DNA from: Pseudonocardia sp. SCN 73-27
GTDB lineage: Bacteria > Actinomycetota > Actinomycetes > Mycobacteriales > Pseudonocardiaceae
DNA length: 64,000 nucleotides
Direction: 5' to 3'
Assembly: GCA_001725415.1 (NCBI GenBank)
Contig: MEGH01000017.1
Coordinates: 1 to 64,000, forward strand
The notes beneath the pieces were generated by a model. The model saw only the letters and a list, made by a program, of their open reading frames with translations, did no database searches and was not told the DNA's origin. The translations under genes were made by a program, and so were the position numbers. Positions 1-64,000 of the stretch are shown one piece after another (the first letter of the stretch is position 1; each line of letters opens with the position of its first letter).

Positions 1-46
1 GGTACTGCACTCGCCAGGGTGTGGGAGAGTAGGTCGCCGCCGACAT
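1..46 (+). rRNA. rrf: 5S ribosomal RNA, 3' end only
   Basis: The first bases read as the 3' portion of an actinobacterial 5S rRNA: the GGTACTGC / TCGCCAGGGTGTGGGAGAGTAGG segment that forms the helix IV/V region, followed by the final GCCGCCG stretch. The 5' part lies outside the window. A strong intrinsic terminator begins about ten bases later, as expected at the end of an rRNA operon. The exact 3' end (about 44-47) is inferred. Confidence 0.9.
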
Positions 47-55
47 CAAACTCAA

Positions 56-100
56 GGGGGATGGTCCCGGACTTCGGTCCGGGACCATCCCCCTTTTTTT
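56..100 (+). terminator. Intrinsic terminator of the rRNA operon
   Basis: A perfect 17-bp stem (56-72 pairs with 77-93) closes on a TTCG tetraloop and is followed by seven T residues (94-100). This is a textbook rho-independent terminator, placed directly after the 5S rRNA end. Confidence 0.95.
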
Positions 101-119
101 GGTGTGTTCAGAAGGGGTG

Positions 120-178
120 CGTCGAGTTCGACGTGAGGCTGGTTTCGCGCAGGTCTGGAGCTCCCGTCGAACTCGGCG
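120..178. repeat. Intergenic inverted repeat with GAGTTCGAC arms
   Basis: Thirteen-base arms at 120-132 and 166-178 (core GAGTTCGAC / GTCGAACTC) form an inverted repeat with one G-T pair and a 33-nt spacer. It lies between the rRNA terminator and the next gene. The same arms recur in the intergenic hairpin at 45197-45249, so this looks like a dispersed palindromic unit rather than part of a gene. Its function is unknown. Confidence 0.6.
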
Positions 179-308
179 AAGGAGTTCGTCGGATTCTCCC
201 CGGCGCGCTCGCCGCACTGATCTTGACCGGCATCCGGCCTGTGCTCGGCGGCCGGCCGCAGGACATGCGGGCGACGAGCGCGCAACAGCGAATTGTATTC
301 TGACCGGC

Positions 309-2918
309 ATGAGTATCGCGGATGGTCCCGACGATAACCGTCCGCGACGTGATCGCCGGGACGACGGTCGGACGGGTTCCGGACGAGAGTCGGGTAATGA
401 TCGTCGGGACGGTTCCTCGCGGGGCCGCGGGCAGGATCGGGTCGGTTCGGGCTGGGGCGGTCGCGACGACCGCCGGGACCGGGGCGGCGACGGCGGACGC
501 CGGGACGACCGGCCCCGGAGCGACAACCGGGGGCGCGACGGCGACCGTCGGGGCGACAGGCGCTCCAACAGCGACCGTGGCGGCCGTGGCTCCGACGACC
601 GCGGCTCGGGTCGCTCCAGCGGATACGCAGGGGGACAGCGGGATCGCGACGGCGACCGGGGACGTCCCGGCGGCGCCGGAGGCCGGGGCGGGCGTTGGGA
701 GGACCGGCGGCGCGACGACCGCGACTCCCGCGGTGGCGACTCCCGCGGGGGCCGGAACGACGGCCCGCGCTACCGGCGGGACAACGACGACCGTGGTCCC
801 CAGCGCGACCGTTCCCAGGGCGGCGGATGGCGTCGCGACGACCGCGACGGCGGCCGGGGCGGGTCGTCCGGCGGCGGTTGGCGCAGCAACGACCGCGACA
901 ACCGCACCGACCGCACCGACCGCACCGACCGCACCGACCGCACCGACCGCACCGACCGCACCGACCGCACCGACCGTGACGACCGGCGCGGCGACCGCGG
1001 CGGCTTCCGTCGTGACGACAGGCGTGACGACCGGCGCGGGCCGGACCGTCGTGACGGTGGTTCGGGTGAGCGCCGCGGTGGCGGTTGGGGCGGACCCCGG
1101 CGCGACGACCGCGACTCCCGCGGACCGCGTCAGGGCGGCTTCCGCGACGACCGCGGCGGTGAGCGACGCTACGACCGCCGTGACGACCGCCGGGACGACA
1201 GGGGCGGCGACCGTCCGTGGCAGGAACGCCGCGACAACCGTGGCGACGACCGGCACGGCGGGTACCGCGACGACCGGCCCCGTCGCGACGACGGCGACCG
1301 GCGCGACAACCGCGACGACCGTGGACGTCGGGACGAGGGTGGCCGGGGCAGCCGGGATCGTCGTGACCGTTCCGACGCCCGTCGTCCCCAGGGCGGCGGC
1401 TACCGCGACCGGCAGGACGACCGGGGCGGCAGGTTCGAGCGGCGCGACGACCGGCGCGACGACCGTGGGGGCTCCCGTGGCGGCTCCGACGGGTGGAAGC
1501 GCTACGACGACCGCGACGACCGCCCGGCACGTCGCGACGACGCGTCCGGGCGCACCGGGGGCCGTGGCGCCATGGGCGGCGCCGACTTCGCACGCCGCGA
1601 CACCGGCAGCGCGGCGACGTCGACGGAACGGGCGGAGACCCCCGCGGAGAGCACCGACACGGCGGCCTCGACCGAGGCTCCGGTGGCGAACGAGACCGCG
1701 GCGTCGGCCCCTGACACCGGGACCGCGTCGCGCGACGCCGCCCCCGCAGCCGAAGAGCGGCGCGAGTACCGGCCGCGGCAGGACCGTCCGCGTGAGGGCG
1801 GGTACCGCCGCGACCACGGCTCGTCCCGGCGTGACAACGGCCGGCGTGACGACGACCGGCGCGACTCCCGCGGCTCCTGGGACCGCGACGGGTCCCGTCC
1901 CGGCCGCGGCCGGGACGACCGGCGCGACGTCGAGCGCACCCACGTCACCGCCCCGCCGCTGACCGACGAGATCGCCGCGTCGGACCTCGACTCCGACGTG
2001 CGTCGAGACCTGCGCGGCCTGCAGCGCGACACGGCCGAGATCGTGGCCCGTCACCTGGTGGCGGCGGGCTCCCTCGTCGACGACGACCCGCAGCTCGCGC
2101 TCGAGCACGCCCGCTACGCGCGCCGCCGGGCGTCGCGCATCGCGGTGGTGCGGGAGGCGTCGGGCATCGTCGCCTACCACGCGGGGGAGTGGGCCGAGGC
2201 GCTCGGCGAGCTGCGCGCGGCCCGTCGCATGGGCGGCGGACCGGGCCACCTGGCCGTCATGGCCGACATCGAGCGTGCCCTCGGGCGTCCGGAGCGGGCG
2301 CTCGAGATCGCGCGCGGCCCCGAGGTCGCCGACCTCGACCCGGCCGACCGGATCGAGCTGTCGATCGTCGCGGCGGGTGCCCGTCGTGACCTGGGCGAGC
2401 TCGACGCGGCCATCGTGGGCCTGCAGATCGCGGACCTCGATCCGAAGCGTCGCGACCCGTGGAGTGCGCGGCTGTTCTACGCCTACGCCGACAACCTGCT
2501 CGCCGCGGGCCGGGAGGCCGACGCCGTGCAGTGGTTCGTCCACGCCCACGACGCCGACGCGGAGGGGGAGACCGACGCGGCCTCCCGCATCGCGGAGCTG
2601 ACGGGTGAGGAGCTCGGCACCGAGGACGACGTCACCTTCGGCGAGGAGGAGTACCCCCTCGACGACCACTCCACGGGTGACGCCGAGCCCGCCTCGGACG
2701 CCGATGATCGCGGTGACCAGGACGCCGACCCCGCGGACGGGGAGGGCGCCGATGAGGACGACGACGCGCAGGGTTCACCGGAGAGGCCTGCCGACGGGAC
2801 GGAGACGTCCGCCGCCTCCGGGACCGGTCCCGCGGCGGTGGACGCCGCGACGACAGGAGACACCGACGTGGACCCGGCACCGGAGACCGACGACCCGCAG
2901 GACGGCGAGAGCCGATGA
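309..2918 (+). CDS. TPR-type protein with very long Arg/Asp/Gly-rich disordered N-terminus (Rv1691-like position)
   Basis: 869 residues from ATG 309; upstream in-frame starts from 99 lie in the leader and overlap the terminator. Residues 1 to about 539 are low complexity, dominated by RDD, DRR, RGG and RTD units with an Ala/Thr/Glu-rich break near 430-490. Residues about 540-770 form an alpha-helical repeat region resembling TPRs (ALEHARYARRRAS, WAEALGELRAARR, LDAAIVGLQIADLD), and the tail is strongly acidic. In mycobacteria a shorter TPR protein (Rv1691) occupies this slot upstream of the HAD phosphatase, so the C-terminal domain is probably the ancestral part. The long Arg-rich arm suggests RNA or ribosome association, but that is inference. 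The stop overlaps the next ATG by four bases. Confidence 0.85.
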   Translation: MSIADGPDDNRPRRDRRDDGRTGSGRESGNDRRDGSSRGRGQDRVGSGWGGRDDRRDRGGDGGRRDDRPRSDNRGRDGDRRGDRRSNSDRGGRGSDDRGSGRSSGYAGGQRDRDGDRGRPGGAGGRGGRWEDRRRDDRDSRGGDSRGGRNDGPRYRRDNDDRGPQRDRSQGGGWRRDDRDGGRGGSSGGGWRSNDRDNRTDRTDRTDRTDRTDRTDRTDRTDRDDRRGDRGGFRRDDRRDDRRGPDRRDGGSGERRGGGWGGPRRDDRDSRGPRQGGFRDDRGGERRYDRRDDRRDDRGGDRPWQERRDNRGDDRHGGYRDDRPRRDDGDRRDNRDDRGRRDEGGRGSRDRRDRSDARRPQGGGYRDRQDDRGGRFERRDDRRDDRGGSRGGSDGWKRYDDRDDRPARRDDASGRTGGRGAMGGADFARRDTGSAATSTERAETPAESTDTAASTEAPVANETAASAPDTGTASRDAAPAAEERREYRPRQDRPREGGYRRDHGSSRRDNGRRDDDRRDSRGSWDRDGSRPGRGRDDRRDVERTHVTAPPLTDEIAASDLDSDVRRDLRGLQRDTAEIVARHLVAAGSLVDDDPQLALEHARYARRRASRIAVVREASGIVAYHAGEWAEALGELRAARRMGGGPGHLAVMADIERALGRPERALEIARGPEVADLDPADRIELSIVAAGARRDLGELDAAIVGLQIADLDPKRRDPWSARLFYAYADNLLAAGREADAVQWFVHAHDADAEGETDAASRIAELTGEELGTEDDVTFGEEEYPLDDHSTGDAEPASDADDRGDQDADPADGEGADEDDDAQGSPERPADGTETSAASGTGPAAVDAATTGDTDVDPAPETDDPQDGESR
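903..974 (+). repeat. Nine-base tandem repeat, 8 perfect copies (Arg-Thr-Asp)
   Basis: The unit CGCACCGAC is repeated eight times without a mismatch, in phase with the codons of the surrounding gene, giving eight consecutive Arg-Thr-Asp tripeptides (residues 199-222). Perfect identity at the DNA level implies recent expansion by slippage, so copy number probably varies between strains. Confidence 0.95.
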
Positions 2919-3964
2919 CCTCGCTGCTCGACCGGCACGACGTACTGCTCGCCGACCTCGACGGCACTCTCTACGCGGGCCAGGACGCCATCCCGTACGC
3001 GGTGGACGCGGTCGTCGCCGCGGCGGCGCGGGGGGTGCGCACGGCGTACGTCACCAACAACGCGTCGCGGCGGCCCGCGGAGGTCGCGGCGCACCTCACC
3101 GAGATCGGTTTCCCGGCGACGACCGACGACGTCATGACCAGCTCGCAGGCCGGTGCGGCGCTGCTGGCCGAGCAGCTCCCGGCCGGCGCGAACGTGCTCG
3201 TGGTCGGGACCGAGGCGCTGGCCGAGGAGGTCACCCTCGTCGGCCTCAACCCGGTCCGGGAGGCGCCCGGGGCCGTCGCGGTCGTCCAGGGCCACAACCC
3301 TGACACCGGCTGGCGGATCCTCGCCGAGGCGTCGGTCGTGCTGCGGGCGGGCGGGGTGTGGGTCGCGACCAACACCGACCTGACGCTGCCCACCGAGCGC
3401 GGCCCGCTGCCCGGGAACGGTGCGATGGTCACGGCGCTGAAGGTGGCGACGGGGCTGGAGCCGCAGGTCGCGGGCAAGCCCGGGCTGCGGCTCGTCCAGC
3501 AGGCCGTGGAGCGCGCCGGCTCGACGGCGCCGCTCGTCGTCGGGGACCGGCTCGACACCGACATCGAGGGCGGCCACCCCGCCGGGCTGCCGACGCTGCA
3601 CGTCCTCACCGGCATCAGCCGGCCCGCCGACGTGCTGGCGGCGATCCCGCGGCAGCGGCCGACCTACATCGCGGCCGATCTGCGGTCGCTGCCGCGCGAC
3701 GCCGACGAGCTGTCGACGGCGGCGGCGCGCCCGGGCTGGACCGTCGAGGTCACCGACGACGGCGGGCTCCTCCTGTCCGGCGACGGCACCGGCTCGCCCG
3801 AGCCGGGTCTCGACGCGCTGCGGTCGCTGTGCGCGGCGCACTGGGCAGCCGACGGCGGCCCGTTCCAGCTCCGCACCGTCGGCGACGCGGCCGGGATCGC
3901 GGCGGCCGAGCTCGGTCTGGCCACCACCGGAGCCGACGACGTGCGCGCCGGCACGGGCGCCTGA
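2915..3964 (+). CDS. HAD-IIA family phosphatase (Rv1692-like)
   Basis: 349 residues. The haloacid dehalogenase nucleophile motif DLDGT lies at residues 14-18 (Asp14 and Asp16), an Asn/Thr-rich motif II is in VTNNAS, and the metal-binding motif GDRLDTDIEGG is near residue 210. The C2-type cap and NagD-like layout identify subfamily IIA. The mycobacterial orthologue Rv1692 is described as a glycerol-3-phosphate phosphatase, which is the best guess here. The C-terminal ~80 residues beyond the HAD core form an extra domain common in actinobacterial members. It is coupled to the upstream TPR gene by an ATGA overlap. Confidence 0.9.
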   Translation: MTSLLDRHDVLLADLDGTLYAGQDAIPYAVDAVVAAAARGVRTAYVTNNASRRPAEVAAHLTEIGFPATTDDVMTSSQAGAALLAEQLPAGANVLVVGTEALAEEVTLVGLNPVREAPGAVAVVQGHNPDTGWRILAEASVVLRAGGVWVATNTDLTLPTERGPLPGNGAMVTALKVATGLEPQVAGKPGLRLVQQAVERAGSTAPLVVGDRLDTDIEGGHPAGLPTLHVLTGISRPADVLAAIPRQRPTYIAADLRSLPRDADELSTAAARPGWTVEVTDDGGLLLSGDGTGSPEPGLDALRSLCAAHWAADGGPFQLRTVGDAAGIAAAELGLATTGADDVRAGTGA

Positions 3965-4076
3965 CGCCGCAGCCACACCGCCTGCGTGGGACCGCCCCGC
4001 CGGACGCACGGTCCGGGGCGGTCCCCGCACCGGCTACCGTGGCGGCATCCGTTGCCGTCCCGGGAGCCAGACAGAC

Positions 4077-4379
4077 ATGACAGACCCGTCGCCGGAGCGA
4101 CCGAGGCCCCTGCCCGGGCCGCCGCCCGGTGATCCACGCCTGCCCCGGCCGGCCGATGTCCGGCCGCACGAACCCCGTCCTGCCGAGGCCAGGCCGCTCG
4201 ATGCCGTGAGGGCGTCGGTCGGTGCGGCGATGGCCGCACTCGACGACGTGGCCGACGGGCCGGTCGCCGAGCACGTCGCCGCCTACGAGGCCCTGCACAC
4301 GGCACTGGGTGACGCGCTGGCCGCGGGGAACCCCGCCGCGGGCGCCCGGACCGACACCGTGTTCACCGAGCGGCGGTGA
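4077..4379 (+). CDS. Small conserved protein between HAD phosphatase and tlyA (Rv1693 position)
   Basis: 100 residues, ATG start. The first 40 residues are Pro/Arg-rich and probably disordered; the rest is predicted helical (VRASVGAAMAALDDV, EHVAAYEALHTALGDALA). A small protein of unknown role sits at this position in mycobacteria (Rv1693), so the gene is real although I cannot assign a function. Its stop overlaps the GTG of tlyA (GTGA). Confidence 0.75.
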   Translation: MTDPSPERPRPLPGPPPGDPRLPRPADVRPHEPRPAEARPLDAVRASVGAAMAALDDVADGPVAEHVAAYEALHTALGDALAAGNPAAGARTDTVFTERR

Positions 4380-5185
4380 CGGCGGTGGCAGCCCGGTTCC
4401 GCCTCGACGCGGAGATGGTGCGTCGTGGCCTCGCCCGCTCCCGTGGCCAGGCCGCGGCGATGATCGAGCAGGGGCGTGTCGTCGTCCGGGGTGTGCCCGC
4501 GGGCAAGCCCGCCACCCAGATCGACAAGGACACCCCGGTGCTGGTCGCGGAGACCGCCGAGCGCGAGTGGGCCTCGCGCGGGGCGGCGAAGCTGCTCGGT
4601 GCGCTCGACGCGTTCGAGGTTCCCGTCGTGGGCCTGCGGTGCCTGGATGCGGGGGCGTCGACGGGCGGGTTCACCGATGTCCTGCTCGACCGTGGCGCCG
4701 CGCAGGTCGTGGCCGTCGACGTCGGCTACGGGCAGCTGATCTGGCGGCTGCGCAACGACGACCGCGTGCAGGTCCACGACCGCACGAACGTCCGCGCGCT
4801 CACCGCCGACGACATCGGCGGCCGGGCGGCGCTCACCGTCGCCGATCTCTCGTTCATCTCGCTGCGCACGGTGCTGCCCGCGCTGGTGGCGTGCACCGAG
4901 CCCGGCGGCACGCTGCTGCCCATGGTCAAACCCCAGTTCGAGGTGGGCAAGGCACGGCTGGGTTCCGGCGGGGTCGTGCGCGACCCGACGCTGCGGCTGG
5001 AGACGCTCACCGACGTCGCGACGACCGCGCGCGAGCTGGGCCTGGTCGTCGTGGACGCGACGGCGAGCCCGCTGCCGGGGCCGTCGGGCAACGTCGAGTA
5101 CTTCCTGCGGCTGCACGCCGGGGGCGCGGACACGGACGCGGGCGACGAGGTGCTCGCCCGCGCGGTCGAGGAGGGTCCCCGGTGA
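4376..5185 (+). CDS. tlyA: TlyA-type rRNA 2'-O-methyltransferase
   Basis: 269 residues. An N-terminal S4-like RNA-binding domain (about 5-65) precedes a Rossmann methyltransferase domain with the SAM motif DAGASTGGFT at 91-100. The K-D-K-E tetrad of FtsJ/TlyA enzymes is visible as Lys72, Asp157, Lys185 and Glu241. Family knowledge: TlyA methylates ribose in 16S and 23S rRNA, and its loss gives capreomycin resistance in mycobacteria. The GTG start overlaps the preceding stop; the stop overlaps the nadK GTG. The place next to nadK and recN is conserved. Confidence 0.95.
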   Translation: MTAVAARFRLDAEMVRRGLARSRGQAAAMIEQGRVVVRGVPAGKPATQIDKDTPVLVAETAEREWASRGAAKLLGALDAFEVPVVGLRCLDAGASTGGFTDVLLDRGAAQVVAVDVGYGQLIWRLRNDDRVQVHDRTNVRALTADDIGGRAALTVADLSFISLRTVLPALVACTEPGGTLLPMVKPQFEVGKARLGSGGVVRDPTLRLETLTDVATTARELGLVVVDATASPLPGPSGNVEYFLRLHAGGADTDAGDEVLARAVEEGPR

Positions 5186-6135
5186 CGGGCACCGAGCAGT
5201 CGGGTGCGCTGCGCGAGGTGCTGCTCGTCATGCACACCGGGCGCCCCACGACGCGCCGCACGGCCGCCGCGGTGGCCAAGCGGTTCGCCGCCGAGGGCAT
5301 CCGGCTGCGGATGCTCGACACCGAACGTGACCGGCTCGAGCTCGACCTGCCGCCCGGTTTCGAGCCCGTGCTCGTCCCCGAGGAGCCGGGGGAGGCGGCG
5401 GGCTGCGAGGTCGTTCTCGTCCTGGGCGGCGACGGCACCCTGCTGCGTGGCGCGGCGCTGGCCCGCACGTGCGGGGTCCCGGTGCTCGGGGTGAACCTGG
5501 GGCACGTCGGGTTCCTGTCCGAGGCCGAGGAGGACTCGCTCGACACGGCCGTCGACGCGATCATCGCGCGCGACTACAGCGTCGAGGAGCGGATGACGAT
5601 CGACGCCGTCGCCCGCTCGAACGGCACCGAGCTGGGCCGGACCTGGGCGCTCAACGAGGTGTGCGTCGAGAAGGCGAGCCGGGAGCGGATCCTCGAGGTC
5701 ACCCTGGAGGTGGACGGGCGGCCGGTGTCGAGCTTCGGCTGCGACGGCGTGCTGTTCGCGACGCCGACCGGGTCGACGGCGTACGCGTTCTCCGCGGGCG
5801 GGCCGGTGGTGTGGCCGCAGGTCGAGGCGCTGCTGCTGGTGCCCAGCAACGCGCACGCGTTGTTCGCACGGCCCATGGTCGTGGCCCCGGACTCCGACCT
5901 CGCCGTCGAGGTCCACCCGCACGGCTCGGAGGCCATCCTGGACTGCGACGGCAGGCGCACGATCGCGTTGCCGCCCGGTGCGCGGGTGGAGCTGCGGCGC
6001 GGTGAGCAGCCGGTGCGCATGGTTCGTCTCGACGGGCGCCCGTTCGCCGATCGGCTCGTCCGCAAGTTCGACCTGCCGGTGCGGGGCTGGCGCGGCTCGC
6101 GGCTGCCCGGGGACGACCGCCGCGACGACGACTGA
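5182..6135 (+). CDS. nadK: NAD kinase
   Basis: 317 residues from GTG 5182, chosen because it overlaps the tlyA stop as GTGA and matches the family N-terminus; the open frame itself reaches back into tlyA. The signature GGDGT is at 82-86, followed by the NLGHVGFL and LNEVCVEK segments and the Gly-rich TPTGSTAY motif of ATP-NAD kinases. It phosphorylates NAD+ to NADP+ in the cytosol. It belongs to the tlyA-nadK-recN gene string. An acidic and Arg-rich tail follows the catalytic domain. Confidence 0.97.
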   Translation: MTGTEQSGALREVLLVMHTGRPTTRRTAAAVAKRFAAEGIRLRMLDTERDRLELDLPPGFEPVLVPEEPGEAAGCEVVLVLGGDGTLLRGAALARTCGVPVLGVNLGHVGFLSEAEEDSLDTAVDAIIARDYSVEERMTIDAVARSNGTELGRTWALNEVCVEKASRERILEVTLEVDGRPVSSFGCDGVLFATPTGSTAYAFSAGGPVVWPQVEALLLVPSNAHALFARPMVVAPDSDLAVEVHPHGSEAILDCDGRRTIALPPGARVELRRGEQPVRMVRLDGRPFADRLVRKFDLPVRGWRGSRLPGDDRRDDD

Positions 6136-6240
6136 GCCGACGACCGGGTTGTCCACAGCCGCGGCGCCGCAGCGGTGCGATGCGCCCGCCTGTGGACGGC
6201 CGCGCACGCCGCGTCGGTGGTCGCCCGTACGCTTCGCCCC

Positions 6241-8037
6241 ATGCTGGCCGAGATGAGGATCCAGGGCCTCGGCGTGATCGACGACGCCACCCTGGAGCTC
6301 GACCCGGGCCTGACCGTGCTCACCGGTGAGACGGGTGCGGGCAAGACGATGGTGGTCACGGGGCTGAACCTGCTGGGTGGCGGCCGCGCCGAGGCGTCGC
6401 GGGTGTCGGAGGGGGCGAAGCGCGCGGTCGTCGAGGGCCGGTTCGCGGCCGGGCCCGCCGCGCTCGCGCTCGCCGAGGAGGTCGGCGCGGAGTCCGACGA
6501 GGGCGAGCTGATCGCCGTCCGGACGGTCTCGGCCGACGGGCGCTCCCGCGCCCACCTGGGCGGTCGGTCCGTACCGGTCGGGGTGCTGGGCCGGCTCGCC
6601 GAGGCGTCGCTCGCGGTCCACGGTCAGAACGACCAGCTGCGGCTGCTGCGCCAGGCCGACCAGCGTGCGCTGCTCGACCGGTACGCGGGCGACGCGGTCG
6701 CCGGCCCCCTGCAGGCCTACCGGTCGGTGCGCGCGGAGTGGCTGAAGGTAGCGGCCGAGCTGGTGGAGCGCCGCGACGGCGCCCGCAGGCTCGCGCAGGA
6801 GGCCGACATGCTGCGCCACGGCGTCGCCGAGATCGACGCCGTCGCCCCGCAGCCGGGGGAGGACCGCGAGCTCGTCGAGCAGGCCCGCCGCCTCGCCGCG
6901 GCCGACGACCTGCGGGAAGCCGCGTCCGCGGCCCGCGCTGTGCTCGCGGGCGCCGACGATGCGGCCGACGCGATGGACGCACCCGGCGCGGTCGGGCTGG
7001 TGGGGGAGGCCCGGCACCGGATCGCCGCCGCGAGCGATCCCGAGCTCACCGCGCTCGACCCGCGCCTCGGTGAGGCGCTCGCCGTCCTCGACGACGTCGC
7101 CGCCGAGCTGACCGGCTACCTCGACCGGCTCGACGCCGACCCCGAGCGTCTGGCCGCGGTGCTGTCGCGGCAGGCCGAGCTGAAGTCGTTGACGCGCAAG
7201 TACGCCGCCGACACCGACGGCGTCATCGCCTGGGCGGTCGATGCCCGGTCCCGGCTCGACAACCTCGACACGTCCGACGAGGCGCTCGCCGCGCTCGCCG
7301 TGCGCCGCGACGAGCTGGCCGCCGAGCTCGCGGGGCACGCCGCCACGCTGACCGCGGCCCGCACCGAGGCGGCCGGACGGCTCGCCGCGGAGACCACCGC
7401 CGAGCTCGCGGGCCTGGCGATGCGCGACGCGTCGCTCACGGTCGGCGTCGCCCCATGCGTGGCCACGGCCGAGGCGGTCGAGGCGGGGGAGGCGATCGTC
7501 GTCGACGGCACGCCCCGGTTCGCGGGCGGATCGGGTACCGACGAGGTCGAGCTGCGGCTCACCCCGCACGCCGGAGCCACGCCGCAGCCGCTGCACAAGG
7601 GCGCCTCGGGCGGTGAGCTCTCCCGCGTCATGCTCGCCCTCGAGGTCGCGCTGGCCGACGCCGACCCGGTGCCGACGATGGTGTTCGACGAGGTCGATGC
7701 CGGCATCGGCGGTCGTGCGGGTGTCGAGATCGGCCGCCGGCTCGCGCGGCTCGCGCGCAGCCACCAGGTCGTCGTCGTCACGCACCTGGCGCAGGTCGCG
7801 GCGTACGCCGACCGGCACCTGGTGGTGCACAAGGCCGGCAGCGGCGGGGTGACCCGCAGCTCGGTGCGCACCCTCGACGAGGGCGAGCGGGTCGTCGAGC
7901 TGGCCCGGATGCTCGCGGGTCTCGACGACACGTCCTCGGGCAGGGCGCACGCCGAGGAGCTGTTGACCACCGCGGCGAGCGACAAGAAGTCGGCGCCTGC
8001 CGCGAAGGCCGCACCGAAGGCCCGCCGCAAGCGCTGA
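6241..8037 (+). CDS. recN: DNA repair protein RecN
   Basis: 598 residues from ATG 6241 (MLAEMRIQGLG matches family N-termini; an upstream GTG at 6175 adds 22 unlikely residues). Walker A GETGAGKT at 29-36, an SMC-like helical centre, the ABC signature GGELSRVMLA and Walker B MVFDEVDAGIGG are all present. RecN is a cohesin-like ATPase acting in double-strand break repair, usually part of the SOS response. A Lys/Ala-rich tail ends the protein. I see no clear LexA site in the 105 bases before it. Confidence 0.96.
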   Translation: MLAEMRIQGLGVIDDATLELDPGLTVLTGETGAGKTMVVTGLNLLGGGRAEASRVSEGAKRAVVEGRFAAGPAALALAEEVGAESDEGELIAVRTVSADGRSRAHLGGRSVPVGVLGRLAEASLAVHGQNDQLRLLRQADQRALLDRYAGDAVAGPLQAYRSVRAEWLKVAAELVERRDGARRLAQEADMLRHGVAEIDAVAPQPGEDRELVEQARRLAAADDLREAASAARAVLAGADDAADAMDAPGAVGLVGEARHRIAAASDPELTALDPRLGEALAVLDDVAAELTGYLDRLDADPERLAAVLSRQAELKSLTRKYAADTDGVIAWAVDARSRLDNLDTSDEALAALAVRRDELAAELAGHAATLTAARTEAAGRLAAETTAELAGLAMRDASLTVGVAPCVATAEAVEAGEAIVVDGTPRFAGGSGTDEVELRLTPHAGATPQPLHKGASGGELSRVMLALEVALADADPVPTMVFDEVDAGIGGRAGVEIGRRLARLARSHQVVVVTHLAQVAAYADRHLVVHKAGSGGVTRSSVRTLDEGERVVELARMLAGLDDTSSGRAHAEELLTTAASDKKSAPAAKAAPKARRKR

Positions 8038-8070
8038 CCGCGGCTCAGCGCGAGCGCTGACCACGGCTCA
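8030..8070. repeat. Direct repeat across the recN stop codon
   Basis: An 18-base unit beginning AGCGCTGACC occurs at 8030-8047 and again at 8053-8070 with a single mismatch, so the recN stop region is duplicated. Within it GCGCTGA (8031-8037) pairs with TCAGCGC (8045-8051), giving a small hairpin that could help terminate recN transcription. The remaining 180 bases before the next gene show no reading frame I can support. Confidence 0.5.
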
Positions 8071-8252
8071 CGAAGAGCGACCTTGCGTGACGGCGCCGGG
8101 GCCGGCGGAGGCACCGGCGCCGCACCGACCCCGGCCGCGCGCCGTCGTCGCGGGTGCGGACGGTCGCGCCGTCCCGAACGGGTGACGATCACCGCCCGGT
8201 GCGCACGGCGTGCCTGCGCCGCATCACCGGTCCCGGATGTCACAGTGCGTGC

Positions 8253-9437
8253 ATGAAGCTGTCCGGCCTGCTGAACCGCTCGCGACCCGAGCTGCCAGGG
8301 CTCGCCGCGACCGCCCGCGTCGATCGCCGCACCGACGCCCTGCTGCGGCGGGTGCGACCGGGAGAGATCGCCGTCATCGACCAGATCGACATCGACCGCG
8401 CCACCGCGGACGCGCTCGTCGCCGCCCAGGTCGCGGCGGTGGTCAACGCGTCGCCGTCGATCTCCGGCCGGTTCCCCAACCTCGGCCCGGAGGTCATCGT
8501 CGCGGCCGGCATCACGCTCGTCGACCGGGTCGGCGAGGACGTGCTGCGCGCGGCGAAGGACGGCAGCAGGCTGCGGCTGCACGACGGCGTGCTGTACTCG
8601 GGCGACACCGAGATCGCACGTGGTGACGTGCAGGACGCCGACACGGTCGCGGACGCGCTCGTCGAGGCCAAGTCCGGGCTGACCCACCAGCTCGAGGCGT
8701 TCGCCGCGAACACCACGGAGTTCATGCGCCAGGAGCGGTCGCTGCTGCTCGACGGGCACGGCGTCCCCGAGGTGGAGGTCGACCTCGCCGGGCGGCAGGT
8801 GCTCGTCGTCGGCACCGGGTTCGACCACACCAAGGAGCTGACGCGGCTCAAGGACTACATCCGCGAGTACCAGCCCGTGCTGCTCGGGGTCGGGGCGGGC
8901 GCCGACGCCCTGCTGACGGCCGGGCACCGTCCGCACCTGATCGTCGGTGACCCCGCCGAGGTGTCCACCGAGGCGCTGACCTGCGGGGCCGACGTGGTCG
9001 TCCCCGCGTACGCGGACGGGCACGCACCCGGGCTGCACCGGGTGCAGGACCTCGGCGCGAGCGCGGTGACGTTCCCCAGCACCGCGAACCCCGAGGACCT
9101 CGCGCTGCTGCTGGCCCATCACCGGGGCGCGGCGATGATCGTGACGGTCGGGCTCGGCGCCAGCATGGCCGAGTTCCTCGACCGCGGCCGGTCGGGCAGC
9201 AACGCCTCGACGTTCCTCACCCGCCTGCAGGTGGGCGGCACGCTCGTCGACGGGCGGGTGATCGCGGCGCTCTACCGTAGCCGCATCTCCGCCGGGGCGA
9301 TCGTGCTCATGATCGTGGCCGCCGCGGTGGCGGTCGTCGCCGCACTGGTCGTCTCCCAGGCCGGGGACGCCGTGCTCGACGGGCTCGTGCAGGCGTGGCG
9401 GGCCGTCGTCGGATGGTTCAAGGACGTGTTCGGGTGA
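8253..9437 (+). CDS. steA: SteA-like septation/cell-envelope protein
   Basis: 394 residues from ATG 8253. The soluble part carries the conserved blocks INASPSISGRFPNLGP-like (here VNASPSISGRFPN) and VGTGFDHTKEL; the C-terminus has one transmembrane helix (about 343-365) and a short amphipathic tail. Rv1697/SteA proteins are linked to cell separation in corynebacteria together with the adjacent SteB. A DUF115-like or thiamine pyrophosphokinase-like fold has been suggested for the middle region. The stop overlaps the next GTG, so the pair is co-translated. Confidence 0.88.
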   Translation: MKLSGLLNRSRPELPGLAATARVDRRTDALLRRVRPGEIAVIDQIDIDRATADALVAAQVAAVVNASPSISGRFPNLGPEVIVAAGITLVDRVGEDVLRAAKDGSRLRLHDGVLYSGDTEIARGDVQDADTVADALVEAKSGLTHQLEAFAANTTEFMRQERSLLLDGHGVPEVEVDLAGRQVLVVGTGFDHTKELTRLKDYIREYQPVLLGVGAGADALLTAGHRPHLIVGDPAEVSTEALTCGADVVVPAYADGHAPGLHRVQDLGASAVTFPSTANPEDLALLLAHHRGAAMIVTVGLGASMAEFLDRGRSGSNASTFLTRLQVGGTLVDGRVIAALYRSRISAGAIVLMIVAAAVAVVAALVVSQAGDAVLDGLVQAWRAVVGWFKDVFG

Positions 9438-10354
9438 TCTCCCTGCGGTACCACGCGGTGTCCATCGCCGCGGTCTTCCTCGCGCTCGCGGTCGGGGTGT
9501 TCCTCGGTGCGAGCGGGCTGTCGGACCGGGTGCTGTCGGCGGTGTCGACGACCCGCGACGACCTCGGCACGCAGGTCGACCAGCTGACGGTGCAGCGGGA
9601 CTCGCTGCTGGCTTCGCAGGCGTCGGCCGACCAGTTCGCGGCGCGGATCGGCCCGTCGGTCGTGAAGGGGCTGCTGCCGGGCCAGACGGTCGCGCTGGTG
9701 ACGATCGGCGCCACCCCGGCCGACAGGGACGCGGTCGCGGCCCTCATCGGGCAGGCGGGCGCGACGACGACCGGGACCCTCGCGCTGACCGACGCCGTCG
9801 CCGACCCGGCGCGCGCCGACCAGCTCCGCGAGCTCACCGCCCAGCTGCTGCCCTCGGGCGCGCAGCTGCCGGCGGCGTCGGACCCGGGCAGCCTGGCCGG
9901 TGGCCTGCTCAGCTCGGTGGTCGCGTTGCGCGACGGCCGGGCGCAGGCCGACCCGGGCCAGATCCAGGCCGTCGTGTCCGGGCTGGCCTCGGCCGGTTTC
10001 GTGACGCCCGGCCCGGTGCCGGCGCCCGCGAACCTCGTCATGGTCGTCACCGGCTCGACCTTCAGCGGTCCCGACGCCGGTGACGCCGCCGCCGTCCCGG
10101 CCCGGATGGCCACCGAGCTCGACCGCGGTGCGAAGGGCGCGGTGCTGGTGGGCCGGACCGGTTCCGCGGCCGCGACGGGGGCGGTCGGGGTGGCGCGTGC
10201 CGACCGGACCGCCACGGCGGGCCTGTCGACCGTCGACGACATCGACACCGGCTCGGGCCGGGTCGCCGCGGTCCTGGCGTTGCGCGAGCAGCTCGACGGC
10301 AAGGCAGGCGCGTACGGGTCCGGGCCGAAGGCCGACGCCAGCGTTCCGGCCTGA
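9434..10354 (+). CDS. steB: SteB/MctB-like membrane-anchored protein (copper transporter family)
   Basis: 306 residues from GTG 9434, picked over upstream in-frame starts because of the GTGA overlap with steA and the family start ISLRYHAVSIAAVF. One N-terminal transmembrane helix (about 8-30) is followed by a coiled coil (about 35-70) and an extracytoplasmic alpha/beta domain. The Mycobacterium homologue Rv1698 was described as an outer-membrane copper protein (MctB), while the corynebacterial SteB acts with SteA in septation. Which role applies here cannot be decided from sequence. Confidence 0.85.
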   Translation: MISLRYHAVSIAAVFLALAVGVFLGASGLSDRVLSAVSTTRDDLGTQVDQLTVQRDSLLASQASADQFAARIGPSVVKGLLPGQTVALVTIGATPADRDAVAALIGQAGATTTGTLALTDAVADPARADQLRELTAQLLPSGAQLPAASDPGSLAGGLLSSVVALRDGRAQADPGQIQAVVSGLASAGFVTPGPVPAPANLVMVVTGSTFSGPDAGDAAAVPARMATELDRGAKGAVLVGRTGSAAATGAVGVARADRTATAGLSTVDDIDTGSGRVAAVLALREQLDGKAGAYGSGPKADASVPA

Positions 10355-10429
10355 CGCAGGCTGCCCACCTGCGGACGCGCCGGGTGACCGGGGCCGACGA
10401 CACCGAACCGGACCTTCCCGGTAGGCTGA

Positions 10430-12798
<2,369 letters not shown>

Positions 12799-12812
12799 CC
12801 GGACCCGCGCGG

Positions 12813-12837
12813 GGCTCCACACCCGGGGTGTGGGGCC
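12813..12837. terminator. Bidirectional hairpin between NUDIX and LLM genes
   Basis: GGCTCCACACC at 12813-12823 pairs with GGTGTGGGGCC at 12827-12837 across a three-base loop, with one G-T pair. It lies between two convergent genes and has no T-run, so it probably serves both directions. Confidence 0.7.
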
Positions 12838-12851
12838 GCGGCGGGACCGGG

Positions 12852-13847
12852 TCAGCTCAGCGCGGGGACGACCTCGCGCTCGAACAGCTCGATGGCCGAC
12901 CGGTCGTAGGCGGCCTCGGGGAAGTAGAAGATGCCGTAGTCGAGCCCGCGCTTGCGCAGGTCCTGCAGGTTCTCGACGATCTGCTCCGGCGTCCCGCAGG
13001 CCGGCATCCCCTCGAAGGCGGCCATCTGGCGCGCGGCCTGCTCCTCGCCCGCGATCCGCGTGACCCGCTCGCGCAGCCGTGCGAGCCGGTCGGTGACCTC
13101 GGCCTCGTCGGCGCCGATGGCGACGTTGTAGTTCGACGTCCGCGTGATCGCGTCGAAGTCGGTGCCGACCGCCTTGCAGTGCTCGGCAAGCAGCTCGGAC
13201 TTGCGCGTGAAGCCCTCGGGGGTGCCGTCGAAGTTCGTGTAGTCGGCGTACCTCGCCGCGATCTTGAGGGTGACCTTCTCCCCGCCTCCGGCGATCCACA
13301 GCGGGATTCCGTTGGCCTGCAACGGCTTCGGGTACACGAGCGCCCCGTCGACGGTGTACTGCCGCCCGGCGAAGTCGACCTTCCCGTTCTCCCAGGCCTG
13401 CGTGAGGATCTGGACGCCCTCGTCGAGCATCCGCAGCCGCTCGGGCGGGTCGGGGAAGCCGTAGCCGTAGGCGCGCCACTCGTGCTCGTACCAGCCCGCG
13501 CCGATGCCCATCTCGACGCGCCCGCCGGACACGACGTCGACGGTCGCGGCGACCTTCGCCAGGTACACGGGGTTGCGGTAGGACATGCACGTGCACATCT
13601 GACCGAGCCGTACCCGCTCGGTGACGGCCCCGAAGGCCGACATCAGCGTCCACGCCTCGTGCGTGGCCTCCTCGGTGGGGACGGGCGTGGTGTGGAAGTG
13701 GTCGTACACCCACACCGACTCCCAGGGGCCGGCGTCGGCGTGCTGCGCCAGGCCCTTCATCACGTCCCACTGGTCGGCGGGGTCGATGCCGACGAGGTCG
13801 AGGCGCCAGCCCTGGGGCACGAACATTCCGAAGCGGAATCCAGACAT
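12852..13847 (-). CDS. LLM-class F420-dependent oxidoreductase
   Basis: 331 residues, ATG at 13847. It begins FRFGMFVPQGWRLDL, followed by the bacterial-luciferase-like TIM-barrel motifs VWVYDHFHT, LGQMCTCMSYRNP and SGGRVEMGIGAGWYEHEW. These match the actinobacterial F420-dependent TIGR03560-like subgroup. Substrate is unknown. It is inserted, in opposite orientation, between the NUDIX gene and xerD, so it is not part of the conserved operon. It is divergent from xerD with 84 bases between the starts. Confidence 0.88.
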   Translation of the reverse strand: MSGFRFGMFVPQGWRLDLVGIDPADQWDVMKGLAQHADAGPWESVWVYDHFHTTPVPTEEATHEAWTLMSAFGAVTERVRLGQMCTCMSYRNPVYLAKVAATVDVVSGGRVEMGIGAGWYEHEWRAYGYGFPDPPERLRMLDEGVQILTQAWENGKVDFAGRQYTVDGALVYPKPLQANGIPLWIAGGGEKVTLKIAARYADYTNFDGTPEGFTRKSELLAEHCKAVGTDFDAITRTSNYNVAIGADEAEVTDRLARLRERVTRIAGEEQAARQMAAFEGMPACGTPEQIVENLQDLRKRGLDYGIFYFPEAAYDRSAIELFEREVVPALS

Positions 13848-13931
13848 GGCCCGACCCTATGACCGCGCGCGCGGATCGGCTGCGCGGCGTGGTGCCGTCG
13901 GCGGCCGGGGCGGGCAGGGCAGGATGGGCCG

Positions 13932-14855
13932 ATGGCAGTGGCGACGGACCGGCTCGACGCGGCGGTGGACGCCTATCTGGCGCACCTGGCCGTCGAGCGG
14001 GGGAGCTCGCCGAACACGTTGCGCGCCTACGGGAACGACTTGCGCCGCTACACCGAGCACCTGCGCGGCAGCGGTGTCGACGACCTCGCGGCGGCGCGGG
14101 AGGCCGACGTCAGCGGGTTCGTCGTCGCGCTGCGCAGCGGTGAGGCGCCGCTGGCGGCGTCGTCGGCGGCGCGGGCCCTCGCGGCGGTTCGCGGCCTGCA
14201 CCGGTTCGCGGCGCGCGACGGGCTGGTAGCCGACGACGTGTCCCGCGCGGTGACCCCGCCCGCGGCGGCGAGGCGACTGCCGCGCACTCTGAGCGTCGAC
14301 GAGGTGGAGCAGCTGCTCGCGGGTTGCATCGGTGACGGCCCGACGGGGCTGCGCGACCGGGCGCTGCTGGAGCTCCTCTACTCGACGGGCGCGCGCATCT
14401 CCGAGGCCGTGGGCATCGACGTCGACGACCTCGACACGTCGTCGCGGACGGTGCTGTTGCGCGGCAAGGGCGGCAAGCAGCGGATCGTGCCCGTGGGGCG
14501 GCCCGCGCTCGCGGCCGTCGACGCCTGGCTCGTCCGCGGCCGGCCCGCGCTGGCGGCGCGCAGCCACGGTACGCCGGCGTTGCTGCTCAATGCCCGCGGG
14601 CAGCGGCTGTCGCGGCAGAGCGCGTGGCACGTGCTCCGCGGCGCGGCCGAGGTGGCGGGCGTGCGCACCGAGGTGTCGCCGCACACGCTGCGGCACTGCT
14701 TCGCGACCCACTTGCTCTCGGGTGGCGCCGATGTCCGTGTGGTGCAAGAGCTTCTGGGGCATGCATCGGTGGCGACGACGCAGGTCTACACCCACGTGAG
14801 CGTCGACGCGCTGCGCGAGGTCTACGCGACCGCGCACCCGCGCGCCCGCGGCTGA
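13932..14855 (+). CDS. xerD: Site-specific tyrosine recombinase XerD
   Basis: 307 residues, the usual Xer length. SAM-like core-binding domain at about 8-95; catalytic domain with Arg155 (TGARISE), Lys179/Lys182, His251 and Arg254 ([10 protein letters not shown]), His277 and Tyr286. It resolves chromosome dimers at dif with a partner Xer protein. Its place upstream of the ParA/ScpAB genes is the same as Rv1701 in mycobacteria, which argues for the housekeeping recombinase rather than a phage or element integrase. Confidence 0.93.
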
Positions 14856-14884
14856 ACGTCAGCGGTGTCCGTTACCGTCCGTCC

Positions 14885-15607
14885 ATGCGCCGGAGCCGTC
14901 TGCTGCCGATCGTCCTGTTCGCGCTGGTCCTCGCCGGCTGCGGGAACCTGCAGGTCACCGGGAGCGGATCGGGCGGCGGGCCGGGCGGCGACGGCTCGCC
15001 CGGGGAGACCAGCACGCAGCGCCACGACGTCGCGATCTCCCGGGTCGAGGTCGACTCCGACGCCGGAACCCTGGAGGTCAGGGCCGGCGCGGACGGTTCC
15101 GCCACCGTCGACCGCACGCTGCGCTGGACCGGGGACCGCAAGCCCGTCGTCACGGAGACGGTCGAGGGCACGACCCTGAAGCTCTCCGTGAGCTGCCCCG
15201 GCCGCGGGTCCGACCGGTGCGAGGCCGGACTGGTCGTGACCGTTCCGGCCGCCGCCGCGGTCCGTGCCCGGCTGCAGGCCGGCGACGTCGCGGTTTCCGG
15301 GCTCTCGGGCGACCAGGACCTGTCGTCGCAGGCAGGAGGCGTGCGCGGCGAGAAGCTGGGCGCGGCCGAGGTCGCCGCGGAGACGTCGGCCGGCGGGGTG
15401 GACCTCGCGTTCGCGACCGCACCGCGCACGGTGGACGCCCGGTCGAGCGCCGGCTCGGTGTCGGTGAAGGTGCCCGGCGGGCCCTACGCCGTGACGGCGG
15501 AGTCGTCGGTGGGCGGGGCCGAGGTGACGGTGCCGACCGACCCGGGCGCGCCGTCGCGGATCACGGCGCGCAGCAGCGCGGGCGAGGTCACGGTCGAGGC
15601 CGCGTGA
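14885..15607 (+). CDS. Lipoprotein with DUF4097-like adhesin fold
   Basis: 240 residues from ATG 14885. A signal peptide with lipobox LAGC places the lipidated Cys at residue 19. After a Gly/Ser linker the rest is a repetitive beta-strand region of short units such as VDARSSAGSVSVKV and ITARSSAGEVTVEA, typical of DUF4097 beta-helices. Probably anchored on the outer face of the membrane; role unknown. It is not part of the usual xerD-parA neighbourhood of mycobacteria. Confidence 0.85.
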   Translation: MRRSRLLPIVLFALVLAGCGNLQVTGSGSGGGPGGDGSPGETSTQRHDVAISRVEVDSDAGTLEVRAGADGSATVDRTLRWTGDRKPVVTETVEGTTLKLSVSCPGRGSDRCEAGLVVTVPAAAAVRARLQAGDVAVSGLSGDQDLSSQAGGVRGEKLGAAEVAAETSAGGVDLAFATAPRTVDARSSAGSVSVKVPGGPYAVTAESSVGGAEVTVPTDPGAPSRITARSSAGEVTVEAA

Positions 15608-15693
15608 CCGGTGGCGACGCCACCCCCCGGGGTTCCGGTTGCTCCGCACGGCGTAGCGTGACCGAACGCCTCGCCCCCGCACGGCGAGCCGCG

Positions 15694-15723
15694 TTGCCGC
15701 ACGTCGCACGGTTTTCCTACCCT
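15694..15723 (+). promoter_or_regulatory. Candidate sigma-70-type promoter upstream of the ParA gene
   Basis: TTGCCG at 15694-15699 and TACCCT at 15718-15723 are separated by 18 bases and sit 50 bases before the ParA start, in an otherwise empty 165-base gap. The hexamers resemble actinobacterial SigA promoters; the assignment is by eye only. Confidence 0.4.
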
Positions 15724-15772
15724 GCGGCGAGGACCACCCCGTTCGGGGCGTCACGAGGAGACCGGAGCCCGC

Positions 15773-16726
15773 ATGGACACACCGCGGCCCTTCGAACCCC
15801 GGCGTGACCCCGGCGACGACGAGGACTTCGGCGCCGAGGACGTCGGGACCGACAGCGCCGACGGCTCCGGCGCGGGGGTCGGCCACAACGCGGTCGAGGC
15901 CGGCCGCGCCGGAGGGAGACACCGTTTGAGCGCGCCCGCCCCGCAGCCGCTGACCGAGCACGGTCCGGCACGGGTCATCGCCGTGGCGAACCAGAAGGGC
16001 GGCGTCGGCAAGACGACGTCGACGATCAACCTGGGTGCCGCGCTCGCCGAGTACGGGCGCCGGGTGCTGCTGGTGGACTTCGACCCGCAGGGCGCGCTCT
16101 CCGTGGGCCTGGGCGTGCAGCCCCACCAGCTCGAGACGACGATCTACAACCTGCTAATGGAGCGCGGCGTCGAGGCCGACGACGTCATCCTGGAGACGTC
16201 GGTCGAGGGCATGGACCTGTTGCCCAGCAACATCGACCTGTCCGCGGCCGAGGTGCAGCTCGTCACCGAGGTCGGCCGGGAGCAGGCGCTGGGCCGGGCG
16301 CTCAAGCGGGTCCTCGACCGCTACGACGTCGTCCTCATCGACTGCCAGCCGTCGCTGGGCCTGCTCACGATCAACGCTCTGGCCTGCGCCGACTCGGTGC
16401 TCATCCCGCTGGCCTGCGAGTTCTTCAGCCTCCGCGGGGTCGCCCTGCTCATGGACACCATCGACAAGGTCACCGACCGGCTCAACCCCGACCTGACCCT
16501 GCTCGGCGTGCTGGCCACGATGTTCGACCCGCGCACCCTGCACACCCGCGAGGTGCACCAGCGGGTGGTGGAGGCCTTCGGGGACAAGGTGTTCGACGCC
16601 GTCATCAACCGCACGATCCGGTTCCCGGAGACCACTGTGGCCGGCGAGCCGATCACCACGTGGGCACCGAACTCGAACGGGGCCGAGGCCTACCGGCTGC
16701 TGGCCCGCGAGGTCCTCGCCCGGTGA
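15773..16726 (+). CDS. ParA/Soj-family ATPase (Rv1708-like)
   Basis: 317 residues. A ~65-residue acidic, disordered N-terminus precedes the deviant Walker A motif KGGVGKTT (about 75-82), followed by LLVDFDPQGALSVGLG and VLIDCQPSLGLLT. It is the chromosomal ParA paralogue that sits directly upstream of scpA in actinobacteria, distinct from the parAB locus near the origin. It likely acts on the nucleoid together with ScpAB-SMC, but its precise job is unproven. The stop overlaps the scpA GTG. Confidence 0.92.
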   Translation: MDTPRPFEPRRDPGDDEDFGAEDVGTDSADGSGAGVGHNAVEAGRAGGRHRLSAPAPQPLTEHGPARVIAVANQKGGVGKTTSTINLGAALAEYGRRVLLVDFDPQGALSVGLGVQPHQLETTIYNLLMERGVEADDVILETSVEGMDLLPSNIDLSAAEVQLVTEVGREQALGRALKRVLDRYDVVLIDCQPSLGLLTINALACADSVLIPLACEFFSLRGVALLMDTIDKVTDRLNPDLTLLGVLATMFDPRTLHTREVHQRVVEAFGDKVFDAVINRTIRFPETTVAGEPITTWAPNSNGAEAYRLLAREVLAR

Positions 16727-17568
16727 CGCTGGTCGAGAACGACTCCCTCCCGGGACCGTCGGATTCACCGGAACCGGGCCGTCCCGCCCGCTTCCGGGTG
16801 CGCCTCGACAACTTCGAGGGCCCGTTCGACCTGCTGCTGCAGCTCATCGGCAAGCACGAGCTCGACATCACCGAGATGGCCCTGCACCGGGTCACCGACG
16901 ACTTCATCGCCCACCTCACGGCGCTGGGCGACGAGATGGACCTCGACGAGACGACGGAGTTCCTCGTCGTCGCGGCCACGCTGCTCGACCTGAAGGCCGC
17001 GCGGCTGCTGCCGGGCGGCGATGTCGAGGACGCCGAGGACCTCGCCCTGCTCGAGGCCCGCGACCTGCTGTTCGCCCGGCTGCTGCAGTACCGCGCCTAC
17101 AAGCAGGTGGCGGCCGTGTTCGTCGAGCTGGAGTCGGCGGCGCTGCGCCGGTTCCCGCGGTCGGTGGCGCTGGAGGAACGCTTCTCCGCGCTGCTGCCCG
17201 AGGTGCTGCTGGGCGTGGACCCGGACGCGTTCGCCGAGCTGGCCGCGTCGGTGTTCCGGCCCAAGCCGCCGCCGACGGTGGGCGTGGAGCACCTGCACGC
17301 CCCGCAGGTCTCGGTACCCGAGCACGCGGCGCTGCTGCGCGAACGCCTCGCCGAGCTCGGGGTCGCGTCGTTCGCCGAGCTCACCGCCGACTGCGTGGCG
17401 CCGTTGGAGGTGGTCGCCCGTTTCCTCGCGGTGCTGGAGCTGTACCGTGAGCGCAGCGTGTGGCTGGAGCAGCCGGAGGCGTTCGGCGAGCTGACGGTCC
17501 GCTGGATCGCCGACGGTTCCGGCGACGCGGCCACACCCGAGCAGCCCGACCCCGAAGACGAGACGTGA
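16723..17568 (+). CDS. scpA: Segregation and condensation protein A
   Basis: 281 residues from GTG 16723, overlapping the ParA stop; the frame is open further upstream but inside the previous gene. It begins with the kleisin N-terminal motif FRVRLDNFEGPFDLLLQLI and ends with a winged-helix segment. ScpA bridges SMC heads and binds ScpB, forming the bacterial condensin. The GTGA overlap with scpB implies stoichiometric synthesis. A Pro/Asp/Glu tail is present. Confidence 0.95.
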   Translation: MTLVENDSLPGPSDSPEPGRPARFRVRLDNFEGPFDLLLQLIGKHELDITEMALHRVTDDFIAHLTALGDEMDLDETTEFLVVAATLLDLKAARLLPGGDVEDAEDLALLEARDLLFARLLQYRAYKQVAAVFVELESAALRRFPRSVALEERFSALLPEVLLGVDPDAFAELAASVFRPKPPPTVGVEHLHAPQVSVPEHAALLRERLAELGVASFAELTADCVAPLEVVARFLAVLELYRERSVWLEQPEAFGELTVRWIADGSGDAATPEQPDPEDET

Positions 17569-18224
17569 CCCGGTCCCACCCCGACACCACCGCAGGCGAC
17601 GCGCCGGGCGGCGTCGACGGCGCTCCGGACGACGTCACGCGGGCCGACGGGCTTCCGTCCCTCGACGCCGACACCGACCTCGACGCCGCGCTCGAGGCGC
17701 TGTTGCTCGTCGTCGACGATCCCACCGAGGACGAGGTGCTCGCCTCTGCGCTGGGAGAGCCCGTCGCCCGGATCCGCGTTGCGCTGCAACGGCTGTCGGC
17801 CGCCTACACCACGACGGGGCGTGGGATCGATCTGCGCCGCGTCGGCGGCGGCTGGCGCTTCTACACCCGCGACGTGCACGCCCCGTTCGTCGAACGCATG
17901 CTGCTCGACGGGCAGCGCGCCCGCCTCACCCGGGCGGCGCTGGAGACCCTGGCGATCGTCGCGTACCGCCAGCCCGTCACCCGCGCCCGCGTCGCCGCGG
18001 TCCGCGGCGTGAACTGCGACGGCGTGCTGCGCACCCTGCTGACCCGCGGCCTGGTCGAGGAGGCAGGGGTCGATCCGCAGACCCAGGGCACGCTGTTCCG
18101 CACCACCGAGCTGTTCCTCGAACGGCTCGGCCTCGACGCCGTCACCGACCTGCCGCCCCTGGCACCGTTGCTGCCCGACGTGGACAGCATCGACGCGCTC
18201 GTCGACGGCATGGACGACCCCTGA
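17565..18224 (+). CDS. scpB: Segregation and condensation protein B
   Basis: 219 residues from GTG 17565 (coupled to scpA). After a ~40-residue disordered leader the tandem winged-helix core begins at LDAALEALLLVVDDP; the ScpB hallmark LETLAIVAYRQPVTRA and FRTTELFLERLGL are present. It stabilises the ScpA-SMC complex. The acidic ending VDSIDALVDGMDDP is typical of actinobacterial members. Confidence 0.95.
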   Translation: MTRSHPDTTAGDAPGGVDGAPDDVTRADGLPSLDADTDLDAALEALLLVVDDPTEDEVLASALGEPVARIRVALQRLSAAYTTTGRGIDLRRVGGGWRFYTRDVHAPFVERMLLDGQRARLTRAALETLAIVAYRQPVTRARVAAVRGVNCDGVLRTLLTRGLVEEAGVDPQTQGTLFRTTELFLERLGLDAVTDLPPLAPLLPDVDSIDALVDGMDDP

Positions 18225-18267
18225 TCCCCGACCCGAACCCCCGAGAACAGATCACAGAGCAACAGAC

Positions 18268-19035
18268 GTGAGTGTGATGAGTACCCAGAGTCCCGACGGT
18301 GTCCGACTGCAGAAGGTGCTGGCCCAGGCCGGCATCGCGTCCCGACGGGCGGCCGAGGAGCTGATCGCCGCCGGGCGCGTGAGCGTCGACGGCGAGATCG
18401 TCCGCGAGATGGGCCGCCGCGTCGATCCCGACACCGCCGTCGTGCACGTCGACGGCGCGCGAGTCGTGCTGCGCGACGATCTCGTGTATCTCGCCCTGAA
18501 CAAGCCGCGCGGCATGCTCTCGACGATGTCCGACGACCGGGGCCGCGAGTGCGTCGGCGACCTCATCGCCGACCGCGTCGAGCTGCTCAACCAGGCCGGC
18601 CGGCTGTTCCACGTCGGCCGCCTCGACGCCGAGACCGAGGGCCTGCTGCTGCTCACCAACGACGGCGAGCTGGGCCACCGGCTCATGCACCCGTCGTTCG
18701 AGGTCGAGAAGACCTACGTGGCGGAGGTCGCGGGCCAGGTCGCTCGCGACCTCGGCAAGCGGATGCGAGCCGGTGTGGAGCTCGAGGACGGCCCCGTCGA
18801 GGTGCACTCGTTCAAGCTCGTCGACTGGTCCGGCGGCCGCTCGATGGTCGAGATCGTGCTGCACGAGGGCCGCAAGCACGTCGTGCGCCGGCTGATGGAC
18901 GAGGTGGGCTACCCCGTGCTGCGGCTGGTGCGCACCGGCATCGGCGACGTGCGTCTGGGCGAGCAGCGGCCGGGTAAGCTGCGCCCGCTCAACCAGTCCG
19001 AGGTCGGTGCGCTCTACCGCGCCGTGGGTCTCTGA
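18268..19035 (+). CDS. rluB: 23S rRNA pseudouridine synthase, RluB type
   Basis: 255 residues from GTG 18268 (ATG 18277 is an equally possible start three codons in). S4 domain at about 10-60 (VRLQKVLAQAGIASRRAAEE), then the synthase domain with GRLDAETEGLLLLTNDGEL, whose Asp is the nucleophile. The RluB/RsuA family modifies uridines in helix regions of rRNA; placement after scpB supports the RluB assignment (Rv1711). Confidence 0.93.
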   Translation: MSVMSTQSPDGVRLQKVLAQAGIASRRAAEELIAAGRVSVDGEIVREMGRRVDPDTAVVHVDGARVVLRDDLVYLALNKPRGMLSTMSDDRGRECVGDLIADRVELLNQAGRLFHVGRLDAETEGLLLLTNDGELGHRLMHPSFEVEKTYVAEVAGQVARDLGKRMRAGVELEDGPVEVHSFKLVDWSGGRSMVEIVLHEGRKHVVRRLMDEVGYPVLRLVRTGIGDVRLGEQRPGKLRPLNQSEVGALYRAVGL

Positions 19036-19059
19036 TCTCCGACCCCCTAGGGTTCTGAC

Positions 19060-19422
19060 ATGGCTGTACGTGCGGTGCGAGGCGCGATCCAGGTCGATTC
19101 GGACACCCGGGACGACATCCTCGAGGGCACAGCCGAGCTGGTGAAGGCGGTGCTCGACCGCAACGGCCTGGCCTCCGACGACATCATCTCGATCGTCTTC
19201 ACGGCGACGCCGGACCTGACGGCGGAGTTCCCCGCCTACGCGGCGCGCCTGCTCGGGCTGACCGACGTGCCGCTGATGTGCGCGTCGGAGATCGCCGTCC
19301 CGGGGGCGATGCCGCGCACCCTGCGGCTCCTGGCGCACGTCGACACGGACCGGCCGCGGGCCGACCTGCGGCACGTGTACCTGCGGGGCGCGGCGGCCCT
19401 GCGCACCGACCTCCCGCAGTAG
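19060..19422 (+). CDS. aroH: Chorismate mutase, AroH class
   Basis: 120 residues, the normal length for the monofunctional AroH trimer. Conserved VRAVRGAIQVDSDT at the start gives the active-site Arg7; CASEIAVPGAMPRTLRLLAHV contains the Glu and Arg expected to bind chorismate. It makes prephenate for Phe/Tyr synthesis. In mycobacteria the same interval lacks this gene, so it is a lineage-specific insertion between rluB and cmk. Confidence 0.93.
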   Translation: MAVRAVRGAIQVDSDTRDDILEGTAELVKAVLDRNGLASDDIISIVFTATPDLTAEFPAYAARLLGLTDVPLMCASEIAVPGAMPRTLRLLAHVDTDRPRADLRHVYLRGAAALRTDLPQ

Positions 19423-19565
19423 GAACCCGGGGCGAGGCCCCTACCAGGGGCGAACCGGGCGCACGGCACAATGGTCTGTGGTCCGCGAGATGCGCCGGGC
19501 CCGGCCGGTCGAGCGGCGTGTGAAGCCGCAACCCCAGGGGAGCGGCCGGAGGAGGAGTCGGTGCG

Positions 19566-20276
19566 GTGACCGGTCCGGGAACGCTGCGTGGTGTCGTGGC
19601 GATGGACGGCCCGTCGGGCACCGGCAAGTCGACGGTGTCGCGCCGGCTGGCCGCGGCGCTGGGCGCGGCCTACCTCGACACCGGCGCCACCTACCGCGCC
19701 GCCACCCTCGCCGTGCTGCGCGCGGGCCTCGACGGCACCGCATCCGCGGCCGACATGGTCGCCGTCGCCAACGCGGCCCGCATCGAGTCGGGCACCGACC
19801 CCGCGGGCCCCACGATCCACCTCGACGGCGACGACGTGGCCGCCGAGATCCGCGGTGGCCCCGTGACGACGTTCGTGAGCGCGGTGTCGGCGCTGCCCGA
19901 GGTCCGCGAGCGGCTCGTCGCCGCCCAGCAGGCCGTCATCGCGGCCGCGCTGGCCGCGCCGGGCGGCATCGTCGTCGAGGGCCGCGACATCGGTACCGTC
20001 GTCGCCCCCGATGCCCCGCTCAAGGTCTATCTGACGGCGTCCGACGAGGTCAGAGCTGCGCGCCGGGGCCGCCAGGACGCCCGCGCAGGCCGCGGGGTCG
20101 ACGCCGCGGTCACCCTGGCCGACGTGCGCCGCCGCGACCGGCTCGACTCGACGCGCGCGGTGTCGCCGCTGCACAAGGCCGGCGACGCGCTGCTCGTCGA
20201 CACCGACGACCTGCCCGTCGACGCCGTGCTCGAGGAGCTGCTCCGGCTGGCGGCGGAGCGCGGACTCGTCACGTGA
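19566..20276 (+). CDS. cmk: Cytidylate kinase
   Basis: 236 residues, GTG start. P-loop GPSGTGKST at about 15-23, then [14 protein letters not shown] (substrate-binding) and [21 protein letters not shown], the (d)CMP kinase signature. It phosphorylates CMP and dCMP. The stop overlaps the acyltransferase GTG. The gene order cmk-acyltransferase-der is widespread in actinobacteria. Confidence 0.96.
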
Positions 20277-20938
20277 GCGAGCGGGTCCCCGATCTTCCGG
20301 CGTCGGATCTCCCCGAGGGCGCGTCGCCGCGCCTGACGGACTTCGCGCGCTGGATCGGGACGTGGTGGTTCCGGCCGGTGTTCCGCGTACACGTGCACCA
20401 TCGGGAGCGGGTGCCGGCCACCGGGCCGGTGGTGCTCGTCGCCAACCACAGCTCGATGGTCGACGGACCGCTGTTGTTCGGACTACTGGGGCGCCGTTCG
20501 GTGTTCCTGGTCAAGCAGGAGATGTTCCGCGGCCCGTTGGGCGCGGCACTGCCGCGGATCGGCCAGCTGGCCGTCCGCCGCGGCGAGGCCGACCGGAAGC
20601 CGCTCACCGCGGCGCTGGGCGTGCTGCGCGGCGGTGGGCTCGTCGGGGTGTTCCCCGAGGGCACCCGCGGCAGCGGCGAGGTCGCCGCCGCCCAGCAGGG
20701 CGCGGCGTGGCTGGCGCGGACGTCGGGTGCGGTGGTGCTGCCGGTGGTGTGCCGGGGGACCTACCGGGCGCCGGGGACGTCGCGACGGTGGCGGCCGCGG
20801 GTGGACCTGTGGGTCGGCGAGCCGATGGCGGCGCCGGCCGGGAAGGGCCGCGCCGAGCTGGCGGCGGCCACGGAGACGATCAGGGCCTCGCTCGCCGCGC
20901 TGGTGGCGGAGCTCGACGAGGTACGGAGCAACACGTGA
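20273..20938 (+). CDS. 1-acyl-glycerol-3-phosphate acyltransferase family protein
   Basis: 221 residues from GTG 20273 (overlap with cmk). The PlsC motifs are clear: NHSSMVD (His-x4-Asp catalytic pair, about 60-66), the [10 protein letters not shown] phosphate-binding block and [10 protein letters not shown]. It acylates lysophosphatidate or a related acceptor at the membrane. Members of this operon position occur fused to or beside cmk in actinobacteria. The exact acceptor is not predictable. Confidence 0.92.
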
Positions 20939-22389
20939 ACGAGACAGGGACCGACCGGGGCGACCGCGCGGCGATGGCCGCGCTGGGTATCGACCCGGCC
21001 GACTTCGCCGCCGCCGACGACGAGCAGTGGTCGGACTCGGCGGGCGACGGCGGGGACGCCGCGCCGCCCGCGCCGACGCTGGCGGTCGTCGGGCGGCCCA
21101 ACGTCGGCAAGTCGACGTTGGTCAACCGGCTCATCGGGCGCCGCGAGGCCGTCGTGCAGGACGTCCCCGGCGTCACCCGCGACCGCATCGCCTACGACGC
21201 GCTGTGGAACGGCCGCCGGTTCACCCTCGTCGACACCGGCGGCTGGGAGCCCGACGCGACCGGCCTGCAGGCTGCCGTCGCCGCCCAGGCCGAGCTCGCG
21301 ATGCGCACCGCCGACGCGGTGATGCTCGTCGTCGACGCCTCCGTCGGGGCCACGGCCACCGACGAGGCCGTCGCACGCGTGCTGCGCCGGTCCGACCGGC
21401 CGGTGATGCTGTGCGCCACGAAGGTCGACGACGACCGGCTCACGTCCGACACCGCGGCCCTGTGGCGCCTGGGGCTGGGGGAGCCCTACCCGGTGTCGGG
21501 CCTGCACGGCCGCGGCTCGGGCGACCTGCTCGACAAGATCCTCGAGGTGCTGCCGGAGTCGCCGCGCGACGACGTCGGCGCCGGTGGCAGCGGCCCGCGG
21601 CGGGTCGCGCTCGTCGGCAAACCCAACGTCGGCAAGTCGAGCCTGCTCAACCGGGTGTCGGGGGAGGTGCGGTCTGTCGTGCACGACGTCGCCGGCACGA
21701 CCGTCGACCCCGTCGACTCCCTCGTCGAGCTCGACGGCGAGATCTGGCGCTTCGTCGACACGGCCGGCCTGCGCAAGCGGGTCAGGACCGCGAGCGGCAT
21801 GGAGTTCTACGCCAGCCTGCGCACCCGGTCGGCGATCGACGCGGCCGAGGTCGCCGTCGTCCTGATCGACGCGAGCGAGCCCATCGCCGAGCAGGACCAG
21901 CGCGTCATCGGCATGGTCGAGGAGTCCGGGCGGGCGCTCGTACTGGTGTTCAACAAGTGGGACCTCGTCGACGAGGACCGCAGGCTCGCGATGAAGCGCG
22001 AGCTCGAGCGCGACCTGGTGCGCGTGCAGTGGGCGGAGCGCGTCAACGTCTCCGCGCTCACCGGCCGGTCCGTCGCGAAGATCGCGCCCGCGCTGCGCAC
22101 CGCGCTCGCGTCGTGGGACCAGCGCATCCCGACCGGGCGGCTCAACGGCTGGCTCTCCGACGTCATCGCGGCGACCCCGCCGCCCGTGCGTGGGGGCAAG
22201 CAGCCGAAGGTGCTGTTCGCGACGCAGGCCCAGACCCGGCCGCCGACGTTCGTGCTGTTCACGACGGGCTTCCTCGAGGCCGGCTACCGGCGATTCATCG
22301 AGCGCAGGCTGCGTGAGGAGTTCGGCTTCAAGGGCTCGCCGGTGCGGCTGTCGGTGCGGGTGCGGGAGAAGCGGCCCCGCAAGCGCTGA
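20935..22389 (+). CDS. der: Ribosome-assembly GTPase Der (EngA)
   Basis: 484 residues from GTG 20935. Two tandem GTPase domains: G1 GRPNVGKST near 55 with DTGGWE, and GKPNVGKSS near 225 with DTAGLRKR and NKWD; a C-terminal KH-like domain ends in a basic PRKR tail. Der is required for 50S maturation. The ~40-residue acidic N-terminal extension is common in actinobacteria. This is the last gene of the conserved block; a C-rich/G-rich inverted repeat follows. Confidence 0.97.
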
Positions 22390-22413
22390 TCCCCCCCGGG
22401 GGACCTGCGCGGG

Positions 22414-22842
22414 TCAGCCCAGGCGGCGGGCGAGGCGTTCGAGCATCGCCCGCACCGCAGGTGCGTCCTCGCCGAGCGCGGCGGTGACCTCGTGCTCGGC
22501 CCGCGCAACGGCCGCCGCGAGGCGCTGTCGCAGCTCGGTGCCGCTGTCGGTGAGCAGGACGAGCACGCGGCGGCGGTCGGCGTCGTCGGCGCGGCGGTGC
22601 ACCATGCCGGCGTCGACCATGCGGTCGACGATCTTCGTCAGCGTCGGGGCGGGGACCGCGACCTGGGTCGCGATCTCGGTCATCGGGTGCCCGGCGCCGT
22701 CGGAGAGCAGGTCGAGCACGCGCCACTGGTCCAGCGACGCCTCGCCGTCGAGCGCGGACTCGATGCGCCGGGACACGGCCCGCTCCAGCCGGTGGAGCAG
22801 GCGGCCGAACGCAAGTGCGTTGTGCACGTCCGGTGACGTCAT
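22414..22842 (-). CDS. MarR-family transcriptional regulator
   Basis: 142 residues from ATG at 22842; the open frame extends much further upstream but that part overlaps another gene and lacks MarR features. Helix-turn-helix core is SLDQWRVLDLLSDG, HPMTEIATQVAVPAPTLTKIVDRMVDAGMV and the wing RRADDADRRRVLVLLTDSG. It is divergent from the AmiC-like gene across a 244-base region that carries a motif shared with the fmdB promoter region, suggesting involvement in the amide module. Confidence 0.9.
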   Translation of the reverse strand: MTSPDVHNALAFGRLLHRLERAVSRRIESALDGEASLDQWRVLDLLSDGAGHPMTEIATQVAVPAPTLTKIVDRMVDAGMVHRRADDADRRRVLVLLTDSGTELRQRLAAAVARAEHEVTAALGEDAPAVRAMLERLARRLG

Positions 22843-22922
22843 CGCGGGCTCCCCTGGTGCGCGCCGGAGCGGGCGCAGGGGCGTTCCGGTCCGGCGAAGG
22901 TGTCGATCGTGTCGGTGATCTG

Positions 22923-22950
22923 TGTCATCGTAAACACTTTCTTTGGGAAG
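22923..22950 (-). promoter_or_regulatory. AT-rich motif upstream of marR, shared with the fmdB promoter
   Basis: Read on the minus strand the site is CTTCCCA-N4-AA-N2-GTTT-N5-GACA, ending about 80 bases before the MarR start. The same spaced words recur on the plus strand at 24179-24206 before fmdB. Both sites point away from the AmiC-like gene. They may be promoters or binding sites for a shared regulator. The rest of the 22843-23086 gap holds nothing else I can name. Confidence 0.5.
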
Positions 22951-23086
22951 CATCGCGGGTTCCGGCGAGTTTCGGCCGCCGGGGTCTGGCGTCCCGGGCT
23001 CTCCGGGGGAACGCTGTGCGTCGCGGTCGAGAACGCGGCCGTGCGGTCGCCTCGGCCGCGGACGGGGACGATCGGAGGTGGGCGCG

Positions 23087-24172
23087 GTGGTCGCACACGT
23101 CCGACGCCGGCCGCCGCTCGACGTCGCGTTCGTCGTCCCGCGCAGCGGGCCCGCCGGCATCTTCGGGCCGTCCTGCGAGGCCTGCGGCACCCTCGCCGTC
23201 GAGGAGATCAACGCCTCCGGCGGCCTGCTGGGCCGGGAGGTGCGGCTGCGCGTCGTCGACGGTGGACGCTCGCCCGGTGAGGTCGCCGCCGAGGTCGGCG
23301 CGCTCGTCGACGCGGGGCTCGTGCACGCCGTGACCGGCTGGCACATCTCGGCCGTGCGCCAGGAGATCGCGCCCGTCGTGTCCGGCCGGGTGCCTTACGT
23401 CTACACGCCGCTGTACGAGGGCGGGGAGCGCACGCGTGGGGTCTTCCTCGCCGGCGAGACGCCCGACCGGCAGGTGCTGCCCGCGCTCGACTGGATGGGT
23501 CGCGAGCGCGGCATCCGCACGTGGTGCGTCGTGGGCGACGACTACGTGTGGCCGCGGGTCTCGGCCTCGGCGGCGCGCGGCTACGCCCGCACGATGCCCG
23601 AGGTGACGATCGTCGACGAGATGTTCGTACCGCTGGGCACGGAGGACTTCGCGCCGGTGCTGCGCCGCATCGACCGCAGCGGCGCACGCGGCGTGCTGAT
23701 GTTCCTCGTCGGGTCCGACGCGGTGCGGTTCAACCGTGCCTTCGCCGAGGCGGGCCTCGACGCGCAGCTGACGCGGCTGAGCCCGTTGATGGAGGAGAAC
23801 ATGCTGCTGGGGTCGGGGGTCGACGCCACCCACGACCTCTACGCCTCCGCCGGGTTCTTCGAGGCCCTGCCGACGGCGTCGGGCCTGGACTTCTCGCTGC
23901 GCTACGCCGACCGGTTCGGCGGGCAGGCGCCGGCGCTGAACTCGCTGGGGGAGTCCTGCTACGAGGGGCTCGTGCTGCTGGGCCGGCTCGTCGACGGGGC
24001 AGGGGAGCTGTCGACGGACGCGCTCGAGCACGTCGGCCGGTCCCTCGTCTACGACAGCCCGCGCGGGGTCGTGCGGCTCGCCGCGAACCACCTGCTGCAG
24101 AGCGTGCACCTGGCGCAGGCCGACGGGCTGGGGTTCGACGTCGTCGCCCGGCTGTCCGACGCTCCTGCTTGA
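23087..24172 (+). CDS. AmiC-like amide/urea-type ligand-binding protein, apparently cytosolic
   Basis: 361 residues from GTG 23087, eight bases after GGAGG; other in-frame starts exist upstream. A periplasmic-binding-protein fold of the Leu/Ile/Val-amide group is clear: DVAFVVPRSGPAGIFGPSCE, AVEEINASGGLLGREV, VTGWHISAVRQEIAP, PYVYTPLYEGGER. No signal peptide or lipobox precedes it, as in Pseudomonas AmiC, the cytosolic amide sensor that controls AmiR. The next genes encode FmdB and formamidase, so amide sensing is the likely role; the partner regulator is not obvious (no AmiR gene here). Confidence 0.82.
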   Translation: MVAHVRRRPPLDVAFVVPRSGPAGIFGPSCEACGTLAVEEINASGGLLGREVRLRVVDGGRSPGEVAAEVGALVDAGLVHAVTGWHISAVRQEIAPVVSGRVPYVYTPLYEGGERTRGVFLAGETPDRQVLPALDWMGRERGIRTWCVVGDDYVWPRVSASAARGYARTMPEVTIVDEMFVPLGTEDFAPVLRRIDRSGARGVLMFLVGSDAVRFNRAFAEAGLDAQLTRLSPLMEENMLLGSGVDATHDLYASAGFFEALPTASGLDFSLRYADRFGGQAPALNSLGESCYEGLVLLGRLVDGAGELSTDALEHVGRSLVYDSPRGVVRLAANHLLQSVHLAQADGLGFDVVARLSDAPA

Positions 24173-24178
24173 CCAGAA

Positions 24179-24206
24179 CTTCCCAGGTGAATAGTTTCTG
24201 GGGACA
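24179..24206 (+). promoter_or_regulatory. AT-rich motif upstream of fmdB, with internal inverted repeats
   Basis: CTTCCCA-N4-AA-N2-GTTT-N5-GACA starts seven bases after the AmiC-like stop and ends 27 bases before fmdB. It contains nested imperfect dyads (CCAGAAC...GTTTCTGG and TTCCCAG...CTGGGGA). The copy near marR at 22923-22950 matches it without gaps at about 20 of 32 positions. This is the only AT-rich patch around, consistent with a regulated promoter for fmdB-fmdA. Confidence 0.55.
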
Positions 24207-24233
24207 GTAATTCTCGGTCGTCCGGGAGGTCCT

Positions 24234-24518
24234 GTGCCCACCTACTCGTTCCGCTGCACGGTCTGCGGCCCCTTCGACCTGGTCCGCCGCATGGCCGAGG
24301 CCGCCGACGCCGCCGACTGCCCCGCTTGCGGACGCGACGGCCGCCGCGTCTGGGGCGCCCCCGCCCTGCGCGGACTCGACGACGGCCTGCGCCGGGCCCT
24401 CGACGCCGGCGAACGCAGCGCCGACCGCCCCGACGTCGTCGCTGCCGTCCCCGGCCGCTCCCGCAAGGCCACCCCCGTCACCCGCGACCCGCGCCACGCC
24501 AAGCTCCCGCGGCCCTAG
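24234..24518 (+). CDS. fmdB: FmdB-family zinc-ribbon protein
   Basis: 94 residues; GTG start preceded by GGGAGG. The N-terminus PTYSFRCTVCGPFDL...DCPACGR supplies two CxxC pairs of the FmdB/CxxC-CxxC-SSSS zinc ribbon. The C-terminal half is basic and disordered. FmdB proteins are found beside formamidase genes and have been proposed to regulate them, but no biochemical role is settled. It precedes fmdA by 67 bases. Confidence 0.88.
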   Translation: MPTYSFRCTVCGPFDLVRRMAEAADAADCPACGRDGRRVWGAPALRGLDDGLRRALDAGERSADRPDVVAAVPGRSRKATPVTRDPRHAKLPRP

Positions 24519-24585
24519 AACTGCAAGCGGCCCGGGCTCCTGCTCGCCAGAAGAACGACCCGTTCCGACCGAGTGAGGTGTGCTC

Positions 24586-25833
24586 ATGCCCGACGTCGTG
24601 TTCACCGTCGACCAGGCCCGGTCCATGCGCGATCAGGCCGTACCCGGCCACAACCGCTGGCACCCCGACATCCCACCCGCCGCCACCGTGCGGCCCGGCT
24701 CCTCGATCCGCATCGAGTGCCGCGAATGGACCGACGGCCAGATCGGCAACAACGACTCCGCCAACGACGTTCGCGACGTCGACCTCTCCGGCGCCCACAT
24801 GCTCTCCGGGCCGATCGCCATCGAGGGCGCCGAACCCGGCGACCTGCTCGTCGTCGACATCCTCGATCTCGGCCCGGTCCCGCAGGAGGTCGGCGACGCA
24901 CCCGGCCAGGGCTGGGGCTACACCGGCATCTTCTCCAAGGCCAACGGCGGCGGGTTCCTCACCGAGCACTTCCCCGACGCCTACAAGGCGATCTGGGACT
25001 TCTCCGGCCAGGCCTGCACCTCCCGGCACCTCCCCGGCGTGAAGTTCACCGGCATCACCCACCCCGGCCTCTTCGGCACCGCACCGTCGCCGGAGCTGCT
25101 GGCCCGGTGGAACGCCCGCGAACGCGCGCTGATCGCCACCGACCCCGACCGCGTCCCGCCGCTCGCCCTCCCGCCGCTGGAGGAGTCCGTCCTCGGCGGC
25201 ACCGCCTCCGGCGACGTCCTCGCCGGCATCGGCCGCGACGGCGCCCGCACCGTCCCGCCACGGGAGAACGGCGGCAACCACGACATCAAGAACTTCACCC
25301 GCGGCAGCCGCGTGTTCTACCCGGTCCACGTCAACGGGGCGCTGTTCTCCGGCGGGGACCTGCACTTCTCCCAGGGCGACGGCGAGATCACCTTCTGCGG
25401 CGCCATCGAGATGGGCGGGTTCATCGACTTCCACGTCGACCTCATCAAGGGCGGCATGGAGACCTACGGCGTCACCACCAACCCGATCCTGATGCCCGGC
25501 AACGTCGAACCCCGCTACTCGGAGTTCCTCACGTTCATCGGGATCAGTGTCGACCACAGCAGCGACACCAACCACTACAACGACGCCACCCTCGCCTACG
25601 AGAACGCCTGCATGAACGCCATCCGCTACCTGGAGAAGTTCGGCTACAGCGGGCCGCAGGCCTACCTGCTGCTCGGTGCCGCACCGATCGAGGGCCGCGT
25701 CTCCGGCGTCGTCGACATCCCCAACGCCTGCTGCTCGCTCTACCTGCCGGCCGCGATCTTCGACGACGACATCCGCCCGTCCGCCTCCGGACCCGTCCGC
25801 AAGGACCGGGGCTCCTGCGCGGTGTCCTCATGA
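24586..25833 (+). CDS. fmdA: Formamidase / acetamidase family enzyme
   Basis: 415 residues from ATG 24586, seven bases after GAGG (GTG 24580 is two codons earlier). The FmdA_AmdA family blocks are present: VPGHNRWHPDIPP, GDLLVVDILDLGP, GGNHDIKNFTRGS, FSGGDLHFSQGDGEITFCGAIEMGG and VDHSSDTNHYNDATLAYENA. It hydrolyses formamide to formate and ammonia; short amides are an alternative. Length equals the Methylophilus enzyme class. The stop overlaps the next ATG (ATGA). Confidence 0.93.
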   Translation: MPDVVFTVDQARSMRDQAVPGHNRWHPDIPPAATVRPGSSIRIECREWTDGQIGNNDSANDVRDVDLSGAHMLSGPIAIEGAEPGDLLVVDILDLGPVPQEVGDAPGQGWGYTGIFSKANGGGFLTEHFPDAYKAIWDFSGQACTSRHLPGVKFTGITHPGLFGTAPSPELLARWNARERALIATDPDRVPPLALPPLEESVLGGTASGDVLAGIGRDGARTVPPRENGGNHDIKNFTRGSRVFYPVHVNGALFSGGDLHFSQGDGEITFCGAIEMGGFIDFHVDLIKGGMETYGVTTNPILMPGNVEPRYSEFLTFIGISVDHSSDTNHYNDATLAYENACMNAIRYLEKFGYSGPQAYLLLGAAPIEGRVSGVVDIPNACCSLYLPAAIFDDDIRPSASGPVRKDRGSCAVSS

Positions 25834-26894
25834 CGGCCGACCGCGGCCCGGACGCGCCCTACGAGATCTTCGAGATCCCCGACTTCACCCTCGTCAGCGG
25901 CCAGACCCTGCGGCCCGCCCGCATCGCCTACCGCACCTACGGCACCCTCAACGCCGACAAGAGCAACGCCATCGTCTACCCCACCTGGTACTCCGGGCGG
26001 CACTGGGACAACGAGTGGCTCATCGGCGACGGCGGCGACGGCATGGCGCTGGACCCGTCGAAGTGGTTCATCATCGTGCCCAACATGCTCGGCAACGGCC
26101 TGTCGTCCTCGCCGTCGAACACGCCGCCGCCCTTCGACCGGGCCCGGTTCCCGCGGATCACGGTGCGCGACAACGTCGAGTCGCAGTACAGGCTCGTCAC
26201 CGAGAAGTTCGGGATCACGACGCTGGCCCTCGTCCTCGGCTGGTCGATGGGCGCCGGGCAGACCTACCAGTGGGCGGTCGAGCACCCGGAGATGGTGCAG
26301 CGCATGCTGCCCTTCTGCGGATCACCGCGCACAGCCCCGCACAACAAGGTCTTCCTCGACTCCCTGCGCGCCGCGATGCAGGCTTCCGTCGGGTTCGACG
26401 GCGGCTGGTACCCGCCCGACCGCTGGCCCGTCGGCGGGCTGCGCGCCTTCGCCCGCATCTACGCCGGCTGGGGTTTCTCCCAGGCCTTCTACTGGGACGA
26501 GGTGTGGCGCGAGCTCGGCAACACCTCGCTCGAGGACTTCATCGTCGACTTCTGGGAGGGGTTCTTCCTCGACGGTCGCGACCCCAACAACCTCCTGACC
26601 ATGCTCGACACCTGGTGGAACGGCGACGTCGGCCTGACCCCGGGCCACGCCTCGACCGAGGCGGCGCTCGCGTCGATCAAGGCCCGCGCCATCGTCATGC
26701 CCGCTGAGAAGGACCTCTACTTCCCGCCGGAGGACGAGGCCTGGGCCGTGTCCCAGATGACGGGCTGCACCGTCGAACACCGGGTCATCCCCGGCGTCTG
26801 GGGGCACTTCGCCGGGGGTGGGGCGAACGACGTCGACACGAAGTTCATCGACCGCGCCGTCGCCGAGCTCTTGGCGGCGGACCCGGGTATCTGA
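25830..26894 (+). CDS. Alpha/beta hydrolase, homoserine O-acetyltransferase-like
   Basis: 354 residues from ATG 25830, coupled to fmdA; the open frame extends back through fmdA but only this start fits. MetX-like fold: ARIAYRTYGTLNADKSNAIVYPTWYSG, the nucleophile elbow GWSMGAG (Ser in the middle), acid region PAEKDLYFPPEDE and catalytic His in GVWGHFAGGG. Such proteins often follow formamidase genes. It may release or process the amide's acyl part; the substrate is unknown and true MetX activity seems unlikely in this context. Confidence 0.85.
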   Translation: MTADRGPDAPYEIFEIPDFTLVSGQTLRPARIAYRTYGTLNADKSNAIVYPTWYSGRHWDNEWLIGDGGDGMALDPSKWFIIVPNMLGNGLSSSPSNTPPPFDRARFPRITVRDNVESQYRLVTEKFGITTLALVLGWSMGAGQTYQWAVEHPEMVQRMLPFCGSPRTAPHNKVFLDSLRAAMQASVGFDGGWYPPDRWPVGGLRAFARIYAGWGFSQAFYWDEVWRELGNTSLEDFIVDFWEGFFLDGRDPNNLLTMLDTWWNGDVGLTPGHASTEAALASIKARAIVMPAEKDLYFPPEDEAWAVSQMTGCTVEHRVIPGVWGHFAGGGANDVDTKFIDRAVAELLAADPGI

Positions 26895-27229
26895 GCGCGA
26901 CGTCCCGCGCGCACCTCGCGGTCGGTGTCCGGGCCGGGGACGACCGTGAGGGTGCGCGCGGGGGCTCTGCGCAGGGAGCCGGGTCCGCGCGTGCGGGCGC
27001 GGGGCACGAGGTCGTTCGAGGGGTCGGGCTCGTGTCGCCGCGCTGCGCGGCGGCGTCGGCGCGCGGGTTCTGCGGTCGTCGCGACGGCTGCGGGCTGCGC
27101 GACGGCCCGGACCAGCGCGTCGGGACCGCAGAACCTGCGCGGTGGCCCGGTGGTGCTCGGGACGGTGGGGCGGTGGCGGGGGCCGGAAGGCCTGTGCGCT
27201 AAGCTCATCGAGCCCCCAACGGGGTGGCT
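26895..27229. other. 335-base interval before tRNA-Pro, no gene found
   Basis: Both strands contain open frames here, but they are compositionally Arg/Ala-rich shadows, and the longest plus-strand one reads straight through the tRNA. I see no ribosome-binding site, known motif or family signature. Promoter elements for the tRNA must lie here, though none stands out. Confidence 0.5.
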
Positions 27230-27303
<74 letters not shown>

Positions 27304-27311
27304 CGGGTCGC

Positions 27312-27345
27312 AAGGGCCGGTATCCATCGCTGGATGCCGGCCCTT
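27312..27345 (+). terminator. Hairpin terminator after tRNA-Pro
   Basis: A 15-bp stem (27312-27326 with 27331-27345, one G-T pair) closes on TCGC and runs into a short T stretch. It ends the tRNA transcript. Confidence 0.85.
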
Positions 27346-27377
27346 TGTCATGTCTGCCTGCAGAAGCGTGCCGGCCC

Positions 27378-27788
27378 ATGTGGCTGCGGGATCTGGTGCT
27401 GCACGAGCCGCTGAACGGGGTGCACGGCGAGGTCGGCACGACGTCGCGCGTCGTGCTGCAGACGGGAAAGCAGCAGATGGAGGCCACCGAGACCCTCACG
27501 AGGCGGGAGCCTGCCGATCTGACCGCCGTCCCGAGCGACACCGTCGTCCACTACGAGCGCGAGATCGTCGCCAAGGGCATGTGGAACGCCGCACGCGAGC
27601 GGCTGACCGAGGCCGGGCCCGGCGCGACGCTGTGGGTGAGTGAGAGCGAGTACCGGTTCAGCAGCGCGCCGATGCGGCTGATGAGCCGCGTCGTGGGCGG
27701 TGTGTTCCGCACACAGTCGCTGCAGTACACGCGGGACTTCACGGCGGTCGCCGAGAAGGGGACGGACGTCGGCGGGTCGACGGGCTGA
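27378..27788 (+). pseudogene. SRPBCC-family protein missing its N-terminus
   Basis: From ATG 27378 the frame gives 136 residues. The C-terminal half matches SRPBCC/polyketide-cyclase-like proteins: SEYRFSSAPMRLMSRVVGG, FRTQSLQYTRDFTAVAEKGTDV. The expected first ~45 residues (first beta strand and helix pair) are absent, and the position they would occupy is taken by tRNA-Pro and its terminator. The frame stays open upstream only by reading the tRNA, whose translation (VAGSNPVVPT-type) is a well-known artefact. I take it as a 5'-truncated gene, possibly by recombination at the tRNA; a divergent short but functional protein is the alternative. Confidence 0.6.
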
Positions 27789-27858
27789 GCCGTCGACGAC
27801 GGGGCGGTAGGTTCGTGGTGATCCACCAGAACTGACGTCTCGTCGAGGAGCGTGCCGA

Positions 27859-28323
27859 GTGGAACGACGTGTGGCGATCACCGGGACGCGCAGCATCGGG
27901 GACGCACCCGACGACCAGCTGGCCGCCGCGTTCGATGCCTACCTGCGCCCGTTCGCCGACTCCACGGCGCACGTCTACGTCGGTGGGGCGTCGGGCGTCG
28001 ACACCGCCGCGTTGCAGTGGCTGGCGAAGAACACCGACGCCGCGTTGTCCGTGGTGGTGCCCTGCCGGATCGTCGACCAGCCGACCGGTTCCGCGACCGT
28101 CATCGAGGCGTTGCGCGACGACGGACGGCTCGCGGAGGTCGTCGAGATGGGCGCGACGCTGCTCGGCAAGACCGCCTACCATGCGCGGAACCGGTGGATG
28201 GTGGATCACGCCGACGTCGTGATCGGGTTCCCGCGTGGCGACGAGTCCGCGGGTGGCGGCACCTGGTACACGCTGAACTACGCCGCCGAGCGGGGGAAGG
28301 TCCGCGTGATCGTGCCGCTCTGA
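27859..28323 (+). CDS. SLOG-fold (DprA/LOG-like) putative nucleotide-binding protein
   Basis: 154 residues, GTG start after GAGGAG. A Rossmann-like SLOG domain fills the protein: RVAITGTRSIG at the start, YVGGASGVDTAALQWLAKN and the distal ADVVIGFPRGDESAGGGTWYTLNYA. SLOG proteins (YpsA, DprA, LOG) bind nucleotides or nucleotide-derived ligands, and some act in conflict systems. No effector domain or partner gene is adjacent, so function is open. The following gene encodes a DNA glycosylase. Confidence 0.8.
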   Translation: MERRVAITGTRSIGDAPDDQLAAAFDAYLRPFADSTAHVYVGGASGVDTAALQWLAKNTDAALSVVVPCRIVDQPTGSATVIEALRDDGRLAEVVEMGATLLGKTAYHARNRWMVDHADVVIGFPRGDESAGGGTWYTLNYAAERGKVRVIVPL

Positions 28324-28373
28324 CGGGCGGCGTTCCGGGTTCACCGCATGGCCGCTGCGGGTAGCTCGTCGGG

Positions 28374-29243
28374 GTGGCGGAAGGTGACAGCATCGCGCGG
28401 CTCGCGGCCCGGCTGCACCGGCAGACCGCGGGGTCGGTCGTGCGGACCTGCGACGTCCGCCATCCCCGTTTCGCGCTCGTCGATCTCACCGGGCAACAGA
28501 TCGAGGAGTGGTGCCCGCGCGGCAAGCACCTGCTGATGCGCACCGACGCCGGCGTCACCGTGCACTCGCACCTGCGGATGAGCGGGACGTGGTCGGTGCT
28601 GGGCGAGGGCCGCAGGCTGCCTCCTGCGGTCGCGGCCACGCGCCGGATCAGCCTGGGCCTGCACGACGGCCGGACCCTCGTCGGCATCGCGTTGCCGGTG
28701 CTGACCGTCCTGGCGACCCGGGACGAGCACCGCGTAGTGGGCCACCTCGGCCCGGACCTGCTCAGCGGGACGGTCGATCCGGGGGCAGAGCTCGCGACGG
28801 CGGCGGCGAACCTGCGTGCGGCCGGAGCGACGCCGATGGTCGCCGCGCTCCTGGACCAGCGACGGGTGGCCGGCCTGGGGAACATGTGGGCGCAGGAGCT
28901 GCTGTTCCTCCACGGTCTCGACCCGTGGCAGCCCGCCGCCGGCGTCGACGCCGCGCCGCTGTTGGTCGACGCCCGCGCCCGGCTCCGCGACGCCGTGGAG
29001 CGCAACCCGCGGCAGAACACCACGGGACGTCGTTTCCCCGCGCACTGGGTGTACGGGCGGGCGCGCCGGCCCTGCCTGCGCTGCGGCACCCCCATCGCGT
29101 TCCGCGACGCCGCGCGCACGCCACACGGCCGGGAGACGTGGTGGTGCCCGACCTGCCAGCCGGCCGCCGGCTCGTCGACTGTGCCCGAGCGCACCGCCCC
29201 GCAAGGCCGTGACCAGGACGAACCACTGCGGCGACGACGTTGA
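28374..29243 (+). CDS. nei2: Nei2-type DNA glycosylase with Pro-to-Ala change at the catalytic N-terminus
   Basis: 289 residues; GTG 28374 is the first start after an in-frame TAG at 28362, so the N-terminus is fixed as Met-Ala-Glu-Gly-Asp. Fpg/Nei enzymes need Pro at position 2 as Schiff-base nucleophile and Glu3; here Glu3 stays but Pro2 is Ala. Everything else is intact: Lys51 in PRGKHLL, HSHLRMSGTW, the H2TH segment LLDQRRVAGLGNMWAQELLF, and the zinc finger Cys234, Cys237, Cys258, Cys261. Resembles mycobacterial Nei2. Activity may be lost or altered (Ala's amine or another residue could act). A remnant of a photoproduct-lyase-like gene follows. Confidence 0.88.
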   Translation: MAEGDSIARLAARLHRQTAGSVVRTCDVRHPRFALVDLTGQQIEEWCPRGKHLLMRTDAGVTVHSHLRMSGTWSVLGEGRRLPPAVAATRRISLGLHDGRTLVGIALPVLTVLATRDEHRVVGHLGPDLLSGTVDPGAELATAAANLRAAGATPMVAALLDQRRVAGLGNMWAQELLFLHGLDPWQPAAGVDAAPLLVDARARLRDAVERNPRQNTTGRRFPAHWVYGRARRPCLRCGTPIAFRDAARTPHGRETWWCPTCQPAAGSSTVPERTAPQGRDQDEPLRRRR

Positions 29244-29253
29244 GAAGGGAAAG

Positions 29254-29460
29254 ATGCCCACCACCTCGACCCGGCTCCGGGTCCCCCGCCACGTCGTGGT
29301 CACCGCCTCCGCGGCCCGGCTCCCGCACACCGGACGGATCCTCGAGCGCTGCGCCGCCGCCGGCGTCACCGACGTCGAGGTGCTCCGCTCCGACCGCCTC
29401 GCCGGACTCCGGGTCCGTGGCGCCGACGGCGAGGAGAACACGAGCGCATCGGCACGTCGG
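29254..29460 (+). pseudogene. N-terminal remnant of an SPL-family radical SAM protein
   Basis: ATG 29254 follows a good Shine-Dalgarno (GAGAAGGGA). About 65 codons encode RVPRHVVVTASAARLPHTGR, ILERCAAAGVTDVEV and RLAGLR, which match the start of spore-photoproduct-lyase-like radical SAM proteins. Before the CxxxCxxC cluster could appear, the sequence runs into the 3' end of the minus-strand methyltransferase; the frame then continues as antisense until 29622. The catalytic part is therefore deleted. It was probably co-transcribed with the nei-type gene as a DNA-repair pair. Confidence 0.65.
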
Positions 29461-29465
29461 GACCG

Positions 29466-30137
29466 TCAGGACTGCGCGACGACGACCACCGTCGGGCCGA
29501 CGGGCCCGTCGGCGGGGAAGCGGAGCTCGGCCGTGGGCCGCAGGCCCGCGTCCTCGATCAGGGCGACGAGCTGCTCGGGCCGCCACTGGTGCGTCGTCCA
29601 CTGCACCGGGATGCCGCCGTAGGCCTCGGTGCGCACCACGTCGTCGTCGCCGACGTGGGTGGCGACGATCAGCTGCCCACCCGGCACGAGCGCCCGCGCG
29701 AACGACGCGAGGACCTTCGGCAGCACGTCGCGGGGCAGGTTGAACAACGACCACCAGCCCAGCAGCCCGCCGTAGGAGGCGTCGGCGAGGTCGAGCGCGG
29801 TGGCCGACGCGACCTCGAAGCGGCACTGCGGGTGCAGCCGCCGGGCGTGCTCGACCATCCGTGGCGACAGGTCCACACCGGAGACGTCGAGGCCGCGTTC
29901 GGCCAGGTAGGCGGTGACCGTGCCCGGCCCGCAGCCGACGTCGAGCACCGGTCCGAGGCCGCGGACGGCGTCGGCGAAGACGTCGATCGCGGCCCGGAAC
30001 CAGGGCTGGCGGCGGATGTCACCGAGGGCGGTCTCGGCGATCATCTCGACGTAGGTGTCGGCGACGCGGTCGTAGGAGTCGCGGACGGCGTCGAGATCAG
30101 CGGGGTCGAGATCGGCGGGCCCGGTCGGTGTGCGCAC
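29466..30137 (-). CDS. Class I SAM-dependent methyltransferase
   Basis: 223 residues from GTG at 30137. The SAM motif VLDVGCGPGTVTAYL is near 64-78, motif II GVDLSPRMVEHAR and post-motif LVPGGQLIVATHVGDDDV follow. It begins with AVRDSYDRVADTYVEM, typical of UbiE/Tam-like small-molecule methyltransferases. Substrate unknown. The 3' end abuts the SPL remnant, so its downstream boundary is a recombination junction. Confidence 0.88.
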   Translation of the reverse strand: MRTPTGPADLDPADLDAVRDSYDRVADTYVEMIAETALGDIRRQPWFRAAIDVFADAVRGLGPVLDVGCGPGTVTAYLAERGLDVSGVDLSPRMVEHARRLHPQCRFEVASATALDLADASYGGLLGWWSLFNLPRDVLPKVLASFARALVPGGQLIVATHVGDDDVVRTEAYGGIPVQWTTHQWRPEQLVALIEDAGLRPTAELRFPADGPVGPTVVVVAQS

Positions 30138-30171
30138 GGGACAGGGATAGCAGCGGGCACCGACGCTTCCG

Positions 30172-30711
30172 TCAGCCGGCCGCCGACGCCGCCGGTGTCG
30201 CAGGAGACGGCGAACGGACCGGCCGCATCGCGAGCGCACCGAACCCGACGACGGTCGCGACTCCCACGGCGACGCCCAGCGCGGGGATGTTGCCGATGTT
30301 CGCGACGGGGAACGCAAGCGCGGACAGGCCGATGACCACGGCGGCCCAGCGCGGCGCGACGTGGCGGACGGCGACGGCGCACAGCAGCATCGTCAGCGGG
30401 AAGAACAGGCCGAGCGGCTTGATCAGGACCGCGGCGCCGGCCTGGTCGACCAGCGACGTGTCGCCGAGCGCGACGTGGACGGAGTCGAAGCCGTAGGCGA
30501 CGTTGCCGGCCACCCCGATCGAACCGGCGACGAGCAGCGCGGCAGCCATGCCGTCGGTCGTCCATGTCGCGTCCCGAACGCCGACGAGGGTGAACACGAG
30601 CGCCCCGAGGACGTGGAACATGCCGCCGAGGCCGTCGGACTCCCAGCCCCGCAGGGCGTGGAGGACGTCGGAGATCAGGATCAGCGCGGGCGCGACGACC
30701 AGCGAGGCCGG
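30172..30711 (-). pseudogene. Membrane protein missing its 5' end
   Basis: From about 30711 down to 30172 the minus strand encodes ASLVVAPALILISDVLHAL followed by several hydrophobic helices (GMFHVLGALVFTLVG, AVLIKPLGLFFPLTMLLCAVAV, WAAVVIGLSALAFPVANIG). Roughly six membrane spans of an uncharacterised family remain. The open frame continues to an ATG at 30846, but that segment is antisense to a histidine-kinase ATPase domain and is not membrane-like, so the native start and promoter are gone. Confidence 0.65.
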
Positions 30712-30960
30712 TTCGTCGTCAGCGAAGGGCTCACCAACGTCGCGAAACACTCCGGCGCCCGGGCCGCGACCGTCACCGCCGAGCTGACCCCCGGCGGCCT
30801 CGCCCTGGAGGTCGCCGACGACGGAACCGGTGGCGCGCAGGCACATCCGGGGTCCGGGCTGGAGGGGCTCACCGACCGGCTCGCCGCACTCGACGCGCGG
30901 CTCGTCGTCGACAGCGGACCGGCCGGCACCCGCCCGCGGACGATGATCCCGTGCGCGTGA
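30709..30960 (+). pseudogene. Histidine kinase remnant (HATPase domain only)
   Basis: About 83 codons carry the N-box SEGLTNVAKHSGA, G1 VADDGTGG and G2 GSGLEGLTDRLAAL of a NarL/DesK-class sensor kinase. Sensor, transmembrane and dimerisation/His parts are missing, and no start is present. The break lies exactly where the minus-strand membrane gene also loses its 5' end, so a single deletion removed both divergent gene starts. The stop overlaps the response-regulator start region, as expected of a former operon. Confidence 0.8.
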
Positions 30961-31594
30961 TGCTGGCCGAGGACGCCGTCCTGTTCCGCGAGGGCCTGTC
31001 TCGCATCCTCACCGAGATGGGCTTCGCCGTCACCGGCCGCGCCGGTGACGGCGCGACCCTCGTGGACCTGGTGCGCCGCGACCCGCCCGACGTCGCCGTC
31101 CTCGACCTGCGGATGCCGCCCGGGTTCGCCGACGAGGGCATCGAGGCCGCCGGCGCGATCCGGGCCGCCGCCCCGGGCGTCGGGCTGGTGCTCCTGTCCC
31201 AACACGTCGAGGTCCACCACGCCCTGCGGCTGATGCGCGAGTTCGACGGCCGCGTGGGTTACCTGCTCGAGGACCGCGTCTCCGACCTGCAGGCCTTCGG
31301 CGCCGACCTCGGCGCGGTCACCCGCGGCGGCACCGTCATCGACCCCGAACTGGTCAGCCGCCTCGTCGTCCGCCGTCGTGAGGACGACCCGCTGGACGCC
31401 CTCACCGAGCGCGAACGCGCCGTGCTCGCCCTGAGGCCCGCGGGCACAGCGACACCGCGATCGCGGCGGACCTGCACCTGGCCGTGAAGACCGTCGAGGC
31501 GCACGTGTCCGCGATCTTCACGAAGCTGGGCCCGACACCGGGGGAGCGCGAGCACCGCCGGGTGCTGGCGGTCCTGCGGTTCCTGCGCGCCTGA
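30951..31594 (+). pseudogene. NarL/LuxR-type response regulator with frameshift
   Basis: GTG 30951 opens a receiver domain with Asp8, the phospho-acceptor Asp52 (VAVLDLRMPP) and Ser83. The conserved active-site Lys is Glu107 (GYLLEDRV; a one-base AAG-to-GAG change). The LuxR DNA-binding helix region starts LTERERAVLAL, then loses frame at about 31434-31445; in the shifted frame GHSDTAIAADLHLAVKTVEA and HVSAIFTKLG continue to TGA 31592-31594. One missing base restores a complete protein. Together with the kinase remnant this is a dead two-component system; a sequencing error alone would not explain the Lys change. Confidence 0.78.
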
Positions 31595-31605
31595 CCGTTG
31601 TCCGC

Positions 31606-31860
31606 TGCTCGGGCTTCGCGATCGGTCACGACATCTCGACCGCGCTCTTCGGTGGAACCGCGGCGGTGTCGATGAGACGCTGGTCGACACGACCGGGTGC
31701 CGACTGGTCCCGGGCCGGTACCTCGTGGGCGCCGGCGCCATCGGGCTCGTCCCGGCGCCGACGTTCCGCGAGACCGCGGGCCGTTCGTTGCGCGGCAACA
31801 TCGTTCCCGGCGACGACGACGCGCTCCGGCCGGCTCGGGGTGAGCGGCTCATCGGTCGGG
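31606..31860 (+). pseudogene. C-terminal remnant of an MHS-type MFS transporter, frameshifted
   Basis: The frame from about 31609 reads SGFAIGHDISTALFGGTAAVS, matching the penultimate helix region of metabolite:H+ symporters (ProP/ShiA/KgtP group). After a frame change near 31671 it continues ETLVDTTGCRLVPGRYLVGA, GAIGLVPAPTFRETAGRSLRG, the last helix and tail of the same family. All earlier helices are missing. No start codon or promoter is evident. This fills the 300-base gap between the response regulator and the SDR gene. Confidence 0.7.
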
Positions 31861-31923
31861 TAGAGCAGGACCGAAAGCCGCGGGGGGAACGCGCCGCGGC
31901 CGCAGAGGAAGGAGGCAGTGCAC

Positions 31924-32682
31924 GTGACCGAGTCGACGACGCGTGTCGCGATCGTGACCGGTGCAACATCGGGGATCGGGGTGGTGATCGCCCGTCGTCT
32001 CGCCGCCGACGGGCTGACGGTGGTGCTCACGGGGAGGTCCGCGGAACGGGGGGAGGCCGTCACAGCGGAGATCGGCGGCGACGCCGTGTTCGTCCGCGCC
32101 GACCTCACCGACCCCGACGCGCCCGACCGGCTCGTCGAGGAGACGCTCGAGCGCACGGGCCGTCTCGACGTGCTGGTGAACAACGCGGCGGTCGACCACA
32201 CCGGGCCGCTGCTCGACGTCCCGGCCGCCGAGATCCGCGCGACGTTCGAGACCAACACGTTCGCCGCGATCGCGTGCCTGCAGGCCGCGGGGCGTGCCAT
32301 GCGCAAGCGCGGCGAGGGCGGCTCGATCGTCAACGTCACGTCGCGGCTGGCCAGTATCGGGGTCCCGACGATGTCGGTGTACAGCGCGAGCAAGGGCGCC
32401 ATCCGGAGCCTCACGACGGCGGCCGCGGTCGAGCTCGCGCCCTACGACATCCGCGTCAACGCGGTCGCACCCGGGATGACGCGCACCCCGCTCTACGACG
32501 AGTGGCTCGCGGCCCAGGACGACCCGGCGGCGACGCAGGAACGGGTGGCGGGCGCCATCCCGTTGCGCCGCATCGCCGAGCCCGGCGACGTGGCGGCGGC
32601 GGTCTCGTACCTCGCGAGCCCTGACGCCGCATACGTCACCGGTGCGACGATCCCTGTCGACGGCGGGTACCTGGCGCAGTAG
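31924..32682 (+). CDS. Short-chain dehydrogenase/reductase
   Basis: 252 residues. GTG 31924 lies eight bases after AAGGAGG and is preferred over GTG 31918. Cofactor motif TGATSGIG near 14-21, NNAA near 90, catalytic Ser ~142, Tyr ~155 and Lys ~159 in SVYSASKGA, and the C-terminal VTGATIPVDGGYL. The Asp/Arg pattern after beta-2 (TGRSAERG) favours NADP(H). It precedes the aminotransferase by 36 bases and is probably in the same unit; the substrate may be a hydroxy or keto intermediate of that pathway. Confidence 0.9.
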   Translation: MTESTTRVAIVTGATSGIGVVIARRLAADGLTVVLTGRSAERGEAVTAEIGGDAVFVRADLTDPDAPDRLVEETLERTGRLDVLVNNAAVDHTGPLLDVPAAEIRATFETNTFAAIACLQAAGRAMRKRGEGGSIVNVTSRLASIGVPTMSVYSASKGAIRSLTTAAAVELAPYDIRVNAVAPGMTRTPLYDEWLAAQDDPAATQERVAGAIPLRRIAEPGDVAAAVSYLASPDAAYVTGATIPVDGGYLAQ

Positions 32683-32718
32683 CCGGGCCACGATCGACGC
32701 GCACGACGAGAGGAAGAC

Positions 32719-34002
32719 ATGACTTCGAACACCACCCCGGACGCCGTGATCGCCGGGCCCGCCCTGTGGCCGGCCCAGGCCCACGTCCCCAGCGTGATGG
32801 GCCGCCAGCTCGTGATCGAGCGCGGTGAGGGGTCGTTCGTCACGACCACCGACGGGCGCAGACTCTACGACGGCACCGCGGGCCTGTGGCACGCGAACGT
32901 CGGGCACGGCCGCCCCGAGCTGGCCCAGGCCGCCTACGACCAGATGATGCGGCTGGAGACCTACCACACGTTCGCGCGCTTCTCGAACGACAGGGCGATG
33001 GAGCTGGCCGAGCGCCTCGCCGGGATCTCACCGATCCCCGACCCCAAGATCATCCTCAACTCGGGCGGGTCCGACGCCATCGACGTCGCCTGCAAGCTGG
33101 CCCGGCGGCACTGGCAGCGGGAGGGTCGCGAGGGCAAGAAGACGATCATCAGCCGTGAGTTCGCCTACCACGGCCTGCACGCCTTCGGCACGAGCATCGG
33201 CGGCCTCGACTTCAACCGCGAGGGGTACGGCTCACCGTCGCTGGTGCCGGAGACCGTCCGCGTCCCGCTGCACGACGCCGAGGCGGTGGCCCGCACCGTC
33301 GCCGAGGTCGGCGCCGACAACATCGCCGCGATCATCACCGAGCCGATCCAGGGCACCGGCGGGGTCAACCCGCCCGAGGACGGCTACCTCGAGGCGGTGC
33401 AGCGCATCTGCCGGGAGAACGACATCCTGCTGATCCTCGACGAGGTCATCACCGGCTTCGGTCGCGTGGGCACGATGTTCGCCGCCGAGCGTTACGGCCT
33501 CAGCCCCGACCTGGTCACCTTCGCCAAGGGCGTGACGTCCGGGTATGCGCCGCTGGGCGGTGTGTTCGTGAGCCCGCGGATCTGGCAGGCGTTCTACGTC
33601 GACTCGCCCGACACCCCGGTGCTCCGCCACGGCGCCACCTACGCCGGGCACGCCACCGCGGCCGCGGTCGCGCTGCGCCACCTCGACATCCTCGACGACG
33701 AGAAGCTCGTCCCGCGGGTGGCCGAGCTGGAGACCGTGCTGCGCACCCAGCTCGACGGCCTGCCCGGGCGTGTCGACGCGATCACCGATGTGCGCGTCGC
33801 CGGCTTCCTGGGCGGCGTCACCCTCGCCGAGGGGGTGGCCGCCGACAAGGTCACCGACCGGCTCGTCGACATGGGCTTCATCTCCCGCCCGCTGCGCGGC
33901 GGCACCCTGCAGATCAGTCCGCCGTTCATCACGACCGACGACGAGGTCGCGTCCTTCGTGGCCGCGATCGAGCAGGCCGTCGTCGCCGAGGCGAACCGGT
34001 GA
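32719..34002 (+). CDS. Class-III PLP-dependent aminotransferase
   Basis: 427 residues; ATG after GAGAGGAAG. Fold-type I omega-aminotransferase with SGGSDAIDVACKLAR, LILDEVITGFGR (Asp for the pyridine nitrogen) and Lys270 in TFAKGVTSGYAPLGG as the Schiff-base lysine. Family members use beta-alanine, GABA, putrescine, taurine or aromatic amines. The directly coupled aldehyde dehydrogenase (GTGA overlap) implies amine to semialdehyde to acid conversion. Confidence 0.92.
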   Translation: MTSNTTPDAVIAGPALWPAQAHVPSVMGRQLVIERGEGSFVTTTDGRRLYDGTAGLWHANVGHGRPELAQAAYDQMMRLETYHTFARFSNDRAMELAERLAGISPIPDPKIILNSGGSDAIDVACKLARRHWQREGREGKKTIISREFAYHGLHAFGTSIGGLDFNREGYGSPSLVPETVRVPLHDAEAVARTVAEVGADNIAAIITEPIQGTGGVNPPEDGYLEAVQRICRENDILLILDEVITGFGRVGTMFAAERYGLSPDLVTFAKGVTSGYAPLGGVFVSPRIWQAFYVDSPDTPVLRHGATYAGHATAAAVALRHLDILDDEKLVPRVAELETVLRTQLDGLPGRVDAITDVRVAGFLGGVTLAEGVAADKVTDRLVDMGFISRPLRGGTLQISPPFITTDDEVASFVAAIEQAVVAEANR

Positions 34003-35489
34003 CCGCGGGCGCGTCCGTCGCCCCGTCCGCGCTGGTGCCGGCCGACCCGCGGGAGGTGGCGGCCGCCGACGCCGTCGTCGCAGGTCTCGGCCTCCCGGCC
34101 GGGGGGATCGCGGTCGCCGACCCGGCGACGGGGCAGGCGTTCGCCCACATCCCCGACGACGGTGTCGACGAGGCACTCGCCGCCGTCGCCGCCGCCGACG
34201 CCGCCGGGCGGGACTGGGCCGCGACGACACCCCGGCAGCGTGCCGACGTGCTCCGCGCCTGGTGGGAGTCGCTCGTCGCGCACACCGAGGAGCTCGCGCA
34301 CCTGATCACCCGCGAGATGGGCAAGCCGCTCGCGGAGGCCCGCGCCGAGGTGACGTACGGCACCGATTTCGTGCGCTTCTACGCCGAGGAGGCGGTCCGC
34401 CCCGGCGGCAGCTTCCGCGACGCACCCGACGGTGGGTCGTCGATCCTGGTCCGGCGCGCCCCGGTCGGGCTCGCCGTGCTGATCACACCCTGGAACTTCC
34501 CGCTGGCCATGGCCACCCGCAAGATCGCGCCCGCGATCGCCGCCGGATGTGCGGCCGTCGTCAAGCCGGCGACGCTGACCCCGCTGACGACGATCTACGC
34601 CGTCCAGCTCGCCGTGGAGGCGGGCGTGCCGCAGGACCTGGTCCGGATCGTGACGACGTCCAGCGCGTCGGCGTTCAGCGAGGCCGTGCTGGTCGACCCG
34701 CGGGTCCGGAAGGTCTCGTTCACCGGGTCGACCGGCGTGGGCACGCGGCTGCTGGAGCTCGCCGCCCAGAACGTGCTGCGGTCGTCGATGGAGCTCGGCG
34801 GCAACGCCCCGCTGCTGGTGTTCGACGACGCCGACCTCGAACGCGCCGTCGACGGTACGTACGCGGCGAAGATGCGCAACGGCGGCCAGTCCTGCATCGC
34901 GGCCAACCGCATCTTCGTCCAGGACGGCATCGCCGACGACTTCGTCGCCGCCCTGGCCGAACGCTTCGAGAAGGTGAAGGTGGGCAACGGTTTCGGCGAG
35001 GGAACCGGCCTCGGTCCGCTGATCGACGACCGCGCCGTCGCCCAGATGCGGGCGCTCACCGACGACGCCGTCGCCAAGGGCGCGACGCTGCGCACCGGGG
35101 GCGGCGACCACGACGGCGACGGGCACTTCTTCCCGCCGACGCTGCTCGACAACCTCCCGACGTCGGCCGACGCGGCCACGACGGAGATCTTCGGCCCGAT
35201 CGCGGCGGTCCAGCGGTTCGGCGACGAGGCCGAGGGCCTCGCGCGGGCCAACGACACCGAGTTCGGGCTCGCGGGCTACGTGTTCACCGAGAGCCTCGAC
35301 CGTGCCCTGAACGTGGCCGACCGGCTGCAGACGGGACTGGTGGGCATCAACCAGGGCGTCCCGTCCAACGCGGCGGCACCGTTCGGTGGGATCAAGCAGT
35401 CGGGGATGGGCCGCGAGGGCAGCGCCGAGGGGCTCGAGGAGTACCAGAGCGTCCGGTTCTACAACGTCGCGCGCCGCAGCAGCGGCTGA
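33999..35489 (+). CDS. NAD(P)-dependent aldehyde (succinate-semialdehyde-like) dehydrogenase
   Basis: 496 residues. Cofactor-binding TPWNFPLAMATRKIAPA and FTGSTGVGTRLL, general-base Glu in MELGGNAPLLVF, nucleophile Cys299 in NGGQSCIAANR, and NDTEFGLAGYVF. The pattern fits GabD/succinate-semialdehyde dehydrogenases. Translationally coupled to the aminotransferase, so it probably oxidises that enzyme's semialdehyde product. A bidirectional terminator follows after 14 bases. Confidence 0.92.
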   Translation: MTAGASVAPSALVPADPREVAAADAVVAGLGLPAGGIAVADPATGQAFAHIPDDGVDEALAAVAAADAAGRDWAATTPRQRADVLRAWWESLVAHTEELAHLITREMGKPLAEARAEVTYGTDFVRFYAEEAVRPGGSFRDAPDGGSSILVRRAPVGLAVLITPWNFPLAMATRKIAPAIAAGCAAVVKPATLTPLTTIYAVQLAVEAGVPQDLVRIVTTSSASAFSEAVLVDPRVRKVSFTGSTGVGTRLLELAAQNVLRSSMELGGNAPLLVFDDADLERAVDGTYAAKMRNGGQSCIAANRIFVQDGIADDFVAALAERFEKVKVGNGFGEGTGLGPLIDDRAVAQMRALTDDAVAKGATLRTGGGDHDGDGHFFPPTLLDNLPTSADAATTEIFGPIAAVQRFGDEAEGLARANDTEFGLAGYVFTESLDRALNVADRLQTGLVGINQGVPSNAAAPFGGIKQSGMGREGSAEGLEEYQSVRFYNVARRSSG

Positions 35490-35502
35490 CCGGAGCCCGC
35501 AC

Positions 35503-35548
35503 ACGACGAAGCCCGCCGGCCGGGACTCCGGGCGGCGGGCTTCGTCGT
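35503..35548. terminator. Bidirectional terminator between aldehyde dehydrogenase and helicase
   Basis: Perfect 15-bp arms ACGACGAAGCCCGCC (35503-35517) and their complement (35534-35548) with a GC-rich 16-base loop that can itself pair. It separates two convergent genes. Confidence 0.88.
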
Positions 35549-35592
35549 TCAGCGGTGCAGGACCCGTCCGGGGGTCGACAGCGGCCCCGGCC

Positions 35593-37734
35593 TCACACGA
35601 CGCCGACGGGCAGCTCGGCGAGCGCGTCCTCCAGCAGGGCCACGAGGGCGGCGTGCTGCACGTCGGTCGACGATCCGACCGCCTCGTCGGACCCGTCGAG
35701 GGCCTGCGCGGCGAGACCGGCCTTGCTGTCGATCAGCTCCGCGATCCGGGCGTCGATCGTCTGCGCGGCGATGATCCGCCACGCCGTGACCGGCTTGTCC
35801 TGCCCGATCCGGTGGCTGCGGTCGATGGCCTGGGTCTGCTCGGCCGCCGTCCACGACAGCTCCGCGAGCACGACGTCCGACGCCACCTGCAGGTTGAGCC
35901 CGACACCCGCCGCGGTCAGCGAGCACACCGCGACGGCGACGTCCGGGTCCTCGACGAACGCGTCGATGTTGCGCTGGCGCACCGTGCGGGTCTGGTCGCC
36001 CCGGATCGAGGAGAACCGCACCCCGAGCTTGGTGAACGTCTCCTCGGCGGCGTCCATGACGTCGACGTGTTTGGCGAAGAACACGACCTTGCCCGCGCTG
36101 CGGGCGAGCTGCGCGGCGTAGTCGGCGGCGAGCCCGGCCTTGGCCTGCCCGATCCGGCGCATCATCCCGAAGACGTTGTCACCGGCCGTCGACGTCGTCG
36201 CGTCCTTCTGCTCCCACCTGGCCACCTGGCGCACCAGATCGTGGTCGATGCCTTCGACGACGCTGCCCGAACGCCGCGTCGCGAGCGCCTCGGTGTAGCG
36301 GGCGACCATCCGCTGGGCCAGCTCACGCTCGGCCGCCCGGATTGACCGGCCGGCGGGACCGTCGAGCTCGACGGGCAGGTCGGCGATGCGCCGGGCCGGG
36401 ATGTCGGCGGCCACGTCGATCTTGCGACGCCGGACGATGCCCTGCTCGACGACGCATTGCCGCGCGGCCGGGTAGAAGCCGGGATCGGCCGGGGTCAGCT
36501 CGGTCTCGGTGAGCGCGTTCATGAGCTCGGCGCGCGGCTTCGTCGTGTCGATCCAGCCGAGGAACTGCCAGATCGCGAGGAAGTCCTCGATGTCGTTGAT
36601 CAGCGGGGTCCCGGTGAGCGCCATGAGCAGCGGCCGCGGGGTGAACGCACGGATCCGGTCGGACAGCTGCAGGACGTGCTGCGAGCGCTGCGACGTCTTG
36701 TTCTTGATGAAGTGCGCCTCGTCGACGACCATCCCGCGGAAGCCGAAGTCGCCGAGCCAGCCCATGTGCCGGTCGAGCACCTCGTAGTTCACGACGACGA
36801 TGTCGGCGAACCCGTCGACCGAGTCGCCGTTGCCGTGGATCGCGGTGGCGGGGTGGCGCGGCGTCCACATCCCGGCCTCGCGCACCCAGTTCGTCTTGAC
36901 GACGTTCGGCACGACCACGAGCAGGGGATAGGCGTCGGCGGCCTGTGCCGCGAGCAGGGCCTGGGCAGTCTTGCCGAGGCCGGGCTCGTCGGCGAGCAGG
37001 AAGCTGCGGTGGCCCGCCGCGGCGGAGGCGATGAGCCCGGCCTGGTGCGGCATGAGCTCACGGCCACCGGGCCCGTGCAGTGACGTCGGGATGGGCAGCG
37101 CCATCGACGTGGACGCCCCGTCGGCGGCGCGCTCGAACGACCGCAGCAGCGGCTCGAGCAGCTCCCAGCCCGCGAGCCGCGACGGCCGCGCCGTGCGCGG
37201 GCGGGCCGCGGAGAAGTCCGGGGCGAGGAACGGGTTGGCCAGCTGGCGGGACACGACCGACTGCGGCACGACGCGCGGCTTCGCCGGCGCGGCGGGTTCG
37301 GGGACCGGGACGGGGTCGAACGCCTCGGTGGCGATGCCCGCGGTGCGCAGCACCTGCCGGGTGAGCGAGCGCGCCTCGTCGGACACCGCGGCGTCCTCGT
37401 CGAGCAGGGCGAGCACCGACTGGTCGCGCACTGCGCTCATGGCGAGGGACTTCGCGAGGTCGTCGAGGCGCTTGAGCTGCTCGGAGCGCTTGCGCTCGGT
37501 CAGGGCGGTGTCGGACCGCAGCCGCGCGCGCTCCTCGCGGAGCAGCAACGCGGCGGCCTGGACCTTCGTGCGGGTCGTGGGCGTGGCGGGGCCTCGGCGC
37601 AGGGCGTTCTCGATCTCGCGGACGGAGCGCGCGAGCGTCGACATGACGTCGGTCGGCTCGTCGGCGCGGCGACGTCGCTGGTCCTGCGGGGCACTACGGC
37701 GAGCCCGCGTCTGGGGCCTGCCTCGTCGAGCCAC
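35593..37734 (-). CDS. SNF2-family DNA helicase/translocase
   Basis: 713 residues from GTG at 37734, five bases after AAGGAGG; an upstream ATG at 37803 lacks a ribosome-binding site. A basic, coiled N-terminal ~180 residues is followed by the ATPase core: LADEPGLGKTAQALLAAQAA (motif I), VVDEAHFIKN (II, DEAH), LMALTGTPLIND (III), then the second RecA lobe with LTAAGVGLNLQVASDVVLAE and QAIDRSHRIGQ (V, VI). Similar stand-alone SNF2 proteins resemble HARP/SMARCAL1-like translocases. No nuclease or methylase partner is adjacent, so a repair or chromatin-remodelling-like role is more likely than restriction. Confidence 0.9.
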   Translation of the reverse strand: MARRGRPQTRARRSAPQDQRRRRADEPTDVMSTLARSVREIENALRRGPATPTTRTKVQAAALLLREERARLRSDTALTERKRSEQLKRLDDLAKSLAMSAVRDQSVLALLDEDAAVSDEARSLTRQVLRTAGIATEAFDPVPVPEPAAPAKPRVVPQSVVSRQLANPFLAPDFSAARPRTARPSRLAGWELLEPLLRSFERAADGASTSMALPIPTSLHGPGGRELMPHQAGLIASAAAGHRSFLLADEPGLGKTAQALLAAQAADAYPLLVVVPNVVKTNWVREAGMWTPRHPATAIHGNGDSVDGFADIVVVNYEVLDRHMGWLGDFGFRGMVVDEAHFIKNKTSQRSQHVLQLSDRIRAFTPRPLLMALTGTPLINDIEDFLAIWQFLGWIDTTKPRAELMNALTETELTPADPGFYPAARQCVVEQGIVRRRKIDVAADIPARRIADLPVELDGPAGRSIRAAERELAQRMVARYTEALATRRSGSVVEGIDHDLVRQVARWEQKDATTSTAGDNVFGMMRRIGQAKAGLAADYAAQLARSAGKVVFFAKHVDVMDAAEETFTKLGVRFSSIRGDQTRTVRQRNIDAFVEDPDVAVAVCSLTAAGVGLNLQVASDVVLAELSWTAAEQTQAIDRSHRIGQDKPVTAWRIIAAQTIDARIAELIDSKAGLAAQALDGSDEAVGSSTDVQHAALVALLEDALAELPVGVV

Positions 37735-38115
37735 GTACTCCTCCTTCTGGCGATGCCCGTCGACGGCCGGGTGGCCGCGCCGGACGCGGTGCCGGTGCGG
37801 CACCGTGTCGGCGACGAGCGCCGTGGGGAGACGGCGACGTCTCCCCGGATCGTGATCGCGTCCCCGGGGGCTGCGGCTGATCGCCGGTGCCGAGGACGAA
37901 CTGTTCTGCGGCGCCTGCCCGGGGGAGGCGATGCCTCCCGCCGAAGGGCTCGTCCGCAGTGGAACCGACTGCCGGTCATGGCAGCGTGGGTCTTCTCCAG
38001 GATCATACCGCTACCGCGCCCGTTTCATTCCCGTGTCGTCGGACCCGGGCGTGTCCGCGCCGGCGTCGGGGCTTGCCCGGTCGCGGACGGTCGTGCTCTA
38101 CTGGCGACAGGACGT
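37735..38115. other. Divergent intergenic region between helicase and LacI regulator
   Basis: About 380 bases upstream of the LacI operator. It holds the helicase Shine-Dalgarno at its left edge. I see no gene, RNA or repeat that I can support; the open frames here are shadows without start signals. Promoters of both divergent genes must lie inside. Confidence 0.5.
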
Positions 38116-38133
38116 GATGTAAAGCTTTACATC
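38116..38133. promoter_or_regulatory. LacI-family operator, perfect 18-bp palindrome
   Basis: GATGTAAAGCTTTACATC is perfectly symmetric with the AAGCTT centre common to LacI/GalR-type operators, in a very GC-rich background. It lies 68 bases before the LacI regulator gene, so it is most likely the autoregulatory site that also controls the operon behind it. I found no second copy in the window. Confidence 0.85.
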
Positions 38134-38201
38134 GTCCGACAACATCACCGACGGTCATCAACGACCCGGTCCGTACCACGGATCGGTGACAGGAGACGGG
38201 C

Positions 38202-39230
38202 ATGGGCGGGCGCACCCGGCGGAGCACGGTCGGCGTGGTCGACCTCGCCCGCGAGCTGGGTGTGTCGACGGCGACCGTGTCGCGTGCCCTCAACGGCTCC
38301 GCCGCGGTCCGCCCCGAGCTCGCCGAGCGCATCCGGCAGCACGCCGCCGAACAGGGCTACGTCCCCAACCGGCTCGCTCGCGGCCTGTCCGCCTCGATCA
38401 GCCGCGCGTTCGTGGGATTCGTGATCCCCTACGTCGACACCCCGGCCTACTCGGGCGTCGCCGCCGAGTGCTCGCGGCTGCTGTCGACGGGTGGCACCCA
38501 GATGATCCTCACCGTCACCCAGAACGAGCCGGAGCGCGAGCTGCAGCAGCTGCGCGAGCTCGTCGCCAGCCGCATCGCCGGGCTGATCATCGCGCCGAGC
38601 ACCGGGGTGCTGGAGGAGTCGCGGGCGATCCTGCGCGGACTGCCCGTCGTCGAGCTGCACCGCTCCTGCGACGTCGGCGCGCCCGGCGTCTTCGCCGACG
38701 ACGAGGGCGTCATGGGCGACGCCGTGACCCACCTCGTCGAGCTCGGCCACACCGACATCGCCTACCTCGGCACCCCGAAGGCGCTCTCGCACGGCGCGAT
38801 GCGGCTGCGCGCGGTCTCCGGCGCGCTCGAACGCGCAGGGCTCGACCCGGCGCGGATGCGGGTCCGGCTCGTCGAGCCCACCCGGGAGAACGGGCGGCTC
38901 GGCGTCCACGAGCTGCTCGACGGGCCGACGCGACCCACGGCACTCGTCGTCGGTGGCGGTGCGCTCTCGGTCGGCGCGGCCGAGGCCGTGCGGGCGCGGG
39001 GACTGCGACTGCCCGACGACCTGTCGCTCGTCGTCTACGGCGACCCGGCCTGGTTCTCCCTCAGCGACCCGCCGCTGACCGCGGTCAGCGTCCCGTACGA
39101 CCGGCTCGCGAGCGAGGCCGCGACGTTGCTGTCGGGTCTGCTCGACGGCGCCGACGTCGAGGCCGTGCCGCACCTGCTGGCCCCGCAGCTGCGCGTCGCG
39201 GGGTCGACCGGGCCACCCCCCGCGACGTAG
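38202..39230 (+). CDS. LacI-family transcriptional regulator
   Basis: 342 residues. HTH at about 12-31 (VVDLARELGVSTATVSRALNG) with the hinge GYVPNRLARGLSA, then the periplasmic-binding-like effector domain (FVGFVIPYVDTPAYSGVAAE, GLIIAPSTG, LAYLGTP). An 18-bp operator precedes it, and a CoA-transferase operon follows after 21 bases, so it probably represses its own catabolic operon until an inducer binds. The inducer is unknown. Confidence 0.93.
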   Translation: MGGRTRRSTVGVVDLARELGVSTATVSRALNGSAAVRPELAERIRQHAAEQGYVPNRLARGLSASISRAFVGFVIPYVDTPAYSGVAAECSRLLSTGGTQMILTVTQNEPERELQQLRELVASRIAGLIIAPSTGVLEESRAILRGLPVVELHRSCDVGAPGVFADDEGVMGDAVTHLVELGHTDIAYLGTPKALSHGAMRLRAVSGALERAGLDPARMRVRLVEPTRENGRLGVHELLDGPTRPTALVVGGGALSVGAAEAVRARGLRLPDDLSLVVYGDPAWFSLSDPPLTAVSVPYDRLASEAATLLSGLLDGADVEAVPHLLAPQLRVAGSTGPPPAT

Positions 39231-39251
39231 ATGCCGACGAAGGAGTCACGC

Positions 39252-40448
39252 ATGACCGACGGACCGTTGACGGGGCTGCGGGTGATCGACGCGGCCACGC
39301 TCGCGGCGGGACCGCTCGTGGCGACGTGGCTGGGAGAGCACGGCGCCGAGGTGATCAAGATCGAGCAGCCCGACGGCGGCGACCCCATGCGACAGTGGGG
39401 CGCCCAGCGCGAGGGCGTCGGCCTGATGTGGAAGAGCCTGAGCCGCAACAAGAAGTGCGTCACGCTCAACCTGCGCGAGGAGGCGGGCCGCGACCTGCTG
39501 CGCGACCTCGCCCGCACCGCCGACGTCGTGATCGTGAACCTGCGGCCGTCGACACTGCGCCGCTGGGGCCTCGACCACGACGGCTTCGCCGCGGTCAACC
39601 CGAGGATCGTCATGCTGCACGTCACCGGGTACGGCGCGGGTGGGCCCAAGTCCGACCGGCCCGGGTTCGGCACCCTCGGCGAGGCGATGTCGGGCTTCGC
39701 GCACATGACCGGCGAGGCCGACGGCCCGCCCACGCTGCCCGCGTTCATGCTGGCCGACGGCGTCGCCGCCCTCAACGCCACGTACGCGGTGATGATGGCG
39801 CTCTACCACCGCGACGTGCACGGCGCCGACGGTCAGCTCATCGACGTCAACCTCATCGAGCCGCTGGCTCGGCTGCTGGAACAGCCCCTGCTCACCTACG
39901 ACCAGACCGGCGAGATCCCCGCCCGCATGGGCAACCGCTGGGACATCTCCGCCCCGCGCAACACCTACCGGACCTCCGACGGGCACTGGCTCGCGATGTC
40001 GGGCAGCGCGCCGTCGATCGCGATGCGGGCGTTGCGTGCGGTCGGGCGACCGGACCTGACGTCGGACCCGCGCTTCGCCGAGGCGCAGCAGCGGCTGAAA
40101 CATGCGGGTGAGATCGACGCGGTGATGGCGGAGTGGATCGCCGAGCACACCCTCGACGAGGCGATGACCGTCTTCGAGGAGGCGGAGGTCGCGGCCGCGC
40201 CCGTGTACGACGCGGCGCAGCTGCTCGCCGACCCGCAGCTGCAGGCCCGTGGCACGTTCCCGCGGATTCCCGACCCCGATCTCGGTGCGATGACCGTGCA
40301 GGGGCCGGTCCCGCGGTTCTCCGCGACCCCCGGCGGCATCGACCACCTCGGCGCCGGCATCGGCGCCCACAACGACGAGATCTACGGCGAGCTGCTCGGC
40401 CTGTCCGACGACCACCGCCGAGAGCTGCACGAGAACGGAGTCATCTGA
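39252..40448 (+). CDS. Family III CoA-transferase (CaiB/Frc type)
   Basis: 398 residues from ATG 39252, after GAAGGAG; an ATG at 39231 lies just after the LacI stop and is less well placed. Family blocks LRVIDAATLAAGPLVATWLGEHGAEVIKIE, SRNKKCVTLNL and the catalytic Asp169 in FMLADGVAALNA, the same number as in formyl-CoA transferase. Forms interlocked dimers and moves CoA between carboxylic acids. Here it probably activates the substrate for the lyase encoded next (ATG overlaps the stop). Confidence 0.92.
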   Translation: MTDGPLTGLRVIDAATLAAGPLVATWLGEHGAEVIKIEQPDGGDPMRQWGAQREGVGLMWKSLSRNKKCVTLNLREEAGRDLLRDLARTADVVIVNLRPSTLRRWGLDHDGFAAVNPRIVMLHVTGYGAGGPKSDRPGFGTLGEAMSGFAHMTGEADGPPTLPAFMLADGVAALNATYAVMMALYHRDVHGADGQLIDVNLIEPLARLLEQPLLTYDQTGEIPARMGNRWDISAPRNTYRTSDGHWLAMSGSAPSIAMRALRAVGRPDLTSDPRFAEAQQRLKHAGEIDAVMAEWIAEHTLDEAMTVFEEAEVAAAPVYDAAQLLADPQLQARGTFPRIPDPDLGAMTVQGPVPRFSATPGGIDHLGAGIGAHNDEIYGELLGLSDDHRRELHENGVI

Positions 40449-41386
40449 TGGCCCGACCGATCCGTCCGCTCCGGCCACGGAGGTCCGAGCTGGCCACGCC
40501 CGCCAGCAACGACTGGATGTTCGCCAAGTCCGCGGCCTCGGGGGCCGACCTGGTGTTCCTCGACCTGGAGGACGCCTGCGCGCCCGCCGAACGCGAGTCC
40601 GCCCGCGGCAAGGCCGCCAAGGCGCTGCGCGAGCTGGACTGGGGGAACACCGTCCGGGCGATCCGGATGAACGGTGTCGACACCCGATGGGCCTACGGCG
40701 ACGTGATCGACGTCGTCACCGACGCCCGGTCGGCGCTCGAGGTGATCATCGTCCCCAAGGTCCGCACGGCTCGCGACGTGTGGTGGGTCGACACCCTGCT
40801 CACCCAGGTCGAGGAGACCCTCGGGCTGCCGTCCAAGGGGATCGGCCTCGAGGTGCTCATCGAGGAGACCGAGGGCCTGGAGAACGTCGGCGAGATCGTC
40901 CGCGCCTCCGACCGCCTCGAAGCGGTGATCTTCGGTGCCGGCGACTTCTCGGCGTCGCAGGGCGCGCGCGTCGACGGCAACTTCGACCCGCTCGTCGACT
41001 TCCCGGGCGACATCTGGTTCTACGCCCGTTCCCGGGTGGTCGTCGCCGCCCGTTCGGCGGGGGTCGACGCGATCGACGCCCCGTTCCCCAACTACAAGGA
41101 CCCCGACGCCTACCGCACGGCGTGCGACCGCGCCGCCGCCATGGGCTACGTGGGGAAGTGGGCGATCCACCCGTCGCAGATCGACCTCGCCAACGCGGCC
41201 TTCGCGCCGACGCCCGAGGACATCACCAGGGCGCGGCGGCTCGTCGCGGCCTACCGGGAGGCCGAGGCCGCCGGGCGGGGCGCGGCCGGCCTCGACGGGA
41301 TGCTCGTCGACGCCGCCCACCTGCGTCACGCCGCGACCGTGATGCGCACCGCCGAGATGCTGGGCCTCACCGAGGAGGACGCGTGA
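40448..41386 (+). CDS. HpcH/HpaI aldolase - CitE-type CoA lyase
   Basis: 312 residues from ATG 40448, sharing one base with the previous stop. CitE/malyl-CoA lyase motifs: RSELATPASNDWMFAKSA, VFLDLEDACAP, VPKVRTARDV, GLEVLIEETEGLEN (metal-binding Glu), FGAGDFSASQG (metal-binding Asp) and GKWAIHPSQIDLANAAFAP. Such lyases cleave malyl-CoA, methylmalyl-CoA or citramalyl-CoA. With a CoA-transferase upstream it probably splits a beta-hydroxyacyl-CoA. It overlaps the monooxygenase GTG. Confidence 0.9.
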   Translation: MARPIRPLRPRRSELATPASNDWMFAKSAASGADLVFLDLEDACAPAERESARGKAAKALRELDWGNTVRAIRMNGVDTRWAYGDVIDVVTDARSALEVIIVPKVRTARDVWWVDTLLTQVEETLGLPSKGIGLEVLIEETEGLENVGEIVRASDRLEAVIFGAGDFSASQGARVDGNFDPLVDFPGDIWFYARSRVVVAARSAGVDAIDAPFPNYKDPDAYRTACDRAAAMGYVGKWAIHPSQIDLANAAFAPTPEDITRARRLVAAYREAEAAGRGAAGLDGMLVDAAHLRHAATVMRTAEMLGLTEEDA

Positions 41387-42732
41387 CGACACCGACGACG
41401 AAGCAGATGACGATGGTCGGCTTCATGCAGGCCGGCAACGTGACCGTCTACTCCGGGAGCTGGCGCTACCCGTCGGCCGATCTCGGGTTCCTGACGATGG
41501 ACTACTACCAGCACATCGCGCAGACGCTGGAGGCCGGCCGCTTCGACTGCGTGTTCTTCGACGACCGCCTCGCCATGCCGGGCGTCTACGGCAACTCCGT
41601 GGCCGAGGCCGTCCGCTACGGGGCCCGGCCGATCAAGCTCGACCTCACCGCGGTCCTCGGCGGGATCATCGGGGCGACCAGCCGGATCGGCATCGGCGCC
41701 ACGTACTCGACGACGTACTACGACCCCTTCCATGTGGCGCGGACCTTCGCGACGCTCGACCACCTGTCCGGAGGCCGGGCCGCGTGGAACGTCGTGACCT
41801 CGGTGAACGACTCCGAGGCGCAGAACTTCGGCCTGGAGTCCCACCTCGACCACGACGAGCGCTACGACCGGGCGCACGAGTTCCTCGAGGCCGTCGGCGC
41901 GCTCTGGGACTCCTGGGAGGACGACGCGCTGATCCTCGACCAGGCCTCCGGCGAGTTCGCCGACCCGGCCAAGGTCCACGAGGTCAACCACGACGGCACG
42001 TACTTCTCCGTCCGCGGGCCGCTCACCGTGCCGCGCACCCCGCAGGGCCGGCCGGCCATCCTGCAGGCGGGCTCGTCGGGGCGCGGGCGGGAGTTCGCCG
42101 CGCAGTGGGCCGACATGATCTTCACCGCCGACCCTGGGCTGCCGGTGGCCCAGCAGCACTACACGGACCAGCGCGAACGCATCGCCGCGACCGGCCGCGA
42201 CCCGGACTCGGTGAAGATCCTGCCGATGGCCTACGCCGTCGTGGGGGAGACGCAGGCGATCGCAGAGGAGAAGGAACGACTCTTCCTCGACGCCTACGTC
42301 CACCCCGTGGCGTCGCTGACGCTGCTGTCGGAGGTCATGAACTACGACTTCGCGAAACACGACCTCGACGACCCGGTCACCGAGGAGATGATGGCCGCCA
42401 GCGGCGGCATCCGGGGCCTCGCCGAGGGCGTGCGGCGTCACCTCGACCGTGAGGTGACGGTCCGCGACCTCGCCGCGCACCGGGCGACGCTGCTGCAGGG
42501 GCCGCGGTTCGTCGGCACCCCGGACCGGGTCGCCGACCAGATGCAGGAGTGGGTCGAGTCGGGTGGCTGCGACGGGTTCGTCCTGGCCGCGACGCACCTT
42601 CCAGGCGCGTTCGAGGAGTTCGTGCGCATGGTGGTCCCGATCCTGCAGGAGCGGGGGCTGATGCGGCGCGAGTACGAGGGCACCACGTTGCGCGACCACC
42701 TGGGCATCGAGCGCCCCGCCCGGAGCCTGTGA
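41383..42732 (+). CDS. LLM-class flavin-dependent monooxygenase (NtaA/SnaA/DszA type)
   Basis: 449 residues from GTG 41383. Subfamily hallmarks: GFMQAGNVTVYSGSWRYP, CVFFDDRLAMP, IGIGATYSTTYYDPFHVARTFATLDHLSGGRAAWNVVTS and QAGSSGRGREFAAQWADMIFT. NtaA, SnaA and DszA enzymes use reduced FMN from a separate reductase to oxidise chelators, antibiotics or sulfones. No reductase gene is nearby. Operon context suggests it makes the acid that is then CoA-activated and cleaved. The stop lies inside a 40-nt hairpin. Confidence 0.92.
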   Translation: MTTPTTKQMTMVGFMQAGNVTVYSGSWRYPSADLGFLTMDYYQHIAQTLEAGRFDCVFFDDRLAMPGVYGNSVAEAVRYGARPIKLDLTAVLGGIIGATSRIGIGATYSTTYYDPFHVARTFATLDHLSGGRAAWNVVTSVNDSEAQNFGLESHLDHDERYDRAHEFLEAVGALWDSWEDDALILDQASGEFADPAKVHEVNHDGTYFSVRGPLTVPRTPQGRPAILQAGSSGRGREFAAQWADMIFTADPGLPVAQQHYTDQRERIAATGRDPDSVKILPMAYAVVGETQAIAEEKERLFLDAYVHPVASLTLLSEVMNYDFAKHDLDDPVTEEMMAASGGIRGLAEGVRRHLDREVTVRDLAAHRATLLQGPRFVGTPDRVADQMQEWVESGGCDGFVLAATHLPGAFEEFVRMVVPILQERGLMRREYEGTTLRDHLGIERPARSL

Positions 42733-42768
42733 GCGGTGATGGCTGCTGCAGCGACCATCACCGCTCAC
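42729..42768. terminator. 40-nt hairpin, conserved family, convergent terminator
   Basis: GTGAGCGGTGATGG (42729-42742) pairs perfectly with 42755-42768 around a 12-base loop. It contains the stop codons of both flanking convergent reading frames. The hairpin at 48223-48262 has the same length and outline, with paired changes that keep the stem. Confidence 0.85.
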
Positions 42769-43360
42769 GCGGGGAGAGGGCCGTGAGCACCGGGGCCCAG
42801 CGGCCGACGTCGTCAGGGCCGGCCAGGTCGGGCGGGGCGACGAACACCGTGCACACCCCGGCGTCGACGAGCCCGCGGTAGCGCGCGACGTGCCGGTCGG
42901 CGGTGCCCGCGTGGTGGCGCGCATCGGCAGCGCTCCGACCGGGCGCGGGTACGAGGTCGTCTCCGGCAGCCCGGCGGCGGGCTTCGTGCCCTTCGCCCAC
43001 AGTGCGCGCAGGACCGGGACGGTCTGTTCGAGCAGGTCGACGCGCCCGCGTCGTGGCGGGAACGTCAGCCCGAACGCCGCGTGCTCGCGATCCCACCAGC
43101 CCGCTCCGAGGCCGCAGAAGGCGCGGCCGCCGCTGAGGGCGTCGAGCGTCGCGAGCGACTTCGCGAGGACGCCCGCGGGCCTGAACGTCACAGGGGAGAC
43201 GAGGGTGCCCAGGTGCAGGGTCGTCGTCGCGCCGGCGAGCAGACCGAGGGTCACCAGGGGCTCGGGGATCGCCTCGAACGGTCGTCCGACCTGCGGGATC
43301 TGGATGAGATGGTCCATGAGCGCGAGCCCGGCGAACCCCGCCTCCTCGGCGGCGAGGGCC
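42758..43360 (-). pseudogene. LLM-class oxidoreductase, 5'-truncated with internal deletion/frameshift
   Basis: The minus strand from about 43360 encodes ALAAEEAGFAGLALMDHLIQ, LHLGTLVSPVTFRPAGVLAK, ATLDALSGGRAFCGLGAGWW and LLEQTVPVLRALW of an F420-type oxidoreductase. At about 42915-42950 the family order breaks, and in another frame the C-terminus resumes as RHVARYRGLVDAGVCTVFVA before TGA 42758-42760. About 25 N-terminal and an estimated 70 internal residues are missing. The 5' break abuts the stop of the SRPBCC gene at 43363. Confidence 0.78.
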
Positions 43361-43362
43361 GC

Positions 43363-43860
43363 TCACGACCCTCGTTCCACCAACCCTTTCACGTTCAGCA
43401 GTTGCCGACGTGCCATCACGAGGTCGCCGACCGACACGAGCGGTGCCAGCAGCCGGCCGCCGGCGGTGACGACCTTGAGCAGCAGGCGGGTGTCCTCGGA
43501 GTCGCCGGGGACGAGCACGTACGACATGACGCCGCCCATGATCCGTGCGGTCAGCTGCTCCCCGGGTGCGACCGACAGGATGCGCCCCAACGGCCGGCCG
43601 CCGGAGCGGCTGAACGGTTCGTCGGGCACGGGTTCGGGCAGGTCGCGCAGCTCCTGCGGGGAGCGGCGGCCGAGGTTGTCGATCCAGTCGTAGGAGTAGG
43701 GCGCCAACCGGATCTGCCCGATCCACGGCCACACCCGCGTCGGCGGCGCGTGCACGGTGACACCGCGCCAGGCCTGCAGCACGGGCCGCGGGACGACGTC
43801 GTCGCACGGGAAGTGCAGGTGGGTCTCGGCGTCGGTGACGCCCCAGCGGTCGCCGATCAT
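43363..43860 (-). CDS. SRPBCC-family protein
   Basis: 165 residues, ATG at 43860. The sequence LQAWRGVTVHAPPTRVWPWIGQIRLAPYSYDWIDNLGRRSP matches a polyketide-cyclase-like SRPBCC group common in actinobacteria; the later strands IMSYVLVPGDS and TRLLLKVVTAG complete the helix-grip fold. It probably binds a hydrophobic ligand; no function is established. Its 3' end lies only two bases from the LLM remnant. Confidence 0.83.
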   Translation of the reverse strand: MIGDRWGVTDAETHLHFPCDDVVPRPVLQAWRGVTVHAPPTRVWPWIGQIRLAPYSYDWIDNLGRRSPQELRDLPEPVPDEPFSRSGGRPLGRILSVAPGEQLTARIMGGVMSYVLVPGDSEDTRLLLKVVTAGGRLLAPLVSVGDLVMARRQLLNVKGLVERGS

Positions 43861-43989
43861 CCCGCCAGCATGCCGCGGGCCGCCGGACGGGGCGCGTCGG
43901 CGCCACTGAATGATCGCTGATGACGGGCCGCGCCCGCTGGCATGCTGATGGCGAGTGCGCCCGGCCCCGGGCCGGGGAGGACACCAGCA

Positions 43990-45195
43990 GTGACGACGGC
44001 CGACGAGACGAACACGACTCCGCAGCAGGACGCGTCCCGGGCGCGCCGCACCGGGCCTCCCGCGGGCGGCGGGCTGCTGGTGCCGATGCTGCTCGTGCCC
44101 GCGCTGCTGTTCGGCATCCCGTGGTGGACGCTCGTCGTCGGCGGGCAGAGCTGGCCGGTGCCGGTCGTCGTCGCCCTCTCACTCCTGGCCGTCGTCGCGT
44201 TCGCGGGACTGCAGCTGCTGATGACGTTCGGGCACGGCCGTCGCCACCTCGACGCCGCCGCCCGCATCGGCGACACGACCCTCGGTGTCGCCTGGGTGCT
44301 GTTCACGTGGAGTGTCCTCGGACAGGTCGTCGAGCCGGCCCTCGCCCTCGCGGGTGTGCCGGACCCGCTGCGGTCGCGGATCGTCGCTGCCGCGGTGCTG
44401 GTCGTCGTCCTCGGGCTGGTCGTCCACGGGATGGTCGAGGCGCTGCGACTGCCGCGGGTACGCAGCCGCGACGTCGTCCTCGACCGGCTCGGCCCGGGTC
44501 TCGACGGCCTGCGCGTCGTCGTGCTCGCCGACACCCACTTCGGGCCGCTCGACCGCGCCCGCTGGTCGGCGAAGGTGGCCGGGGTCGTCGCAGGGCTCCG
44601 GCCCGACCTGCTCCTGCACGCAGGTGACCTCGCCGACGGCGACGTCGCCGACCGCGAACGCCAGGTCCGGCCCGTCGCCGACCTGCAGGCGCCGCTGGGC
44701 CGGTACTCGATCGTCGGCAACCACGAGCACTTCTCCGGCGCGGCCCAGTGGGTCGAGCACATGCGCGGGCTCGGCTGGCAGCCCCTGGTCAACGCCCACG
44801 GGATCGTCGAACGCGACGGCGACCGGCTCGTGGTCGCCGGTATCGACGACCCCACCGGCATCGGCCGCGACCTCTCCGGTGGCCCCGACCTGCGCGCCGC
44901 GCTCGCCGGCACCGACCCTGCCCTGCCCGTCCTGCTGCTCGCGCACCAGCCCAGCCAGGTACGCGACGCCATCGCCGCCGGCGTCGATCTCCAGATCTCC
45001 GGGCACACCCACGGCGGCCAGGTCTGGCCCTTCCACCTGCTGGTCCGTCTCGACCAGAAACAGGTCTCCGGCCTGCGCCGACACGGCGACCGGACCCAGC
45101 TCTACGTCAGCCGCGGTACCGGCTTCTGGGGCCCGCCCCTGCGCATCTTCGCCCCGAGTGAGATCACGGTCCTCACCCTGCGCGCACCGCACTGA
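43990..45195 (+). CDS. Membrane-bound metallophosphoesterase
   Basis: 401 residues from GTG 43990, nine bases after GGGGAGG; ATGs at 43942 and 43948 would add a Pro/Gly stretch. Four transmembrane helices (about 30-150) precede a calcineurin-like domain with ADTHFGPLD, LLHAGDLADGD, IVGNHEHFSG, LLLAHQPSQV and SGHTHGGQVWPF, i.e. all metal ligands. This YkuE/YaeI-like class may act on UDP-diacylglucosamine-type lipids or other phosphoesters. A long hairpin follows. Confidence 0.9.
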   Translation: MTTADETNTTPQQDASRARRTGPPAGGGLLVPMLLVPALLFGIPWWTLVVGGQSWPVPVVVALSLLAVVAFAGLQLLMTFGHGRRHLDAAARIGDTTLGVAWVLFTWSVLGQVVEPALALAGVPDPLRSRIVAAAVLVVVLGLVVHGMVEALRLPRVRSRDVVLDRLGPGLDGLRVVVLADTHFGPLDRARWSAKVAGVVAGLRPDLLLHAGDLADGDVADRERQVRPVADLQAPLGRYSIVGNHEHFSGAAQWVEHMRGLGWQPLVNAHGIVERDGDRLVVAGIDDPTGIGRDLSGGPDLRAALAGTDPALPVLLLAHQPSQVRDAIAAGVDLQISGHTHGGQVWPFHLLVRLDQKQVSGLRRHGDRTQLYVSRGTGFWGPPLRIFAPSEITVLTLRAPH

Positions 45196-45196
45196 C

Positions 45197-45249
45197 CGCC
45201 GAGTTCGACACCAGGCGGTCCCGGAACCAGGCCGGCGTCGAACTCGGCG
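45197..45249. terminator. Convergent hairpin with GAGTTCGAC arms
   Basis: Perfect 13-bp arms CGCCGAGTTCGAC (45197-45209) and its complement (45237-45249) with a 27-base spacer lie between the metallophosphoesterase and P450 genes. The arms repeat those at 120-178, so this is the second copy of one palindrome family. Confidence 0.8.
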
Positions 45250-45255
45250 CGTGGG

Positions 45256-46476
45256 TCAGAAGCGGACCGGCAGGCGGTGCAGGCCGTGGATCAGGGAGCT
45301 CTCCCGCCACTCCAGCGTCTCGGGCTCCGCGGCCAACTCCAGTTCCGGGAACCGCTCCAGCAGCGTCCGGAACGCGATCTCGCCCTCCATCCGCGCCAGT
45401 GGCGCGCCGAGACAGTGGTGGACGCCGTAGCCGAAGGCGACGTGCCCGGAGGTGTCGCGGGTGATGTCCAGCTCGTCCGGCCGCTCGAAGCGGGCCGGGT
45501 CCCGGTTCGCCCCGATCAGCGAGACGAGGACGAACTCGCCCTCCGGGATCGTCACCCCACCGATCTCGACGGGCTCGGTGGTGTGGCGCATCGTCGCCAG
45601 GTTCACCGGGCCGTCGAAACGCAGGAACTCCTCGACGGCGTTCGGGATCGCCGACGGGTCGGCCCGCAGCGCGGCCATCTGGTCGGGACGGCGCAGCAGC
45701 GCGAGCATGCCGTTGCCGATCAGGTTCACCGTCGTCTCGTGGCCGGCGACCAGCAGCAGGAAGGCCATCGAGATGACCTCGGTGTGCGACAGCGAGTCGC
45801 CGTCCTCCGAGGCGGCGACGATCGCCGACAGCATGTCGTCGCCCGGCTCGGCGGTCTTCTGCGCGACGAGCTCGGCGAGGAACTGCGCCATCGCCTGCGC
45901 GGCGGCCGACCGCACCTCGGGCTCGCCGCGCGACAGCAGCGTGTTCGACCAGGTGCGGAACTCGTCGCGACGGCCCTGCGGCACGCCGAGCAGCTCGCAG
46001 ATCACCGTCATGGGCAGCGGGAAGGCGAACTCGTCGAGCAGGTCGACCTCGGGCCCGTGGGCGGCCATCGAGCCGGCCAGCTCCGTCGCGATCTCGGTGA
46101 TCCGCGGCCGCATCTGCGCGATCGCCCGCACCGTGAAGGCACGGTTCACCAGTTTGCGCAGGCGCGTGTGATCGGGCGGGTCGCTGTTGAGCATGTGTTC
46201 GACGAGTGAGCTGGCGACGTCGGTCCGGTGCAGCTCGGGCGTCGCGTGCCGGTCGACGAGCGCGCCCATCCGCATACCGCTCTTGGCGAGCCGCGGGTCG
46301 TTGAGTGCCGGGCGGACGTCGGCGTAGCGGGTCACCAGCCACACGACGAGTCCGGGCGGCGCGATCGCCCGCGCGACCGGGGCCTCCTCGCGCAGCCGTC
46401 GGTACAGCGAGTCCGGGTCGGCGAAGAAGCGGTCGTCGAGATGGATCGGGTCGGTGTTCTCCACGGTGCGGGTCAT
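45256..46476 (-). CDS. Cytochrome P450
   Basis: 406 residues from ATG at 46476 (after GAGGGGA). I-helix AGHETT at 244-249, K-helix ExxR at 283-286, PERF-like FERPDELD, and the haem-ligand loop FGYGVHHCLG with Cys355. Length and sequence fit soluble class-I bacterial P450s (CYP107/CYP105-like). Needs ferredoxin and reductase from elsewhere; none is adjacent. Substrate unknown. Confidence 0.95.
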   Translation of the reverse strand: MTRTVENTDPIHLDDRFFADPDSLYRRLREEAPVARAIAPPGLVVWLVTRYADVRPALNDPRLAKSGMRMGALVDRHATPELHRTDVASSLVEHMLNSDPPDHTRLRKLVNRAFTVRAIAQMRPRITEIATELAGSMAAHGPEVDLLDEFAFPLPMTVICELLGVPQGRRDEFRTWSNTLLSRGEPEVRSAAAQAMAQFLAELVAQKTAEPGDDMLSAIVAASEDGDSLSHTEVISMAFLLLVAGHETTVNLIGNGMLALLRRPDQMAALRADPSAIPNAVEEFLRFDGPVNLATMRHTTEPVEIGGVTIPEGEFVLVSLIGANRDPARFERPDELDITRDTSGHVAFGYGVHHCLGAPLARMEGEIAFRTLLERFPELELAAEPETLEWRESSLIHGLHRLPVRF

Positions 46477-46616
46477 GGCACGGTCCCCTCCGGGCGGCCC
46501 CCCGCCGCCCTCGGCTGCCACCGACGCTAGCCCTGCCGCGAGGACCGGTGCTGAGGGTTCGCTGAAGGCGCCCCGGCCGGGTGGTCCGCTGCCGGGGGCT
46601 CGGCCATCATCCCGGC

Positions 46617-47306
46617 GTGCTCCTCTATCCGACGATGGGCGCCGCCGCCCGCGGCATCCCCGTCGAGAGGCGGTGGGCGCACGTCGAGGAGCTGGCCCGG
46701 CGGGGGATGGGCATGACGCTCGTCGATCCCGGCTCGGGTCTGCCGTGGTCGGTCGCGGTGCTGGGCGGCGACGTCGTCGAGTGCGGGCTCGCCGAGCTGG
46801 CCGTTCGCCGGGGCGGGCACGTCCGCGTCGGGCTGGAGGACCACGCCGGGCCGGGGGAGCCCAGCAACGCCGAGCTGCTCCGCGGACTACTGGACCTGTT
46901 GCGTGACATGGGCCGCGAGCCTGCGTCCATCGCGGAGGCGAGGACGATCCTCGGTGTCCCGCCCCGGCCTGCGGGCCTGTGGGGCCGCACCTTCGCAGGC
47001 GACGCGCCGCAGGGTCTCGGCGAGGGCACCCCGGTGAGGATGACGTTCACCGCCCCCGACGGGATCGCTGTCCACGCGGGCGGCAACCGCCTCGGGTTCC
47101 GCGCCACGGCGTCGGCCGGCCGCCTCACCGTCGACGACCGCGTCCGCTCCACCCGCCTGGCCTGCCCGCCGGACGTCCAGGCGCTCGACGACTGGCTCGT
47201 CGCCCTCCTCACCGGCGACCCCGCCTACGCCCTCGACGGGCAGTCGCTGACGCTCGCCACCGGCACGACGCGGATCGATCTCGTGGAGAGCCCCGAACAG
47301 CACTAG
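46617..47306 (+). pseudogene. Chimera: degenerate BKACE (DUF849) remnant fused to a META/HslJ-like domain
   Basis: From GTG 46617 the frame gives 229 residues. Residues 1 to about 120 are pieces of a beta-keto acid cleavage enzyme: LLYPTMGAAARGIPVERRWA, MTLVDPGSG joined straight to GLPWSVAVLGGDVVECGLAE and GHVRVGLEDHAGPGEPSNAE. The N-terminal metal-binding region and about 100 middle residues are missing. From about residue 121 (LWGRTFAGDAP, IAVHAGGNRLGFRA, LDDWLVALLTGDPAYALDG) it is a META-type beta domain. The two parts are in frame without a stop, so a protein could be made, but the enzyme half cannot be active. Start and functionality are uncertain. Confidence 0.6.
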
Positions 47307-47316
47307 CGTTGGCCCC

Positions 47317-48171
47317 ATGGTGCTGCGCGCCCGGGAGATCATGAGCAACCGCGTCGTCACCGTCCGGGCCGACGCCCCGGTGTCGTTGGCGGAGAAGCGG
47401 CTCGCCGAGTTCCGCTTCAGCGCACTGCCCGTGACCGACGACCGCAACCGGCTCGTCGGCATGGTGAGTGTCGTCGACCTGCTGCGCTACCGCGATGACC
47501 ATCCCGACGGCACCCGTACTCCCGTCGAGGCGGTGATGACCCGCGACATCGTCCACATGTCACCGAACGCCGGGGTCGGCATCATCGCCCACCGCATGCG
47601 CACCTACGGCGAGCTGCGGGTGATCCCCATCGTCGACCGGGGCGTCCTCGTCGGCGTCGTCACCCGCAGCGACCTCATCCGGCCGCGGCCGACCGGCAAC
47701 GCGATGAGCCGTGCGGTCCGCCGGTTCGTCGAGCGCCGCTCCGAGGACCTGCGCCCCTCCAGCACCTACCGCCCGCCGCCGCGCCGCCCGCGGTCGCTAC
47801 CCGCCGACGCGACCATCCGCGACGCCATGACCTCAGCCGACCTGGTCACCGTCACCGAGGACCAGACCACCGAGGAGGCCGCCGCGCTGCTCACCGGCCG
47901 ACGCCTGACGTCGCTGCCCGTCGTCCGGGCCGGTGACCGGCTCGTCGGCATCATCAGCGAGGCGGACCTGCTGCGCGACCCCCTCGACGGCCGTCGCACC
48001 GGGCGCCCGCGGACCGTCGGCGGGGCGATGAGCCGCGACCCCGTGACGGTCGGCCCCGACGACGAGCTGCACGTCGCGCGCGCGCTGATGTCGGACCGGG
48101 GCTTCCGCATCCTGCCGGTCGTGCAGGCGGGGCGGCTCGTCGGCGTGATCAGCCGCCGCGACCTGCTCTGA
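47317..48171 (+). CDS. Protein with four CBS motifs (two Bateman modules)
   Basis: 284 residues. Each CBS unit is visible: REIMSNRVVTVRADAPVSLA, EAVMTRDIVHMSPNAGVGII, RDAMTSADLVTVTEDQTTEE and GGAMSRDPVTVGPDDELHVA, each ending in a VGxxxxxDLL motif. There is no catalytic or membrane domain. Such proteins bind adenosine nucleotides as energy sensors; a partner is not evident. A basic linker (about 130-165) joins the two modules. Confidence 0.92.
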   Translation: MVLRAREIMSNRVVTVRADAPVSLAEKRLAEFRFSALPVTDDRNRLVGMVSVVDLLRYRDDHPDGTRTPVEAVMTRDIVHMSPNAGVGIIAHRMRTYGELRVIPIVDRGVLVGVVTRSDLIRPRPTGNAMSRAVRRFVERRSEDLRPSSTYRPPPRRPRSLPADATIRDAMTSADLVTVTEDQTTEEAAALLTGRRLTSLPVVRAGDRLVGIISEADLLRDPLDGRRTGRPRTVGGAMSRDPVTVGPDDELHVARALMSDRGFRILPVVQAGRLVGVISRRDLL

Positions 48172-48222
48172 CCCGGTCATTCAGGGCCGAGCGGTTGCTC
48201 GTGCTGTGACCCGACGAGCCTC

Positions 48223-48262
48223 GTGAGTGGTACTGGTCGCCACAGCGACCAGTACCACTCAC
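48223..48262. terminator. 40-nt hairpin, second member of the conserved family
   Basis: A perfect 18-bp stem (48223-48240 with 48245-48262) closes on CACA between the convergent CBS and TRIC-type genes. It shares 30 of 40 positions and exact length with 42729-42768. Confidence 0.9.
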
Positions 48263-48266
48263 AGGC

Positions 48267-48890
48267 TCATGCCGTCACCTGGGGGAGGTGCCAGCCGAAG
48301 GCGGCGCTGACCAGGCGCAGGGTCAGGCAGGCGACGGCGCCGGCGGCCATCGCCGCGGCCCTGGGCACCCCGAAGTGCCGGGCGACGACGAGCACGACGG
48401 CGCCCAGGCCCGCGGCGACGGCGTAGATGTCGGTGCGGAGCACGACGGGGACCTCGCGCAGCAGCAGGTCGCGCAGGATCCCGCCGCCGACACCGGTGAC
48501 CGTCCCGAGCAGGACGGCGAAGACGGGGTTGACCGTGAAGTCGAGGGCCTTGGTGGCGCCGACGACGCAGAACAGGGCGAGGCCTGCCGCGTCGAGGGTG
48601 ACCAGGACCGGCGTCGGGATGGCCCGCACCCCGGAGTAGAGGACGACGACGAGCAGCCAGCCGATCGTGATCACCGCGGGGTAGGCGACGGATCGCAGTG
48701 CGGCCGGCGGGACGTCGCCGAGCAGCAGATCACGGATGATCCCGCCGCCGACGGCGGTGGCGGAGGCGACGACGAGGACGCCGAAGAGGTCGAGGCCGGC
48801 GGCGGCGCCGAGGGCACCCCCCTCGACGGCGAAGAGCATGGTCGCGGCGAGGTCGGCGACGGTCAGCAGCCGGACCGGGCGGAGACGCAC
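48267..48890 (-). CDS. TRIC-type cation channel family protein (UPF0126)
   Basis: 207 residues from GTG at 48890. Seven predicted membrane helices arranged as two repeats, each with the glycine-rich signature: GGGIIRDLLLGDVPP at about 48-62 and GGGILRDLLLREVPV at about 135-149. This is the prokaryotic YadS/TRIC family, whose trimers conduct monovalent cations. A much longer open frame upstream on this strand is antisense to nadE and is not part of the gene. Confidence 0.92.
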   Translation of the reverse strand: MRLRPVRLLTVADLAATMLFAVEGGALGAAAGLDLFGVLVVASATAVGGGIIRDLLLGDVPPAALRSVAYPAVITIGWLLVVVLYSGVRAIPTPVLVTLDAAGLALFCVVGATKALDFTVNPVFAVLLGTVTGVGGGILRDLLLREVPVVLRTDIYAVAAGLGAVVLVVARHFGVPRAAAMAAGAVACLTLRLVSAAFGWHLPQVTA

Positions 48891-48965
48891 GCCACACCCT
48901 AGAACGGGCGGGTGACAGGGTGATCGTCGCGGGGCCGACGCGGCTGGGGCAGACTTCGTCGCACC

Positions 48966-51008
48966 ATGGACTTCTACTCCGCGTACCGGCACGGGTTCCT
49001 TCGCGTCGCCGCCGCCACGTTGCGGACCGTGATCGCCGATCCGGCGGCGAACGCCAGGTCGGTGCTGGAGACGGCACGGGACCTGCACGACGACGGTGTC
49101 GGCATGGTCGTGTTCCCGGAGCTGACGCTGTCGGGCTACTCGATCGAGGACGTGCTTCTGCAGGACACGCTGCTCGACGCGGTCGAGGAGGCGCTGGCCG
49201 AGGTGGTGGCGGGGTCGGCGGACCTGTTGCCGGTGCTCGTCGTCGGCGCACCGCTGCGGTACCGGCACCGCATCCACAACTGCGCGGTCGTCGTGCACCG
49301 GGGACGGATCCTGGGGGTGGCGCCGAAGTCGTACCTGCCGACGTACCGGGAGTTCTACGAGCGCCGCCAGGTCGCGCCGGGCGACGACGTGCGCGGCACG
49401 CTGCGTCTGGCCGGGGCGGACGTGCCGTTCGGGCCGGACCTGTTGTTCGAGGCGGCGGACGTGCCGGGGTTCGTGCTGCACGTCGAGGTGTGCGAGGACA
49501 TGTGGGTCCCGATCCCGCCGAGCGCTGAGGCGGCGCTCGCGGGGGCGACGGTGCTGGCGAACCTGTCGGGCAGCCCGATCACGGTGGGCCGGGCGGACGA
49601 CCGGACGTTGCTGTGCCGGTCGGCGTCGGCACGTTGCCTGGCGGCCTACGTGTACGCGGCGGCGGGCGAGGGCGAGTCGAGCACCGACCTGGCCTGGGAC
49701 GGCCAGACGATGATCCACGAGAACGGGGTGCTGCTCGCGGAGAGCGCGCGGTTCCCGAGGGGGCCGCGGCAGTCGGTGGCCGACGTCGACCTCGACCTGC
49801 TGCGGGCCGAGCGGCTGCGGATGGGCACGTTCGACGACAACCGTCGCCACCACGCGGAGCGGGTGGAGGCGTTCCGGCGCATCGAGTTCCGTCTCGACCC
49901 GCCTGGACGCGACATCGGGCTGCGCCGCGAGATCGAGCGGTTCCCGTTCGTGCCGGCCGACCCGGCGCGGCTGGAGCAGGACTGCTACGAGGCCTACAAC
50001 ATCCAGGTCTCGGGCCTGGAGCAGCGGCTGCGCGCGATCGGGCAGCCGAGGATCGTCATCGGCGTCTCGGGCGGGCTCGACTCGACGCATGCGTTGATCG
50101 TCGCGGCCCGGGCGATGGACCGGGAGGGCCGTCCGCGCAGCGACATCCTGGCGTTCACGCTCCCCGGGTTCGCGACGGGTGAGCGCACGAAGAACAACGC
50201 GACGCGGCTGGCCGAGGCGCTGGGTGTCACGTTCGAGACGATCGACATCACCGAGACGGCGCGGCTGATGCTGCGCAACCTGGAGCACCCGTTCTCGGCG
50301 GGTGACCCGGTGTACGACGTGACGTTCGAGAACGTCCAGGCCGGTCTGCGCACCGACTACCTGTTCCGCGCGGCGAACCAGCGGGGCGGGATCGTGCTCG
50401 GCACGGGCGACCTGTCGGAGCTGGCGCTGGGGTGGTCGACCTACGGTGTCGGCGACCAGATGTCGCACTACAACGTCAACGGCGGGGTCCCGAAGACGTT
50501 GATCCAGCACCTGATCCGCTGGGGCGTGTCGTCGAAGCAGTTCGACGACGAGGTCGGCGCGGTGCTGACCGACGTGCTGGACACCGAGATCACGCCCGAG
50601 CTGGTCCCGGTCGACGACGAGCGTCCGGTGCAGAGCAGCGAGGCGACGGTGGGCCCGTACTCGTTGCAGGACTTCACGTTGTTCCACGTGCTGCGGTGGG
50701 GGATGCGGCCGTCGAAGATCGCGTTCCTGGCGTGGCACGCGTGGCACGACGTCGAGGCGGGCGACTGGCCGACCGGGTTCCCCGACGACGACCGGGTCGC
50801 GTTCGCGATGGTCGACGTCCGGCGCTGGCTCGAGGTGTTCGCGCGGCGGTACTTCTCGTTCGCGCAGTTCAAGCGGTCGGCGTTGCCCAACGGGCCGAAG
50901 GTGTCGGCGGGTGGGTCGTTGTCGCCGAGGGGCGACTGGCGGGCCCCGTCGGACATGTCGGCGCGCATCTGGCTCGACGAGATCCGCCGCGAGGTCCCGG
51001 AGTCCTGA
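48966..51008 (+). CDS. nadE: Glutamine-dependent NAD+ synthetase
   Basis: 680 residues, the size of the mycobacterial enzyme. N-terminal glutaminase (nitrilase fold) with triad Glu52 (FPELTLSGY), Lys121 (PKSYLPTYREFYE) and Cys176 (VEVCEDMW), the same numbering as the M. tuberculosis enzyme. C-terminal synthetase with the PP-loop SGGLDSTHALIVA and GTGDLSELALGWSTYG. It amidates nicotinic acid adenine dinucleotide using glutamine. ATG start; a hairpin terminator follows 60 bases after the stop. Confidence 0.97.
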   Translation: MDFYSAYRHGFLRVAAATLRTVIADPAANARSVLETARDLHDDGVGMVVFPELTLSGYSIEDVLLQDTLLDAVEEALAEVVAGSADLLPVLVVGAPLRYRHRIHNCAVVVHRGRILGVAPKSYLPTYREFYERRQVAPGDDVRGTLRLAGADVPFGPDLLFEAADVPGFVLHVEVCEDMWVPIPPSAEAALAGATVLANLSGSPITVGRADDRTLLCRSASARCLAAYVYAAAGEGESSTDLAWDGQTMIHENGVLLAESARFPRGPRQSVADVDLDLLRAERLRMGTFDDNRRHHAERVEAFRRIEFRLDPPGRDIGLRREIERFPFVPADPARLEQDCYEAYNIQVSGLEQRLRAIGQPRIVIGVSGGLDSTHALIVAARAMDREGRPRSDILAFTLPGFATGERTKNNATRLAEALGVTFETIDITETARLMLRNLEHPFSAGDPVYDVTFENVQAGLRTDYLFRAANQRGGIVLGTGDLSELALGWSTYGVGDQMSHYNVNGGVPKTLIQHLIRWGVSSKQFDDEVGAVLTDVLDTEITPELVPVDDERPVQSSEATVGPYSLQDFTLFHVLRWGMRPSKIAFLAWHAWHDVEAGDWPTGFPDDDRVAFAMVDVRRWLEVFARRYFSFAQFKRSALPNGPKVSAGGSLSPRGDWRAPSDMSARIWLDEIRREVPES

Positions 51009-51068
51009 CCGGCCGGCCCGCCCGGCTCGGACCACGTGGGTCGACCGCTGAGCCTCGGGCGCAGCAAC

Positions 51069-51106
51069 GCCGCCGGTCGGGACCATCGAAGGTCCGGACC
51101 GGCGGC
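51069..51106. terminator. Bidirectional hairpin between nadE and the His-rich gene
   Basis: GCCGCCGGTC (51069-51078) pairs with 51097-51106, and GGACC (51080-51084) pairs with GGTCC (51091-51095) inside it. It can terminate both convergent genes. Confidence 0.85.
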
Positions 51107-51117
51107 GCCGTCGTGGG

Positions 51118-51387
51118 TCAGTGGCTGCCGTGGCCGCCGTACCCGCCGGAGCTGTCCCAGCTGCTCTCGTCGCGGTGCGGGTGGCAGTGCTCCTCGTGCT
51201 GGTAGGACTTGTCCTCCCAGTGGTGGTGCGACGACTTGTCGTCCCAGCTGTCGTTGCAGCTGGTGTCCTTCCACTCGTCGTGGCCCTTGTGGTGCTGGCC
51301 GCCGTACTGCTCGTCGTACTTGTGCTTCTCGTGCTCGTTGTAGTTCGAGTCGTGCTTGTGCTTGTCGTGGTGCGAGCTCTTGAACAT
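51118..51387 (-). CDS. Small His/Asp/Ser/Lys-rich protein, probably metal-binding and disordered
   Basis: 89 residues from ATG at 51387, six bases after GAGG. About 18 His (one in five), many Asp/Glu/Lys/Ser, four Trp and two Cys; segments such as SSHHDKHKHDSN, GQHHKGHDEWKD and HEEHCHPHRDESS. No signal peptide, membrane span or family match that I recognise. Virtually every codon ends in G or C, the pattern of a true gene in this genome rather than of a shadow frame, and it has its own start signal and terminator hairpin. Zn, Ni, Cu or Co buffering is a reasonable guess; desiccation or surface roles are alternatives. Confidence 0.78.
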   Translation of the reverse strand: MFKSSHHDKHKHDSNYNEHEKHKYDEQYGGQHHKGHDEWKDTSCNDSWDDKSSHHHWEDKSYQHEEHCHPHRDESSWDSSGGYGGHGSH

Positions 51388-51491
51388 GCCGACCTCGTCT
51401 CCTGGCGGTGCTGCGGCTGCCGTGCGCGGATCGTGCTCGTTCCGTATTCGGGGAAGTCGCGATCGGCGGCCCTGCCGTTACGAGGAGCGGG

Positions 51492-52058
51492 CTACGCGGG
51501 CTCGCCCCGGCGTCGGCGCAGTCCGGCCAGGTCACCCGCGGCGAGCGCCCGCCAGAACCGCAGCGTCGCGTACTCGACCTCCAGGCCCAGCTCGAGGGTG
51601 ATCAGCCGTGGGTTGTCGGTGGGCTCCGGGCCGAAGCGGGCGACCATTCCCTCGTAGAGCGCGATCCGCTCCTCGTGGCGCTCGATCTGGCCCTTGGCCA
51701 GCCGGGTGACGTCCTCGGGGCTGCCGACCTCGTTGAAGAACAGCTTCAGCTCGGCCGGGTCGCGCATCTGGAAATGACTGTCGCTGGGCTCGGCGATCCA
51801 GCTCTCCAGCGCTTCGGTGCCTGCCGCGGTGATCGAGTACGTCTTGCGGCGGCGGCCCTCGGTCTCGGTCTCGCACGTGAGCAGACCGGCGGCGGTCAGC
51901 CGCTCGGGCTCGGAGTAGAGCTGCGCGTGCGGGAAGTGCCAGAAGTAGCCGACGGAATGTCCCACCGCACGCTTGAGGTCGTAGGGCGTCGACGGGCCCC
52001 GCAGCGAGATCATGCCCAGGACGACATAGGACGTGGGCGACAGGCGAACGGCGGGCAC
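51492..52058 (-). CDS. PadR-family transcriptional regulator
   Basis: 188 residues, GTG at 52058. Winged helix: YVVLGMISLRGPSTPYDLKRAV, HAQLYSEPERLTAAGLLTCE and GRRRKTYSITAAGTEALESWI; then the C-terminal Vir-like helical dimerisation domain. PadR proteins respond to phenolics, drugs or stress. It lies upstream, in the same orientation, of the His-rich gene (104-base gap), so control of that gene is possible but unproven. Confidence 0.92.
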   Translation of the reverse strand: MPAVRLSPTSYVVLGMISLRGPSTPYDLKRAVGHSVGYFWHFPHAQLYSEPERLTAAGLLTCETETEGRRRKTYSITAAGTEALESWIAEPSDSHFQMRDPAELKLFFNEVGSPEDVTRLAKGQIERHEERIALYEGMVARFGPEPTDNPRLITLELGLEVEYATLRFWRALAAGDLAGLRRRRGEPA

Positions 52059-52141
52059 GACCGTAGGTTATCCGGGCCGTACCGTCCGAGGAGGACGATT
52101 GCGGCGCGTCGCACACGTCCGGCCAACGGCTCCCGTTCATC

Positions 52142-53341
52142 TCATGTGTCCGGCAACGTCGGCATCTGGATGCCGGGGGAGTGCCCGAGCCGCGCGGCCC
52201 GCGTCACCGCCTCCCCGCCGAACCGCTCCCGCAGAGCGTCGAGCGTCGCGTCGAGCTCCGGGCCGGAGTCGCGCGCGTACGGCAGCGTCAGCTGGACCGC
52301 ACCGTCGCGGTCGAGGTTGGCCAGCGACAGCCCGACCAGCGTGATCCCGCGTTCCCGGATCAGCGGCATCGCGTCGGCCAGGAGCCGGCGCGCCGCGGTC
52401 AGGATCGTCGGCGTGTGGGCCGTCGCGCTCGCCAGCGTGTGCGAGCGCGTGGCCCGGGTGAAATCGCCGAAGCGCAGCCGCAGTACCACCGTGCGGCACA
52501 CCCGTTCGGCCCCGCGCAGCCGCTTGCCCAGCCGGTCGACGATGCCGGCGACGATCGCGTCGAGCTCCTCGGCCGACCGCTCCCGGCGGCCCAGCGCACG
52601 CTGCGACCCGATCGACCGGCGCCGCCTGCCCGTCTCGACCCGGCGCGGGGCGAGCCCGTGGGCCAGCGCGTGCAGGTGCCGCCCCGACGCCCGCCCCAGC
52701 AACGAGACCAGCGCCGGCTCACCCAGGTCGGCCACGTCGGCCACCGTGCGCAGGCCCATCGCGTGCAGCTTCGCCGACGTCACCTTCCCGACACCCCACA
52801 GCCGCTCCACCGGCAGCGGGTGCAGGAACGCGAGCTCGGCCTCGGGCGGCACCCGCAGCAGTCCGTCGGGCTTCGCGACGCCGCTGGCCACTTTGGCCAG
52901 GAACTTGGTGCGCGCCACCCCGACCGTGATGGGCAGCCCGACCTCCTCGGCGACCTGGCGGCGCAGCCCGGCCGCGATGTCCATCGGGGCGCCCGCGATC
53001 CGCCACAGGCCGGCCACCTCGAGGAACGCCTCGTCGATCGAGATGCCCTCGACCAGCGGCGTGGTGTCGCGGAACACCGCGAACACCGCCTTCGACGCCG
53101 CCGAGTACGCGTGCATCCGCGGCGGCACGACGATCGCGCCCGGGCACAGCGCGAGCGCCTGCCGCCCGCCCATCGCCGTGCGCACCCCGGCGGCCTTCGC
53201 CTCGTAGCTGCACGCCAGCACGACCCCGCCGCCGACGATGACCGGACGGCCACGCAGCGACGGGTCGTCGCGCTGCTCGACGGAGGCGAAGAACGCGTCG
53301 AGATCGGCGTGCAGGATCGTGGCGTCTCCGGACACGAACAT
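52142..53341 (-). CDS. dinB: DNA polymerase IV (Y family)
   Basis: 399 residues from ATG at 53341; GTG at 53335 is two codons in. Catalytic Asp13 in ILHADLDAFFASVE, Asp103-Glu104 in SIDEAFLEV, the YEAKAAGVRTAM finger motif, HhH LWGVGKVTSAKLHAMGL and a little-finger domain. It makes error-prone lesion bypass past damaged bases. The start codon is embedded in a LexA-type operator, so an SOS-induced, probably leaderless, transcript is likely. Confidence 0.94.
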   Translation of the reverse strand: MFVSGDATILHADLDAFFASVEQRDDPSLRGRPVIVGGGVVLACSYEAKAAGVRTAMGGRQALALCPGAIVVPPRMHAYSAASKAVFAVFRDTTPLVEGISIDEAFLEVAGLWRIAGAPMDIAAGLRRQVAEEVGLPITVGVARTKFLAKVASGVAKPDGLLRVPPEAELAFLHPLPVERLWGVGKVTSAKLHAMGLRTVADVADLGEPALVSLLGRASGRHLHALAHGLAPRRVETGRRRRSIGSQRALGRRERSAEELDAIVAGIVDRLGKRLRGAERVCRTVVLRLRFGDFTRATRSHTLASATAHTPTILTAARRLLADAMPLIRERGITLVGLSLANLDRDGAVQLTLPYARDSGPELDATLDALRERFGGEAVTRAARLGHSPGIQMPTLPDT

Positions 53342-53348
53342 ATGTTCG
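53335..53348. promoter_or_regulatory. LexA (SOS) box at the dinB start
   Basis: CGAACATATGTTCG is a perfect 14-bp palindrome matching the actinobacterial/Bacillus-type SOS box CGAAC-N4-GTTCG. It overlaps the first codons of dinB. It also lies downstream of the VOC gene's stop by about 25 bases on the other side, so only dinB is a sensible target on the minus strand. Confidence 0.85.
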
Positions 53349-53374
53349 CATCGGGCACCGACAATCCGGTTCCG

Positions 53375-53761
53375 CTACTCGGGTCCGGACTCCTGGATCA
53401 CCGAGAGCACGTTGCCGGCCGGGTCGGTGAACCACGCGATCGGCGGCCCGTACCTGCGCTGCACGCCGCGCTCGTCGGTCCAGTCGCTGACCTGGAACGT
53501 CACCCCCGACGCGGCGAGCGCGTCGACCGCGGCGTCGACGTCGTCGACCCGGAAGTTCAGGATCGTGAACGACGCCGGGACGTGGTCGGGCTTCGGGTAG
53601 ACGAGGGTGTCGCGCGTCGTCGCGCCGTCGCCGGCGAGGTGCAGCACGAGCATGCCGTTGCGCTCGGTGAGGCGGACGCCGAGGACGTCGCCGTAGAAGG
53701 CCCTGGCGGCGGGGATGTCGTCGACGGAGAAACCGCTGAACGCGGGCGTCTTCTCGAACAT
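53375..53761 (-). CDS. VOC (glyoxalase/bleomycin-resistance) superfamily protein
   Basis: 128 residues from ATG at 53761, after GAAGGG. Paired beta-alpha-beta-beta-beta modules: AFSGFSVDDIPAARAFYGDVLGV, MLVLHLAG, FTILNFRVDDVDAAVDAL and PIAWFTDPAGNVLSVIQ. It probably binds a metal and a small substrate; which one is unknown. It lies 39 bases after the SnoaL-like gene on the same strand and likely shares its ECF-type promoter. VOC proteins are common companions of ECF42-like sigma factors. Confidence 0.9.
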   Translation of the reverse strand: MFEKTPAFSGFSVDDIPAARAFYGDVLGVRLTERNGMLVLHLAGDGATTRDTLVYPKPDHVPASFTILNFRVDDVDAAVDALAASGVTFQVSDWTDERGVQRRYGPPIAWFTDPAGNVLSVIQESGPE

Positions 53762-53800
53762 GATGCGACCCTTCGGTTCGGTGGAGGGCATGCTGCCCGG

Positions 53801-54250
53801 TCAGGGCTGCAGGTCGGTAGCCGCGCGGAACGACCCGTCCATGTGGAACGGCGTCGACGTGTGCTCGTGGACGACGAGCCAGTGCCCGTCGACGCGGCGC
53901 AGGCAGGTCGTCGCCCGGTACCAGAAGGCGAAGCCCTCCGGCGCCCCGGCGGGAACGGCGGAGAGCTGCCGCAGGCTGTGCGCGAACGCGAGATCGCCGT
54001 CGACGGCCACCTCCAGTTCGGTGATCTCGACACCGATCGGCCCGTCGAACCCGCCGAGCCACGCCTGCACGCCCTCCGCGGTCCGGCCGCGCCTGCCCAG
54101 CGGCGGCGCGAGGTCGAAGATCACGGCGTCCGGGGCGTAGCGGGCGACCGCGCGCTCGGCGTCGCGGGTGCGCATCGCCTCGGTCTCCTCGGCGAGCAGT
54201 GTGCGGACGGCGGCCTCGTCGGCTGCGGTGTCGGCTGTGGTGGTGGTCAT
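53801..54250 (-). CDS. SnoaL-like / nuclear transport factor 2-fold protein
   Basis: 149 residues from ATG at 54250 with GGAGAG upstream. NTF2-like cone fold: ADEAAVRTLLAEETEAMRTRD, VARYAPDAVIFDLAPPLGR, GVEITELEVAVDGDLAFAHS and RRVDGHWLVVHEHTSTPF. The family includes small cyclases and stress-related ligand-binding proteins; the role here is unknown. The divergent start from the DGPF/sigma operon over a 123-base gap holds a two-way ECF promoter. Confidence 0.87.
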   Translation of the reverse strand: MTTTTADTAADEAAVRTLLAEETEAMRTRDAERAVARYAPDAVIFDLAPPLGRRGRTAEGVQAWLGGFDGPIGVEITELEVAVDGDLAFAHSLRQLSAVPAGAPEGFAFWYRATTCLRRVDGHWLVVHEHTSTPFHMDGSFRAATDLQP

Positions 54251-54303
54251 CGGGCTCTCCCGGCGTCGTGGACGCACCTCGTTCGGGCGTGTCTCGTCGG
54301 GGA

Positions 54304-54331
54304 CGTCGAAGCCGGGACGCGAGCCTCGACA
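54304..54331. promoter_or_regulatory. Symmetric ECF42-type promoter pair
   Basis: On the plus strand CGTCGA (54304-54309) and CGAC (54327-54330) are 17 bases apart; on the minus strand TGTCGA (54331-54326) and CGAC (54308-54305) are also 17 apart. Both resemble the -35 TGTCGA / -10 CGAC-like elements described for ECF42 sigma factors, and the sigma gene is two genes away. The arrangement would drive the DGPF-sigma operon and the SnoaL-VOC genes from one site. Confidence 0.65.
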
Positions 54332-54373
54332 TCCTGGGTGAGAACTTCCGAGAATTCCTCCGAGGGGGCACCG

Positions 54374-54760
54374 GTGAAGTACCTGATCATGATCATGATG
54401 AACCCCGAGGCGAGCGCTGTGTGGGAGAAGATGGGCCACGACGAGCAGGTCGAGGGCTACGAGGCGCACAACCGGGTCCGCGAGGCGATGGACGCCGCGG
54501 GCGAGCTGGTCGCGGCCGAGGCGTTGCAGGGCCAGGACGTGGCGCGCCGCGTGCGGCTGCGCGACGGGCAGGTCGTCACCACCGACGGTCCCTTCGCCGA
54601 GGTCAAGGAGCACCTCGCGGGCTACTACCTCGTCGACTGCGCGAGCATCGAGAAGGCGGTCGAGTGGGCGTCGCGGATGCCGGAGGCCGAGTTCGTCGAC
54701 ATCGAGGTCCGGCCGGTGCTCGACCTGCACGCCGTCGTCGCCGCCGGGCCCGATACGTGA
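54374..54760 (+). CDS. YCII-related DGPF-domain protein
   Basis: 128 residues from GTG 54374. It begins KYLIMIMMNPEA and carries the DGPF motif in VTTDGPFAEVKEHLAGYYLVDC. DGPF proteins are the hallmark neighbours and targets of ECF42 sigma factors, but their biochemical function is not known. The stop overlaps the sigma-factor GTG. The long open frame that extends 2 kb upstream in this frame is a shadow. Confidence 0.93.
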   Translation: MKYLIMIMMNPEASAVWEKMGHDEQVEGYEAHNRVREAMDAAGELVAAEALQGQDVARRVRLRDGQVVTTDGPFAEVKEHLAGYYLVDCASIEKAVEWASRMPEAEFVDIEVRPVLDLHAVVAAGPDT

Positions 54761-55968
54761 CGGCGCCGCTCGGCGACCTGCTGCGCACCCTCACCCCGCA
54801 GGTCGTCGCCGCGCTCGCGCGGCGCTACGGCGACTTCGAGACGTGCGAGGACGCCGTGCAGGAGGCGCTGCTCGCCGCGGCGACGCAGTGGCCCGCCGAC
54901 GGGGTGCCCGACAACCCGACGTCGTGGCTGATCACGGTGGCGGCGCGGCGGCGGATCGAGCTCTGGCGGTCCGACGACGCGCGCCGCCGCCGCGAGGAGG
55001 CCGTCGCCGCGCTGGAGCCGCCCGACCCCGGCCCGGCGCCGCAGTCCGACGACACGCTGACCCTGATGCTGCTGTGCTGCCACCCGGCGCTGACCCCGCC
55101 GTCGCAGGTGGCGCTGACGCTGCGCGCGGTCGGCGGGTTGTCGACGGCCGAGATCTCCCGCGCGTTCCTCGTGCCGGAACCGACTGTCGGGCAACGGATC
55201 AGCCGCGCGAAGCAGCGCATCACCGCTGCGGGCGGTCGTTTCCGGATGCCGCCGGCCGCCGAGCTCGACGCGCGCGTCGCCGCGGTCCTCGCCGTGCTGT
55301 ACCTCGTGTTCAACGAGGGGCACACCGCGAGTGAGGGCCATGAGCTGCAGCGCGTCGAGCTGAGCGCGGAGGCGCTGCGGCTGACCCGGCTGCTGTGGGC
55401 ACTGCGCCCGGCCGACGACGAGGTCGCGGGGCTGCTCGCCCTGATGCTGCTCACCGACGCCCGCCGCGGCGCCCGCACCGGCGACGAGGGGCTCGTCCCG
55501 TTGGAGGCGCAGGACCGGTCGCGCTGGGACGCCGGCGCGATCGCCGAGGGGCTGGCCCTGGTGGCCGAGGTGCTGCCCCGGGGCGCGGTGGGTCCGTACC
55601 AGCTGCAGGCGGCGATCGCCGCGGTGCACGCCGAGGCCCCGACGGCCGCCGACACCGACTGGCCGCAGATCCTCGGCCTGTACCGGCTGCTGGAGAAGAT
55701 CGCGCCCGGCCCGATGGTCGCGCTCAACCGGGTCGTCGCCGACGCGATGGTCAACGGGCCCGTCGAGGGCCTGGCCCGGCTCGCCGAGATCGCCGGCGAT
55801 CCCGCGCTGGCCGGGCACCACCGGCTGCATGCCGTCCGCGCGCACCTGCTGGAACGGGCCGGCAACCATGCCGCGGCCCGGCGGGAGTACACCGTCGCGG
55901 CGGAGCTGACCCGCAGCGAGCCCGAACGTCGTTACCTGGAGGGCCGGGCGGCGGCGCTCGACGACTGA
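54757..55968 (+). CDS. ECF sigma factor, ECF42-like with C-terminal extension
   Basis: 403 residues from GTG 54757. Sigma-2 region YGDFETCEDAVQEALLAA, sigma-4 region LRAVGGLSTAEISRAFLVPEPTVGQRISRAKQRI, then a ~200-residue extension with LAVLYLVFNEGHTAS and a helical TPR-like ending (ALAGHHRLHAVRAHLLERAG). This architecture plus the DGPF neighbour defines the ECF42 group, which lacks an anti-sigma factor and uses the extension for control. Likely role: oxidative or antibiotic stress response. Confidence 0.93.
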   Translation: MTAPLGDLLRTLTPQVVAALARRYGDFETCEDAVQEALLAAATQWPADGVPDNPTSWLITVAARRRIELWRSDDARRRREEAVAALEPPDPGPAPQSDDTLTLMLLCCHPALTPPSQVALTLRAVGGLSTAEISRAFLVPEPTVGQRISRAKQRITAAGGRFRMPPAAELDARVAAVLAVLYLVFNEGHTASEGHELQRVELSAEALRLTRLLWALRPADDEVAGLLALMLLTDARRGARTGDEGLVPLEAQDRSRWDAGAIAEGLALVAEVLPRGAVGPYQLQAAIAAVHAEAPTAADTDWPQILGLYRLLEKIAPGPMVALNRVVADAMVNGPVEGLARLAEIAGDPALAGHHRLHAVRAHLLERAGNHAAARREYTVAAELTRSEPERRYLEGRAAALDD

Positions 55969-56087
55969 GCCGGCCGGGTCGGGGGTCCGCCCCCGACGCC
56001 CGGGGGTGTGCCCCCTCGTCCGGGGGTGCCGCGCTCGCGACGCTGACGGTCGGGTCCGGACCGGCCGGACGGGAGCGGGGGAGCGCG

Positions 56088-56450
56088 ATGGGCACGGTCA
56101 CGGCCGCCGGGGTCGGGATGATCATGGGGCTCGGTGCCGTGCTGGTCGTGGTGCTGCTGCCGCACCGGTCAGGCGGGGAGTTCCTCGGGCAATGGCCGAC
56201 GCCCGCGATGCGCTGGACGGCTGTCGTCATGGGTGCGGCGTCGACCGCGGCCGCGGCGGCGCTCCTCGCGGCGGGACAGCCGGCCGCGGGCCTGGCTGCG
56301 GCGTCGTTCGGCGGGCTGGGCGTGTTCCTCGTCGACGCGCACCGGCGTGACGTGGTGTCGCGGCCGGTTCCCCGGGCCGCCACCGGGCGGCTCCCGGGCG
56401 AGGGCGGTGGGTTCTGGCTCTTCATCCTCCTCTTGTTAGGTGACCGATAG
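56088..56450 (+). CDS. Small integral membrane protein of unknown function
   Basis: 120 residues from ATG 56088, after GGGGAG. Three hydrophobic helices (about 5-25, 43-63 and 66-82) and a last short one near the C-terminus (GFWLFILLLLGD). No family recognised. Its stop codon TAG lies inside the ArsR operator, so its 3' end and the regulator's promoter overlap. The frame is open far upstream only as a shadow of the sigma gene. Confidence 0.65.
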   Translation: MGTVTAAGVGMIMGLGAVLVVVLLPHRSGGEFLGQWPTPAMRWTAVVMGAASTAAAAALLAAGQPAAGLAAASFGGLGVFLVDAHRRDVVSRPVPRAATGRLPGEGGGFWLFILLLLGDR

Positions 56451-56458
56451 GTCACCTA
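56437..56458. promoter_or_regulatory. ArsR-type operator, 9-bp inverted repeat
   Basis: TAGGTGACC (56437-56445) and GGTCACCTA (56450-56458) flank GATA in perfect symmetry, directly before the ArsR gene. Position and size fit an autoregulatory ArsR-family operator covering the promoter and, probably, the transcription start. Confidence 0.8.
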
Positions 56459-56470
56459 TTGTGGGTCGGG

Positions 56471-56797
56471 ATGGACGACGACCGCATCTTCAAGGCGCTC
56501 GCCGACCCGACCCGCCGCATGCTGCTCGACCGGCTCTTCGAGCGTGACGGGCGGACCCTCGGCGATCTCGAGGCGGGCGTCGAGATGACGCGGTTCGGGG
56601 TGATGAAGCACCTGCGGGTGCTCGAGGAGGCGGGGCTCGTCGTCACCCGGCGCAACGGCCGGGAGAAGCTCCACTTCCTCAACCCGGTGCCCATCCGCCG
56701 CATCCACGACCGGTGGATCGACAAGTACACGGAGGGCCCGGCGTCGTTCCTCGCCGGGCTGCAACGCGCGTTCGAGGAGGAGGAAGCCCGTGAGTGA
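56471..56797 (+). CDS. ArsR-family (SmtB/HTH_20) regulator
   Basis: 108 residues from ATG 56471; a TTG at 56459 would start inside the operator. Winged helix DDDRIFKALADPTRRMLLDRL, TLGDLEAGVEMTRFGVMKHLRVLEEAGLVVTRR. It lacks Cys/His metal-binding pairs, like the ArsR-AHSA1 pairs where the partner SRPBCC protein follows. It overlaps the AHSA1 gene by eight bases (GTGAGTGA), a usual arrangement. Confidence 0.93.
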   Translation: MDDDRIFKALADPTRRMLLDRLFERDGRTLGDLEAGVEMTRFGVMKHLRVLEEAGLVVTRRNGREKLHFLNPVPIRRIHDRWIDKYTEGPASFLAGLQRAFEEEEARE

Positions 56798-57221
56798 CCT
56801 CTCCGCGCAGCTGTACCAGGTACTGCTGCGCGCCACCCCGGAGCAGGTCTGGGAGGCCATTACCTCGCCCGACCGGACCCGGCTGTACTTCCACGGCGCC
56901 CACGTCGAGAACACCGCCGAGTGGCACACCTCCCGCGGCCCCGACGGTGCCGACTGGGGCGACGGGCCCGTGTGGGAGTTCGACCCGCCGCGGCGGCTGG
57001 TCCACGAGTGGCGCTCGGCGTACGACCCCGAGCTCGCGAAGGAACCGCCCAGCCGGGTCACCTGGGAGATCGAGGACGTCGGCGACGGATCCTGCCGCCT
57101 GACCGTCGTCCACGACCGGCTCGGCGACTCGCCGGGCACCGCGGGCAGCGTGTCCGGGGAGGGTTGGGGCTCCGTCCTCGACGGTCTGGCGCGGCTCCTG
57201 GAGCAGGTGAGCGCGCCGTGA
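56790..57221 (+). CDS. AHSA1-type SRPBCC protein
   Basis: 143 residues, GTG 56790. AHSA1 fold signs: QLYQVLLRATPEQVWEAITSPDRTRLYFHGAHV, VWEFDPPRRLVHEW, RVTWEIEDVGDGSCRLTVVHD and GWGSVLDGLARLLE. Widely encoded after ArsR regulators; it likely binds a hydrophobic ligand and may have a detoxifying role. Coupled to the YCII gene by a GTGA overlap. Confidence 0.93.
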   Translation: MSDLSAQLYQVLLRATPEQVWEAITSPDRTRLYFHGAHVENTAEWHTSRGPDGADWGDGPVWEFDPPRRLVHEWRSAYDPELAKEPPSRVTWEIEDVGDGSCRLTVVHDRLGDSPGTAGSVSGEGWGSVLDGLARLLEQVSAP

Positions 57222-57508
57222 CCGCGACGTTGTTCGTCATGACCTACGAGCCCTCCGACGGCTTCGGCCCGCTCGCGCAGGAACTCGGGCCCGCGCACGT
57301 CGCGCGGCTGCACGAGTTCCACGACCGCGGCGTCCTCGTGCACGCCGGGCCCCTGCAGGACCCGTTCGACGGCACCGCGATCGGCGTCTTCACCTCCCGC
57401 GAGGCGGCCGAGGAGTTCATCGCGGGCGACCCGTTCGTCTCCGGGGGCGTCGTCGCCCGGTGGTCGATCCGCGGCTGGGGTGACCTCTTCACCGAGCCCG
57501 GAGAATGA
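57218..57508 (+). CDS. YCII-like (muconolactone isomerase-fold) protein
   Basis: 96 residues from GTG 57218. The YCII domain shows FVMTYEPSDGF, RLHEFHDRGVLVHAGPLQD, AIGVFTSREAAEEFIAGDPFV and VARWSIRGW. Has the conserved His-Asp dyad (HEFHDRG). Function unknown. ATGA overlap with the CDF transporter gene. Confidence 0.9.
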   Translation: MTATLFVMTYEPSDGFGPLAQELGPAHVARLHEFHDRGVLVHAGPLQDPFDGTAIGVFTSREAAEEFIAGDPFVSGGVVARWSIRGWGDLFTEPGE

Positions 57509-58398
57509 ACGACGCCCGCACCCTCCTCGTTTCCGTCTGGGCGTCCGTCGCGTTCGCGGTCGTGTCGCTCGTGTGGGGCCTCGTCGTCGACTCCCGGCTG
57601 ATCCTCTTCGACGGGCTCTACTCCTTCGCGAGCGTCGGGCTGTCGCTGCTCGGGGTGTGGGCGCTGCACGCGGCCCGCCGCGGCCCCGACGACCGCTTCC
57701 CGTGGGGCCGCGAGATCTACGAGCCGGTCGCGATCGTCGTGAAGGCGGCGGCGCTGGGCGGACTGTGCGTCTACGCGCTCGCCGGCGCGATCGGCGACCT
57801 GCTGGCCGGGGGCCGCGACGTCGACACCGGATGGGCGCTGGTCTACGCCGTCGTCGCGACCGTCGGCGGGGTGGCGGTGTCGTTGTACATGCGGCGCAAG
57901 GCCCGCGGCGGGTCCGACCTCGTGCGTGCCGAGGCCGCCGAATGGTGGGGCGACGCGTTGCTCTCGGTCGGCGTGCTCGTCGGGTTCGCAGCCGCGTGGG
58001 GGCTGACCCTCAGCGGTCGCGACGACATCGCCCGCTACGTCGACCCGGCCATGGTTGCGCTGATCTCCGCGGCGTTCCTGGTCGTACCCGCACGGCTGCT
58101 CACCGCCGCGCTGCGCGAGGTGCTGACGATGTCGCCCCCCGCGCTGCGCGAGGAGCTGCTCGCCTGCGTCGAGGACGTGCGTCGCGAGCGCGGGTTCGCG
58201 GAGTCGTTCCTGCGGGTGTCCAAGGTCGGCAGCAGGCTCGACGTCGAGGTCGACTTCGTCGTCACCCCCGACTCGACCGCGCAGACCGTCACGGCCTTCG
58301 ACGCCGTGCGCGCCGAACTGCGGGACCGGTTCCTGGCGGTCGGTCAGGACCCGTCGGTGTCGGTGGGGTTCACCGCCGACCGTTCGTGGGTGGCCTGA
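57505..58398 (+). CDS. Cation diffusion facilitator family transporter
   Basis: 297 residues. Six membrane helices; the metal site is suggested by LFDGLYSFASVGLS in helix 2 and EAAEWWGDALLSVG in helix 5 (Asp pairs). A cytosolic ferredoxin-like domain follows (ESFLRVSKVGSRLDVEVDFVV). Exports Zn, Mn, Fe or Co in exchange for protons; the DxxxS / ExxxD pattern differs from classic Zn HxxxD sites, so a Mn/Fe-type selectivity is possible. Final gene of the ArsR-led operon; it overlaps the convergent FUSC gene by 55 bases. Confidence 0.9.
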   Translation: MNDARTLLVSVWASVAFAVVSLVWGLVVDSRLILFDGLYSFASVGLSLLGVWALHAARRGPDDRFPWGREIYEPVAIVVKAAALGGLCVYALAGAIGDLLAGGRDVDTGWALVYAVVATVGGVAVSLYMRRKARGGSDLVRAEAAEWWGDALLSVGVLVGFAAAWGLTLSGRDDIARYVDPAMVALISAAFLVVPARLLTAALREVLTMSPPALREELLACVEDVRRERGFAESFLRVSKVGSRLDVEVDFVVTPDSTAQTVTAFDAVRAELRDRFLAVGQDPSVSVGFTADRSWVA

Positions 58399-60599
58399 AC
58401 GGTCGCGGGGCCCGCGGTGTCCGGCGGCGCGGCGATGCGTTCCAGGTCGGCGGCGATCGTGACCAGCCACGCCCACGCGTCGAGCACCCGCAGGCCCTCG
58501 TCGGCGTCGTCTCCCAGGTCGCGGGGCGCGTGCGCGTCGACGACGTCGCGGCAGCCGGCGATGTCCGAGGCGGGCACCGGCATCCCGGCGGCGAGGGCGT
58601 CGGCGGCCCCGCGCAGCGACGTGGCGACCTCGGCGGCGGCCCTGGTGAGCCGGTCGGCCGCCGCGGGCGCGCGCGACGGCCGGCCGGAGGGATGGCGGTC
58701 GCGCAGCGTGCCCGCGTAGGTCGACAGCCGGTGCACCGCCGTGACCAGGGCGAGCCAGTCCTGCTGCGGTGTCGCCCCGGCGGGTTCGGTGCGTGACTGC
58801 ACGTAGGTGTGGTCCAGCAGGAGGGACAGCCGCCGCAGGTCGGTCGGTGGGGCGTCGGTGCCGTGGGCCAGCTGCCCGACGGTGGCGACGACCTCGTCGG
58901 CCCCGGCGCGCAGCGCCTCCGCACCGACGCGGCGCAGCTCGCCCGCCCCGCCACGTGGCCACACCGCGGCCCCGATCACGGCGCCGACGAGCCCGCCCAG
59001 CACGACGTCCTCCAGCCGCACCTCGGCCAGCTGCCACGTCGACGGGCTGAGCTGCGCGAACAGCAGCGACACGACGATGGTGAACCCGGCCTGGCCGGCC
59101 GCGACACCGAACAGCGGTCCGGCGACGAACGCGCCGACCATCGTCACCGGCAGCAGCCACGGGTAGACGTCGACGGGGACCCAGGTCAGGACCGCCGCTG
59201 CGACGGCCGCCCCGCACAGCGTCCCCACGAACGCCTTGACCAGCGTCGACCGGCTCGCGACGGCGGAGGTCCGCATGAGGCTCAGCGTCGCGAGGAGCAC
59301 CCAGAACCCGTGGGAGAGGTCGAACACGCCCGCGACGAGCCGGGCGACGGCGAGTCCGATGCCGACCCGGACCGCGTTCTGCAGGTACACCGACCGCGGC
59401 GTCACGTTGTCGACGATGCGCCGCCGCAGCAGCTCCCACCGCGACACCCCGAGGAACCACAGGTCGGGCGGCAGCTCCCCGGGCGGACGGTGGCCGCCGA
59501 TGCCGTGCGCGGCCAGCCCGGCCACCCGGCCCGCCCGGGCGACGGCGGCGGCGGTGAGCCCGGCCCGCAGGTCGGCCGTAGGCCCGTCCGGCAGCGGGAG
59601 GTGCAGCACCCGCGTCCGCAGGTAGGTCTCCATGGTGGAGTCGAGCTCGGTGAGCGACGGGGGCGGTCCGCCGTCGAGCGCGGCGGCGGTGGCGCGCAGC
59701 ACCGTCGCGGTGGCGTCGAGCAGGTCGGCGGTGACCGGATGCGGTCGCTCGGGGGCGAGCAGCGCGGCGAGCGTCGACGTGCGGGCGGCGGCGAGTCGCG
59801 AGGCGGCGGCCACGGCGAACAGCGACCGGTCGCGCACCCCGTACCCCAGGGGCCGCTCGGGCAGCGGGACGCTGCTCAGCCGGAGCGCCTCGGCGGCGTC
59901 GAGCGCGGTCCTGCGGGCCCGGGCGAGCTGCTGCTCGTCCGCCGCGCCCGGCCGCAGCGCGGCCGCCAGCACCTCGGCGAACCGTGCCGACGCCTCGACC
60001 GACGCCCGGAACCGCAGGGGTGGATCGGGCCGGTCGGGCGCGGGCAGCACGTACCGGTCGGCGAGCGCGAGCAGGACGATCCCGAGGGTCACCCCGGCCA
60101 GCCGCTCACCCAGCTGGTCCGGGGTGAACGGCGGGAAGCAGGGAAGCACGAAGAACAGCTGCAGGCCGTTGGCGACGCTGCCGATACGTGGTCCGGCGAC
60201 GCCGGAGTAGGCGATCGCCGAGCCGACGACCAGCGTCACCACGACGGCGACGGCTGTGTTCACCGCGACGAACGTGCCGATCGTGACCAGCACGATCGCG
60301 ACGGCCAGCGCGATCGCGTACCCGCGCAGCCGCTGCGCGCGCGAGCCCGTCACCTCCGACAGCGCACCCAGCGCGATGGCGCCGAAGAGGGCGTAGACCG
60401 CCATCGTGTCGTCGCGGAGCACGAAGTGGCACAGGTAGAAGCACACACAGGCGACGAGCGTGACCCGGACCGCGCGGCGCAGTGCGGTCCAGCCCGGGTC
60501 GTGACGCGCGAGGGCCGCCGACGGCGCCTGCCAGAGGTGGGCCGCGGCGGTGGGACGGACGGTTCCGGTCGTCAGGACGTCCTCCCTCCGCGAGCCCAC
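58344..60599 (-). CDS. FUSC-family (aromatic acid exporter-like) membrane protein
   Basis: 751 residues if GTG at 60599 is used. Two blocks of six helices (about 40-165 and 395-525 by eye) with the FUSC motif YLQNAVRVGIGLAVARLV, each followed by a cytosolic helical region. Likely exports aromatic acids or amphiphiles. The start is uncertain: GTG 60599 has no ribosome-binding site, whereas CTG at 60575 follows GGAGGGAGG by five bases. Its 3' end overlaps the CDF gene by 55 bases. Confidence 0.85.
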   Translation of the reverse strand: MGSRREDVLTTGTVRPTAAAHLWQAPSAALARHDPGWTALRRAVRVTLVACVCFYLCHFVLRDDTMAVYALFGAIALGALSEVTGSRAQRLRGYAIALAVAIVLVTIGTFVAVNTAVAVVVTLVVGSAIAYSGVAGPRIGSVANGLQLFFVLPCFPPFTPDQLGERLAGVTLGIVLLALADRYVLPAPDRPDPPLRFRASVEASARFAEVLAAALRPGAADEQQLARARRTALDAAEALRLSSVPLPERPLGYGVRDRSLFAVAAASRLAAARTSTLAALLAPERPHPVTADLLDATATVLRATAAALDGGPPPSLTELDSTMETYLRTRVLHLPLPDGPTADLRAGLTAAAVARAGRVAGLAAHGIGGHRPPGELPPDLWFLGVSRWELLRRRIVDNVTPRSVYLQNAVRVGIGLAVARLVAGVFDLSHGFWVLLATLSLMRTSAVASRSTLVKAFVGTLCGAAVAAAVLTWVPVDVYPWLLPVTMVGAFVAGPLFGVAAGQAGFTIVVSLLFAQLSPSTWQLAEVRLEDVVLGGLVGAVIGAAVWPRGGAGELRRVGAEALRAGADEVVATVGQLAHGTDAPPTDLRRLSLLLDHTYVQSRTEPAGATPQQDWLALVTAVHRLSTYAGTLRDRHPSGRPSRAPAAADRLTRAAAEVATSLRGAADALAAGMPVPASDIAGCRDVVDAHAPRDLGDDADEGLRVLDAWAWLVTIAADLERIAAPPDTAGPATVQATHERSAVNPTDTDGS

Positions 60600-60708
60600 G
60601 TGGCGCCGAACGAAACGTAGCGAGGGTGCGAGGCCCGGCCAAGACCCCGTGTCGGACGTAGGCTCGCGCGGGCGTCGACGGGTGGAACAGGCGGGAAGTG
60701 GAGGACGG

Positions 60709-61668
60709 ATGAAGGTCGTCGTGACGGGTGCCGCGGGGTTCCTGGGCGGCAGGCTCGCCCGCACACTGCTCGACCGCGGTGAGCTCGACGGGCGGTCGGT
60801 CGACGAGCTGGTGCTGCTCGACGTCGTCGCCGCGCGTGCGGGCGAGGGCGATCCGCGGGTCCGGACGGTCGTCGGTGACGTCGCCGATCCCGCGCTGCTC
60901 GGCGAGGTGGTCGACGCGCGCACCGATGTCGTGTTCCACCTGGCCGCGGTCGTGAGCGGGCAGGCCGAGGCGGAGTTCGACCTCGGGATGCGGATCAACC
61001 TCGACGGGTCGCGGCTGCTGCTCGACGCGTGCCGGGCCGTGGGGTCGGTGCCGCGGGTGGTGTTCACCAGCTCGGTCGCCGTGTACGGCGGGGACCTGCC
61101 CGACGTCGTCACCGACACGACCCCGCTGACCCCGCAGACGTCCTACGGCACCCAGAAGGCGTGCGCGGAGCTGCTGCTGGCCGACCACACCCGCAAGGGC
61201 CACGTCGACGGGCGGGTGTTGCGGCTGCCGACGGTCACGGTCCGCCCCGGCAGGCCGAACGCCGCGGCGTCGGGGTTCGCGAGCGGGATCGTCCGGGAGC
61301 CGCTGGCCGGCGTCGAGACGGTGGTGCCGGTGCCGCCGGAGGTCCGGATGTGGGTGCTCTCGCCGCGCTTCGCCGTCGAGTCGCTGGTCGCGGGCGCCTC
61401 GCTGACCTCGGAGCAGCTGGGGTCGTCGCGGGCGATCAACCTGCCGGGTGTCTCGGTGTCGGTGGGGGAGATGGCCGCCGCACTGGAACGCGTCGCTGGT
61501 CCGGAGGTGGCCGCGCGGGTGAGCTGGAAGCCGGACCCCGCGATCGAGGCCATCGCCGCGACCTGGCCCGGAGCGTGGGACACCACCAGGGCCGAGGCGC
61601 TCGGGCTGCGCGGCGACACGGACTTCGACGCGATCGTCCGCGCCTACATGGAGGACGACATGCCTTGA
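60709..61668 (+). CDS. denD: NAD-dependent epimerase/dehydratase, D-erythronate dehydrogenase-like
   Basis: 319 residues from ATG 60709, after GGAGG. Extended SDR with VTGAAGFLGGRLAR at the start, HLAAVVSGQAEAEFDLGMRINLDG, TSSVAVYGG and YxxxK in TSYGTQKACAELLL. The DenD family oxidises D-erythronate at C2. Downstream FCD regulator, DUF1537 kinase and beta-hydroxyacid dehydrogenase complete the four-carbon acid sugar pathway, strengthening the assignment. Confidence 0.87.
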   Translation: MKVVVTGAAGFLGGRLARTLLDRGELDGRSVDELVLLDVVAARAGEGDPRVRTVVGDVADPALLGEVVDARTDVVFHLAAVVSGQAEAEFDLGMRINLDGSRLLLDACRAVGSVPRVVFTSSVAVYGGDLPDVVTDTTPLTPQTSYGTQKACAELLLADHTRKGHVDGRVLRLPTVTVRPGRPNAAASGFASGIVREPLAGVETVVPVPPEVRMWVLSPRFAVESLVAGASLTSEQLGSSRAINLPGVSVSVGEMAAALERVAGPEVAARVSWKPDPAIEAIAATWPGAWDTTRAEALGLRGDTDFDAIVRAYMEDDMP

Positions 61669-61702
61669 CGGGGGGCGGCGGCGGCGTTCACTCTGGCCGC
61701 GG

Positions 61703-61720
61703 ACATCAGACGTCTGATGT
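61703..61720. promoter_or_regulatory. GntR/FCD-type operator, perfect 18-bp palindrome
   Basis: ACATCAGACGTCTGATGT is perfectly symmetric and ends 11 bases before the GntR start. It has the spaced TCAGAC/GTCTGA half-sites usual for FadR/LldR-type regulators and probably mediates autorepression and control of the genes downstream. Confidence 0.85.
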
Positions 61721-61731
61721 AGGGAGTGAAG

Positions 61732-62421
61732 GTGCCGACGCTGGCCGAGACCGTCGCCGACGCGTTGCTCGATGCCGTCGTCGCCGGCCGCTACCCCGCC
61801 GGCACCGCACTCCCGCCCGAGGGCGAGCTCGCCACCGCACACGGTGCCAGCAGGCTCACGGTCCGCGAGGCCGTCCGCATCCTGCGCGCCACCAACGTGC
61901 TCGAGGTCCGTCGCGGCCTCGGCACGTACGTGACGCCGCCGGAGCGGTGGCGCTCGCTCGACCTCCTCGCCCGCACACAGCACGGCGCCGCGGTCCCGAA
62001 GCTGCTGCTGGAGGCCCGCCGGATGGTCGAGGTCGGGGCGGCCCAGCTCGCCGCGTCGCGGCGCACCGACGACCACCTCGCCCAGCTGCGCGCCGGCGTC
62101 GAGGAGATGCGTGCGGCGTCGGAGGCGGGGGAGGTCGACCGGTTCGTCGAGGCCGACATCGCCTTCCACGACACCGTCATGCGCGCCACCGGAAACGTCT
62201 TCGTCCCGTTCCTGCTCGAACCGTTCGGCGCGCTGTTGGTCGCGGCGCGCCGGCAGACCTCGTCGGTGCCCCGGATCCGCGACAACGCCCTCGCCGAGCA
62301 CGCGCGCATCGTCGACGCGCTCGACGCGGCCGATCCCGGCCGGGCCCGCGACGCCATGGAGTCGCACATGAACCAGACGCTGTCCGACCTGCGCGAACAC
62401 GTGCTGCGGGAGGGCCCGTGA
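61732..62421 (+). CDS. GntR-family regulator, FadR/FCD subfamily
   Basis: 229 residues from GTG 61732, five bases after AGGGAG; GTG 61726 is two codons earlier. Winged helix TLAETVADALLDAVVAGRYPAGTALPPEGELATAHGASRLTVREAVRIL; the FCD effector domain has the metal ligands in ADIAFHDTVMRATGN, EHARIVDALD and ESHMNQTL. Likely ligand: a four-carbon acid or its phosphate. Coupled to the kinase gene by a GTGA overlap. Confidence 0.92.
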   Translation: MPTLAETVADALLDAVVAGRYPAGTALPPEGELATAHGASRLTVREAVRILRATNVLEVRRGLGTYVTPPERWRSLDLLARTQHGAAVPKLLLEARRMVEVGAAQLAASRRTDDHLAQLRAGVEEMRAASEAGEVDRFVEADIAFHDTVMRATGNVFVPFLLEPFGALLVAARRQTSSVPRIRDNALAEHARIVDALDAADPGRARDAMESHMNQTLSDLREHVLREGP

Positions 62422-63887
62422 CCCCACTTCCCGCCGTCACGGGGCCCGTCGACCCCGACGAGCTCGTCCGCGGGTTCCCGCCGCCCTGGCAGGTCGACGC
62501 CCGCGACCTCGCCCGCCGGGTCGCGGCCGGGCGGCGCGTCGTCGTGCTCGACGACGACCCCACCGGCACCCAGTCCGTCGCCGACGTCCCCGTCCTCACC
62601 GCGTGGGGGCCCGACGACCTCGCGTGGGCCTTCGCCCAGGACACCCCCGGGTTCTTCGTGCTCACCAACACCCGCAGCCTCGCCGAGGCCGACGCCGTCG
62701 CATTGGGGGAGGAGGTCGCGGCCGCGGTCGCGCGGGCCGCCGCCGCGGCGGGTGTCGACCACATGCTGGTGTCGCGCAGCGACTCCACGCTGCGCGGCCA
62801 CTTCCCGGCCGAGACCGACGTCCTCGTCCGTGCCGCCGCCGACGCCGGGGCGCCCGTCGACGGCGTCGTGATCGTCCCGGCGATGATCGAGCCGGGCAGG
62901 CTCACCGTCGGCTCGGTGCACTGGATGCGCACCGCCGACGGGATGATCCCGGTGTCGCACAGCGAGTTCGCCCGCGACGCCACCTTCGGTTACACCAACG
63001 CCGACCTGCGCGACTGGGTCGCCGAGAAGACCGGCGGCAGGGTCGGGCGCGGCGCGGTCGCGACCGTCACGCTCACCGACCTGCGTGGCGGCGGCCCCAC
63101 CCGGGTCGCCGAGATCCTCGGCGGTCTCACCGACGCCCAGCCGGTCGTGGTCGACGCCGCCACCGACGACGACCTGCGCGTCCTCGTCGAAGGTCTGCTC
63201 GCAGCCGAGGCCGCGGGTAAGAGGTTCGTGCACCGGTCGGGGCCGTCGTTCGTCCGGGCCCGGCTCGGGCAGACCGCCCGCCTGCCGCTCGCGGCCGGCG
63301 ACCTGCACCCGGGCACGACCGGCCCGGCCGACGTCCGCACGCCCGTTCCGCGCGGCCTCGTCGTCGTCGGCTCGCACGTCGGCCTGACCACACGGCAGCT
63401 CGACCGGCTGCGCGCCGCGGGCGGCATCACCGAGGCCGAGCTCGACGTCCCGACCCTGCTCGACCCGGCCCGCCGCGTGGAACACGTCCGGGCCGTGGCG
63501 GCCGAGGTGGCCGACCTGCTCGGCGGCGACGCCGACGTCGTGCTGCGCACCAGCCGCACCCTCGTCACCGGCGCGGACGCCGACGAGAGCCTCGCGATCG
63601 CGCGGACCGTCAGCGCGTCGACGGTCGACGTCGTCGCGGAGGTCGTCGCCCGGGTGCGGCCGCGGTTCGTCGTCGCCAAGGGCGGGATCACGTCGTCCGA
63701 CACCGCGACGGGCGCGCTCGGGATCGCCCGGGCCTGGGCCCGGGGCACGCTGCTGCCGGGGATCGTCTCGGTGTGGGAGCCGGTCGCCGGACCCGCCCGC
63801 GGCATCCCGTACGTGGTGTTCGCGGGCAACGTCGGCGACGACGCCGGGCTCGTCGACGCCGTCTCGGTCCTGAGGGGGATCCGATGA
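62418..63887 (+). CDS. otnK: DUF1537 four-carbon acid sugar kinase
   Basis: 489 residues from GTG 62418; a long open frame upstream is a shadow. The N-terminal sugar-binding domain starts VVLDDDPTGTQSVADVPVLT and has SRSDSTLRGHFPAETD; the C-terminal nucleotide-binding domain has VVVGSHVGLTTRQLDRL and FVVAKGGITSSDTATGALGIARA. OtnK/DenK enzymes phosphorylate 3-oxo-tetronates such as 2-dehydro-erythronate. The stop overlaps the next ATG. Confidence 0.92.
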   Translation: MTPLPAVTGPVDPDELVRGFPPPWQVDARDLARRVAAGRRVVVLDDDPTGTQSVADVPVLTAWGPDDLAWAFAQDTPGFFVLTNTRSLAEADAVALGEEVAAAVARAAAAAGVDHMLVSRSDSTLRGHFPAETDVLVRAAADAGAPVDGVVIVPAMIEPGRLTVGSVHWMRTADGMIPVSHSEFARDATFGYTNADLRDWVAEKTGGRVGRGAVATVTLTDLRGGGPTRVAEILGGLTDAQPVVVDAATDDDLRVLVEGLLAAEAAGKRFVHRSGPSFVRARLGQTARLPLAAGDLHPGTTGPADVRTPVPRGLVVVGSHVGLTTRQLDRLRAAGGITEAELDVPTLLDPARRVEHVRAVAAEVADLLGGDADVVLRTSRTLVTGADADESLAIARTVSASTVDVVAEVVARVRPRFVVAKGGITSSDTATGALGIARAWARGTLLPGIVSVWEPVAGPARGIPYVVFAGNVGDDAGLVDAVSVLRGIR

Positions 63888-64000
63888 CCGACGTGGCAGT
63901 TCTCGGGCTGGGCGCGATGGGCCTGCCGACGGCCGCGCGGCTCGTCGGGCCGTTCACCGTGAGCGGGTTCGACGTGAGCCCGGAGCGGCGGGAGCTGGCC
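63884..64000 (+). CDS. ltnD: NAD(P)-binding beta-hydroxyacid dehydrogenase, LtnD-like (5' part)
   Basis: Only 39 codons are in the window. MTDVAVLGLGAMGLPTAARL shows the GxGxMG Rossmann loop of 3-hydroxyisobutyrate/tartronate-semialdehyde/L-threonate dehydrogenases. Next to a DUF1537 kinase and a DenD-like enzyme, L-threonate dehydrogenase (LtnD) is the likely identity, but the catalytic Lys region lies beyond the edge. Confidence 0.8.
   Translation, partial: MTDVAVLGLGAMGLPTAARLVGPFTVSGFDVSPERRELA

Follow-up and report, generated by a model that had tools for sequence, protein, structure and literature searches.

The window, i.e., the whole 64,000-nucleotide stretch of DNA that was analyzed, comes from the 6.95-Mb genome (99 contigs) of Pseudonocardia sp. 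SCN 73-27. It contains a small gene for a histidine-rich protein, located downstream of the genes for a PadR-family regulator and a DinB-type DNA polymerase and facing a convergently oriented NAD synthase gene. The features of this locus are as follows.

48966..51008, plus strand: nadE-type NAD synthase gene, the convergent neighbor (Pfam NAD_synthase and CN_hydrolase)
51066..51109, no strand assigned: strong hairpin between the convergent genes, a possible terminator without a U-tract (folding of 51041-51121)
51118..51387, minus strand: gene for the His-rich orphan protein, 89 amino acids plus stop (ORF and translation, homologues, frame-specific protection)
51175..51258, minus strand: best-conserved core of this protein, residues 44-71, C-x10-HH-x7-H-x3-C-x2-H (motif in all four homologues, invariant columns)
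51388..51440, minus strand: conserved untranslated leader with the ribosome-binding region (alignment; fold z 0.62, not above chance)
51455..51482, minus strand: promoter-like element CGTAACG-N16-CGACT, ECF-sigma-like (boxes at 51476-51482 and 51455-51459; in four of four genomes)
51492..52058, minus strand: PadR-family regulator gene, the upstream neighbor (Pfam PF03551, E 1.1e-10; PF10400, E 1.6e-07)
52142..53341, minus strand: dinB-type DNA polymerase IV gene, upstream of padR (Pfam IMS, E 9.7e-48)

The ORF at 51118 to 51387 had been proposed in an earlier, sequence-only reading of this DNA, which left its strand unstated; it was recovered exactly, on the minus strand. That reading described a chain with one His in five residues, mixed with Asp, Ser, Lys, and Trp and encoded with almost exclusive G or C in the third codon positions, and the counts bear this out: the protein contains 18 His among its 89 residues (20.2%), 13 Ser, 11 Asp, 9 Lys, 8 Glu, 8 Gly, 5 Tyr, 4 Trp, and 2 Cys, with not a single Ala, Val, Leu, or Ile (GRAVY of -2.26), and each of the 89 sense codons has C or G in its third position. 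An open frame is by itself unsurprising here, because the frame stays open in 402 of 2,000 dinucleotide shuffles of the region; 18 His residues were reached in none of the 2,000.

Homologues are encoded in three other Pseudonocardia genomes, at 82, 78, and 73% identity to the window protein. The sequence-only reading had made the case for this gene depend on conservation of its frame in relatives, and the frame is conserved, with alignment gaps of whole codons and the same start and stop in all four genomes. The naive dN/dS values of 0.70 to 1.38 are hard to read because of the two-fold codons and a GC3 near 1, and this measure was therefore replaced by a test in which the observed substitutions were re-placed at random, keeping the kinds of change, in 1,000 trials per genome pair. 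In the annotated frame, the similarity-weighted protection beat 1,000 of 1,000 random placements in each of the six genome pairs; in every other frame, it was absent from all six. By the plain count of changed codons, the closest pair did not reach significance (P = 0.088), and frame 1 of the opposite strand had fewer changed codons than random in five pairs out of six (P below 0.05), although it carries 2 or 3 stops and shows no protection by the similarity-weighted measure. Since the protection is specific to one frame, the His-rich ORF can be considered a selected protein and, as judged from the alignments, is a real protein-coding gene kept by selection.

The alternative, an ORF that arose by chance in GC-rich intergenic DNA and has no function as a protein, appears very improbable. 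The shortness of the ORF, the one-fifth of shuffles that remain open, a dN/dS not far from 1, and the restriction to a few species would all suit such a frame; they have to be weighed against the frame-specific protection in every pair, the start codon, ribosome-binding region, and in-frame gaps common to the four genomes, the lack of any shuffle with as many His residues, and the same extreme composition in all four homologues, each of which contains 15 to 18 His residues (17 to 20%) and no Ala, Val, Leu, or Ile. A 178-codon open frame at 51121-51657 on the plus strand overlaps the gene; it is read as a by-product of the codon use of the His-rich gene, because the substitution test protects it less than the His-rich frame.

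The His-rich protein is very narrowly distributed, being limited to a few Pseudonocardia species. A profile built from the four sequences detected it in 4 of 62 genomes of the genus, in the identical four among 390 genomes at the family level, and in a single genome, the source of the window, among 394 at the class level. An exact-word scan of 84,980 species added no new carrier: its two relatives, in the records of Pseudonocardia sulfidoxydans NBRC 16205 and Pseudonocardia sp. N23, belong to this set of four. HMMER applies a correction for compositional bias, and the relative with 73% identity (genome G017) escaped the word scan, so that more diverged relatives could be missed by these searches. 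Profile and single-sequence searches found no relative outside Pseudonocardia. A DNA pattern for the SCNDSW segment had four other matches in the 394 class genomes, none of them in a His-rich frame. The sequence-only reading recognized no family, and the libraries agree: the protein has no match in Pfam or NCBIfam at E values up to 1, among PDB sequences up to an E of 5, in PHROGs, or in the plasmid, phage, and viral-contig records. As judged by titles and the starts of abstracts, no literature on a Pseudonocardia histidine-rich protein of this kind was found; as judged by titles, neither was any that links PadR, an ECF sigma factor, and a small histidine-rich protein.

The gene order dinB, padR, His-rich gene, all in one direction, is the same in the four carrier genomes. 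The earlier placement of the gene behind a PadR regulator is thus correct for every carrier; of the homologues looked for beside padR or nadE, all four have padR next to them and three have nadE, which in G017 lies about 4 kb away. A search for padR homologues gave 46 matches in 39 of the 62 genomes, and 30 loci were inspected: four contain the His-rich gene, and 26 have neither a comparable His-rich ORF nor dinB or nadE neighbors (one of them, L036, contains a single unrelated, less biased ORF). Similarly, nadE matches were found in 54 of the 62 genomes, and only 3 of the 30 loci inspected have padR and the His-rich gene within 1.5 kb; the remaining 27, the one in G017 included, do not. The link between the His-rich gene and padR is clade specific, because the other padR and nadE loci inspected lack the combination. 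The PadR homologue itself (66 to 76% identity; L017-L042) is widespread in Pseudonocardia, and the neighbors at eight other printed padR loci often look, by eye, like acyl-CoA synthetase and molybdopterin-oxidoreductase genes. One nadE match, at G051:C1:55629-56296, comes in two overlapping pieces, which suggests a frame break or a sequencing error.

Of the suggested relationship with PadR, the conserved neighborhood stands within this small clade, and a regulatory role of PadR is unproven, given the 26 padR loci that lack such a partner. PadR operator sites can be degenerate, and no inverted repeat of at least 7 bases was detected in the upstream gaps at 51380-51500 and 52040-52150. The constant position of padR immediately upstream also raises the idea that the protein is a short regulator or adaptor that binds a partner through its core; this partner might be PadR itself or the product of a PadR-controlled gene. 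Its most strongly conserved segment, DTSCNDSW-x-DKS-x2-HHW-x-DKSY, does resemble a linear motif. However, 26 of the 42 further padR matches were seen to lack a His-rich neighbor, dinB is kept in order in the same four genomes, so that adjacency may reflect shared descent only, and the His-rich gene is preceded by its own promoter-like element. We consider this explanation distinctly unlikely.

Conservation within the protein is uneven. Only 14 of the 38 columns covering residues 1 to 38 are invariant among the four homologues, as opposed to 33 of 51 in residues 39 to 89, so that the best-kept part is the C-terminal core rather than the His-rich N terminus. The core, with its C-x10-HH-x7-H-x3-C-x2-H spacing, overlaps three W-x-D-x-S units that start at residues 39, 48, and 57 with a nine-residue period in all four proteins, and the chain ends in a GGYGG tail. 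Both Cys residues (two in each homologue) and all four Trp residues are invariant, as are 4 of 5 Tyr and 8 of 18 His. Across the four homologues, the Gly content is 7.1 to 9.3% and the GRAVY is -2.24 to -2.38. The chain is probably disordered, as had been supposed earlier: AlphaFold2, in what is a weak test with 3 sequences in the alignment, gave a mean pLDDT of 49.1 and a pTM of 0.14, with a single low-confidence helix at residues 17 to 28 in a prediction that is unconfident throughout. There is no signal peptide or hydrophobic segment, the best 15-residue window having a mean hydropathy of -1.23 (-1.23 to -1.81 in the four homologues), and reading the frame back beyond the ATG reveals no hydrophobic stretch either (L045 translation). 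Because a hydrophobic segment is absent, a cytoplasmic location is likely on sequence grounds, which weakens the surface role that had been proposed, although the promoter-like element is common to exported proteins.

The gap between padR and the ATG contains CGTAACG-N16-CGA[AC][CT], with identical spacing in all four genomes against a background of diverged sequence; the leader of about 50 nt that comes next is well conserved. Directly 5' of the ATG lies the GAG-rich GAGACGAGGTCG, identical in the four genomes, which would serve as the ribosome-binding site that the sequence-only reading had assigned to this gene. A leader motif, GGAGACGAGGTCGNCATG, was considered as a repeated element; it is exact at the His-rich gene and uninformative, because it has more than 200 matches per genome at up to 3 mismatches. 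No sigma-70 promoter was found at the His-rich gene and no Rfam match in 50900-52200. Of the terminator that had been claimed downstream, a strong hairpin is present, the 81-nt stretch at 51041-51121 folding at -53.9 kcal/mol (z of -5.67); it lacks a U-tract, and a scan near the gene detected no U-tract terminator.

The promoter pattern was chosen after the His-rich gene had been inspected. In the four genomes, it has 42 matches, compared with 5 for the reversed pattern, a weak control because the reversed pattern contains no CpG; hence, spacing was used as a test. For the two boxes in the window genome and G017, 14 of 80 entries have a spacing of 16 (P of about 1e-5), compared with a mean of 3.3 entries for each of the other 20 spacings in the range of 6 to 26; without the His-rich gene, 13 entries remain (P = 4e-5). 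A tally of 16 sites at this spacing (P = 5e-7) includes three matches from the pattern search, which favors spacers of 15 to 17. Given the overlap between entries and the relatedness of the two genomes, these P values are guides. Five of the 42 matches in the four genomes represent one repeated sequence, presumably 23S rRNA. Across the genus, CGTAACG-N16-CGAAC occurs in at least 25 of 62 genomes, with 42 matches listed versus 3 for the reversed pattern; 12 of those listed fall in the four genomes of the clade.

The start of an export-signal-like ORF is found just downstream of 6 of the 16 sites with a 16-base spacer and of 4 of 58 other sites (Fisher test, 0.005), and a lipobox is found downstream of 4 of 16 and 0 of 58 sites, respectively (0.0016), in a comparison that was set up after some of the targets had been inspected. 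The 16 sites include two inside one coding sequence, which we take to be uvrC-like, two at the His-rich gene, and three with no clear downstream gene. Targets that could be named from Pfam are PASTA proteins in the window genome and G017, a calcineurin-like phosphoesterase in the window genome, an Excalibur lipoprotein in G023, and a DUF732 lipoprotein in G017. Sites located before small exported proteins (PASTA, Excalibur, DUF732, and unnamed lipoproteins) are G000:C13:20081, C38:38139, and C45:69958; G023:C18:66732; and, in G017, C1:546502, 6172943, C5:8735, and C5:53632. The candidate element, enriched before exported proteins in the two genomes tallied, probably marks an ECF-sigma-type regulon, and this promoter class may possibly define an undescribed regulon of small exported proteins.

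The likeliest reading, to which we give somewhat less than an even chance, is that the protein is disordered, stays in the cytoplasm, and binds metal, with a single Cys/His site. It draws on the core motif preserved in all four homologues and on their 15 to 18 His residues. The variable N-terminal half, rich in His, Asp, Glu, and Lys, could loosely soak up divalent transition metals, and the invariant C44, H55-H56, H64, C68, and H71, set between the Trp-Asp-Lys-Ser repeats, could make up a single site of higher affinity or an element that binds a partner. We infer that the gene is expressed and depends on a sigma factor: transcription would start at its own ECF-sigma-type promoter in the padR-proximal gap, together with that of small exported envelope proteins, and production of the protein would accompany envelope stress or development. 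The metal-buffering role suggested earlier remains plausible in view of the invariant core; against it stand the lack of any recognized metal gene nearby (the neighbors examined included no identified gene for metal transport, a metalloenzyme, or a metalloregulator), the lack of an inverted-repeat operator, and a His content of 17 to 20%, well below that of Hpn (28 of 60). His may not even be the functional residue, since its 8 invariant positions of 18 are proportionally fewer than those of Trp and Cys.

The main rival, which takes in the desiccation role suggested earlier, is a hydrophilin-like or condensate-forming protectant against drying, osmotic, or envelope stress, in which the disordered chain carries aromatic stickers and His supplies pH-dependent charge instead of binding metal. 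This rival is somewhat unlikely, albeit matched by a GRAVY of -2.2 to -2.4, 7 to 9% Gly, the missing aliphatic residues, and the predicted disorder, as well as by the invariant Trp (4 of 4) and Tyr (4 of 5), the nine-residue W-x-D-x-S period, the GGYGG tail, and a promoter type common to envelope proteins. Its difficulties are that an invariant Cys pair and fixed Cys/His spacing would be superfluous in a generic protectant and that 58 of 62 genomes lack the gene in a genus whose members live in similar ways. A broader picture, which we regard as unlikely, would unite these elements: an orphan family of Cys/His-core proteins free of Ala, Val, Leu, and Ile, born in this clade, would supply the cytoplasmic component of an undescribed ECF-sigma regulon whose other members are small lipoproteins of the envelope (PASTA, Excalibur, DUF732); the family would buffer or sense metal or form condensates under envelope stress.

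For a genome of ∼70% G+C, a selected protein without Ala, Val, Leu, and Ile has an extreme composition, and confinement to one clade makes it a good case for studying the origin of new genes and of new proteins that bind metal or act as protectants. Provided that the promoter element is real, it connects this cytoplasmic orphan with a group of envelope lipoproteins and offers a direct handle on what turns the His-rich gene on.

Among the known systems, metallothioneins are characterized by Cys-rich clusters and can be ruled out by the 2 Cys among 89 residues, a number that is the same in each homologue. Hydrophilins are defined by a Gly content above 6% and high hydrophilicity, are induced by hyperosmosis, and protect enzymes on drying. 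All four homologues fall within this composition (7.1 to 9.3% Gly; GRAVY of -2.24 to -2.38), and the protein shares with hydrophilins and LEA-like protectants its strong hydrophilicity, Gly above 6%, and predicted disorder; it differs from them in its wealth of His, Trp, and Cys and in its invariant Cys/His core. The sigma-BldN promoter has the sequence CGTAAC-N16-CGTTGA; the -35 box at the His-rich gene resembles that of sigma-BldN, whereas the second box here is CGA[AC][CT], one base further on. In Streptomyces, sigma-BldN is described, in the parts of the sources consulted, as an ECF sigma factor whose regulon includes small envelope proteins, the chaplins and rodlins (PMC4255298, PMC4125116). 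An exported surface protein of this kind does not fit the sequence, since chaplins and rodlins have a signal peptide and a hydrophobic domain and the His-rich protein has neither.

Hpn of Helicobacter pylori, listed here together with Hpn-2, serves as the model of a small His-rich metal protein; the Hpn type is characterized by Ni(II) binding and protection from Ni overload. According to the consulted part of the source, small His-rich cytoplasmic proteins of the Hpn kind bind Ni, Zn, Co, and Cu; Hpn, with about half of its residues His (28 of 60), arranged in stretches, and two Cys pairs, binds Ni and other divalent metals and is induced through NikR (PMC4671568). Like Hpn and Hpn-2, the Pseudonocardia protein is small, His-rich, devoid of an export signal, and lineage restricted. 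Membership in the Hpn type was rejected, since composition and Cys arrangement differ and no library match exists, a separation that rests on composition and on that description. In place of NikR induction, an ECF-type promoter is suggested, with no metalloregulator site found at the His-rich gene. Compared with Hpn as portrayed there, the Pseudonocardia protein has 18 His of 89 residues, two single Cys, Trp-Asp-Lys-Ser repeats, and a Gly-Tyr-Gly tail (PMC4671568).
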